DNA from: Actinomycetota bacterium
GTDB taxonomy: Bacteria; Actinomycetota; Acidimicrobiia; Acidimicrobiales; Ilumatobacteraceae
Length of the DNA stretch: 64,000 nucleotides
NCBI GenBank assembly: GCA_963169665.1
Contig: CAUJET010000039.1
Location: 54,655 to 118,654 of the forward strand
Direction of reading: 5' to 3'
This document shows, in pieces, positions 1 through 64,000 of this stretch. The position numbers and the translations under genes are program-made. The notes beneath the pieces are model-generated. The model was not told the DNA's origin and ran no database searches. It saw only the letters and a list, made by a program, of their open reading frames with translations. Position 1 is the first letter of the stretch. Each line of letters starts with the position of its first letter.

Positions 1-1019
1 TGACGCTCGGAGACGACGGCGCGGAGGTCGGCGAGCGACGGCGGATCGGCCGGATCGGCCGGGACGATCCACGCCACCACCCGCTGGCCCCACTCGGCGT
101 CGGCCACCCCGGCGACGGCAACGTCGCGTACCCCCGGGTGACGGCGAAGCGCGTCTTCGACGGTCTCGGGCCACACGTTCTCGCCGCCGGTGATGATCAG
201 GTCGCCGCGCCGGCCCGCCACGTGCAGTCGGCCGTCAGGGAGCCAGGCGCCGAGATCACCGGTGGGGAACCAGCCGTCGGCGTCGACCGGATCCGTGCCG
301 TCGCGGTAGCAGCGCAGCAGCATGGGCCCCCGCACCCGGATGCCGCCGTCGTCGTCGATCGCGACCTCCACCCCGTCGATCGGCCGGCCGTCGTAGACGA
401 TGCCGCTGCCGGTCTCGGTGAGGCCATAGGTGGTGACGCAGTTCGCCGGTCGATCGGCAGGTGGACGGCTGCCGCCCAGGACGATCACGCGGAAGCGGGC
501 GCTGTCGATCCGCGCCAGGGCGGTCGCCACCAGGCTGACCAGGGTGCACCCGGCGTCCGCGGCGGCGGTGACCGCTGCGGCGTCGAATCCTGGCAGCACG
601 GTGAGCCGGGTGCCCGTGGACCAGGCCTTGGTGAGCACCGAGAACCCGCCGATGTGGGCGAGCGGCAGGCACGCGAGCCAGTGGTCGTCGTCGGTCACCC
701 CGAGACGAGCGCTCGTGGCACGGGCCGAGGCGTCGAGGGCGGCGTGGGTGAGGACGACACCCTTGGGGACGCCGGTGGAACCACTGGTGGGCATCACCAG
801 GGCGTCGCCGGACTCGACCGGCCGTCCGCCGCCGAGTGCGTGCTCGCCGTCGGCGTCGAGCCGCGCCGACGGCGACATCGTCGCGAGCAGTGCGTCGCGA
901 GCCGCAGCGGGGAGCCGCTGGTCGATCGGGAGCACCGCGTCGCCGGTGTCCCACACCCGTCGGACCGCGTCGGCGAACGCCGGCCCGCCGGGCAGGTCGA
1001 GCGCGACGAGACGGGCCAT
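1..1019 (-). CDS. menE: o-succinylbenzoate-CoA ligase-like AMP-forming synthetase (partial, runs off the window start)
   Basis: Reverse-strand translation starts MARLVALDLPGGPAF and contains the AMP-binding motif (TSGSTGVPKGVVLTHAAL) and YGLTETGSGIVYDG; adjacent to menA/menH/menD. Confidence 0.8.
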   Translation of the reverse strand, partial: MARLVALDLPGGPAFADAVRRVWDTGDAVLPIDQRLPAAARDALLATMSPSARLDADGEHALGGGRPVESGDALVMPTSGSTGVPKGVVLTHAALDASARATSARLGVTDDDHWLACLPLAHIGGFSVLTKAWSTGTRLTVLPGFDAAAVTAAADAGCTLVSLVATALARIDSARFRVIVLGGSRPPADRPANCVTTYGLTETGSGIVYDGRPIDGVEVAIDDDGGIRVRGPMLLRCYRDGTDPVDADGWFPTGDLGAWLPDGRLHVAGRRGDLIITGGENVWPETVEDALRRHPGVRDVAVAGVADAEWGQRVVAWIVPADPADPPSLADLRAVVSER

Positions 1020-1072
1020 GGCTGCAGGATAGGGAGGCGACGCCCTCCCGGTGCCCGTGCTCCCTACGATGC

Positions 1073-1805
1073 GGCCATCGACCCCCTCCCTCCGACCGGA
1101 GGCCCCGAGCCACGGGGCCGGCGAGCCCCGCTCCGGGCGTCGATCGCCGCGGACTTCCGCGACTCCGGGTGGGGGCGGCGGCTCGCCCTCGTCGCCCTCG
1201 TGGCGTGGATCGTCTACGAGTGGGGACCGGGCAACGAGACCGTCACCCCGTGGCTGGTGCTGAGCGTCATCGACCGGGCCGATCATGGCGCACAGGTGGT
1301 GGTGGCGGCCGCGGTGGTCGGGTTCGGCTTCACCTTCGTGCAGCAGTTCCTGTCGGGGCTCACTGCCCTCGTGGCGTTCTCGCTGTTCGAACGCACCGCT
1401 TCGTCGTCGTGGGATCGGCTGAGCGCCGGCGGTACGAAGGCGCTGCGCGGGTGGCACGGCGCATCGATCGCGTCGAAGCTCGCCGTCGCGTTCACGATCG
1501 GGACGTCAGCGGTCGCGCTCGTGCAGATCGTCACGTCGGGACGGGTCGGCGTGCGGACCCACCTCCGGGCGGTGTCCGAGAGCGCCGCAGCGGTCGGGGC
1601 CGTCGCCGGCGGGATCGCCACCGTCGCCGGGTCGCTCGTGTGGCTGGGCCGCTCGGTGTCGAGCATGTCGGGCGTGACCGATTCGATCGTCGACGTCCTC
1701 GGCAATCCGCTGTTGTGGCTCGGCCTCGCCGCCGTCGCCCTCGCCGTCGACTGGCGCTCGCAGCGCCGCTCGCTCGCCCAGGGTGCCGGGCCGACGCCAG
1801 GGTGA
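1073..1805 (+). CDS. predicted membrane protein of unknown function (start uncertain)
   Basis: C-terminal part of ORF 138..1805 has several hydrophobic segments (LALVALVAWIVYEW, VVVAAAVVGFGFTF, LLWLGLAAVALAV); the upstream part is antisense to menE. Confidence 0.5.
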
Positions 1806-2746
1806 CAGACTCGGCGACCGTGAGCAACGAGTCGACCAGCGAGCCGTCAGCGCCCACCACCGGGGCCGGACCCACCGGGTCGGGCATCTGGGTGGCCGGC
1901 GCACGACCGCGCACGTTGCCGGCCGCCGTCGTGCCCGTTGCGCTCGGCGCCGTGGTGGCCGTCGGTGAGACCGGCGCACGATGGTGGACCGTCGCCCTCG
2001 CGCTGATCGTCAGCCTCGCCCTGCAGGTCGGCGTCAACTACGCGAACGACTACAGCGACGGTGTGCGCGGCACCGACGAGGTGCGCGTGGGGCCGATCCG
2101 CCTCGTCGCCAGTGGACTCGCGTCGCCCGGCGCCGTGAAGCGAGCGGCGTTCGCCGCGTTCGGTGTCGCCGCGGTCGCAGGTCTCGTGCTCGCAGCGGCA
2201 ACGTCGTGGTGGCTGCTCGCGGTCGGCGTGGCGAGCAAGCTCGCCGGCTGGTTCTACACGGGCGGTTCGCACCCCTACGGATACCTCGGCCTCGGTGAGG
2301 TGTTCGTGTTCGTGTTCTTCGGCCTCGTGGCCACGGTGGGCACGACGTTCGTGGTGCTCGAACGGCTGCCGGCGCTGTCGTGGGTGTTGGGCTGCGTGGC
2401 CGGGTGCCTGGCGTGCGCCCTGCTGGTGATCAACAACCTGCGCGACATCCCGACCGACCGCGAGGTCGGCAAGCGCACTCTCGCGGTGCGCCTCGGTGAC
2501 CGGCGAACCCGCTGGTTCTACGTCGCCCTGCTGTCGGCGGCGTTCGCACTCGTCGTGGTCGCCGCCGCCGTCGGCGCGTGGGGCGCGGCCCTGGGGCTCG
2601 TCGCCGCGGTGCTCGCCGTGCCGCCGGTGCGCACCGTGTTGGGCGGCGCCGTGGGACGCGAGCTCATCGCCGTGCTCGGCGGGACCGGCAAGGTGCAGCT
2701 CGCGACCGGCGCGCTCGTCACGCTCGGCATCGCCCTGACGGCCTGA
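1802..2746 (+). CDS. menA: 1,4-dihydroxy-2-naphthoate polyprenyltransferase
   Basis: UbiA-type motifs NYANDYSDGVRGTD and NNLRDIPTDREVGKRTLAVRLG; GTG start at 1802 or 1820. Confidence 0.9.
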   Translation: MTDSATVSNESTSEPSAPTTGAGPTGSGIWVAGARPRTLPAAVVPVALGAVVAVGETGARWWTVALALIVSLALQVGVNYANDYSDGVRGTDEVRVGPIRLVASGLASPGAVKRAAFAAFGVAAVAGLVLAAATSWWLLAVGVASKLAGWFYTGGSHPYGYLGLGEVFVFVFFGLVATVGTTFVVLERLPALSWVLGCVAGCLACALLVINNLRDIPTDREVGKRTLAVRLGDRRTRWFYVALLSAAFALVVVAAAVGAWGAALGLVAAVLAVPPVRTVLGGAVGRELIAVLGGTGKVQLATGALVTLGIALTA

Positions 2747-2785
2747 CCGCTTGCCCGACCTGCTCGGACCCCTCCCGTCGGATGG

Positions 2786-3568
2786 TCAGCGGCGCAGGAA
2801 CGCCTCGAGGCGGGTGATCACCTGCATCGGTTGCTGCAGGTGTGCGGCGTGGCCGGCATCGTGGATCACGCCGAAGGACCCGTCGGGCACGCTGGTGGCG
2901 ATGCGCTCGGCGATCGGCACGAACTTCGTGTCGAGCGCACCGGCCATGGCGAGCACCGGCATGTTCAGTTCGACGAGCCGCTCCCACAGCGACAACTGCG
3001 TCCCGGTGCCGCACAGGCGCAGGCTGTCTGCGAGTCCGGCCGCGGTGTTGCGGCGGCGGTCGGCGATCTCGTCGGCATCGAGTTCGAGACCATGGAAGAG
3101 GGGGAGGGCACTCCACTCCTCCAGGAAGGCATCGACGCCGATCTCCAGGATGCGCTGTGCGAGGAGATCGTCCGACTGCCGGCGCAGCGCCCGTTCGTCG
3201 TCGTCGACGATGCCCGGCGTGGCTCCGAGCAGGACGAGGCGTTCGACGATGTGCGGGTACATGAGCGCCAGGTGGAGGCACACGCGGCCACCGAGGCTGT
3301 AACCGACGTAGGTCGCTTCACCCGTCGTGGAGGCGATCAGGTCGGCCGCGCGGCGCAGGTCGGCCCGGATCGCACCGGATCCGCCGTGGCCCGGGAGGTC
3401 GACGAGGACGACCTCATGGCGGTGGGTGCCGCCGACGGCGGCGAAGTGCTCGGCCACCCGTTCCCAGGACCGGCCGGTCTGGGTGAAGCCGTGGACGAAC
3501 ACCAGGCGTCGCCCCGCCCCGCGAGTGCGGGCAGCGAGTGGGCCGGCGAGTGCTCGCCAGTCAGGCAT
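2786..3568 (-). CDS. menH: alpha/beta hydrolase, MenH-like (SHCHC synthase)
   Basis: FVHGFTQTGRSW, GYSLGGRV nucleophile elbow and DAGHAAHLQQP; men cluster context. Confidence 0.75.
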   Translation of the reverse strand: MPDWRALAGPLAARTRGAGRRLVFVHGFTQTGRSWERVAEHFAAVGGTHRHEVVLVDLPGHGGSGAIRADLRRAADLIASTTGEATYVGYSLGGRVCLHLALMYPHIVERLVLLGATPGIVDDDERALRRQSDDLLAQRILEIGVDAFLEEWSALPLFHGLELDADEIADRRRNTAAGLADSLRLCGTGTQLSLWERLVELNMPVLAMAGALDTKFVPIAERIATSVPDGSFGVIHDAGHAAHLQQPMQVITRLEAFLRR

Positions 3569-4292
3569 CTGCCCCGGGCGCGTCGCCACCTGCGGCCGGT
3601 CCGTCGGTCGCATCGGGGTCGGCGGCGCGCATGCGATCGGCGAGGCGGCGCAGCACCTGTACGAACACGTCGCTCTCCTGCGCGCCCGGCACCATCCACC
3701 CCTGCCCCTCGGGACCGGCGAAGACGAAGGTGGGCACGGCGGTGATCTCCGCCTCGCGGGCGACCTGCAGCCACTGCTGCACCTCGGCCACGCCGTCGTC
3801 ACTGTCGAGGAACGCCCGCACCCGATCGCGGTCGAGGCCGACCTCCGCCGCGCAGTCGGCGAGTACGTCGGGGTCGCCGACGTCGAGGCCGTCCTCGAAG
3901 TAGGCGCGCAGTAGACGCTCCTTCAGCGCGGCCTGGTGGCCGGTCGTCTCGGTGAGCAGCAGCAGCCGGTGGGCGAGCAGGGTGTTGGCCCGCAGGGCCC
4001 GCTCCATGTGGAACTCGATGCCCTCACCGGCTGCGATTCCGGTCACATGCCCGATGATCTGCTCGGCGCGTTCGGGACCACCGAACTTCTTCGCATACGC
4101 GTCCTTGACGGGGGTCGCCTTCCCCGGTGACGCGGTCGGATCGAGCTGGTACGGCCGGTAGACCGCCCGCACCTCGATGTCGTCGCCTGCCTCGCGCAGC
4201 TCGGCGAGCGCGTTCTCGAAACGCCGCTTGCCGATGTAGCACCAGGGGCAGACGACATCGGACCAGATCTCGACCTCGAGCACGGTAGCCAT
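3561..4292 (-). CDS. DsbA family oxidoreductase (FrnE-like)
   Basis: SDVVCPWCYIGKRRF CxxC motif and cis-Pro AVPTFVF. Confidence 0.85.
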   Translation of the reverse strand: MATVLEVEIWSDVVCPWCYIGKRRFENALAELREAGDDIEVRAVYRPYQLDPTASPGKATPVKDAYAKKFGGPERAEQIIGHVTGIAAGEGIEFHMERALRANTLLAHRLLLLTETTGHQAALKERLLRAYFEDGLDVGDPDVLADCAAEVGLDRDRVRAFLDSDDGVAEVQQWLQVAREAEITAVPTFVFAGPEGQGWMVPGAQESDVFVQVLRRLADRMRAADPDATDGPAAGGDAPGADA

Positions 4293-4325
4293 CGATCCAA
4301 GACTACGGCCCGTATCGTTCCAGGC

Positions 4326-6011
4326 GTGTCAGCAGCTGAGCGCGCTCGAGCGAACGCAGATGTCCAGGCCACGTTCTGCGCCACCCTGGTCGACCAGTGG
4401 ATGCGCGACGGCGTGACCCATGCGATGGTGTCGCCCGGGTCCCGCTCCACGCCGTTGGCGCTCGCGCTCGCCGCATGCGCCGACCTGCGCGTCGAGGTGT
4501 TCCACGACGAGCGATCGGCTGCGTTCGCCGCCCTCGGGGCGGGCCTCGCGAGCGGGCGGCCCGCGCTGCTGCTGTGCACCAGCGGCACCGCCGCCACGCA
4601 CTTCCACGGTGCGGTGGTCGAGGCGCACCTGAGCCAGGTGCCGATGCTGGTCCTCACGGCGGACAGGCCGCCGGAGTTGCGCGACGTCGGCGCTCCGCAG
4701 ACCATCGACCAGACCAAGCTCTACGGCGACGCCGTCCGTTGGTTCCACGATCCCGGAGTGCCCACCGTCGACGCCGCCGGCACGTGGCGTGCCCTCGCCC
4801 GGCACGCACTCGCCCGTACGTCGGGCTCGCATGCCGGCCCGGTCCACCTGAACCTGCCGTTCCGCGAGCCGCTCGTCGGTGAGGCCGGTGAGCTCCCCGA
4901 CGCGCACCTCGGTCGGTTGCTCGTCGATGCACCGTCGGTGCGTCTCGGCACGCTCGCGATGCAGCTCGATCGAGAGCGCGGCGTCATCGTCGCCGGCCGG
5001 GGCGTCGACGACCCGGCGGCCGTCGCCGCGCTGTCGGCCGCCACCGGCTGGCCGGTGCTCGCCGATCCGCGATCGGGATGCCGGGGCATCGTGGGCGCGG
5101 TGAGCGCGTTCGACTCGCTGCTGCGCCACGACGATTTCGCCGCGTCGCACCTACCCGAGGTGGTGGTGCACCTGGGTGAGCCGCCTGCGTCGAAGGTCTT
5201 GTCCACCTGGCTCGCGGCGTCCGGCGCGGTGCAGGTGCGCGTCACCGCCACCGACGTCTGGATCGACCCCGCTCATACCGTCGCCCACCGGGTCGTCGCC
5301 CCGATCGGTGAGTTCTGCCGTCGGCTCGCCGGTGAGCTGCGCGGTGCCGGTGGGAGCGATTGGGTGCAGCGCTGGACCCATGTGTCGGCCATCGCCGATC
5401 GTGAGCTGGGCCTGGCGCTCGACGGGGCGACCGAGCTCACCGAGCCGTTGGTGGCCCGCGCGGTCTCTCGCCTCGACGGCCATGTCGTCGTCGCGTCGTC
5501 GATGCCGGTACGCGACCTGGAATGGTTCGGCGCGCCCGATCAGCGAGCGACGGTCTGGTCGAACCGTGGGGCGAACGGCATCGACGGCACGGTCGCCACG
5601 GCGATCGGGATCGCCGCGGTCACCGGTCGGCCCGTGACGGTGCTCCTCGGCGACGTCTCGCTGTTGCACGACGCGTCCTCGCTCACGGCGCTCGCCCGTC
5701 GCGACGTCCAGGTGCGCATCGTCGTGGTCGACAACGACGGCGGTGGCATCTTCTCGTTCCTGCCGCAGGCGTCGGCGCTCGGCGTCGATCGGTTCGAGCA
5801 GCTCTTCGGCACGCCACACGGCGCCGACCTGGTCGGCATCGCGGCCGCACACGGGCTGCGGGCGTCCAGCGTGTGCGACCGCGACGAACTCGACGCCCGG
5901 TTGGCCGAACCCGGGTCGCAGCTCATCCGGGTGTCGAGCGAGCGGCAGGCGAACGTGCACGAACACGTCCGCCTGCACGCGCTCGTCACCTCGGCGATGC
6001 GGCCCGACTGA
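4326..6011 (+). CDS. menD: 2-succinyl-5-enolpyruvyl-6-hydroxy-3-cyclohexene-1-carboxylate synthase
   Basis: SPGSRSTPLALA, LLCTSGTAATHFHGAVVEA, NRGANGIDGTVATAIG, VDNDGGGIFSFLPQ. Confidence 0.93.
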   Translation: MSAAERARANADVQATFCATLVDQWMRDGVTHAMVSPGSRSTPLALALAACADLRVEVFHDERSAAFAALGAGLASGRPALLLCTSGTAATHFHGAVVEAHLSQVPMLVLTADRPPELRDVGAPQTIDQTKLYGDAVRWFHDPGVPTVDAAGTWRALARHALARTSGSHAGPVHLNLPFREPLVGEAGELPDAHLGRLLVDAPSVRLGTLAMQLDRERGVIVAGRGVDDPAAVAALSAATGWPVLADPRSGCRGIVGAVSAFDSLLRHDDFAASHLPEVVVHLGEPPASKVLSTWLAASGAVQVRVTATDVWIDPAHTVAHRVVAPIGEFCRRLAGELRGAGGSDWVQRWTHVSAIADRELGLALDGATELTEPLVARAVSRLDGHVVVASSMPVRDLEWFGAPDQRATVWSNRGANGIDGTVATAIGIAAVTGRPVTVLLGDVSLLHDASSLTALARRDVQVRIVVVDNDGGGIFSFLPQASALGVDRFEQLFGTPHGADLVGIAAAHGLRASSVCDRDELDARLAEPGSQLIRVSSERQANVHEHVRLHALVTSAMRPD

Positions 6012-6050
6012 CCGCAGGCCGACGGCGTCCGTGGCCTCGGTGCCGGCCGG

Positions 6051-6710
6051 TCAGCCGAAGACGTCGGTGAAGATCTGCTCGAACTCGGGCGTGGCCGGTC
6101 CGCTCAGACCGCAGCTGGTGACCACGCCGTCGACGGCGGTGACCAGGTAGCGGGTACCGACCACGAAGTCGACACCGTCGAGCGCGGCGGTGAAACCGGC
6201 GGGGACGGTGAGGTCGACGACGTCGGAGTCACCGCCGCGGAACCAGCGGTCGACCTCGAGCCGGATCGTCGAACCGCTCGCCTGGTCGCCGGTGATCTCG
6301 GTGACCGTGCCGCCGAACGCGACCTCCACACCGGCCAGTTGTGACGGCTCGAAGGCCATGCACATGCTCATGACCGGATCGATCGGCGCGAGACCGAGTT
6401 CGGTGGCTGTGACGGTGGGGGACGCGCCGTTCGACGCGATGAAGGCGATCGCTGCAGCGGCCACGACGCCGGCGCCACCGAGGGCGAACCACCGCCTGCG
6501 GCCGCGAGGGGCAGGGGAGACGTCGGACCGGGCGGGTGCGGCGTCGTCGATGAGCGGGGTGGACATGATCTCCTCCAGGAGGGTGCGTGCCCGATCACTC
6601 GTGATCGGGTCGATGGGGTGTGTCGTCGCGTCGGCGATCGGGTCGAGGGCGACGAGTACAGCGAGCAGCCGCCCGTCCGTCGATCGGGGGTCGTACTGGT
6701 CGTCGCTCAT
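6051..6710 (-). CDS. putative anti-sigma-like single-TM protein, overlaps the ECF sigma stop
   Basis: One TM segment (WFALGGAGVVAAAAIAFIA); ATGA-type overlap with the upstream sigma gene. Confidence 0.5.
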   Translation of the reverse strand: MSDDQYDPRSTDGRLLAVLVALDPIADATTHPIDPITSDRARTLLEEIMSTPLIDDAAPARSDVSPAPRGRRRWFALGGAGVVAAAAIAFIASNGASPTVTATELGLAPIDPVMSMCMAFEPSQLAGVEVAFGGTVTEITGDQASGSTIRLEVDRWFRGGDSDVVDLTVPAGFTAALDGVDFVVGTRYLVTAVDGVVTSCGLSGPATPEFEQIFTDVFG

Positions 6711-7459
6711 CGGTCCTCCTTCCGTCCGTCGATGCGTTCACCCGGGAGGTGTCCACCTGTCCGTCGGATCTGTCGTCGCAGCCAGCGGTCGAAGGTGTGA
6801 CCTCCGACCACGACGAAACCCGCGTCGCGGGAGGGTCCCAACCGTTCCGCGAGCCGCTGCTTCACGCGGTGCAACCGGATGCTGACCGCGTTGGCGCTGA
6901 GCCCCATCGCGACGGCGATATCGCGGGGCGGCAGCCCCTCCCACGCCCAGAGCAGCACGATCTCGCGGTCGGTGTCGGGCAGTTCGGCGAGCGCGGTGTG
7001 CAGCTCGGCCACCAGGTCGGTCTCGTCCGCTGCGCCTGGCGGGACGATGGGCTGTGCGGCGAGTCGATGGCCGACGTTGGCCTGGCGACGTTCGCCGCGC
7101 CGGTCGTTCGCGAGGCAGCGGCGGGCGACGCCGAGCGTCCAGGGGAGGCCTGCGTCCTCCGGAATGTCGTCGAGACGCCGCCAGCACACGAGCAGGGTGT
7201 CGCTCACGACGTCGTCGGCCGCGGCAGCGTCGATGCGCCGTCGTACGTACCGCTGGAGCGGTTCGTAGACCTCGGCGGCCATGGCCTCGAAGCGGGCGCG
7301 ACGCACCGCATCGGATGCGTCGGCTGGGGCGATGGACGTCGGGCGTGCTCCCACGACACCCCAGGTGTCCGGTTGCCCCCGTTTCCTGTCGCGCGCCACG
7401 GAGAAATCCTGCCCCGTTTGCGGCGGTCCTCCGACGATCGTGCTGGATCCGTCGTCCAC
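6707..7459 (-). CDS. ECF RNA polymerase sigma factor (true start probably downstream of 7459)
   Basis: Region 2/4 signatures: YEPLQRYVRRRI...DDVVSDTLLVCWRRL and LPDTDREIVLLWAWEGLPPRDIAVAMGLSANAVSIRLHRVKQRL. Confidence 0.8.
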   Translation of the reverse strand: MDDGSSTIVGGPPQTGQDFSVARDRKRGQPDTWGVVGARPTSIAPADASDAVRRARFEAMAAEVYEPLQRYVRRRIDAAAADDVVSDTLLVCWRRLDDIPEDAGLPWTLGVARRCLANDRRGERRQANVGHRLAAQPIVPPGAADETDLVAELHTALAELPDTDREIVLLWAWEGLPPRDIAVAMGLSANAVSIRLHRVKQRLAERLGPSRDAGFVVVGGHTFDRWLRRQIRRTGGHLPGERIDGRKEDR

Positions 7460-7471
7460 GACGGATGCAGC
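7442..7471. repeat. imperfect palindrome, 14-bp arms (1 mismatch), CC centre, related to 8465-8504
   Basis: GCTGGATCCGTCGT-CC-ACGACGGATGCAGC. Confidence 0.85.
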
Positions 7472-7475
7472 GAGA

Positions 7476-8405
7476 CCATCGCGCCTCGAGCCGCCGGTCG
7501 ATGAGTGTCACGAGCTCCTCGAGGACCTCGTCGAGCCGATCGAGGTCGGTCCACCACACCTCGACGATCTCCCAGCCCAGTGCCCTGAGCCGACGCCGTC
7601 GGCGCGCATCGTCCGCCTGCGCGGTCGGGGTGGCGTGCCAGCGCCAGCTCTGGCACTCCACGCCGACGAGCAGGTCGGGGATGGCGAGATCGAGTCGCGC
7701 CAGGGGGTGACGAGCGCCGTCGAACACCGGGTGTTCGTCGACCGGTTCGATGCCTCTCAGGGCGAATGCCGTGCGTGCCAGACGCTGGAACCAACTGCCG
7801 GGGAGCGGAGCGTCGACGCGCTCGCGCAGCAGCTGGAACACGATCGACGCCCCGGGCATCCGGCGCGAACGCCACTCGGTCGCGGCCGTTCGCACCCACT
7901 CGGTCGATCGTCCGGCCCTGAGCATGCTGTCGAAGGCCTTGCCGGCGGCGTCTGCCCCGTCCGAGGCTGCGATCTGCAGGAGTGCCACCGGCTGGATCAC
8001 GCACCGGAAGCCGTCGACCACCATGCCGTGGCGGTCCTCGAGCACCACGGAGCGGTGCACCGTCGTGCCCGCCGTCGAGCGGACGAAGTGACCGTCCGTC
8101 GACGAGATCGCGATGCGCACATCGGTGTCGTACCCGTCGAAGCCGTGGAGCCTGGCGGCCGTCGCATGGCTCGCGACCGCGTGCGGCCCTGCAGCGAGCA
8201 GTGCAGCTCGGACATCGCGTGCCCACGACGGCGAGGTGCCCGACAGCCCGAGCACCTGGCGGTGGATGCGTCGCCACTCCCTGGTGCGCAGGTGTTGGCG
8301 GATGAAGCCTTCGGTCACGCCGACGGCGCGGAGCTGGCCCACGGTCGCCAGGCCCTGCTGGTGGGCGAACAGTGACGTGGCACGAGCGATGGTCGGGATG
8401 TCCAT
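7476..8405 (-). CDS. AbiEi-type N-terminal domain + DUF559 (Vsr-like) endonuclease; 3' end ambiguous because the frame stays open to 6738
   Basis: N-terminal wHTH-like ARATSLFAHQQGLATVGQLRAVGV; C-terminal LARLDLAIPDLLVGVECQSWRWH...RRRRLRALGWEIVEVWW. Confidence 0.7.
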
Positions 8406-8464
8406 GCGAACACAGAGGTGCACCGACCGAGGGTGACCGGAAGTTCGCATCGCGATCTCGGACC

Positions 8465-8504
8465 TTCTCGCTGTATCCGTCGTCCACGACGGATACAGCG
8501 AGAA
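8465..8504. repeat. perfect 40-bp palindrome, 19-bp arms with CC centre
   Basis: TTCTCGCTGTATCCGTCGT-CC-ACGACGGATACAGCGAGAA. Confidence 0.95.
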
Positions 8505-8536
8505 CGTTGCGCCGACAGCCAGAGCTGCTCGCCGGG

Positions 8537-9721
8537 TCAGGGGCGGACGATGGCGCTGAGCATCGCTTGCAGCTTCGCCTGCGTCTCGGCCAGCTCAGCG
8601 GCCGGCTCGCTCGCCGCGACGATGCCGCCGCCGGCGACGAGGCGCGCACTGCGACGATCGGCGGAGAACTCGGCGCAGCGGATCGTGACCGCCCATCGCC
8701 CGTCGCCTGCGGCGTCGACCCAGCCGACCGCGCCGCCGTAGCGGCCGCGCTCGAACCCCTCGTGCTCGGCGATCAGTCGGAGCGCTTCGTCTCGGGGGAA
8801 GCCACCGAGCGCCGGCGTGGGCGAGAGCGCACGGACGAGCGTGAGGACGTTCGGTCGCGGGTCGGACAGGCGACCCTCCATCGCCGTCGCCAGGTGCTGC
8901 ACGTTGGCGACGGTCATGATCGACGGTTCGGGTTCCCAGTCGAGATAGCTGCACCAGGGGAGCAGGGTGTCGTGGATCATGTCGATGACGACCCGGTGCT
9001 CGACCTGGTCCTTGGTACTCGCGATCAGCTGCGCCGCGACGCGCTCGTCGGTGGCCGGATCACCCGTGCGAGGTGCGGTGCCCGCCAGCGGGTGGGACCG
9101 CACCTCGTCGCCGTCGACTGCCACGAGCAGCTCGGGCGACGCACCCACCAGCCCGTCGATCGAGTACCGATGGCTCGACCCGAACGAGGCCCGCAGCCGC
9201 AGCAGCACGCTGTGGACGTCGATCGGTTCGTCGCTGCGAACCGAGACCTCGCGGGCGATGACGGCCTTCAGCAACGAGCCGTCGCGCACGGCGTCCCGCG
9301 CTGCCGTCACCGCGGCGAGGTACCGGTCGACGGGCGTGAGGGGACCCACCTCGAAGCGCTGTGCTCGCGGGTCGGGTCGGGGTGCGGCGCGCAGCTCGGG
9401 AGCCGGTTCGTCGCCGCCTTCGATGCGCGTGACCCATCTGGTGCCGTCAGCGGCGACGCCGATCAGCAGCGCCGGGATCACCAGGGTCGCCGTCGCACCC
9501 GGTTCGAACGGCACGCTGCCGACGGCGATGGGGGAGCGCCCGCCCACGCCGTCGTCGTGCTCGATCGCGGCGAGGACCTCGGCGGCGTCGTCGGCATGCA
9601 CCCGCGCGGCGACGCCCCGCCCGGCGATACCCACCCCGTCGCGCACGAACAGGTAGCCGTCCGAGGCAGCGAGATCGTCGAGCTCGATCGGCTCGATGAG
9701 CGGGCGGGTGACGGCGTGCAT
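8537..9721 (-). CDS. menF: isochorismate synthase
   Basis: Chorismate-binding motifs VGASPELLVAVDGDEVRSHPLAGTAPR, PTPALGGFPRDEALRLI, RGRYGGAVGWVDAAGDG. Confidence 0.88.
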   Translation of the reverse strand: MHAVTRPLIEPIELDDLAASDGYLFVRDGVGIAGRGVAARVHADDAAEVLAAIEHDDGVGGRSPIAVGSVPFEPGATATLVIPALLIGVAADGTRWVTRIEGGDEPAPELRAAPRPDPRAQRFEVGPLTPVDRYLAAVTAARDAVRDGSLLKAVIAREVSVRSDEPIDVHSVLLRLRASFGSSHRYSIDGLVGASPELLVAVDGDEVRSHPLAGTAPRTGDPATDERVAAQLIASTKDQVEHRVVIDMIHDTLLPWCSYLDWEPEPSIMTVANVQHLATAMEGRLSDPRPNVLTLVRALSPTPALGGFPRDEALRLIAEHEGFERGRYGGAVGWVDAAGDGRWAVTIRCAEFSADRRSARLVAGGGIVAASEPAAELAETQAKLQAMLSAIVRP

Positions 9722-9722
9722 G

Positions 9723-10427
9723 TCAGCCGCGGGTGCCCACCATCAGCTGGGTGAGGCCACCCGACAGCTGGCGGTGCACGGCATCGTCGAACCCGGCGTC
9801 GCGCAGGAGTTGCACGAGCCGCTCGCGCGGCGGCAGGTAGGCCACGCTCTTGGGCAGGTAGCGGTAGGCGGCACCGTCGCTGAGCAGGGCACCGATCTTC
9901 GGCACGATCTTGCCGAAGTAGATGTTGTTGCCGAACCGGATGACCGGGTTGTGCGGCACACCGACGTCGAGCAGCGCGATGCGCCCGCCGGGGCGGACCA
10001 CACGGGCGAGCTCGGCGAAGAAGGTCGGCAGGTCCACCAGGTTGCGCAGCGCGAACCCGCACGTGACGCCGTCGACCGAACCGTCGGGCACGGGCAGGCG
10101 CAGGATGTCGGCCTGCATGCGCGGCACGCCGCTGCGATCCGCGGTGAGCATGCCGAAGCTGAGGTCGGTGGACAGCGGATGGAACCCGGCAGACGCGAGG
10201 TCGATGCACAGGTCGCCGGTGCCGCTCGCGAGATCGAGCACGGTGCTGCCCGCGGGGAGGTGCAGCGACTTCACCGCGATGCGGCGCCACCGCACGTCGA
10301 GCCGGAAGGTCATGATCCGGTTGACCAGGTCGTAGCGCGGTGCGATCGCGTCGAACATCTGACGGACCGCCACCACCTTCTCGTCCCCCTCGGGGAGGGT
10401 CTCGCTGTCCCAGGCACGTTGGTTCAC
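9723..10427 (-). CDS. menG: demethylmenaquinone methyltransferase
   Basis: MFDAIAPRYDLVNRIMTF, VLDLASGTGDLCIDLA, LRNLVDLPTFFAELARVVRPGGRIALLDVG. Confidence 0.9.
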   Translation of the reverse strand: MNQRAWDSETLPEGDEKVVAVRQMFDAIAPRYDLVNRIMTFRLDVRWRRIAVKSLHLPAGSTVLDLASGTGDLCIDLASAGFHPLSTDLSFGMLTADRSGVPRMQADILRLPVPDGSVDGVTCGFALRNLVDLPTFFAELARVVRPGGRIALLDVGVPHNPVIRFGNNIYFGKIVPKIGALLSDGAAYRYLPKSVAYLPPRERLVQLLRDAGFDDAVHRQLSGGLTQLMVGTRG

Positions 10428-10501
10428 ACCGTGAGGCTAGGGCCGGGCGACGGTTCGAGCAGGTCTGGCGAGGTGTGCCCCGTGTGACAGCATCTGCGGT
10501 C

Positions 10502-11908
10502 ATGGGGAACGAACTGTGGCGTCACGGAGCATTGGAACTCGCAGGCATGATCGCTCGCGGCGAGGTGTCGAGCGTGGAGGTGGTGCAGGCGCACCTCGCT
10601 CGTATCGACGAGGTGAACCCGAAGCTGAACGCCGTCGTGCGTCGCTTCGACGACCTCGCGCTCGCGGCGGCCGCCGAAGCTGACGCAGCGGTGGCGTCGG
10701 GCGCGCCCCTCGGCGCGCTCCACGGCGTGCCGATGACGGTGACGGAGAACATCGACCTCGCCGGCACGCCGACGACCAGTGCGCTCGTGGCCTTCGCCGA
10801 CGCGATCGTGCCGGTCGATGCGCCGGTGGTCGAGCGGATGAAGGCGGCCGGCGCGATCCCGATCGGCCGCACGAACCTGCCCGACCTGGGATTGCGTGTC
10901 ACGACCGAGTCGTCACTGCACGGCGTGACGCACAACCCGTGGCACCGTGGCCGCACGGCCGGTGGGTCGAGCGGCGGTGAGGCGTCGGCGCTGTCGAGCG
11001 GCATGAGCCCGATCGGCCTCGGCAACGACATCGGTGGATCGCTGCGCAACCCGGCGCACTGCTGCGGGATTGCGTCGATCAAGCCGTCGGTGGGCGTCAT
11101 CCCGTCGGCCGCCACGTTGCCGCCCGAGGACATGACCATCAGCTTCCAGCTGATGGCGGTCGAAGGTGTGATGGCCCGCACGGTGGCCGATGTGCGGGCG
11201 GGCTTCCTCGCGGTCGCCGGGCCGCACGAGCGCGATCCGCTGGCGCTGCCCGTGCGGCTCGCCGACCTCGACTCCTCGCGTCCGTTGCGGGTGGCGTTGA
11301 TCCCCGAGCCGGCCGGTGGCAGCACCGACCCGGGCATCGCTGCCGCGATCCGTGGTGCGGGCGAGGCGCTGGCGAAGCAGGGTGCGATCGTGGAGGAGGC
11401 CTCGCCGGCGAGCTACGAGCGGGCGATCCAGCTGTGGGGCGAGCTGCTCGGCACCGAGCTCACCTTGATGCGCCCGGTGCTCGACATGGTGATGGGCGAG
11501 GGCGGTCGACAGTTCCTCGACCTCACCACGCAGATCATTCCGACGGTCGACCTCGCCGGGTTCTCGCAGGTGTTCCTCGGCCGTCACGCGGCGGAGAAGG
11601 ACTTCCACACCTTCCTCGGTCGCTACGACGTGATCATCAGCCCCACGTGGGCGCTTCCGGCGTTCGAGCTCGGCTCCGATGCGGCGAGTCTCGAGGGTGC
11701 GCAGCACACGCTCGAGACGATGCGTCCGGTGCTCCCGGCCAACCTGCTCGGCCTGCCTGCTGCCGTGGTGCCGGTGGGCGTGTCCGACGGCCTGCCCGTG
11801 GGCGCGCAGGTGATCGCGCGTCGGTTCGCCGATCTCCGTTGCCTCACCGTGGCGCAGATGTTGGAGGACGCGTTCGGCACGATCACCCCGATCGACCCGA
11901 CCTGGTGA
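10502..11908 (+). CDS. amidase-signature family protein (catalytic Lys position is Thr)
   Basis: TAGGSSGGEASALSSG...GNDIGGSLRNPAHCCGIASIKPS; but GVPMTVTENIDLAGTPTT in place of the usual VKDN. Confidence 0.85.
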   Translation: MGNELWRHGALELAGMIARGEVSSVEVVQAHLARIDEVNPKLNAVVRRFDDLALAAAAEADAAVASGAPLGALHGVPMTVTENIDLAGTPTTSALVAFADAIVPVDAPVVERMKAAGAIPIGRTNLPDLGLRVTTESSLHGVTHNPWHRGRTAGGSSGGEASALSSGMSPIGLGNDIGGSLRNPAHCCGIASIKPSVGVIPSAATLPPEDMTISFQLMAVEGVMARTVADVRAGFLAVAGPHERDPLALPVRLADLDSSRPLRVALIPEPAGGSTDPGIAAAIRGAGEALAKQGAIVEEASPASYERAIQLWGELLGTELTLMRPVLDMVMGEGGRQFLDLTTQIIPTVDLAGFSQVFLGRHAAEKDFHTFLGRYDVIISPTWALPAFELGSDAASLEGAQHTLETMRPVLPANLLGLPAAVVPVGVSDGLPVGAQVIARRFADLRCLTVAQMLEDAFGTITPIDPTW

Positions 11909-11962
11909 ACTTCGTGAGCGGCATGCGCCGATGCGGCGCACGTCGCTCACGACGCGTGGGCG

Positions 11963-13576
11963 TCAGGCCTCGATGGCGGTCTGTTTGGCCCAGCGGTAGT
12001 CGGCCTTGCCCGACGGAGACCTGACGATCTCGTCGACGAACACGAACGCCTTGGGCAGCTTGTAGCGGGCCACGTGGCGCTCGGCCTCTGCGAGGAGTGA
12101 TGCGGTGTCGGCCTCGGCGCCCTCGCGCATGCGCACGATCGCGACGACCTCGTTGCCCCACCGTTCGCTCGGGCGGCCGGCGACCACGCAGTCGTAGACG
12201 CCGGCGTGCGCCTTGATCGCGGCCTCGACCTCCTCGGCGAAGATCTTCTCGCCGCCCGAGTTGATCGTCACCGAGTCGCGTCCGTGGAGCTCGATGATGC
12301 CGTCGACGCGGAGCCGGGCGCGGTCGCCCGGGACGGCGTAGCGCACACCGTCGACCACCGGATAGGTGCGCGACGTCTTCGCCGCGTCACCGAGGTAGCC
12401 GAGCGCGAGGCGTCCACTCTTCGCCAGCCAGCCGAGGTCGTCCTCGCCCGGGGCGAGCTCTCGGTCGAGATCGCCCGACAGCACATGGTTGCCGGGCGAG
12501 ATCGGGAAGGTGCCGGTCGTGGCGCCGCCGCCGGCGGACACCTGCGACAACTGCCCGCCGGCCTCGGACGAGCCGAGTCCGTCGACGATCATCAGCGTCG
12601 GCAGGTGCTGCAGGAACTCGTTCTTCAACCCGGCCGACAGAGGTGCGCCGCCCGACAGCAGCACGGTGAGCGTGGACAGGTCGTACTGGTGTCGCGACAG
12701 CTCGTCGAGCAGCGGCCGACCGAAGGCGTCGCCGACGATGAGCAGGAAGTTGAGCTGCTCGCGTTCGATGAGCCCCCAGACGTCGGTGGGATCGAGCCGC
12801 TCGGGCACGCTCTGCACGTACACGCAGCCGCCCGAGTTCCACGTGCGGAAGCTCATCCAGTGGCCGGCACCGTGCATGAACGGGGGAGCGAGCAGTGCCT
12901 TGAGGCCACCGACGGCCTCGTCCACGATGCCCTCGAGGGTCTCGGCCCGCGAGCCACCGAAGCACTCGACGTTGGCGTCGGCGTTGCGCCACAGCACACC
13001 CTTGGGCATGCCGGTCGTTCCGCCGGTGTAGAGGATGTAGAGATCGTCGGGGCTCCACGTGACCGGCGGTTTCTCGGCCGACGCGGCGGCGAGCGCCTCC
13101 TCGTACCAGACAGCGCCAGGCATCAGTTCGTGTCCCGATTCGTCGGGCACCTGCAGGATCACACGGAGTTTCGGCAGGTCGGGCAGCACCTCGGCGAGGG
13201 TGGGCGCGAACTGGCTGTGGACCACGATCGCCTCGGCGGCGGAATCGGTGAGCAGGTAGCGCAGCTCCTCGGCGACGTAGCGGTAGTTCACGTTGAAGGG
13301 GGCGACCCGGGCCTTGAACGAACCGAGCATCGCCTCGAGGTACTCGTTGCCGTTGTGCAGGTAGATCGCGAGGTGCGACTGGCCGCTCTCGTGCCCAGCG
13401 AGGTCGGCCCGTTCGGTCCGCACGCCGAGGCCCTGCGCGAGCAGGTGGTTCGCGAAGCGGCGGGTGCGGTCGGTGACCTGGGCCCAGGTGAGACGTCGGT
13501 CGCGAAAGACCAGGCACTCCTGGTCGGGGCGGGTGGCGGCGATCGCTTCGTGGACGTCGGCGACGGAGAACTCCAT
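11963..13576 (-). CDS. acyl-CoA synthetase (AMP-forming)
   Basis: ILYTGGTTGMPKGVLWR, GLGSSEAGGQ, RDSVTINSGGEKIFAEEVE. Confidence 0.88.
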   Translation of the reverse strand: MEFSVADVHEAIAATRPDQECLVFRDRRLTWAQVTDRTRRFANHLLAQGLGVRTERADLAGHESGQSHLAIYLHNGNEYLEAMLGSFKARVAPFNVNYRYVAEELRYLLTDSAAEAIVVHSQFAPTLAEVLPDLPKLRVILQVPDESGHELMPGAVWYEEALAAASAEKPPVTWSPDDLYILYTGGTTGMPKGVLWRNADANVECFGGSRAETLEGIVDEAVGGLKALLAPPFMHGAGHWMSFRTWNSGGCVYVQSVPERLDPTDVWGLIEREQLNFLLIVGDAFGRPLLDELSRHQYDLSTLTVLLSGGAPLSAGLKNEFLQHLPTLMIVDGLGSSEAGGQLSQVSAGGGATTGTFPISPGNHVLSGDLDRELAPGEDDLGWLAKSGRLALGYLGDAAKTSRTYPVVDGVRYAVPGDRARLRVDGIIELHGRDSVTINSGGEKIFAEEVEAAIKAHAGVYDCVVAGRPSERWGNEVVAIVRMREGAEADTASLLAEAERHVARYKLPKAFVFVDEIVRSPSGKADYRWAKQTAIEA

Positions 13577-13748
13577 GACGGGAACCTAGGCAAGATGTGT
13601 CGGAGGTCACGAATCGACGCCGGGGACCGTTCCCGGCCCGAGCCCGTTCCGTTCCGATCCGCGTCCAGGGATCGAGTCGCCTGAGTCGTTCGGACCATCT
13701 GGATCGCCACGCATGGTGGTGGACGACCACATCCGGCATCATCGATCC

Positions 13749-13853
13749 ATGTTCCAGATCCTGCAGCGGGCGGCGATGGTGGTGGCGGCCCTCGAGGTCT
13801 CGTTGAGCCTGCGATGCCTGCTCAGCCCCCGGGTACGCGGAGGTGCACGATGA
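13749..13853 (+). CDS. 34-aa hypothetical membrane-like small protein
   Basis: MFQILQRAAMVVAALEVSLSLRCLLSPRVRGGAR*; ATGA overlap with the next ORF. Confidence 0.4.
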   Translation: MFQILQRAAMVVAALEVSLSLRCLLSPRVRGGAR

Positions 13854-14242
13854 ACGAACTGACGGCTCTCGCGGAGACGGCGATGTGGCCTCTCGTGGCC
13901 ATCGTGCTGGTCCTGCTCGGTGCGACCTTCGCCACCAGCGGACGTCCGGCCAGCACCGCCACCGGGACGCAGGGGCGCTCGAAGGTCGGTCCGTCGGGCG
14001 GCACGACCACCTCCGACCGGCCGCGAGGCGGCCGGCGTGCCACCGACCATCTGCCCGGCGACCGGCTGATGGTCGTCGTCGCCGGCGGCGACGGTGAGTC
14101 GACCGTGCGCACCGCGGTCGACGCGGCGCGGCGGGCCGGCACCGGCGTGACCGTCGTCGGCGATGCGGCGGCGGCCGCCAGGGCGTACGACGGGGTGGGC
14201 GCCCGCGGCGGACAGGTGATCGCGGTCAACAGTCGCGCCTGA
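13850..14242 (+). CDS. hypothetical protein with one N-terminal TM segment
   Basis: MNELTALAETAMWPLVAIVLVLLGATFATS...; ATGA coupling to 13749-13853. Confidence 0.5.
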   Translation: MNELTALAETAMWPLVAIVLVLLGATFATSGRPASTATGTQGRSKVGPSGGTTTSDRPRGGRRATDHLPGDRLMVVVAGGDGESTVRTAVDAARRAGTGVTVVGDAAAAARAYDGVGARGGQVIAVNSRA

Positions 14243-14267
14243 CCTCGGCGTCACTATGGTGACGCGC

Positions 14268-15233
14268 ATGAGCGACAAGATGATCTTCGGCATGTTCATG
14301 CCACAGGGCTGGAAGATGGAGCTGTCGGGGATCGACGGCGCCGCGGCGAAGTGGGACAAGGCGGTCGAGATCGCGGTGAAGGCCGAAGAGCTCGGCTACG
14401 ACTCGATCTGGGTGTACGACCACTTCCACAACGTGCCGCGGCCGGCGCACGAGGCCGTGTTCGAGTGCTGGACCACCATCGCCGCGATCAGCCAGCGCAC
14501 CTCGCGGGTGCGGCTCGGCCAGATGGTCGGCTGCAACAGCTACCGCAACCCTGCGGTGCTCGCGAAGATCACCTCCACCGTCGACGTCATCAGCGGCGGC
14601 CGCCTCGACTGGGGCATCGGCGCCGGCTGGTACGAGAACGAGTACAAGGGGTACGGCTTCGAGTTCCCGAAGCCGAAGGACCGCATCGGCATGCTCAACG
14701 AGAGCGTCGAGATCGTGCGCAGCATGTGGACCCAGGCCGAGACCGACTACGACGGTCGCTACTACAAGGTCTCCCGCGCGAACTGTGACCCCAAGCCGCT
14801 GCAGCAGCCCCACCCGCCGATCTGGATCGGCGGTGGCGGCGAGCAGCTCACCTTGCGCGTGGTCGCGAAATACGCCGACTACTCGAACTTCGGTGGCAAG
14901 CCCGAGGAGTGGGCGCGCAAGCGCGAGATCCTGAAGGGCCACTGCAAGGCGGTCGGCCGCGACGAGGAGACCATCGGCAAGACCTGGTCACCCGAGGTGT
15001 TCATCCGCAGCACCGAGGCCGAGGTGGCCGCCGCCGGCACGAAGAGCCTGTGGGGCGAGCCGTTCGAGGCATGGCGCGACGCCAACCTGGTCGGCACGCC
15101 CGAGCAGGTGAGCGAGAAGATCCAGACCTACGTCGACCTCGGCTGCACCGGCTTCATCCCGTGGTGCCCCGACTACCCGAGCACCGAGACGATGGAGTTG
15201 TTCGCCCAGCACGTGATGCCGAACTTCCGCTGA
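14268..15233 (+). CDS. LLM-class F420-dependent oxidoreductase
   Basis: Luciferase-like signature: EELGYDSIWVYDHFHNVPRPAH, GRLDWGIGAGWYENEYKGYGFEFP. Confidence 0.88.
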   Translation: MSDKMIFGMFMPQGWKMELSGIDGAAAKWDKAVEIAVKAEELGYDSIWVYDHFHNVPRPAHEAVFECWTTIAAISQRTSRVRLGQMVGCNSYRNPAVLAKITSTVDVISGGRLDWGIGAGWYENEYKGYGFEFPKPKDRIGMLNESVEIVRSMWTQAETDYDGRYYKVSRANCDPKPLQQPHPPIWIGGGGEQLTLRVVAKYADYSNFGGKPEEWARKREILKGHCKAVGRDEETIGKTWSPEVFIRSTEAEVAAAGTKSLWGEPFEAWRDANLVGTPEQVSEKIQTYVDLGCTGFIPWCPDYPSTETMELFAQHVMPNFR

Positions 15234-15260
15234 GGCGCGAGCGGCATCGATGCGGCTCCG

Positions 15261-15740
15261 TCAGGGGGCGTGGGTCGCGATCAGTGCGTCGAGCCGGTCG
15301 GCGCTGGCCTCTTCGAGCGCGCTGCACGTGGCCATCTCGTCGATCACTCGCTGGTCGGTCGTGCGGCTCGCGATGTTCCGCCACGCCTGGGCGCCCTGAC
15401 GTTCGGCGTTGGCCTGCACGCGCAACTGATCCCACACGTCCATCCCGGTGAAGACGTCGTAGTAGGTGCGCTTCGCCTCGGGCAGCGGTGCCTCCAATGC
15501 CTCGCGCAGGGACTCGTCGAGGGCGAACACCGCTTCGACCCGATCGGCGATCTCGTCTTCGGCGCTCGAGCACGTGAGCAGCGCCTCGGCGTGCTCGGGC
15601 AGCAGTCCCGCCCAGCCTCGGTAGCGCTCGGCAGCACCACGTTCGAGCAGGGCCAGGAAGCGCGGCATGGCCTCGGCCGGCACGGCACCGATGTAGGGGG
15701 CCAGGAGGGCACCGAAGTTCGGGATCTGCAGATCGGTCAT
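15261..15740 (-). CDS. hypothetical protein, 159 aa
   Basis: ORF track; MTDLQIPNFGALLAPYIGAVPAEAMPRFLALLERGAAERYRGW. Confidence 0.5.
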   Translation of the reverse strand: MTDLQIPNFGALLAPYIGAVPAEAMPRFLALLERGAAERYRGWAGLLPEHAEALLTCSSAEDEIADRVEAVFALDESLREALEAPLPEAKRTYYDVFTGMDVWDQLRVQANAERQGAQAWRNIASRTTDQRVIDEMATCSALEEASADRLDALIATHAP

Positions 15741-15807
15741 ACGGCCGAACGTACTGCGCGGGCGGCGACCGGATCGTGGTGGGAGCGCTGGCAGCGGTCG
15801 ATGGGCT

Positions 15808-16632
15808 TCAGCGCATACGGATGACGTTGCCGGTCACCATGCGCGCCTCGTCGGAACAGAGCCACGAGATCACGCCTGCCACCTCGGCCGGCTCGGCGAC
15901 GTGGAAGTGCTCGGAACTCGTCGCTGCGAACTCACGGACGGCGTCGTTCACCCAGCCCGTGTCGGTGATGGGCGGGTGGATGATGTTCGCCGTCACGCCG
16001 TGGCGGCCGAGTTCGGTGGCCGCCGCCATCGTGTAGTTCTCCTGGGCGTACTTGGCCGCGCCGTAGGTGACCTCGCCCGGGAACCCGTTGGGGCCGCCCG
16101 AGGTGAGCCCGACGATGCGGCCCCATCGGCCGCCGCGGGCGAGCAAACGCCGTGAGAACTCGGCGATCAGCAACGCTGCGGCGCGGGCATCGACCCCGAA
16201 CGTGCGGTCGAACAGGGCGGCGCTGACCGGTGTCGTGGTGCGGCCGGCGGCGTCGAGCACACCGGCGGTGAACGAGTCGCCGGCCGCCCAGCCGGTCGCG
16301 TTGTTGATCAGCACGTCGACCGGTCCGAAGGTCTGCTCGGCGAGGTCGAACAGCGTCGTGGGCGTGCGATCGTCGAGCAGATCTGCCTCGACCGCGATCG
16401 CCCGGCCGCCCGCAGCGCGGATCCGTTCGGCGACCATCTCGCCGTCGGTGTCGCGGTTGCGGTGGTACTGCTCGGGTGTCTCGGTGTCGGTGGAGACGGC
16501 CGACCGGAGGAACGCGACGATCACGGCGGCACCATCGGCGGCGAGGCGTTCGGCGATCGCCGCGCCGATGCCGTGGTTGGCGCCGGTGACGATCGCGACC
16601 GGTGGCGGGGGCGCTGACACGGGCGAGTTCAT
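15808..16632 (-). CDS. SDR family oxidoreductase
   Basis: VTGANHGIGAAIAERLA, NNATGWA, YGAAKYAQENYTMA. Confidence 0.85.
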   Translation of the reverse strand: MNSPVSAPPPPVAIVTGANHGIGAAIAERLAADGAAVIVAFLRSAVSTDTETPEQYHRNRDTDGEMVAERIRAAGGRAIAVEADLLDDRTPTTLFDLAEQTFGPVDVLINNATGWAAGDSFTAGVLDAAGRTTTPVSAALFDRTFGVDARAAALLIAEFSRRLLARGGRWGRIVGLTSGGPNGFPGEVTYGAAKYAQENYTMAAATELGRHGVTANIIHPPITDTGWVNDAVREFAATSSEHFHVAEPAEVAGVISWLCSDEARMVTGNVIRMR

Positions 16633-16672
16633 GGGCAGATCATCACACCGCCGGTCGGCCGACTGCGACGGG

Positions 16673-17041
16673 TTATCGCCGTGCCGCGTCGAGTGCCTCG
16701 TCGATCTCTGGCGGCTGAGCGCCGATCGACTGGGCGAAGTCGATGAACTGCGACGCCGCCCGCCGGAGCGCCTGCCGTCGATCGCGCGGCAGTCTCGATC
16801 GCTGCTGTTCGCTCACCAACGTGCCGTGACGGCCGCGGCTCTCCACGACCCCCTCGGTCTCGAGCTCTCGGTAGGCGCGCTGCACCGTGCCGGGCGCGAC
16901 GCCGAGGTCCTCGGCGAGCTGTCGCACCGTCGGGAGTCGATCGCCGGGGGCGAGCGCGCCGCGCGAGATCAGTTCGGTGACGCGCACCCTGATCTGCTCG
17001 TACGGCGGTACCGCCGACCGATGGTCGACCTCGAGGTTCAC
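16673..17041 (-). CDS. GntR family (YtrA-like) transcriptional regulator
   Basis: PPYEQIRVRVTELISRGALAPGDRLPTVRQLAEDLGVAPGTVQRAYRELETEGVVESRGRHGT; GTG start overlaps the upstream ORF stop. Confidence 0.85.
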   Translation of the reverse strand: MNLEVDHRSAVPPYEQIRVRVTELISRGALAPGDRLPTVRQLAEDLGVAPGTVQRAYRELETEGVVESRGRHGTLVSEQQRSRLPRDRRQALRRAASQFIDFAQSIGAQPPEIDEALDAARR

Positions 17042-17868
17042 GATGCCAGCAGTCCTCCTCGGTCGCGTCGCACCATGCGCGTGGGCATCCACCACCACGC
17101 GACCGCGGCGCCGACGAAGCTGGCGACCGTGATGGTGGCCGGCAACCACGAGAACGGCGATCGGGCGAGTTCGGCCGTCTGCCACGACAGCCAGCCGGTG
17201 CACACGAGCTGCAGCGCCGACCAGCCGGCGATCACCCGAACGGCCGATGCCACGCGGATGGCGTGCTCGGCGAGGTCGAGGTCGTTGCCGGCGATGGGGA
17301 ACGGAGCACGGCCGATCGCGCGCAGGCCACGCCACGTGACGAGCGCGAGCAGGACGCTCGCGGTGCACACGGCGACGACCCTGGCGGGCGTGGGGAGATC
17401 GATGCCGTCGCGCAGCACCATCGGTGAGTAGCGCGTCGCGAGGGCGAGCACGATCGAGAGCACGGTGGTGAGCGAGGTGGCGGCGATCGTGTGGCGGGCG
17501 GCGGGGGAGAGCAGGTCGCCGGCGGTCCACAGCGACGCGACCGTCGGTTCGTTGCGTCGTCGCCGGCCGGTCATCTCGGCCACGAGCCCGGCGGCGAGCC
17601 ATCCGATGCAGATCGAGATCACGAGTGGGATGCGCACGTCGGTGAACGTCACCACCGCAAGGGGGACCACGAACCCCGTGCCGGCACCCAGCACGCGCCA
17701 CACCCGGGTGCGGAACAGATAGGCGCGTACCAGCGACCGGGCGCGTACGGAGTCGGGCACGTCGTACTGGAAACAGAACCAGCCGAGCATCGGCTCGACC
17801 CGGGTGGCGCTGATCAACCAGGCGACCAGCGTGCTGAACAGGATGATGCCGACAAGCCCCTCGAACAT
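17038..17868 (-). CDS. integral membrane protein co-transcribed with the GntR regulator
   Basis: MFEGLVGIILFSTLVAWLISATRVEPMLGW..., multiple TM segments. Confidence 0.7.
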   Translation of the reverse strand: MFEGLVGIILFSTLVAWLISATRVEPMLGWFCFQYDVPDSVRARSLVRAYLFRTRVWRVLGAGTGFVVPLAVVTFTDVRIPLVISICIGWLAAGLVAEMTGRRRRNEPTVASLWTAGDLLSPAARHTIAATSLTTVLSIVLALATRYSPMVLRDGIDLPTPARVVAVCTASVLLALVTWRGLRAIGRAPFPIAGNDLDLAEHAIRVASAVRVIAGWSALQLVCTGWLSWQTAELARSPFSWLPATITVASFVGAAVAWWWMPTRMVRRDRGGLLAS

Positions 17869-17897
17869 TGTATCAATGTACTGATACGTTGATACAA
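17868..17897. promoter_or_regulatory. AT-rich nested inverted-repeat operator at the start of the membrane protein/GntR operon
   Basis: TTGTATCAA-TGTACTGATACG-TTGATACAA plus internal GTATCA-N6-TGATAC. Confidence 0.75.
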
Positions 17898-18038
17898 AAG
17901 CGAGGATGCCCATCTGATCCGAAGTCCGGATCATCCGTGTCCGGACGCGACAACACCGGATCGATCACGCCGGATGGCGTGCTCGACCCGGTGTTGCCGG
18001 ACGACCTCGGATGCTGCAGCGGGGCGGGCCCGCAGCGG

Positions 18039-18500
18039 TCACTCGTACGAGCGGAAGATGACCTCGGCGACGCAGCTCGGCTTGGCCGCACCCTCGCACT
18101 CGAAGGTGAACCCGTAGGTGACTTGCACACCGCCGGCGATGTCCTCGACCTGCATGAGCGTGACGCCGAGCCGGAGCTTCGCGCCCACGGGAACCGGCGA
18201 CATGAAGCGCACCTTGTTCGCGCCGTAGTTGACGCCCATGCGGAAGCCGGTGGTCATGACGACCTGCGGCATGAGCACCGGGCCGAGCGAGAGGGTGAGA
18301 TACCCGTGGGCGATCGGGCCGCCGAAGGGACTCTCGGCCTTCGCCCGCTCCGCGTCGATGTGGATCCACTGGTGGTCGCCGGTCGCGTCGGCGAACTGGT
18401 TCACCCGCTCCTGGGTGATCTCCATCCACTCGCTGTAGCCGAGGTGCTCCCCGACGAGCGCCTTGAGTTCTGCCGTGCCGTTGATGATGCGTGCTGCCAT
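18039..18500 (-). CDS. MaoC family dehydratase
   Basis: ATGDHQWIHIDAERAKAESPFGGPIAHGYLTLSL hot-dog hydratase motif. Confidence 0.88.
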   Translation of the reverse strand: MAARIINGTAELKALVGEHLGYSEWMEITQERVNQFADATGDHQWIHIDAERAKAESPFGGPIAHGYLTLSLGPVLMPQVVMTTGFRMGVNYGANKVRFMSPVPVGAKLRLGVTLMQVEDIAGGVQVTYGFTFECEGAAKPSCVAEVIFRSYE

Positions 18501-18541
18501 GCCGGAAGCTTGACAGGTCGCCGTCGCCTACGGTGAAGCCG

Positions 18542-20176
18542 ATGGATCTCGTGCGCGCGCTCACCTATCCCCTTCGCGTCACGAAGCAGTCGGCGCGCCT
18601 GCTACGAAGTGTCCTCATGGGGGACTTTCTGAGCGCGTACGCAGTGACACAGGGGAACAAGCTGGCGGTCGTCGACGACCGTCCGGACGGCACCCTCCGC
18701 CAGCTCACGTTCGCGGAGCTCGAGGCAGCGTCGAACCGGTTGGCGAACGTGTTGCTCGACCTCGGTGTCCGGCCGGGCGACTCCAAGGTCGTGTGGTGCG
18801 GGCAGAACTCGATCGGGCTCGTCCAGATGGTGAACGCCGCCCGCAAGATCGGCGTCACCGCAGTGCCGCTCAACTACCGGTTGAGCGACGAGGAGGCGGC
18901 CTACGTCACCGACCACAGCGACACGACCATCGTCTACGTCGACGCCGAGTTCGCGCCGATGTTCGAACGCATCCGCGGTGAGCTCCCGAAGGTCGAGCAC
19001 TACCTCGTGTTCGACGGCGCGGTGCCCGACGGCATGATCGACGTCGACGCCCTCACCGCTGCCGCATCGGCGGCCGACCCGCAGGTGCCGGAGGGCACCG
19101 AGGCGGGCGCGACGATGATCTACACCAGCGGCACGACCGGCAAGCCGAAGGGCGCACTGCGCCGCGGCACGTCGGGAGCCGCGCAGTCGGCGGCGATGAT
19201 CGGGTTCATCGGTTACACCCCCGACGACGTCTACGTGCCCACCGGTCCGCTCTACCACTCGGGTCCCGGCGGGTTCATGGGCATCGCCCAGGCGCTCGGC
19301 CAGACCGTCGTGCTGCAGCGCAAGTTCAACCCCGAGGACTGGCTGCGCCTCGTCGAGAAGTACAAGGTCACCTCGACGTTCAGCGCTCCGACGCCGATCC
19401 GCATGATCTGCAACCTGCCCGACGACGTGAAGGCGAAGTACGACGTCAGCTCGATGAAGCGGATGATCGCCAACGCCGCACCGTGGAGCTTCGCCCTCAA
19501 GCAGATGTACCTCGCGTACTTCCCAGGCGACTCGCTGTTCGAGGTGTACGGCAGCACCGAGCTGGGCGTGAACTGCATCCTTCGGCCGGAGGATCAGCTG
19601 CGCAAACCCGGGTCGTGCGGTCAGCCCGCGCCGATGGTCGAGGTGAAGCTCTTCGACGACGACGGCAACGAGGTCACCGGGGTCGGCCCCGAGCACACCG
19701 GTGAGCTGTTCGTGAAGAGCCCGAGCGTGTTCGCCGACTACTACAAGCAGCACGACAAGTTCCTCGCCGACAGCAAGCACGGGTACCAGACCGTCGGCGA
19801 CATCGCCTACCGCGACGACGAGGGCTACATCTACATCTGCGACCGCAAGAAGGACATGATCATCTCGGGCGGGATGAACATCTACCCGGCCGAGATCGAG
19901 GCCGCGCTGGAGCACCATCCCGACGTGCTCGAGGTTGCCGTGTTCGGTACACCGAGCGAGGAGTGGGGCGAGAGCGTCCACGCCGTCGTCGTCGTGCGTG
20001 AGGGTGGCTCGATGGGGGCCGACGACGTGATGGCCTTCGCCCGCGAGCACCTCGCCAGCTACAAGGTGCCACGGTCGGTGACGTTCATCGACGAGCTGCC
20101 GAAGACGGGCAGCGGCAAGGTCCTGAAGCGCGAGCTGCGCGCCCCGTTCTGGGCCGGCCGCGACAGCAAGGTCTAG
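18542..20176 (+). CDS. acyl-CoA synthetase (AMP-forming)
   Basis: IYTSGTTGKPKGALRR, YGSTELGVN, YICDRKKDMIISGGMNIYPAEIEAAL. Confidence 0.9.
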   Translation: MDLVRALTYPLRVTKQSARLLRSVLMGDFLSAYAVTQGNKLAVVDDRPDGTLRQLTFAELEAASNRLANVLLDLGVRPGDSKVVWCGQNSIGLVQMVNAARKIGVTAVPLNYRLSDEEAAYVTDHSDTTIVYVDAEFAPMFERIRGELPKVEHYLVFDGAVPDGMIDVDALTAAASAADPQVPEGTEAGATMIYTSGTTGKPKGALRRGTSGAAQSAAMIGFIGYTPDDVYVPTGPLYHSGPGGFMGIAQALGQTVVLQRKFNPEDWLRLVEKYKVTSTFSAPTPIRMICNLPDDVKAKYDVSSMKRMIANAAPWSFALKQMYLAYFPGDSLFEVYGSTELGVNCILRPEDQLRKPGSCGQPAPMVEVKLFDDDGNEVTGVGPEHTGELFVKSPSVFADYYKQHDKFLADSKHGYQTVGDIAYRDDEGYIYICDRKKDMIISGGMNIYPAEIEAALEHHPDVLEVAVFGTPSEEWGESVHAVVVVREGGSMGADDVMAFAREHLASYKVPRSVTFIDELPKTGSGKVLKRELRAPFWAGRDSKV

Positions 20177-20188
20177 GAGTCGAGGCGC

Positions 20189-20785
20189 TCAGATCGGAAG
20201 ATCTGCGACCTCGCGGAGCTGCGCGACGAGTCCCTGCACGTCGACGAAGCGGTGCGCCAGCATGCCGACGCGTTCGGCCGCCTCGACGTTGCGCGCACTG
20301 TCGTCGGCGAAGAACACGTGGCCGGGTCGCACGCGCAGGACCTCGCACACGTGGAGGTACGCGGCGGGGTCGGGCTTCATCACGCCGATCTCGGCGGTGT
20401 TGAACACGGCGTCGACGCACGGAGCGATACCGAGCGTGCGGAGCTCGTCGGGGATCGTGTCGGTGCCGTTGGTGAGGATCGCGACGGGACGACCGGTGGC
20501 GCGTATCCGGGCGATCACGTCGAGCATCGCCGGGTCGACCACCCCGATGTCCGCGAACCGCTCGGCAGCCGCGGCCGGAGCGCCGACGAGCTCACCGACG
20601 TGTTCGATCCACGCGGCGCGTGAGAGCCGGCCGGTGCACAGCCGGCCGAGCAGGTCGTCCTGGAAGGCCGCAGCGGCGAGCGTGCCGCGTGCGAGGCCGT
20701 GCTCGCGTTCCACACGATCGGCCACCGATTCCTCGAAGTGGCGGATCACCCCGTCGAGATCGAGCAGGATCACGTCGACGGCCAC
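20189..20785 (-). CDS. HAD-superfamily hydrolase
   Basis: VILLDLDGVIRHFEES, ILTNGTDTIP, IGVMKPDPAAYLHVC, FFADDSARNVEAA. Confidence 0.85.
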   Translation of the reverse strand: MAVDVILLDLDGVIRHFEESVADRVEREHGLARGTLAAAAFQDDLLGRLCTGRLSRAAWIEHVGELVGAPAAAAERFADIGVVDPAMLDVIARIRATGRPVAILTNGTDTIPDELRTLGIAPCVDAVFNTAEIGVMKPDPAAYLHVCEVLRVRPGHVFFADDSARNVEAAERVGMLAHRFVDVQGLVAQLREVADLPI

Positions 20786-20841
20786 GCAGCGAACGTAGCC
20801 CCGCCCGCCGCGGTGCTCCACCCGTGGCCGCCGGCTCGCGC

Positions 20842-21879
20842 TCAGTACCCGAGGCGCTCCACCCGGTCGGGCTTTCGCTGCCAGTCCTTGTCGACCTTGA
20901 CGAACAGCTCGATGTAGACGCCCTCGGGCAGCTGCTTGCGCACCAGGGTGCCGACCTCTTTGAGGACCGCACCCTTCTTCCCGATGACCATGCCCTTCTG
21001 GCTGTCGCGCTCGACGATGATCTCGCAGCGGACGCGTGGCCATTCCCACTCGGTGACCCGGGTGGCGATGGAGTAGGGCAGCTCGTCGCGGGTGACGGCG
21101 AGCAGCTGCTCGCGCACGAGCTCGGCGACCCATTCGGGCTCGGGTAGATCGCGTACGACATCGTCGGGGAAGTACATCGGGCCCTCGGGCATGAGGCCGA
21201 CGAGGTGCGCGACCAGCTCGGCCACACCGGCGCCCGTGCGTGCGCTGACGGGGAAGTAGGCGGCGGCACCGAGCTTCGACACAGCGTTCAACTGGGCGAG
21301 GATCTTGGTGGGGTCGATCCGGTCGATCTTGTTCAGCACGACGATCGCCTTGCTGACGTCGAAGCGTGAGGCCACCCATTCGTCGCCCGAGCCGAAGCCG
21401 GCGGTGGCGTCGATCACGAGCATCACCGCGTCGACGTCGCTCATGCTGTCGATCGCTGTGGCGTTCACCCGCTCGCCGAGCGCGGTGACGGCCTTGTGCA
21501 GTCCGGGGGTGTCGACGAACACGAGCTGGCTCCCTGGCCGGGTGAGCACGCCGCGCACGCGGGTGCGCGTGGTCTGCGGCTTGTCGCTGACGATGCTCAC
21601 CTTGCTGCCGCAGATGGCGTTGAGGAGCGTGCTCTTGCCCACGTTCGGTCGGCCGACGATCGCGATGAACCCGCTCCGGAGGTCGCCCTCCTGCACGCCG
21701 AGCGTTCGGTCGCCGAACTCGTCGCCCTCGTCGTCCTCGTCGTCCTCGTCGTCCTCGTCGCCCTCGTCGTCCTCGTCGTCCTCGACGTCGTCGAGTTCGT
21801 CCTCGAACGCCTCGAGGTCGAGTTCGTCGTCGGTGACCTCGGCGTGCGGGTCGGATGCGGTGGGATCGTCGGTCGACAT
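20842..21879 (-). CDS. era: GTPase Era with acidic N-terminal extension
   Basis: FIAIVGRPNVGKSTLLNAICGSKVSIVSDKPQTTR, VFVDTPGLHKA, NKIDRIDP, C-terminal KH GMVIGKKGAVLKEVG. Confidence 0.93.
   Translation of the reverse strand: MSTDDPTASDPHAEVTDDELDLEAFEDELDDVEDDEDDEGDEDDEDDEDDEGDEFGDRTLGVQEGDLRSGFIAIVGRPNVGKSTLLNAICGSKVSIVSDKPQTTRTRVRGVLTRPGSQLVFVDTPGLHKAVTALGERVNATAIDSMSDVDAVMLVIDATAGFGSGDEWVASRFDVSKAIVVLNKIDRIDPTKILAQLNAVSKLGAAAYFPVSARTGAGVAELVAHLVGLMPEGPMYFPDDVVRDLPEPEWVAELVREQLLAVTRDELPYSIATRVTEWEWPRVRCEIIVERDSQKGMVIGKKGAVLKEVGTLVRKQLPEGVYIELFVKVDKDWQRKPDRVERLGY
21721..21783. repeat. 9-bp coding microsatellite (gtcgtcctc)x7 encoding the Asp/Glu run of Era
   Basis: Seven consecutive 9-bp units, two of them with a single t-to-c change. 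Confidence 0.9.
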
Positions 21880-21919
21880 GAGGGGATCGACGCTATCCGG
21901 CCGGTCCATCAACCGCGGA

Positions 21920-22636
21920 TCAACCGCCGACGGAGGTGCCCGGGGCGACCTCGGTGGCCGGCGGGGCGGGCACGGTCGTCGTGGTGCTCGTCGTGGTCTG
22001 CGGCGCACCGGCGAGCAGGCCGAGGTAGTCGTCGACGGTGACCGCCTCACCGGGCTCCCCGGTGGAGCCGTCACCCCGGATGGCGCTCGTGGGCTCGCCG
22101 GCGAGGGTGAACTGCACCGGACCGATGCCGCCGAGCTGGCCGATCGTCAACACCAACTGAGCGAAGAACAGTCGTTGGTCGCGCAGCGGCATGGTGTCGA
22201 AGATGTCGGCGGGCAGGTCGATCACCGCGGTCCCGCGTTCACGTACGACGGTGATGTCGGCGTTGGCAGGGACGGTGGTGCGCAACCCGAGTCCGATGTC
22301 GCTCGGCGGGCCCTCCTGCAGAGCGCTCAGCGCTCGTTGCGGGACCACCGGGCTGGACAGCGGCTGTGACACCGGGTTCAGCTGACTCCCGGCGACGAAG
22401 AACAGCTCGACGAGCTCGGTCGGGATCTCGGTCGTGGTGGTCTGGGCGATCGTGGTGCTCGTGGCGTCGATCGTGGTCGGCGGGATCGTCGACGTCGAGG
22501 TGGTGGTCGTCTGGTCGAGCCCGAACTGCACCTCGTCGCCGCTGATCTGTTCGAACTCGCTCGACTGGGGCAGGCCGCACGCGATCGCGATCAACGGCAG
22601 CGCGGCGAGGATCAGGATCCGCTTGCTCCCGCGCAT
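21920..22636 (-). CDS. GerMN-domain lipoprotein
   Basis: Lipobox LPLIAIACG; Thr-rich linker; LSALQEGPPSDIGLGLRTTVPANADITVV...GTAVIDLP GerMN-like core. Confidence 0.7.
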   Translation of the reverse strand: MRGSKRILILAALPLIAIACGLPQSSEFEQISGDEVQFGLDQTTTTSTSTIPPTTIDATSTTIAQTTTTEIPTELVELFFVAGSQLNPVSQPLSSPVVPQRALSALQEGPPSDIGLGLRTTVPANADITVVRERGTAVIDLPADIFDTMPLRDQRLFFAQLVLTIGQLGGIGPVQFTLAGEPTSAIRGDGSTGEPGEAVTVDDYLGLLAGAPQTTTSTTTTVPAPPATEVAPGTSVGG

Positions 22637-24015
22637 CACGCGACCTCGTTGAAGCTGACGACGAACCGGGATCCGCCACCCGGGCGGTCCTCCACCCACG
22701 CCTCGCCACCGTGGGCGTGGGCGTGTTCGGCCACGAGCGACAACCCGAGTCCGGTGCCCACCTTGTGGCGGGCGGCGCTGCCGCGGGCGAAGCGTTCGAA
22801 GATGCGCGAGCGTTCCCCACGGGCCACACCGGGGCCGTTGTCCTCGACCGCGAGCACGAGGCCGTGGCGGCCGCGGGGCTCGATCACGACGCGGGTGGGG
22901 CCGCCGCCGTGTTGGTTGGCGTTGTCGAGCAGGTTGGCGAGGATGCGCTCGAAGCGCAGCTTGTCGAGCTGCACGGTGGCGGGCACCTTGCGGCCGATCT
23001 CGATGGGCACGTCGCCGAAGCCGTAGCGATGGGCGATGCGGGTGACCAACTCCTCGATCGACACACCCTCGCGGTGGAGTTCGGTGGAACCGGCGTCGAT
23101 GCGCGACAGCTCGAGCAGATCCATCACCATCTGGTCGAAGCGGCGCACCTGGGTGACCACGACGTCGAGGGCTTGCTGGGTGCGGTCGGGCAGGTCGGCG
23201 CGGCGGCCGTCGAGCACCTCGACCGCCGCCGACAGGGCGGTGATGGGGGAGCGCAGCTCGTGGCTGACGTCGCTCGCGAAACGGGCCTCGCGCTCGAGTC
23301 GGGCCTGCACCGCGTCGGCCATGTCGTTGAACGACGTCGCCAGCTTCGCGAGATCGGGGTCGGCCTCCGGCGCCATGCGCGCATCGAGGCCGCCGCCGGC
23401 GATCTCGCCGGCGGCACGAGCGACGCGGGTGAGCGGTCGCAGGAGCCGTCGGTTGGTCCACCACCCGATGAACCCGGCGATGAGCGCGGTCACTGCTGCG
23501 CCGACGAGCAGCGCGGTGGCGATCGCGCCGAGCGTGCGGTCGGTGGTCTCGAGCGGGAAGCCCTCGAAGTACAGCGTGTCGAACTCGGCGATGTAGATGC
23601 CGGCGCCGAGGAACGGCTCGCCGTTGGCCTCGAACCGTTGCAGTCCGTAGTTACGGGCCGTCACGTTCGTCGTCAGCTCGCCGGGCAACACCTCGTCGGG
23701 GAAGCGCTGGTCGGAGAAGAACGACCGCTCGGGGGTGATCAGGATCGAGAAGCCATCGGTCTCGGGCAGTTGGGCGATGAAGGTGAGCAGGTCGGCCGAC
23801 TCGGGCGCTCGCATCTCGTCGCGGATCGCCTTGGCGTTCGAGAACGCCTGCGTCTGGGCGACGCTCGTGCGCTGGTCGATCAGGTAGTTGCGGGCCACCG
23901 CGTACGTGACCACGGCGAGGGCGAGGCTGGCGGCGAGCGTGGCGACGCTGAAGAACAGGGTGACGCGTGTGCGCAGGCGCAGGGTGCGGCGAGGCGCGGC
24001 AGCAGCGGTGGTCAC
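22636..24015 (-). CDS. HAMP sensor histidine kinase
   Basis: FASDVSHELRSPITALSAAVEVLDGRR (H-box), NLLDNANQHGG (N-box), VEDNGPGV, GTGLGLSLV. Confidence 0.92.
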   Translation of the reverse strand: MTTAAAAPRRTLRLRTRVTLFFSVATLAASLALAVVTYAVARNYLIDQRTSVAQTQAFSNAKAIRDEMRAPESADLLTFIAQLPETDGFSILITPERSFFSDQRFPDEVLPGELTTNVTARNYGLQRFEANGEPFLGAGIYIAEFDTLYFEGFPLETTDRTLGAIATALLVGAAVTALIAGFIGWWTNRRLLRPLTRVARAAGEIAGGGLDARMAPEADPDLAKLATSFNDMADAVQARLEREARFASDVSHELRSPITALSAAVEVLDGRRADLPDRTQQALDVVVTQVRRFDQMVMDLLELSRIDAGSTELHREGVSIEELVTRIAHRYGFGDVPIEIGRKVPATVQLDKLRFERILANLLDNANQHGGGPTRVVIEPRGRHGLVLAVEDNGPGVARGERSRIFERFARGSAARHKVGTGLGLSLVAEHAHAHGGEAWVEDRPGGGSRFVVSFNEVA

Positions 24016-24110
24016 GGCTCCAGTGTGGCCGATGAGCCCCCGCGAGTTCGGGGCAGGCGCGTCGGTGGCGTCGGCCTTGGCGCTCGCCCTGGCGTTCAGG
24101 GCGCGTGCGC

Positions 24111-24467
24111 TCAGGCGGCAGCGCGGGTGAGGGGCAACGCCTGCTCCACCGCTTCCACCACCGGCACCAGGGTGTCGAGATCGGCGAGCACCAGGTCGGT
24201 CCGGCGATCGAGATCGCCGCAGACCACCACCATCGTCTGGCCGATCTCGATGGATTCGTGGGCGACCGAGCGCAGCGCCTCGAGCGACGACTCGCTGAAC
24301 GCCGTGGCGCCCGTGAGGTCGATGATCAGGCTGTGGCCACCGGGGACCGCGGGGAGCACCATGCGCAGTGCTTCGACGTGATCGGGGTCGACCAGGGGAC
24401 CGTCCACCGTCATCACCAGCAGCTGGCGGGACGAATCGGTCGATGCGATGAGGATCGGCGAGAGCAT
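24111..24467 (-). CDS. STAS-domain (anti-sigma factor antagonist-like) protein
   Basis: HSLIIDLTGATAFSESSLEALRSVAH resembles SpoIIAA-like STAS. Confidence 0.65.
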   Translation of the reverse strand: MLSPILIASTDSSRQLLVMTVDGPLVDPDHVEALRMVLPAVPGGHSLIIDLTGATAFSESSLEALRSVAHESIEIGQTMVVVCGDLDRRTDLVLADLDTLVPVVEAVEQALPLTRAAA

Positions 24468-24550
24468 TCGAGGGACCTCCTGGGGTGGTACTGCTGAGAC
24501 ATTCGACGAGTCGTGGGACTCGATCGAGAGATGCGCCGCCCGGCGGTCAC

Positions 24551-24599
24551 CGCTGCAGGTGGGGCACCAGGGGGAGGTTGGTACCCCACCTAGGCAGCG
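24551..24599. promoter_or_regulatory. long stem-loop in the divergent intergenic region
   Basis: CGCTGC-AGGTGGGGCACC / GGTACCCCACCT-ag-GCAGCG. Confidence 0.65.
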
Positions 24600-24704
24600 T
24601 GAACAGGTGCCATATTCATCGTCGTTTGTGACAGGTCCACTCGCCTTGTGCGCGATTTGTGTAACAGAATCGGCGGGTGCGGCGGTCTGGGGCATGATCC
24701 ATCC

Positions 24705-25388
<684 letters not shown>

Positions 25389-25498
25389 GCGTTTGGTCAC
25401 TTCCGCGTCGTATCGACGCGTGCGCGCACAAACGCGTTCGGGGTGGTTGTGCGTTTGGTCGTTTCCGCGTCGTATCGACGCGTGCGCGCACAAACGCG
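25389..25498. repeat. two tandem copies (46/48 identical, 62-bp period) of a structured 48-bp repeat between convergent genes
   Basis: GCGTTTGGTC[AC/GT]TTCCGCGTCGTATCGACGCGTGCGCGCACAAACGCG at 25389-25436 and 25451-25498. Confidence 0.93.
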
Positions 25499-25505
25499 GT
25501 GGGGG

Positions 25506-27248
25506 TCAGCGCCAGACGCGGCTGCGGAGGTATTCGCCGAGGCCCTTGGCCTGGGGGTCGAAGGCGGTGCTGCTGGCCACGCCCTCGCCCAGGTAGCCCA
25601 CGATCACGAAGTTGAGGGCGTGCAGGTTGGGCAGCTCGAACCGGCGCACCTCGAGCTCGCGGGCCTCGGGGATCAGCGCTCTGACGGCGTCGGCGGTGAG
25701 GTGTTGGTGGAGCCAGGCGTAGCCGGCCTCGTCGCGGGCGAAGATGCCCACGTTGGCGTTGCCGCCCTTGTCACCCGAGCGGGCGGCGAAGTACCGGCCG
25801 AGCGGTTCCCCGGTCGACGGACCCGCAGGTGGGACGGTGGGCGCCGGGTGAACGCCCAGCTCAGCGGCATCGCCGGTGAGCTGGGGTGTCGGGATGGTGG
25901 TGCGCGAGCCGTCGGCGTGCACCACCACCTGGGTCACCTCGTCGTTCGGCACGAGCGCCGGCCAGTACACGCCGAACGCCTGGGCCTCGCCCGGGGCGGA
26001 ACTCGAGAAGAAGCCGGGGTAGTTCGCGAGCGCGAGCTCGACGACGGCCGAGCTGAACGCCCGCCCGACGAGGCGCTCGTCGGTGCTCTTCACCGTCACG
26101 TGCAACCGGCCCGACGCCGCCTCCTGCGGCTCGGCGTCGCTCGGCGCCTCCACGAACCGGACGTCGACCTCGTCGAATCGATCCTTCCCACCCAGCCGGG
26201 CGAACAGCGCGGACTCGGCCCAGTCGGCCTTCTCGCGTTGGTCGAGGCCGGTGAGCACGAAGCTCATCCGGTTGCGGAACCCGCCCTCGAGGTTGATGCA
26301 CACCTTGGTGGTCGCCGGCCCGGGGGTGCCGCGGGTGCCGTGGATCTTCACCCGGTCGAGCCCCTGCTGCGACAGCTCGATCGTGTCGAAGTGGCTGGTG
26401 ACGTCGGGGTTCAGGTACTGCGGCGGACCGATCTCGTACAGCAGCTGTGACGTGACGGTGCCCACGTCGACCAGACCGCCGGTGTCGGGGTGCTTGGTGA
26501 TGACGCACGACCCGTCGCGGTCGATCTCGGCGATCGGGAACCCGGGCGCCTTGGTCCGGTCGGGGATCTGGGCGAACCACGAGTGGTTGCCACCGGTCGC
26601 CTGGGCACCGCACTCGATGACGTGTCCGGCGACGACCGCGCCGGCGAGGGCGTTCCAGTCGTCGGTCGCCCAGTCCCACCACCAGGCGGCGGGTCCGAGG
26701 ACGACCGCTGCGTCGGTGACCCGGGGTGCGACCACCACATCGGCCCCGCCCGCCAGCGCTGCGGCGATGCCCCAGCCGCCCAGGTACGCGTTGGCCGACA
26801 CCGGCGCGCCGGTGAACTCGGCGCCCGTGTCGAGGTGCGCGAGATGGGGTCGGAGACCGTCGATGCGGGGGAGGAGGTCGTCGCCCTCGATGTGGGCGAC
26901 GTTCACGTGGATGCCGAGCTTGTCGGCGATCTGGCGCACCCGCTCGGCGCAACCTGCCGGGTTCAGCCCGCCGGCGTTGGTGACCACCTTGATGCCCTGG
27001 TCGATGCAGGTGCCGAGCACCTGTTCCATCTGGGTGAGGAAGGTGCTCGCGTAGCCCAGGTCGGCATTGCGGCTTCGCTGCTTGTGCAGGATGAGCATCG
27101 TGAGCTCGGCGAGCCAGTCGCCCGTGAGCACATCGATGGGGCTGTCGGCCGTGACGGCCGGATCGACCATCTCGCGGGCCGCCGACAAGCGGTCGCCGAA
27201 GAAGCCCGAGCAGTTGGCGATGCGCACCGGGCGCTGACCACGATGCAT
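25506..27248 (-). CDS. acyclic terpene utilisation AtuA-family (DUF1446) protein
   Basis: RIANCSGFFGDRLSAAREMV, NAGGLNPAGCAERVRQIA, ARSGDKGGNANVGIFAR. Confidence 0.85.
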   Translation of the reverse strand: MHRGQRPVRIANCSGFFGDRLSAAREMVDPAVTADSPIDVLTGDWLAELTMLILHKQRSRNADLGYASTFLTQMEQVLGTCIDQGIKVVTNAGGLNPAGCAERVRQIADKLGIHVNVAHIEGDDLLPRIDGLRPHLAHLDTGAEFTGAPVSANAYLGGWGIAAALAGGADVVVAPRVTDAAVVLGPAAWWWDWATDDWNALAGAVVAGHVIECGAQATGGNHSWFAQIPDRTKAPGFPIAEIDRDGSCVITKHPDTGGLVDVGTVTSQLLYEIGPPQYLNPDVTSHFDTIELSQQGLDRVKIHGTRGTPGPATTKVCINLEGGFRNRMSFVLTGLDQREKADWAESALFARLGGKDRFDEVDVRFVEAPSDAEPQEAASGRLHVTVKSTDERLVGRAFSSAVVELALANYPGFFSSSAPGEAQAFGVYWPALVPNDEVTQVVVHADGSRTTIPTPQLTGDAAELGVHPAPTVPPAGPSTGEPLGRYFAARSGDKGGNANVGIFARDEAGYAWLHQHLTADAVRALIPEARELEVRRFELPNLHALNFVIVGYLGEGVASSTAFDPQAKGLGEYLRSRVWR

Positions 27249-36576: not shown

Positions 36577-37887
36577 GTGCCAGCGACCGACCTCGACCAG
36601 ATCGTCAACCTCTGCAAGCGCCGTGGCTTCGTGTACCCCTCAGCGGAGATCTACGGCGGGTTCCGCTCGAGCTACGACTACGGCCCGCTGGGTTCGCTCA
36701 TGCTGCGCAACGTGCGCGAGGCGTGGATCCGCACGATGGTGCAACAGCGCGACGACGTCGTCCTGATCGACGCGGCGATCCTCGGCCCGCCGGCGGTGTT
36801 CGAGGCCAGCGGTCACCTCGCCAACTTCAGCGACCCGCTGGTCGACTGCACGAAGTGCAAGCAGCGGTTCCGTGAGGATCACCTCACCGACCCCGACACC
36901 TGCCCGAACTGCGGCTCCAAGAACTCCTTCACCGAGTCGCGTGCGTTCAACCTCATGTTCAAGACCCAGGCCGGCCCCGTCGAGGGGTCGGGGACCGAGG
37001 TCTACATGCGCCCCGAGACCGCACAGGGCATGTTCGTCAACTTCGTCAACGTGCTCCAGACCAGCCGCAAGAAGCCGCCGTTCGGCATCGCCCAGGTCGG
37101 CAAGAGCTTCCGCAACGAGATCACGCCCGGCAACTTCATCTTCCGCACCCGCGAGTTCGAGCAGATGGAGTGCGAGTTCTTCGTGCCGCCCGCCGACAGC
37201 GCGCAGTGGTACGAGTACTGGTGCAACGCCCGGTTCAACTGGTACGTCGACCTGGGCATCCCGGCCGACATGCTGCGCCTGCGCGCCCACGACGCCGACG
37301 AGCTCAGCCACTACTCGGCCGGCACCAGCGACGTCGAGTTCATGTACCCCTGGGGCTGGGGCGAGCTCGAGGGCATCGCTCAGCGCACCGACTACGACCT
37401 CAAGCAGCACGCGCAGCACTCGGGTGAGAAGCTCGACTTCTTCGACCAGGTCACCAACGAGCGCTACGTGCCGTACGTGATCGAGCCCGCCGGCGGTGTC
37501 AACCGTGCCATGGCCGCGTTCCTGCTCGCCGCCTACGACGAGGACGTCGTCAACGACGAACCCCGCCAGGTGCTGCGCCTGCACCCCCGCCTCGCGCCCT
37601 ACAAGGTGGCGGTGCTGCCGCTCAGCAAGAAGGACACGCTCACGCCGCTGGCGAAGCAGGTGTACGCCACGCTGGCCGACCGCTACATGGTCGACTACGA
37701 CGAGACCCAGGCGATCGGTCGCCGCTACCGCCGCCAGGACGAGATCGGTACGCCGTTGTGCGTCACGGTCGACTTCGACTCCCTCGAGGACGGTGCGGTC
37801 ACGATCCGCGAGCGCGACACCACCAACCAGGTGCGCGTGCCGATCGCGGATCTCGAGACCGAGATCCGCGCCCGCCTCGGCTTCTGA
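36577..37887 (+). CDS. glyS: glycyl-tRNA synthetase
   Basis: RRGFVYPSAEIYGGFRSSYDYGPLG, MRPETAQGMFVNF, GKSFRNEITPGNFIFRTREFEQME. Confidence 0.95.
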   Translation: MPATDLDQIVNLCKRRGFVYPSAEIYGGFRSSYDYGPLGSLMLRNVREAWIRTMVQQRDDVVLIDAAILGPPAVFEASGHLANFSDPLVDCTKCKQRFREDHLTDPDTCPNCGSKNSFTESRAFNLMFKTQAGPVEGSGTEVYMRPETAQGMFVNFVNVLQTSRKKPPFGIAQVGKSFRNEITPGNFIFRTREFEQMECEFFVPPADSAQWYEYWCNARFNWYVDLGIPADMLRLRAHDADELSHYSAGTSDVEFMYPWGWGELEGIAQRTDYDLKQHAQHSGEKLDFFDQVTNERYVPYVIEPAGGVNRAMAAFLLAAYDEDVVNDEPRQVLRLHPRLAPYKVAVLPLSKKDTLTPLAKQVYATLADRYMVDYDETQAIGRRYRRQDEIGTPLCVTVDFDSLEDGAVTIRERDTTNQVRVPIADLETEIRARLGF

Positions 37888-37901
37888 TCAGCAGCTGACC
37901 G

Positions 37902-39299
37902 TCATCGCTCCTCGACGAGGGGCAGCCGCACCTCGAACGTGGTGCCCTCACCGATCGAACTGGTGACGCTCACTCGACCGTGCATCGCTTCCACGAGCTG
38001 CTTCACGATCGCGAGCCCGAGTCCGCTCGAGCTCTCGTGTCGCGCAGGTCGACGTCGGGCGACGTAGAGACGTTCGAACACGTGCGGCAGGTCGGCCGGG
38101 TCGATGCCGTGGCCGTCGTCGGCCACCGTCATCACCGCCCAGTTGCCGTCGGCGCCGCGTTCAGCGGTGGTGCGCACCACGACGCCGGTCGTCGCGTACT
38201 TCATCGCGTTCTCGATCAGGTTCGCTGCCACCTGGCCGAGACGGTCGTGATCGGCTGACACCGGGAGGGGAGCGCCGCCACCCAGGGAGCGGATCATCAG
38301 TCCGCGCTCTGCCGCGTCGGGCTCGAATCCCTCCACCGCGACCGTCGCCAGCTGACCGAGGTCGACCGGTTCGAGGTGCAGCGAGAAGCTCGACGTCTGG
38401 AGCTTGGCGAGATCGAGCAGGTCGGCGACGAGTCGCTCGAGCCGGCGGGCCTCCGACGAGATCACCGTGGCAGCTCGCGCCGGGTCGCCGGCGCCGTCGG
38501 AGATCGCCTCGGCGTACCCGCGGATCGAGGTGAGCGGTGTGCGCAGGTCGTGGCTCACCGACAGCAGGAACTGCTGCTCCAACGCCCGCGCTCGCTCGAG
38601 CGACTCGGCCATCTCGTTGACGTGGCGGGACAATTCGACGAGCTCCTCGCCGGCCCGGCCCGATGGTGTGGGGAGGCGGGTGTCGAGTTCGCCGGCGGCG
38701 ATGCGTGTCGTGGCCGCCGACGCGGCGCGGATGGGCTGGGTGACGCGGCGTCCGACGAGGATCGCGGCCAACAGAGCGAGCAGGGCCGATGCGATCGCGG
38801 CGAGCACGAAGTAGCGGGCGGCCGGGCCGAGCCCGGCGTTCGCTTCCTGCGACAGCACGATGACGCCGGTCCGGTCCTCGGGCAGGTCGAACGGTGCAGC
38901 GGCGTGCACGAGGTCGCCGTCGTGACCGCTGTCGACTCGACCCTCTTGCAGGGCCTCGAGGTCGAGCATCGACTCGTCCACGCCGGGCGGCAGCTGGTCG
39001 GCATCGATCTCGCCGTCGGGTGACACGGCGAGCACCGCGAACCCGTCGAGGTCGACGACCCGTCGGAGCAGGGTGAGGTTCCGCACCCGTTGACGCTGTT
39101 GCTCCTCGGTGAGCTCCTCGCCGTCGGACCCGTCGAAGAACAGGGCGACGTTGGCCGCCGTGTTGAACGCCTGCTCGCGCAGACTGGACTCGGTGTCGGC
39201 ACGGGCACGCACGTTGGCCAGCACGAGCGTGCCGAGTCCGGCGATCACCAGCGTGGCGGCCACGAGGCCGACCATGAGTACCACGAGTCGACGCGTCAT
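37902..39299 (-). CDS. HAMP sensor histidine kinase
   Basis: FLLSVSHDLRTPLTSIRGYAEAI, NLIENAMKYA, VADDGHGI, GLGLAIVKQLVEAMHG. Confidence 0.92.
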   Translation of the reverse strand: MTRRLVVLMVGLVAATLVIAGLGTLVLANVRARADTESSLREQAFNTAANVALFFDGSDGEELTEEQQRQRVRNLTLLRRVVDLDGFAVLAVSPDGEIDADQLPPGVDESMLDLEALQEGRVDSGHDGDLVHAAAPFDLPEDRTGVIVLSQEANAGLGPAARYFVLAAIASALLALLAAILVGRRVTQPIRAASAATTRIAAGELDTRLPTPSGRAGEELVELSRHVNEMAESLERARALEQQFLLSVSHDLRTPLTSIRGYAEAISDGAGDPARAATVISSEARRLERLVADLLDLAKLQTSSFSLHLEPVDLGQLATVAVEGFEPDAAERGLMIRSLGGGAPLPVSADHDRLGQVAANLIENAMKYATTGVVVRTTAERGADGNWAVMTVADDGHGIDPADLPHVFERLYVARRRPARHESSSGLGLAIVKQLVEAMHGRVSVTSSIGEGTTFEVRLPLVEER

Positions 39300-39389
39300 C
39301 GCGACCGAGTCTGCACGCGAGTCATGAGCAGATCATGAGCGAGGTGTGAACTCGCACCGGTGGACGGGCCTCCCCGGCGACGCACACCA

Positions 39390-40130
39390 TCACCCGAGCC
39401 GGTAGCCCACGCCCCACACGGTGGCGAGCGGCAGGTCGTCGCCCACCTTCTTGCGGAGTTGGCGGACGTGCACGTCGACGGTGCGGTCGTCGCCGAACCA
39501 GTCGGCACCCCACACGCCGTCGAGCAGTTGCTGCCGGCTGAGCGCGATGCCCTGGTTGCGGGCCAGATGAGCGAGGAGGTCGAACTCCTTCGTGGCGAGT
39601 GCGACCGGGCCGGCGCCCGTGCGCACCTCGCGGCGTGCGACGTCGATCACGATGCCGTCGCCGATCTCGAACGTGGTCTGCTCGGCCGCTGGGGTGGCGA
39701 CGCCGCGGCGCAGGATCGCCTTCACGCGTGCGACGAGCTCACGAGGCGAGAACGGCTTGGTGACGTAGTCGTCGGCGCCGAGTTCGAGCCCGAGGACCCG
39801 GTCGATCTCGCCGTCGCGGGCGGTGAGGAACAGCACCGGCAGCGCTGCGGTCGCCGCCGTGGCGCGGATACGCCGGCACACCTCGAAGCCGTCGATGTCG
39901 GGCAGGCCGACGTCGAGCACGCACAGCACCGGCCGGTGCTGGGTGATCAGCTCGAGGCCACGTTCACCGCCGGCCGCCTGGAGCACCCGGAACCCGGCCT
40001 CGCGCAGGTACAGGTCGACCAGGTCGGCGATGTTGGGGTCGTCCTCGACGATCACCACGGTCCGCTCGTCCTTGCCGGCCGACGGGATCGCAGGAGAAGT
40101 GGGGTCGCTCGCGTTCGCCACGTCCGACAT
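39390..40130 (-). CDS. OmpR/PhoB-type response regulator
   Basis: VIVEDDPNIADLVDLYLREAGF, CVLDVGLPDIDG, GADDYVTKPFSPREL, C-terminal wHTH. Confidence 0.92.
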   Translation of the reverse strand: MSDVANASDPTSPAIPSAGKDERTVVIVEDDPNIADLVDLYLREAGFRVLQAAGGERGLELITQHRPVLCVLDVGLPDIDGFEVCRRIRATAATAALPVLFLTARDGEIDRVLGLELGADDYVTKPFSPRELVARVKAILRRGVATPAAEQTTFEIGDGIVIDVARREVRTGAGPVALATKEFDLLAHLARNQGIALSRQQLLDGVWGADWFGDDRTVDVHVRQLRKKVGDDLPLATVWGVGYRLG

Positions 40131-40201
40131 GGTGTCACGCTGGTACCGTGCCCGGGTCGATCCCCGACCCAGGGGACACGTACGTGAGAAGGAGCATCGG
40201 C

Positions 40202-40507
40202 ATGGCCGACATCGGCGTCATCGCGAAGATCACCGCGCAGGACGGCAAGCGTGCCGACCTCGCCGCCGGCCTCCAGGGCGCGCTGGACGCGGCCGAGACC
40301 GAGCCCGGCACGATCTACTACCTCCTGCTCGAGGACGCGGTCGACGCGAACGTCCTGTGGATGTACGAGATGTACGAGAACCAGGCGGCGCTCGACAGCC
40401 ACATGGGCTCCGATGCGTTCAAGGCGCTCGGTCCGGCGATCGGCCCGTTCCTCGCCGCACGTCCCGAGCTCACCTTCTGCAAGCCCATCGGCGGCAAGGG
40501 CGCCTGA
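40202..40507 (+). CDS. ABM-domain (antibiotic biosynthesis monooxygenase-like) protein
   Basis: IGVIAKITAQDGKRADLAAGL...YYLLLEDAVDANVLWMYEMYENQAALDSHM. Confidence 0.8.
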   Translation: MADIGVIAKITAQDGKRADLAAGLQGALDAAETEPGTIYYLLLEDAVDANVLWMYEMYENQAALDSHMGSDAFKALGPAIGPFLAARPELTFCKPIGGKGA

Positions 40508-40529
40508 GCTCGCTCGACGAAAGGGCCCG

Positions 40530-41309
40530 ATGGCCACCTATCTCGACAAGATCCTGGCGCGGCACCGCGAGGTCGCGGCCCTCGACGATCGTCCGCTCGA
40601 CGACCTGATCGAGCGCGCCCGCGCGATGCCGCCGGCGCGTGGGTTCGCCGCGGCACTCCGGGCCGGCGACGGCCTGCAGGTGATCAGCGAGATCAAGCGG
40701 CGGTCCCCGTCGAAGGGCGACCTGAACATCGGTCTCGATCCGGCGGAGTGGGCGGTCAGCTACGAACGTGGTGGCGCCGCGTGCCTCAGTGTGCTCACCG
40801 ACGTCGAGCACTTCGGTGGGTCCGTCACCGATCTGCAGGCCGCCCGTGCCGCGTGCTCGTTGCCGGTGTTGCGCAAGGACTTCACGGTGTCGGGCCGCGA
40901 CGTGTGCGATGCGCGGTTGATGGGTGCCGACTGCGTTCTGCTCATCGCTGCGGCGCTGGCCCCGGACGAGCTCGTCGAGTTCCACGGGCTGGCCACGTCG
41001 ATCGGGCTCGACGTGCTCGTCGAGATCCACGACGAGCACGAGCTCGCCGCCGCACTCGTCGCCGAGGCGACCCTGATCGGGGTGAACCAGCGCGACCTCG
41101 TCACCTTCCAGGTCGATCACGATCGGGCGTTGCGGATGGCGGGCGTGATCCCCGACCACGCGGTGAAGGTCGCCGAGAGCGGCGTACGGGGGGCCGAGGA
41201 CGCGGCCGCGCTGTACGCCGCCGGCTATCACGCAGTGTTGGTGGGCGAGACGTTGGTGACCAGTGGCGACCCTGCGGCCACCATCGGACTGCTGCGCGGC
41301 GCGCGCTGA
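40530..41309 (+). CDS. trpC: indole-3-glycerol phosphate synthase
   Basis: VISEIKRRSPSKGDL, VLRKDFTVSGRDVCDARLMGADCVLLIAA, GVNQRDLVTFQVD, VAESGVRGAEDA. Confidence 0.95.
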   Translation: MATYLDKILARHREVAALDDRPLDDLIERARAMPPARGFAAALRAGDGLQVISEIKRRSPSKGDLNIGLDPAEWAVSYERGGAACLSVLTDVEHFGGSVTDLQAARAACSLPVLRKDFTVSGRDVCDARLMGADCVLLIAAALAPDELVEFHGLATSIGLDVLVEIHDEHELAAALVAEATLIGVNQRDLVTFQVDHDRALRMAGVIPDHAVKVAESGVRGAEDAAALYAAGYHAVLVGETLVTSGDPAATIGLLRGAR

Positions 41310-41389
41310 CGCACGTCACGTCGGTCTCGCCCAGGAACTCGCGGAACGAATCCTCGTCCGAGCGGGCGCGAGGGGTACCGTTTCCCCTC

Positions 41390-42046
41390 GTGTTCGTGAA
41401 GATCTGCGGGATCACCAATGAGGACGACGCCCTGTTCGCCGTCGCGATGGGTGCCGATGCCGTGGGCTTCGTGTTCGCGCCCTCGACCCGCCAGGTCGCG
41501 GCACAGCAGGTGTACGACATCACCCGTCGCCTGCCGCCCGAGATCCTCACCGTGGGCGTGTTCCGTGACGAGCACCCCGATCGTGTGATCGACACCGTGC
41601 ACCGAGCCGGGCTGAAGGCGGCCCAGCTCCATGGGTTCGAGTCGCCCGGGATGGTCGCCGACGTCGCAGCACAGGTGCGATGGGTGATCAAGGCGGTCGT
41701 CGCCGGCAGCCGTGACGCCGCACGGGCCGACGAGTTCGGCACCGACATGATCCTCGTCGATGCGCCCTCGCCCGGCTCGGGGCAGGTGTTCGACTGGTCC
41801 TTGCTCGCCGACCTGCCCGAGGGGCCGCGCTACATCCTCGCCGGCGGCCTCGACCCCGACAACGTCGGTCTGGCCGTCGCCACGGCCAATCCGTGGGGTG
41901 TCGACGTGTCGAGCGGGGTCGAGCGCAGCCCGGGCCGCAAGGACCCCTTGAAGGTGAAGGCCTTCGTCGAGCGGGCGCGAGCAGCGGCACCGGAGCGTCA
42001 CATCGGGCCCGACGAACTGCCCTACGACTGGGCCGACGAGCTCTGA
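41390..42046 (+). CDS. trpF: phosphoribosylanthranilate isomerase
   Basis: VFVKICGITNEDDALFAVAMGADAVGFVFAPSTRQV, AGGLDPDNVGLAV, GVDVSSGVERSPGRKD. Confidence 0.94.
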   Translation: MFVKICGITNEDDALFAVAMGADAVGFVFAPSTRQVAAQQVYDITRRLPPEILTVGVFRDEHPDRVIDTVHRAGLKAAQLHGFESPGMVADVAAQVRWVIKAVVAGSRDAARADEFGTDMILVDAPSPGSGQVFDWSLLADLPEGPRYILAGGLDPDNVGLAVATANPWGVDVSSGVERSPGRKDPLKVKAFVERARAAAPERHIGPDELPYDWADEL

Positions 42047-42163
42047 TCCCCAACGGTTCGGACGCCGGTCGACCGGTCCGGCCCCGTACAGCAGATCCCC
42101 GCATCCAGTCCCGCTTCAGCCCCATCCATTCCCCGATCCCAGCCCCCCTCCCTTGGAGACGAC

Positions 42164-43321
42164 ATGACCCTCATGGCAGAACCCTCGTCCACCGGCCGCT
42201 TCGGCGAGTTCGGCGGTCGCTTCGTGCCCGAGACCCTGGTGCCCGCGTGCCAGGAGCTCGAGGTGGCGTTCCGCGAGGCCTGGGCGGATCCGTCGTTCCG
42301 GCTCGAGCTGCACGAGATCCTGCGCGACTACGCAGGCCGTCCGTCGATCATCACCGAATGCAAGAACCTCGGTCGTGAGCTCGGCATCCGATTGGTGCTC
42401 AAGCGCGAGGACCTCAACCACACCGGCTCGCACAAGATCAACAACGTGCTCGGTCAGACCCTGCTCGCCAAGCGCATGGGCAAGAAGCGGATCGTCGCCG
42501 AGACCGGCGCCGGTCAGCACGGTGTCGCCAGCGCCACAGCTGCTGCGCTGATGGGCCTGGAGTGCAAGGTGTACATGGGTGCGGTCGACGTGGAGCGTCA
42601 GGAGCTCAACGTGTTCCGCATGCGGCTGCTCGGCTCGGAGGTCGAGGCCGTCCAGAGCGGCAGCCGCACCTTGAAAGACGCTGTCAACGAGGCGATGCGC
42701 GACTGGGTGGCCACCGTCGAGAGCACCCACTACTGCCTCGGGTCGGTCATGGGTCCCCATCCGTACCCGTGGATGGTGCGGGAGTTCCACCGCGTGATCG
42801 GCGACGAGGCCCGCGAGCAGTGCCGCGCTGCGTACGGGGCGGACCCCGACGTCGTGGTCGCGTGCGTGGGTGGCGGCTCGAATGCGATGGGCATCTTCAG
42901 TGGGTTCGTCGACACCGACGCCCGCCTCGTTGGCGTCGAACCGGCGGGCGGTGCCGCCGTGGGGCGCGGTGTGCCCGGTGTGGTGCACGGCATGCGCAGC
43001 TATCTCATGCAGGACGAGTACGGCCAGGTGCAGGAGGCCCATTCGATCTCGGCGGGTCTCGACTATCCAGGTGTCGGCCCGGAGCACTCGTACCTGGCGT
43101 CGATCGGGCGGGCCGAGTACCCCGCCGTCACCGACGCCGAGGTGATCGACGCGTTCCAGCTGCTCGCCCGCACCGAGGGCATCATCCCGGCGCTCGAATG
43201 TGCACACGCACTGGCCTGGATCGCCCGCGAAGCCCATGCGTTCCAGGGGAAGACCGTGTTGATGAACCTGTCCGGCCGCGGCGACAAGGACGTCGCCCAG
43301 ATGATGGAGATCCTGAAGTGA
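42164..43321 (+). CDS. trpB: tryptophan synthase beta subunit
   Basis: [54 protein letters not shown]. Confidence 0.97.
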
Positions 43322-44121
43322 GCCAGACGCCCGCCGCCCCCGGGTCCACCGCCTATGGGCGCATGGAGCAGAGTTTCCGAGACAAGCGTGCAGCCGGCCG
43401 CAAGCTGCTGGTGCCCTACATCACTGGCGGCCTGCCGGGTTGGGAGGACGCGCTCCGCGCCGCGGTCGCCGCCGGCGCCGACGCGATCGAGATCGGCATC
43501 CCGTTCAGCGACCCGGTGATGGACGGCCCGGTGATCCAGGAGGCGTCGCAGCGTGCGCTCGACGCCGGGGCGACGCCGGTGTCGATCTTCGACCAGGCCC
43601 GATCGCTCGACGTCGACGTGCCGCTCGCGGTCATGTGCTACTACAACACCGTCCACCACGCTGGCCACCATCGCTTCGCCGAACAGTTGGTGGCCGCCGG
43701 CGTGTGTGCCGCGATCGTGCCCGACCTGCCGCTCGAGGAGAGCGGACCGTGGTGCGAGGCCGCCGATGCCTCGTCGATCGAGACCGTCATGCTCGCTGCA
43801 CCGACAGCACCCGACGACCGACTGCCCCGGGTGTGTGCCCGGGCGCGCGGCTTCGTCTACTCGGTCGGCCTGCTCGGTGTGACGGGCGAACGCAGCGCGC
43901 TCGCCGCCACGGCGACCGCGCTCGCCACGCGGCTGAAGGCCGTGACCGACGTGCCGGTGCTCGTCGGCGTCGGCGTGTCGAACGCTGCGCAGGCTCGCGA
44001 AGCGGTGCAGGTCGCCGACGGGGTGGTGCAGGGCGCGTCGGTGGTCCGTCGGCTGCTCGAGGGTGGCGCCGAGGCCGTGGGGGAGTACATCGCCGAGGTC
44101 CGCGCCGCCATCGACGACTGA
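43318..44121 (+). CDS. trpA: tryptophan synthase alpha subunit
   Basis: [60 protein letters not shown]; overlaps the trpB stop. Confidence 0.95.
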
Positions 44122-44182
44122 TCGACGACTGATCGACGACCGATCGACGACTGATCGACGACCGATCGACGACTGATCGACG
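44110..44182. repeat. 11-bp tandem repeat (ATCGACGAC[T/C]G) x6 plus partial, spanning the trpA stop
   Basis: Read directly from the sequence. Confidence 0.95.
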
Positions 44183-44312
44183 CAGGTCAGCGATGGTGAT
44201 CACGCACCGCACTTGCATTGAGCACGAAAAGTGGCATCCGCCGCTGGGTCCGCTCCGTAGACCATCATGAGCCGCCGATGAGGCGGATCGTGAACCACAA
44301 GGAGCCCCCACC

Positions 44313-44897
44313 ATGATCACGTCGATCTCTCGCAAGATCGTTGCCGTCGGTCTGGCCTCGAGCCTGTTCGTCCTCGCCGCCTGCGGCGACGACGAGGAGA
44401 GCACCGAGGCGACGACCGCCCCGACCGTTGCTGCCACCACCCCCGTCACCGACGAGGCCATGGCCGAAGGTGACATCGTCGCCGTCGCCAGCGCCAACCC
44501 GAGCTTCACCACCCTCGTCGCCGCCGTCGGCGCCGCCGGCCTGGTCGAGACGCTGCAGGGCCCCGGGCCGTTCACCGTGTTCGCCCCCACCAACGACGCC
44601 TTCGCCGCCCTGCCGGCCGGCCTGGTCGACGCCCTCCTCCTGCCGGAGAACAAGGACGCCCTGACGCAGATCCTCACCTACCACGTGGTGGCCGGCAAGG
44701 TCATGGCCGCCGACGTCGTGGCCGGCGACGTGCCCACGGTGCAGGGCACCAACATCACCATCACCACCGATGGCGGCGTGAAGATCTTCGATGCGAACGT
44801 CGTGCAGACCGACGTCGAGGCGAGCAACGGCGTGATCCACGTCATCGACCAGGTGCTGGTCCCGGACGGTCTCGACATCGAGGCACTGCTCGGCTGA
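44313..44897 (+). CDS. fasciclin-domain lipoprotein
   Basis: Lipobox [63 protein letters not shown]. Confidence 0.92.
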
Positions 44898-44949
44898 GCC
44901 GTTCGTGTGTCGGGGGTGTCCTCCCCGGCTCCCGACACCAACGATGCGT

Positions 44950-44973
44950 ACGAGGGCCCTTCGGGGCCCTCGT
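44950..44973 (+). terminator. 10-bp stem with TTCG tetraloop downstream of the fasciclin gene
   Basis: ACGAGGGCCC-TTCG-GGGCCCTCGT. Confidence 0.8.
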
Positions 44974-45095
44974 GTCGCGTCCGGCCTGCCCCCGGCGCGC
45001 GAGCATGCGCTGCGGCGATGGCAGTGCCGGCCGGCGGCGAGGACCGCCGGTCGATGATCCTCGTTCTCAGTCGCGATGCGTGCCAGACTGGACGC

Positions 45096-45374
45096 GTGGC
45101 GGCCGACGAGTGCGAACTGTGCGAAGCGGCGCGGCTCACCGAGTGGTACCACGAGGACGACTCGTGCTGGGTGGCCGAATGTGAGGCCTGCTTCGTGCCG
45201 ATGGTGGTCTGGAAACGACACGACCCGAACCCCCCTGAGGAGGTTCGGGTCGTGTTGTATCAGCGATTGTCAGCGGTCGCCGATCGGCTGTTCTCGGGTG
45301 AGTACTGGATCGACGATCGTCTGCGCAGCATCCCCGGGCACTACCACGCTCACGCGAGGCGGCGTCCGAGGTAG
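45096..45374 (+). CDS. small CxxC-CxxC (putative zinc-binding) protein, 92 aa
   Basis: VAADECELCEAARLTEWYHEDDSCWVAECEACFVPMVVWKRHD. Confidence 0.7.
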   Translation: MAADECELCEAARLTEWYHEDDSCWVAECEACFVPMVVWKRHDPNPPEEVRVVLYQRLSAVADRLFSGEYWIDDRLRSIPGHYHAHARRRPR

Positions 45375-45658
45375 CTGGTCACTGCGGGCGGCTTCCGAAG
45401 CGCTTCATAATTCTCCTTTGATGTCGGCGTGACGCTCGACACGACGGCTGTCGACGCAGACCCGGAGGGACCCCGAAGCTGCGACGGGTCACCGGCACGT
45501 CGAACGCTGAGAGCGAGAGTAGCACCGAGTGTGGTCGTCCTTGCAAGGGGCTTGACGAAGATTTCGTGCCATCTTGAACCTGCTGTCGGGGCAGGCGGGC
45601 GACCCGACGCGCACGCAGCGTGACCAAATCGGCCCGATCTGCGGCTACTCTGCCGCCC

Positions 45659-46114
45659 ATGCTCACCGAGGGTCACCCCGCTCCCGACGTCGCGCTCCTC
45701 AACCAGAACGGCGAGAGCGTTGACATCACCACGTACCGTGGCAAGAACGTGCTCGTGTACTTCTATCCCAAGGCGGACACCCCGGGGTGCACCCAGCAGG
45801 CGTGTCTGTTGCGCGACGCACGTCCGCAGCTCGGTGACTCGGTCGTGATCGGGATCAGCCCCGACAAGGTGCCCGCGCTCGCACGGTTCCACACGAAGTA
45901 CGGACTGAACTTCGATCTGCTCAGCGACACCGACCATGCCGTGGCCGAGGCATTCGGCGTGTGGCAGGAGAAGAAGAACTACGGCAAGACCTACATGGGC
46001 ATCGTGCGCTCCGCATTCTTGATCGGTCCCGACGGCATGCTGCGCAACGTCTGGTACAAGATCAGCCCCAAGGACACGCCCGTGAAACTGCTCGACGCGT
46101 TGGGCCTGGCGTGA
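45659..46114 (+). CDS. bcp: thioredoxin-dependent peroxiredoxin, Bcp type
   Basis: VYFYPKADTPGCTQQACLLRDARPQL. Confidence 0.93.
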   Translation: MLTEGHPAPDVALLNQNGESVDITTYRGKNVLVYFYPKADTPGCTQQACLLRDARPQLGDSVVIGISPDKVPALARFHTKYGLNFDLLSDTDHAVAEAFGVWQEKKNYGKTYMGIVRSAFLIGPDGMLRNVWYKISPKDTPVKLLDALGLA

Positions 46115-46551
46115 GCGACGCACCGGTGTCGCTGCCCCGGCCAGCCGATCTGCTCCCGCACCGGCCGCCGTTCCTGTTCGTCGACGAGGTCGTCTCGCTC
46201 GAGGCCGGCCAGTCCGCCACCGGGCGCTGGCACCTCACCGGTGACGAGTGGTTCTTCGGCGGTCACTTCCCCGGGCGCCCCACTCTGCCCGGTGTGCTCA
46301 TGTGCGAAGCGATCGCCCAGATGGGCGCGATCGCCGTGCTCGCCGACGCCCGGTTCGCCGGCAAGCTCCCGCTGTTCGGTGGGCTCGATGGTGCACGGTT
46401 CCGCCGGCAGGTGGGCCCCGGTGACACGCTCACCCTCGAGGTGCAGCTGGGCCGGATGTCGGCCCGGGCCGGCAAGGGCGCCGGCCGGGCGCTGCTCGGC
46501 GACCAGGTGGCCTGCGAGTGCGAGCTGATGTTCGTGCTCGTCGATGCCTGA
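46111..46551 (+). CDS. fabZ: FabZ-like 3-hydroxyacyl-ACP dehydratase
   Basis: LLPHRPPFLFVDEV, GGHFPGRPTLPGVLMCEAIAQMGAI. Confidence 0.88.
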   Translation: MSDAPVSLPRPADLLPHRPPFLFVDEVVSLEAGQSATGRWHLTGDEWFFGGHFPGRPTLPGVLMCEAIAQMGAIAVLADARFAGKLPLFGGLDGARFRRQVGPGDTLTLEVQLGRMSARAGKGAGRALLGDQVACECELMFVLVDA

Positions 46552-46585
46552 TCCGGGCGCCTGACCCGAGGGCCTGATCCGGCCG
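46547..46585. repeat. 13-bp tandem repeat (cctgaYccgRgNg) x3 spanning the fabZ stop
   Basis: cctgatccgggcg cctgacccgaggg cctgatccggccg. Confidence 0.85.
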
Positions 46586-46600
46586 CCTGCATCAGGCGGC
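46582..46600. terminator. hairpin between convergent fabZ and 46592-46909
   Basis: GCCGCCTG-CAT-CAGGCGGC; overlaps the minus-strand stop codon. Confidence 0.65.
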
Positions 46601-46909
46601 GCTGAGCCAGTACGGCGCCGCCACCAGCGTGCAGTGCGGGCACGGGCGCGCCTGGTGCACGAGATGTGCGGGCGAGACGAGGCCGTGCACGTCGGCGACG
46701 TACTCGAACATCATCGGATCGTCGCACGGCGTGCCGAGGTAGGTCTCGACCAACTCGATGAGGCCGCCGTTCTCGGGGCAGTCGATGCGCGTGTGGGCGA
46801 CCTCGGGGTGGTCGACGTCGAAGAACACGTGGTGCACGGCGGGCGTCGCGGCGGGGCGGTCGGCCGACCGGGTCGAACGGGCGTGGGCGGAGCGGAAGGT
46901 GAGAGCCAT
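46592..46909 (-). CDS. hypothetical protein with C-terminal CPHC motif
   Basis: VHHVFFDVDHPEVAHTRIDCPENGGLIELVETYLGTPCDDPMMFEYV...CPHCTLVAAPYW. Confidence 0.6.
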   Translation of the reverse strand: MALTFRSAHARSTRSADRPAATPAVHHVFFDVDHPEVAHTRIDCPENGGLIELVETYLGTPCDDPMMFEYVADVHGLVSPAHLVHQARPCPHCTLVAAPYWLSAA

Positions 46910-46992
46910 GCCCGCATCATGCGATGGGGGTGTGACACCGAACATCGCCGCCGAGGACGGCGCCCTCGGGGACCGGGCCCAGGGCCCGGGGG

Positions 46993-48177
46993 TCAGGCCC
47001 CCGGACCGAGGATCACGGTGCCGTTGTGGCCACCGAAGCCGAAGTTGTTCGACATCACCGGACCGGGCTCCCACGCACGGGGTGCCCCGGTGACCAGATC
47101 GATCGCGACCTCGTCGAGCACGTCGTTGGTGTTCGCCGTGGCAGGGATCAGGCGGTGCTGCATCGACAGCAGTGCCGCGATCGCCTCGAGTGCGCCGGCG
47201 GCACCGAGTGCGTGCCCCGTGACGCCCTTGGTCGACGTCATGGGCGGCATCGCGTCGGCGAACACCGCGCCGACGGCCGCGGCCTCGGCCGCGTCGTTCA
47301 ACGGCGTGGACGTACCGTGCGCATTGATCTGCTTGATGTCGGCGGGGGAGAGGCCTGCGTCGGCGAGCGCGAGGTTCATGCAGCGCACCGCGCCGACGCC
47401 TCCCGGTGACGGGGCGGTGATGTGGTGGGCGTCGGCCGTGCTGCCGGCGCCGAGCACCTCGCCCACGATGTTCGCGCCGCGGGCGACCGCCGCGTTCCAC
47501 TCCTCGAGCACCAGCACGCCGGCGCCCTCACCCATGACGAAGCCGTCGCGCTTGGTGTCGAAGGGCATGCTGACGCCCGTGGACGACAGCGCCGTCATGT
47601 TCGCGAAGCCGGCCACGCCGGTGAGGGTGATGCAGGCCTCGGACCCTCCGGTCACCATCGCGTCGCACATGCCCCAGGCGATGAGGCGGGCGGCGTAGCC
47701 GATGGCGTGGGTGGATGCTGCGCAGGCGGTCACGATGGTCTCGTTCGGGCCCTGCAGCCCGTAGCGCATCGAGATCGACGCGCCCGAGGCGTTGGCCATG
47801 AGCATCGGGATGAGGAATGGCGACACGCGGCGGTCACCCTTCTCCAGACGGATCTGCACCTGCTCCTCGAGCGTGTGCAGTCCACCGATGCCCGAGGCGA
47901 AGATCGTGCCGAAACGGGTGGGATCGACGTCGGGTCGCCCGGCGTGCTCGAACGCCTCGGCAGCCGCCGCGACGGCGAACTGCTCGACACGGTCGGCGCG
48001 GCGGGCTTCCTTCGGGTTCTCGAACCAGGGGAGCGGATCCCAGTCGGCGATCGACGTGGTGCGGCCGTCGGTGAGGCCGGGGCCGAGCAGGCCCTCCCAG
48101 AAGGCCTGCTTGCCGTTGCCGCACGGGGCCACCACGCCGTAGCCGGTGATGGCCACCCGGCGGGCGCGGCCCTCCAT
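46993..48177 (-). CDS. fabF: beta-ketoacyl-ACP synthase II
   Basis: VAITGYGVVAPCGNG, VTACAASTHAIGYAARLI, NAHGTSTPLNDAAE, GHALGAAGALEAI. Confidence 0.94.
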   Translation of the reverse strand: MEGRARRVAITGYGVVAPCGNGKQAFWEGLLGPGLTDGRTTSIADWDPLPWFENPKEARRADRVEQFAVAAAAEAFEHAGRPDVDPTRFGTIFASGIGGLHTLEEQVQIRLEKGDRRVSPFLIPMLMANASGASISMRYGLQGPNETIVTACAASTHAIGYAARLIAWGMCDAMVTGGSEACITLTGVAGFANMTALSSTGVSMPFDTKRDGFVMGEGAGVLVLEEWNAAVARGANIVGEVLGAGSTADAHHITAPSPGGVGAVRCMNLALADAGLSPADIKQINAHGTSTPLNDAAEAAAVGAVFADAMPPMTSTKGVTGHALGAAGALEAIAALLSMQHRLIPATANTNDVLDEVAIDLVTGAPRAWEPGPVMSNNFGFGGHNGTVILGPGA

Positions 48178-48413
48178 CAGAGCTTGCCGACGACCAAGTC
48201 GAACGCCTGGCCGACGGTCTCGACGCCTTCGAGGTCCTCTTCGGGCACCTCGACGCCGAACTCCTCCTCGAGCGCCATGATCAGCTCGACCAGGTCGAGG
48301 CTGTCGGCGTCGAGATCGTCGCCGAACTTCGCCTCGGGCACGACGGCGGCCTCGTCGACGGAGAGCACCTCGACGGCGCACTTCTTGAAGCGGGCGAACA
48401 GTTCCTGATCCAC
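48177..48413 (-). CDS. acpP: acyl carrier protein
   Basis: [31 protein letters not shown]. Confidence 0.95.
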
Positions 48414-48468
48414 GGGATCTCCTTGCTGAGTCGTCCCGAACGGGGACGACGGTGGTGGTGAATGGAGG

Positions 48469-49173
48469 TTAGTGGCCCATCCCCAGACCGCCATCGACAG
48501 GGATGACGGCACCGGTGATGTAGCCCGCATCGGCGGAGGCGAGGAACGCCACCACCCCTGCGATCTCGTCGGGCGTGGCCATACGTCCGAGCGGCACGGC
48601 CGCGGTGAGCTCGGCGAGACGCTTCTCGCCGAGCGCAGCGGTCATGTCGGTCTCGACGGGACCGGGAGCGACGACGTTGACGGTGATGCTGCGCGAGCCG
48701 AGCTCGCGTGCCAGCGATCGGGCGAGGCCGACGAGGCCCGCCTTGGACGCCGCGTAGTTCGCCTGGCCGGCTGACCCCAGCAGGCCCACGACGGAGGACA
48801 TGAGCACGATGCGGCCGGAGCGAGCGCGGAGCATGCCCTGCGCAGCGCGCTTGCACACTCGGTAGGCACCGGTGAGGTTGGCGTCGACGACGGAGGTGAA
48901 CTGCTCCTCGCCCATGCGCAGGAGTAGGCCGTCCTTGGTGATGCCGGCGTTGGAGACGAGCACCTCGACCGGTCCGAACTTCTCCTCGACGGTCTTGAAA
49001 GCAGCGTCGACGCTCTCGGCCGACGTGACGTCGCACGGCACGCCGAAGAGGCCGTCGGGCGGCGGGGAGGAGTTGTAGGTGACGGCGACGTCGTCGCCGA
49101 GCTCGGCGAAGCGGCGCGCGCACGCCAATCCGATGCCACGGGCGCCGCCCGTGACCAGCACGGTCCTGCTCAC
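48469..49173 (-). CDS. fabG: 3-oxoacyl-ACP reductase
   Basis: [60 protein letters not shown]. Confidence 0.93.
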
Positions 49174-50120
49174 GCACCACCCCAACGGAGCACGGCGCTC
49201 GCTGCCGTCATCCCGGCGCCGAATCCGACCAGGAGCACCAGGTCGCCCGGCTGGACGCGACCGGCATCGAGACCGTCGGCGAGGGCGAGCGGGATGGACG
49301 CCGACGACGTGTTGCCGGTGCGGTCGAGCACGATCGCGCACTTGTCCATCGGGATCCCCAGTCGCTGGCACGACGCCTCGATGATGCGGATGTTGGCCTG
49401 GTGGGGCACGACCATGGTGATCTGATCAGCCGTGACGCCGGCTGCGGCCATCGACTTGGTGGCGGAGTCGACCATGATGCGCACCGCGCGACGGAAGACC
49501 TCCTTGCCCTCCATCTGGATGTAGCCGCCGACCTCGCTGTAGAGGAACCGTTCGGCGTTGCCGTCGGCGTCGAGGTCCCAACCGAGCAGCTGACCCGGGC
49601 CGTCGCACGCCTCGAGCACCACGGCGCCCGACCCGTCGGCGAACAGGATCGCGGTGTTGCGATCGGTCCAGTCGGTGATTCGGGCGAGGCTGTCGGTGCC
49701 GATGCAGAGGATCTTCTTCGCTCCCATCGAGATCAGGCCGTGGGCGGTGACGAGGCCGTACATGAAGCCGGAGCAGGCGGCGTTCACGTCGAACGCGCCG
49801 CACTTCAGACCCAGCAACGCTGCGACACCGGGTGCGCTCGCGGGCACCGTGCGGTCGGGCGTCGTGGTCGCGAGGATCAACGTGTCGATCTCGGCGGGAT
49901 CGACGCCGGACATCTCGATGGCCTTGCGGCCGGACTCGACCGACAGATCGGTGGTGGTGCCACCCACGTGACGCTGGTGGATGCCGGTGCGCTCGACGAT
50001 CCAGTCGTGGTCGGTCTCGAACATGCCCTCGAGATCGTGGTTGGTGAGGATCTTCGGCGGGAGGGCGGTGCCCCAACCGGTGATGACGGCGCCGCGGACG
50101 CCCTGCGGAACGGCCGGCAC
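49170..50120 (-). CDS. fabH: beta-ketoacyl-ACP synthase III
   Basis: VNAACSGFMYGLVTA, VPHQANIRIIEA, RTGNTSSASIPLAL. Confidence 0.94.
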   Translation of the reverse strand: MPAVPQGVRGAVITGWGTALPPKILTNHDLEGMFETDHDWIVERTGIHQRHVGGTTTDLSVESGRKAIEMSGVDPAEIDTLILATTTPDRTVPASAPGVAALLGLKCGAFDVNAACSGFMYGLVTAHGLISMGAKKILCIGTDSLARITDWTDRNTAILFADGSGAVVLEACDGPGQLLGWDLDADGNAERFLYSEVGGYIQMEGKEVFRRAVRIMVDSATKSMAAAGVTADQITMVVPHQANIRIIEASCQRLGIPMDKCAIVLDRTGNTSSASIPLALADGLDAGRVQPGDLVLLVGFGAGMTAASAVLRWGGA

Positions 50121-50121
50121 G

Positions 50122-51297
50122 TCAGGCCGTCCTCAGCCAGGCGATGGGCTGGCGTGGCGTGACACGTTCGCCCGAGACCGCGATGTAGCTCTGCAGGACG
50201 CCGGCGAAAGCCGAGCGGACCTCGGTGTCGCCGATGTGGCCGATGATCGTGCCGACGACGATGCGGGCGCCCTCGCCGAGGCCGGCGATCGGCTCGAACA
50301 CGCCGGCGCCCGGGCTGACGACGAGCCGCTCCGACGCGAACAGGTGCTCGCCCTCGTGGGCGGTGGCGGTGCGTGCCGGTGCGCTGCCCACGAAGTCGAG
50401 CAGCTTGTCGAGGTCGTCAGGGGTGGAGATCGCGATCGTGCGGGCGGCGTCGACGGTGCGCTTGGCCATGCCGGTGAGCACACCGCCGGGACCGAGTTCG
50501 ACGAAGTCGGTGACGCCGAGCGATGACAGTTCGAGGAGGCAGTGCTTCCAGCGGACCGGGCTGCTCAGCTGCGCCGACAGCAACGACGACCAGTCGGCGC
50601 CGAGATCGTGGGCGAGGGCATCGACGTTCGAGACGACGGGCACTTCGGTGTCACGTGGGTTGGCCTCGGCGATGGCCTTGCGGAGCCGGTCGCGTGCGGG
50701 CGCCATGAACGGTGTGTGGAACGCGCCCGACACCTGCAGTGGCATGACCTTCTTGGCGCCGAGCTCCTTGGCGTGCACGCTCGCCGCAGCGACGCCTTCT
50801 GGCGAACCGGCGATGACGACCTGCCCAGGAGCGTTGAAGTTGGCGACCCACACGTCGCTGTCGGCCCGACGGCAGGCGACCTCGACGAGATCGTCGTCGA
50901 GGCCGAGCACGGCGGCCATGGTGCCGGGGTTGTCGTGGCCGGCCTCGTGCATCGCATCCGCGCGTTCGCAGACGAGGCGGACGCCTTCGTCGAAGCCGAG
51001 GGCGCCGGTGGCGGTGAGTGCGGTGTACTCGCCGAGGCTGTGACCCGCACAGAAGCTGGGTTCCACGCCGAGACGCTCGACGGCGTCGAGGACGATCAGG
51101 CTGGAGACGAACGTGGTGAGCTGCGCGTTGCGGGTGTCCTTCAGCTCGTCGGCATCGGCGTCGAGGAGGAGGCGGGCCACGTCGCGGTCGGCCACGGCCG
51201 ACGCTTCGTCGACGAGCTCCCAGCTCTCGTGATCGGCCCACGGGCGACCCATGCCGGGCCGCTGTGAACCTTGCCCCGGAAACGTGAATGCAAGCAT
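50122..51297 (-). CDS. fabD: malonyl CoA-ACP transacylase with C-terminal lipoyl/biotinyl-like domain
   Basis: FTFPGQGSQRPGMG, GHSLGEYTAL, VSGAFHTPFM; C-terminal SPGAGVFEPIAG...GTIIGHIGDTEVRSAFAGVLQSYIAVSGERVTPRQPIAWLR. Confidence 0.92.
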   Translation of the reverse strand: MLAFTFPGQGSQRPGMGRPWADHESWELVDEASAVADRDVARLLLDADADELKDTRNAQLTTFVSSLIVLDAVERLGVEPSFCAGHSLGEYTALTATGALGFDEGVRLVCERADAMHEAGHDNPGTMAAVLGLDDDLVEVACRRADSDVWVANFNAPGQVVIAGSPEGVAAASVHAKELGAKKVMPLQVSGAFHTPFMAPARDRLRKAIAEANPRDTEVPVVSNVDALAHDLGADWSSLLSAQLSSPVRWKHCLLELSSLGVTDFVELGPGGVLTGMAKRTVDAARTIAISTPDDLDKLLDFVGSAPARTATAHEGEHLFASERLVVSPGAGVFEPIAGLGEGARIVVGTIIGHIGDTEVRSAFAGVLQSYIAVSGERVTPRQPIAWLRTA

Positions 51298-51350
51298 CGT
51301 CTTTCCACCCTAGACGGTGCGCGAGAGGGGCTCGGTACTACCCATCGGTA

Positions 51351-51369
51351 ACCCCGCGTCACGCGGGGT
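51351..51369. terminator. 8-bp hairpin between gpx and fabD
   Basis: ACCCCGCG-TCA-CGCGGGGT. Confidence 0.55.
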
Positions 51370-51453
51370 GCACCGCCGGACCCGGCCGCGAGGGCGGCAG
51401 CGGCCGGGTTCGGAACCGTTCGCAGGTGGATGACCGTTCGGTCGAGGGTCGGG

Positions 51454-51936
51454 TCAGGCGAGGGCGGCGTCGATCGCGGCGCGCAGTTCGGGTGCCTCGG
51501 GGGCGACCATGGGGCTGAACCGGGTGACCGTGCCGTCGGCGGCGATGAGGAACTTCTCGAAGTTCCAGCGGATGTCGCCGGTGTGGCCCTCGGCGTCGGC
51601 GGCCTGGGTGAGCTCCTGGTAGATCGGGTGGCGACCGTCGCCGTTCACCTCGATCTTCTCCATCATCGGGAACGAGACGCCGTAGGTGGTGGAGCAGAAC
51701 GTCTCGATCTCCTCGGCCGAACCGGGCTCCTGGCCGCCGAACTGGTTGCACGGGAAGCCGACGACGGCGAGGCCGGCGGAGCTCAGATCCTTCTGGAGCT
51801 GCTCGAGCCCGGTGTACTGCGGGGTGAGGCCGCACTTCGATGCGACGTTGACGGCGAGGATCGCCTTCGCACCAAGCGAGCCGAGCGTCGTCTCGTCGCC
51901 GCGCAGGGTGTGGATGGGGAGGTCGTGGATGCTCAT
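51454..51936 (-). CDS. glutathione peroxidase family protein (Cys type)
   Basis: NVASKCGLTPQYTGLEQLQ, GFPCNQFGGQEPGS, WNFEKFLIAADG. Confidence 0.93.
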   Translation of the reverse strand: MSIHDLPIHTLRGDETTLGSLGAKAILAVNVASKCGLTPQYTGLEQLQKDLSSAGLAVVGFPCNQFGGQEPGSAEEIETFCSTTYGVSFPMMEKIEVNGDGRHPIYQELTQAADAEGHTGDIRWNFEKFLIAADGTVTRFSPMVAPEAPELRAAIDAALA

Positions 51937-52012
51937 GGGCCGAGTCTCGCACGTGGGCCGCCGACGGGCGGCCGGACCGAGGATCGCGACGGCTAGCCTG
52001 TCGCCGTCACTC

Positions 52013-52095
52013 GCCCGAGTGGCGGAATGGCAGACGCGACGGACTCAAAATCCGTTGTCCGAAAGGGCGTGTGGGTTCGAGTCCCACCTCGGGCA
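52013..52095 (+). tRNA. tRNA-Leu(CAA)
   Basis: Acceptor GCCCGAG/CTCGGGC, anticodon stem CGGA-ctCAAaa-TCCG, long variable arm, T arm GTGGGTTCGAGTCCCAC. Confidence 0.93.
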
Positions 52096-52206
52096 CCGAA
52101 CCAGTTCTCCCGACGGACGTCCGCCGGGCACCTCGACCGGCTCTGGTCATCGGGATTCTCCGGACGACGTAATCTGCGGCCCTGCCCGCAGGAGGAGTCA
52201 GTTCTC

Positions 52207-52602
52207 ATGACCACGATCGTCATCGGCGTCACCAACCACTCGAGTGCGCTCGCTGCCTGCAACCGGGCGTTCGAACTCGCCCGGCCAGGTGACCAGATCC
52301 ACCTCGTGTTCGCCGTGGGTGGGCGCGGCGCGGAGGCAGACACGGCCGAGCGTCACGCCGACGGCCTGCTCGAGACGCTGCAGCTGTCGTCGAAGCGCCC
52401 AGTGTCGGTGCACACGGTCCGTGACGAACCGCACCAGGCGATCCTCGACGTGGCGGCACGAACCAAGGCCGACCTCATCGTGATCGGCAACCGGGGCATG
52501 GTCCGCAACGGTCGCTTCACGAAGGCCGCGCCGGCACGGGTGCTGCGTGGCGCGACCTGCTCGGTGCTCGTCGTCGACACGAGCGACACTGCGCCTGCCT
52601 GA
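52207..52602 (+). CDS. UspA-like universal stress protein
   Basis: IVIGVTNHSSALAACNRAFELA, ADLIVIGNRGMVRNGRF, VLRGATCSVLVVDT. Confidence 0.85.
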   Translation: MTTIVIGVTNHSSALAACNRAFELARPGDQIHLVFAVGGRGAEADTAERHADGLLETLQLSSKRPVSVHTVRDEPHQAILDVAARTKADLIVIGNRGMVRNGRFTKAAPARVLRGATCSVLVVDTSDTAPA

Positions 52603-52650
52603 ACCCGTCACGCAGGTCGACCGGTTGGCGGTCGATCCCTCAGACGTCGT

Positions 52651-52872
52651 TCAACCCTGCGCCTTCACGTACGCCACGATCGCGTTGGCGTGACCGTGGC
52701 CGAGGCCGTGCTCGCTCTTCAACCAGCCGACGGTCTGCATGTGCTGTTCGGTGCCGTGGGTGCGCACCAGGTCGAGCCAGTGCTCGATGGGCTGACCGTA
52801 GGTCTTCTCGATCGAGGGGAAGTACGAGGCCGGGCCCTTGACCTTGGCCGGTCCGGTGCTGTCGTTGCTCAT
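52651..52872 (-). CDS. DUF4287-like protein
   Basis: YFPSIEKTYGQPIEHWLDLVRTHG...VGWLKSEHGLGHGHANAIVAYVKAQG. Confidence 0.8.
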   Translation of the reverse strand: MSNDSTGPAKVKGPASYFPSIEKTYGQPIEHWLDLVRTHGTEQHMQTVGWLKSEHGLGHGHANAIVAYVKAQG

Positions 52873-52997
52873 GGTCGTTCCTCGTGTCACGGGCGGGTTC
52901 GGCGGATCGCACCTCGGACGAGCCATCGGTGTCGGAATCATCGCAGAACCGACGTGCGCCACAGTGGTGCCGCGCCCGGCTCGGTATGGTCCCGGCC

Positions 52998-53642
52998 ATG
53001 AAGCGCAGGGAGAAGGCGGACCGGATCGGTGAGATCCTCGACGAGCTCTACCCGGAGACCCCGATCCCGCTCGACCACACCGATCCGTACACCCTGCTGG
53101 TCGCAGTCGCCCTGTCTGCCCAGACCACCGACAAGAAGGTCAACCAGGTCACGCCGGCGCTGTTCGCCGTGGCCGACACCCCCGAGAAGATGGCTGCCCT
53201 CGGCCCCGAGCGGATCCTGTCGATCATCCGCGAGGTGGGGCTCGCGCCCACCAAGGCCAAGAACCTGTGGACCGCGGCGAACCAGATCGTCGACGCGGGC
53301 GGCGAGGTGATCCCCGACTGGACATTCCTCGAATCGCTCGCCGGTGTCGGCCACAAGACCGCGAGCGTGGTCATGTCGCAGGCGTTCGGCGTGCCGGCCT
53401 TCGCGGTCGACACCCACATCCACCGGCTCGCGGCGCGGTGGGGTCTCTCGAACGGCACGACGGTCGAGCGCACCGAACGCGACCTCAAGGCCGTGTTCCC
53501 GGCCTCCACCTGGAACGCGCGTCACCTGCAGATCATCTTCTTCGGACGCGAGTACTGCCCGGCGCTGCGTCACGACCTCACCATGTGTCCGATCTGCGGG
53601 TGGGCGGCGACGCTGAAGCGCATCCGCGCCGAAACCCGCTGA
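52998..53642 (+). CDS. nth: endonuclease III with atypical Cys motif
   Basis: LESLAGVGHKTASVV, AFAVDTHIHRLAARWG; C-x9-C-x2-C tail. Confidence 0.9.
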   Translation: MKRREKADRIGEILDELYPETPIPLDHTDPYTLLVAVALSAQTTDKKVNQVTPALFAVADTPEKMAALGPERILSIIREVGLAPTKAKNLWTAANQIVDAGGEVIPDWTFLESLAGVGHKTASVVMSQAFGVPAFAVDTHIHRLAARWGLSNGTTVERTERDLKAVFPASTWNARHLQIIFFGREYCPALRHDLTMCPICGWAATLKRIRAETR

Positions 53643-53765
53643 CCCACCCGCAGCCCGGCAGCCCAGGAGCGTCGGTCGCGACCGATGGTCCGGGACGAGC
53701 GAAGTTCATCCGAGATTCTCGCGTCCGACGCGCCGCCGACGTGGTGCGGCACCATCATCGATCCC

Positions 53766-54713
53766 ATGGCAGGCGCTCGCACCGGACCGATTCGTCGCCG
53801 GCGGCCAGCCGCGCTGGCGTTGTCGGTCGCGCTCGCGACCGCATGCACGCCGGGTGCGCCCGATGTCGAGCAGGTGTCGCCCGTGGCGACCATCGATCCC
53901 ACCGGGAACGTGTCGGCGCCGACGACCGGCTCGGCGATCGAGCCGATGGATGGGGGAGTACCGGTGGCGGGGCCGAGGGGCGTGACCGAACCGATCATCC
54001 CCGCGCTGCCGCCGATGACGTCCATCGCGACGCCGGAGGTCGACGACGCCGATGCCAGTCGAGTGCTGCTCGTCGGCGATTCGACGATGCTCACGATCCG
54101 ACGGTACGGCGCGCTGGGCGCGCTGCGCGGCTTCGACGTCACCTACGAGGCGGCGTCGTGCCGCACGCTCGCGGTGCCGTCGTGCGGTCCCGAGCCCAGG
54201 CCGACGAACGCGCTCGAGGTGATCACCACCGCGAGCGGCCCGTTCGACGTGGTGGTGGTGATGGCGGGGTACGACGAGTGGTGGACGTCGTTCCCGTCGA
54301 GCTTCGACGCCGTGGTCGACGCGGCACGCTCGCAGGGCGCCGAACACATCGTGTGGCTCACGTTCCGGGAGGGTGTCGGCTACACGGCGCCCGACGGCTC
54401 GACCGCGAACGAGGCGTTCGTGAAGAACAACGAGACGCTCCGGACGAAGGTCGCGAGCGGCGCCGTTCCAGATGTGATGCTCGCGGACTGGTTCGCGTAC
54501 ACCACCCCGCCCGGCGACTGGTTGGCGCTCGACGGCATCCACATCACCGAGCCCGGTGCGTTCGGTCTCGCCGACTACCTCTCGCGAATCGTCGCTCACC
54601 TCGACGGCAGACCGTGCCCCGTCCCGCTCGACATCGGGTTGCCGGCCGGGTCGCCGTGCCCGCACCCCGACACGCATGCCCGGCCCGCCGACATCGGTGC
54701 CTTGTACGGGTAG
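53766..54713 (+). CDS. SGNH-hydrolase-like lipoprotein
   Basis: VALATACTPG lipobox; VLLVGDSTMLTI block I; DGIHITEPGAFGLADYL block V. Confidence 0.8.
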   Translation: MAGARTGPIRRRRPAALALSVALATACTPGAPDVEQVSPVATIDPTGNVSAPTTGSAIEPMDGGVPVAGPRGVTEPIIPALPPMTSIATPEVDDADASRVLLVGDSTMLTIRRYGALGALRGFDVTYEAASCRTLAVPSCGPEPRPTNALEVITTASGPFDVVVVMAGYDEWWTSFPSSFDAVVDAARSQGAEHIVWLTFREGVGYTAPDGSTANEAFVKNNETLRTKVASGAVPDVMLADWFAYTTPPGDWLALDGIHITEPGAFGLADYLSRIVAHLDGRPCPVPLDIGLPAGSPCPHPDTHARPADIGALYG

Positions 54714-54715
54714 AC

Positions 54716-54754
54716 GCGGCACGGCCCCCACCACTCGGGTGGAGGCCGCGCCGC
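54716..54754. terminator. long stem-loop directly after the SGNH gene stop, between convergent genes
   Basis: GCGGC a CGGCC c CCACC-actcg-GGTGG a GGCCG c GCCGC (15 of 17 positions paired). Confidence 0.8.
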
Positions 54755-54810
54755 CCAGCAGGTGGGGAGGGACCGGGATGTGGCCTGCGGGAGGTGGGAA
54801 CCGGGGCGGA

Positions 54811-55257
54811 TCAGGCGGCGGCCGTCGCCTCGATCGCCTCGGGAGCCGTGGGCCGCTGGCCGACCTGGATCTTGCGCGGCTTCGCTCGTTCGGCCACGGG
54901 GATGCGGATGGTGAGCACCCCGTCGTGGAGGTCGGCCTCGAGGTGCTCGAGATCGAGCCCGTCGCCGAGTTGGACCTGTCGGCGGAAGGTGCCGGCGCGG
55001 CGCTCGGCGACGTAGGACTGATCGCCGTCCTGGCGTTGCCAGGTGCGCTCGGCCGCGACCGTGAGGACGTTGCGCTCGACGGTGATGTCGAGGTTCTCCG
55101 TCTTCACGCCCGGCAGATCGAAGTACACCCAGACGTCGGTGCCGCGCCGGAAGGCGTCCATCGGCATCGCTGCCGTGTGCTGCCCGTCGATCGGGCGGCC
55201 GAACGGACGACCGAAGAGGGCCTCGAACTCGCGGATCGGATCGTGCTGAATCGACAT
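54811..55257 (-). CDS. Hsp20/alpha-crystallin small heat-shock protein
   Basis: VWVYFDLPGVKTENLDITVERNVLTVAAER...LEHLEADLHDGVLTIRIPVAERAKPRKIQV. Confidence 0.93.
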   Translation of the reverse strand: MSIQHDPIREFEALFGRPFGRPIDGQHTAAMPMDAFRRGTDVWVYFDLPGVKTENLDITVERNVLTVAAERTWQRQDGDQSYVAERRAGTFRRQVQLGDGLDLEHLEADLHDGVLTIRIPVAERAKPRKIQVGQRPTAPEAIEATAAA

Positions 55258-55322
55258 GGGAATCACCTCGTGTGATGGAGATGGATCTGATCGGTGGCGC
55301 CGTCGGGAGGTGACGGCACTGC

Positions 55323-55355
55323 ACATAATCTACTCGATTATGTTGAGTGTCAAGT
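55323..55355 (-). promoter_or_regulatory. hsp20 promoter with overlapping inverted repeat
   Basis: Minus strand TTGACA-N17-GATTAT; IR ACATAAT-CTACTCG-ATTATGT at 55323-55343. Confidence 0.6.
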
Positions 55356-55378
55356 GTCGGATGTGTCACACTGGCGCC

Positions 55379-56197
55379 GTGATCACCGACCCCGATCCGT
55401 CCGTCGCCGATCCGTCTGTTCCGTCCGTCGCCGGCATGCAGCATCGGATCGAGCAGTGGCTCGCCGGGATCACGTCGATCAACACCCGGCAGGCGTACCG
55501 GCGTGATCTCGAGGTGTTCGTGGGCTGGCTCGGCGACACCGGGGTGGCCTCGCGTGGCGTGACCGGCGCCGATGTCGACGCCTTCCGGATCGCCTGTGAG
55601 GCGGCGGGTTCGAGCGCGGCGACGGTCCGCCGGCGCCTCGCCGCGGTGTCGTCGTTCTACCGATCTCTCGGCGGTGGTGCCGGGGCGAACCCGGTCGGTT
55701 CGATCGAGCGACCGCGACGCGACTCGGACGGCGGCGTGCCCGACGACGTGCTCGACCGGGCGTCGATCGTCGCGCTGTGGGGCGCGGCCAACGACACGGG
55801 CGGCAAGGCGGCCGTGCTGGTGTCGCTGCTGTTGTTCGACGGGTTCACGACGCCGCGGATGCTGCGTCTCGACGTCGCCGACCTCGAGCTCGGCAGGGCA
55901 CCGATGACGATCGCAGACGACGGCGTCCGCATCACCGTCGATCCCCGAACGGCGCTCGCGGTGCGCAGCTACCTCGGCCAGCGGCGCAATGGGCCGTTGC
56001 TCCTCGGCGACCGCACGGTGGGGGCGCCCGAGCGGCTCACGCGCTTCGGCGTCGACTATCTCGTGAAGCAGGTGGGTCGGCGGGCCGGCCTCGAGTCGGG
56101 GCTCACGGTCACGACGGTGCGGCGGAGCGTCGCCCGTGCGGCTGCGTCAGCCGGCGAGGCCGCGCAGCACGACGTCGAGCATCGCGTCGATCGCTGA
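55379..56197 (+). pseudogene. truncated/degenerate tyrosine recombinase
   Basis: N-terminal core-binding WLAGITSINTRQAYRRDLEVFVGWLG, catalytic-like LLLFDGFTTPRMLRLDVADLEL...VTTVRRSVARAA; ends before the Tyr region. Confidence 0.6.

Positions 56198-64000: not shown

Follow-up and report, generated by a model that had tools for sequence, protein, structure and literature searches.

A nuclease gene between two palindromes

The window, by which we mean the whole 64-kb stretch of DNA analyzed here (64,000 nucleotides), carries a nuclease gene on its minus strand at 7482–8450, with an ATG start at either 8450 or 8405. The gene is enclosed by two copies of a palindromic repeat, to neither of which a strand is assigned. 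The upstream copy spans 8457–8520 and contains a perfect 40-bp palindrome at 8465–8504, TTCTCGCTGTATCCGTCGT-CC-ACGACGGATACAGCGAGAA, with 19-bp arms around a CC loop and an inner core at 8475–8494. The downstream copy (7429–7492) has diverged, leaving a 30-nt palindrome at 7442–7471 with its inner core at 7447–7466. Together they form direct repeats that are 80% alike over 64 nt, and the repeat unit is an imperfect palindrome of approximately 50 bp, with a consensus of about CGACNTTCTCGCTGNATCCGTCGT-NN-ACGACGGATNCAGCGAGAACGTCG. Both copies had been reported in a preliminary description, as had the lack of any further copy in the window, and these statements held when the sequence was re-read, with the core confined to two sites. 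Searching for the 20-nt core with up to three mismatches gave four strand matches in the window versus 0.02 expected from shuffling, and no palindrome in the window is stronger than the one with the 19-bp arms. These two results rule out a chance palindrome. A simple intrinsic terminator was also ruled out, since no T-run lies 3′ of the window palindrome and dispersal would be left unexplained.

The protein comprises two parts, both encoded on the minus strand: an AbiEi-like winged-helix DNA-binding part (7866–8405, approximately residues 1–180 of the 308-aa form) and a Vsr/EDxHD-type nuclease part (7482–7793, approximately residues 205–308). Its N terminus matched AbiEi in PADLOC (E = 1.6e-10). 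The MTES_1575/DUF559 domain was matched in Pfam at E = 3.7e-9, just below the family cut-off, and was found at E ≤ 0.01 in 47 of 50 aligned relatives; AbiEi_4 was found in 38 of the 50. Across this 50-sequence alignment D239, E250, and H257 are invariant and D266 is near-invariant, with the helix glutamate replaced by Q in the clade of the window protein. An AlphaFold2 model of the protein reached a pLDDT of 93.8. In Foldseek, the N-terminal part of the model matched the AbiEi antitoxin 6y8q (E = 4.9e-6), and the C-terminal part matched Vsr and the I-Bth0305I catalytic domain (3r3p, TM 0.81 to the target); both placements agree with the sequence profiles. The confident model of the window protein thus joins a DNA-binding domain of the AbiEi type to a homing-endonuclease domain of the Vsr/EDxHD type, which agrees with the single AbiEi-N/DUF559 nuclease gene described earlier. 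Domain searches found no known transposase domain in the window protein.

In the sister species (G001), the downstream repeat carries the stop codon of the gene, a TGA within the palindrome arm (CGC-TGA-ATCC). This codon reads TGC in the window, and the substitution removed the natural stop, leaving the frame open to 6738. The open frame from 6738 to 7482 runs through the palindrome and over a sigma-factor gene. With all four catalytic residues (D, E, H, and D) in place, the window gene may remain functional.

The men locus and the age of the unit

The unit had been described as splitting menD and menF. It does lie between them, but an ECF sigma factor gene (6707 to about 7459) and a gene for a 219-aa protein (6051–6710) lie there too. 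The unit alone therefore does not split the pair, as these two further genes share the gap of approximately 2.5 kb, which has the same contents in the sister species. The 219-aa protein is presumably a membrane partner of the ECF sigma factor. Both genes accompany the unit between menD and menF only in the window’s genome (G000) and the sister species.

The expectation of empty sites in relatives was borne out, with the gap free of the unit in G003 and G009–G013. In G003, G009, G010, G012, and G013, menF and menD are in facing orientation with no intervening gene, and likewise in G011, where the gap is about 90 bp. G015 carries a different insertion of two genes, which from reading their sequences we take to be permease-like and cyclic-nucleotide/acetyltransferase-like. 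On these gene orders the men gap is a permissive site, and most relatives lack the unit. A long palindrome of unrelated sequence, TCTGGGCGCGAT...ATCGCGCCCAGA, also occurs in the G011 gap (L072, about 1985–2065) and may point to a further palindrome family at this location. The same palindrome pair and nuclease are present in the sister species. With copies only 80% alike, a unit common to both species, and a lost stop codon, the window unit looks like an old insertion and may be decaying.

Copies of the window palindrome elsewhere

The core was present outside the window, as the preliminary description had anticipated if the unit were mobile. The window’s genome has about four further sites (C67, C68, C115, and a weaker one in C33), and the sister species has three (C8, C126, and a weaker one in C133). 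All these extra copies lie between predicted genes, several right after a stop codon. The window’s own palindrome was not found beside paralogous DUF559 genes. A search of other phyla with the exact core gave ten records, three of which belong to the sister MAG; the others are spread over unrelated taxa and were taken as chance matches.

In a genome of another genus (G016, 4,830,181 bp), a related palindrome is present in some 40 or more copies, both singly and in arrays with a period of 60–71; it has an inner core ATCCGTCAT...ATGACGGAT and an outer arm GGTTTTGCCCC. The pattern GGTTTTGCCCC...ATCCGTCATNNATGACGGAT...GGGGCAAAACC was seen at L108 5690–7020 and at other loci among L147–L164. No partner nuclease for this family was found among the three DUF559 homologues of G016.

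Flanking palindromes across the phylum

Of 150 actinobacterial genomes sampled, 35 encode AbiEi-DUF559 proteins. We collected 86 DUF559 genes from the window’s own genome, related genomes, and this phylum sample, and scored a pair of flanks as matched when the flank-to-flank local alignment score was at least 20. Matched flanking repeats were found at 45 of the 86 genes, a set that includes a few orthologous pairs so that its entries are not all independent, versus 1 of 63 neighboring genes (Fisher p = 6e-13) and 0 of 430 shuffles. The sole positive control is a gene that we recognize by sequence as an IS630-type transposase, so the flank test also detects a true transposon. Approximately half of the sampled DUF559 genes have no matched pair at this cut-off, and some genuine pairs escape it: in the window’s genome, the C62 and C16 units match clearly on inspection and had been passed over because of wrong gene bounds.

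The matched segments are mostly 45–60 nt long, often with an outer and an inner stem, and fold as hairpins (mean z of −3.8, with 80% below −2). A single universal palindrome sequence was considered and rejected, as comparison of left with right flanks revealed gene-specific pairs. The palindrome differs from gene to gene, also between DUF559 genes of one genome. Except among near-orthologues, palindrome similarity did not correlate with protein similarity, since the palindromes diverge too rapidly. Two DUF559 units, C149 in the window’s genome (L010) and C84 in the sister species (L038), lie between tandem arrays with CCGAGTGCCA/CACCCGAG motifs instead of single palindromes. AbiEi-DUF559 genes are associated phylum-wide with gene-specific flanking palindromes, and the suggestion that relatives would carry DUF559 genes between palindrome copies is borne out, each gene with its own sequence.

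Empty sites and apparent joint change of gene and palindrome

The units lie in intergenic DNA, and relatives have empty sites for two of them, at the men locus and at C62. For the C62 unit of the window’s genome, a clean empty site is found in the congener G004, which there lacks both palindromes and the gene; the alignment breaks off at 4175 and resumes at 4897 in the filled site, the corresponding positions in the empty site being 4408 and 4449. A target-site duplication is not definable at this empty site, the flanks there having diverged. The C62 unit itself (L030 4175–4897) has lost its nuclease half, with only residues 31–182 aligning, and its palindrome pair is 91% identical.

At the gltB locus the neighboring genes of the window’s genome and the sister species are approximately 89% identical. 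The left and right palindromes match each other within each species and differ between the two, and the nuclease has 62% protein identity between them versus 87% for the men-locus orthologues. With both palindromes and nuclease diverged at gltB, palindrome and nuclease gene appear, in this comparison, to change together.

Dispersed genome-specific families

A composite query of 23 unit palindromes was run against 16 genomes, giving place counts that are lower bounds. Among the 16, each palindrome type was essentially restricted to its source genome or that of a sister. Copies numbered at least 28 in G022, at least 22 in G002 (plus at least 5 of a second type), at least 17 in G003, at least 9 in G158, at least 8 in G172, at least 4 in G014, and at least 4–5 for each of two types in the window’s genome. 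For some types there is the flanking pair only, with no dispersed copies listed.

The G022 set contains one nuclease gene with a copy on each side. All 23 copies that were read are intergenic, 13 of them between convergent genes, and most lie no more than 30 nt from a predicted stop codon, against the 3′ ends of genes. The copies share a sharp 48-nt core and their flanks are unrelated. Near-identical copies at unrelated intergenic sites would need a copying process. Two copy pairs in G022 flank ordinary genes. The flanks (L301–L320) are polar in composition, with 57% C on one side and 52% G on the other. Insertion into pre-existing terminator hairpins was considered and rejected, as flanks of 30 nt paired no better than permuted ones did (p = 0.95), and an extension of the stem was confined to the 10 nt nearest to it (p = 0.004).

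Proposed explanation and alternatives

We consider the window unit to be probably a member of a widespread class of REPtron-like one-gene elements, in which the nuclease spreads its own palindrome. The nuclease would bind its palindrome, probably as a dimer, and cut DNA there or close by, after which break repair would copy the palindrome, or the whole unit, to new sites. Copies would persist where they are harmless, just past gene ends, and may there double as terminators or mRNA ends. From these patterns we infer that the nuclease recognizes and mobilizes the palindromes. The broader proposal, that AbiEi-DUF559 nucleases are dedicated mobilizers of a large unrecognized class of REP-like repeats in Actinomycetota, with nuclease and palindrome changing together, we hold at slightly better than even chances. 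The arrangement works like a REPtron but failed the test for the defining RAYT enzyme, and for this reason the flanked nuclease suggests a type of small selfish DNA element that has so far gone undescribed. In the open-access literature searched, no paper was found that connects DUF559 with palindromic repeats.

The nuclease could be a passenger, with REP-like palindromes spreading by other means and a DUF559 gene landing on, or recombining between, their copies. REPs are known to be targeted by insertion sequences (PMC1525189). The large G016 family without a partner nuclease and the two G022 copy pairs around ordinary genes would also fit. We nevertheless regard this account as unlikely, as DUF559 genes of one genome differ in their palindromes, palindrome and gene go together, some units are paired yet have no other copies in their genome, and most carriers lack Y1. 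We know of no alternative mobilizer of these palindromes.

Two further accounts give the nuclease no part in movement of the repeats. The palindromes might end transcription or autoregulate the nuclease gene, and indeed most copies lie right after stop codons and fold strongly, and AbiEi proteins autoregulate their own operons (PMC7725324). This is quite improbable in our judgment: half of the genes share a gene-specific sequence between their two flanks, which independent terminators would not do, near-identical dispersed copies call for copying, and the window palindrome is without the T-run. An autoregulatory operator, put forward earlier as the conservative alternative, leaves the downstream copy and the dispersed copies unexplained. 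The other account, ordinary REPs moved by HUH transposases with incidental DUF559 adjacency, could draw on the Y1 transposases encoded in G016, G022, and G158. However, the tested repeat motifs were not found around the Y1 genes of these three genomes. A search for Y1_Tnp (PF01797), positive in E. coli and other controls, found none in the remaining 9 of 12 genomes (G000–G004, G014, G049, G113, and G172), the window’s own among them. The GTAG tag, too, is depleted, not enriched, occurring in 9 of 50 repeats versus 18.5 expected from shuffling. We thus give this account very little credence, and for genomes without Y1 it is largely refuted.

If a nuclease that spreads its own palindrome is the correct reading, AbiEi-DUF559 proteins, now filed under names uninformative on their role, gain a testable one: they would accompany, and probably spread, palindromic repeats specific to each genome. 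For Actinomycetota, this would answer what mobilizes REP-like repeats in the absence of a RAYT, a question raised for CGTC REPs (PMC3733652). It would also provide a second, independent route of REP dispersal, with a Vsr/EDxHD nuclease in place of an HUH transposase, adding a nuclease-based mechanism to an HUH-centered field. Finally, it would offer many natural enzyme–target pairs with long DNA targets.

Comparison with known systems

The N-terminal two-thirds of the window protein resembles AbiEi of AbiE type IV toxin–antitoxin systems in both sequence and fold, whereas its C-terminal part is a nuclease. No AbiEii nucleotidyltransferase toxin gene is adjacent in the window, where the neighbors are menF and the ECF sigma factor gene.

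REP sequences and REPtrons with RAYT (TnpA-REP) transposases, together with TIRtrons and TIRYT, are among the closest described arrangements (PMC3733652). Like REPtrons, the units described here have a single gene between paired palindromic repeats, many genome-specific copies that stand alone between genes, arrays in some genomes, and usually one partner gene to each repeat family. The enzyme differs, being HUH/Y1 in REPtrons and an AbiEi plus Vsr/EDxHD nuclease here, and the DUF559-unit repeats are longer than REPs, at 45–60 nt and usually with two stems. The likeness to a REP/RAYT-type unit noted in the preliminary description thus stands for architecture and dispersal but not for the enzyme, which is no RAYT, Y1 being absent from the window’s genome.

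CGTC-tagged REPs are REP-like palindromes reported to lack a dedicated transposase (PMC3733652). The window palindrome also holds CGTC, but inside the stem, whereas the tag is unpaired in those REPs; CGTC occurred in 33 of 50 repeats versus 27 expected, an enrichment that is not significant. Here, in contrast to CGTC REPs, a candidate partner enzyme exists.

The EDxHD homing endonucleases and Vsr share the catalytic fold and the D/E/H/D residues with the window protein. I-Bth0305I is a multidomain enzyme whose DNA target, on which it dimerizes, is nearly 60 bp long (PMC3943268), a length that by analogy would suit the palindrome of approximately 50 bp. Unlike enzymes of the I-Bth0305I type, the window nuclease is encoded in intergenic DNA and not in an intron or intein, and it combines an AbiEi-type DNA-binding domain with putatively self-dispersing flanking palindromes.
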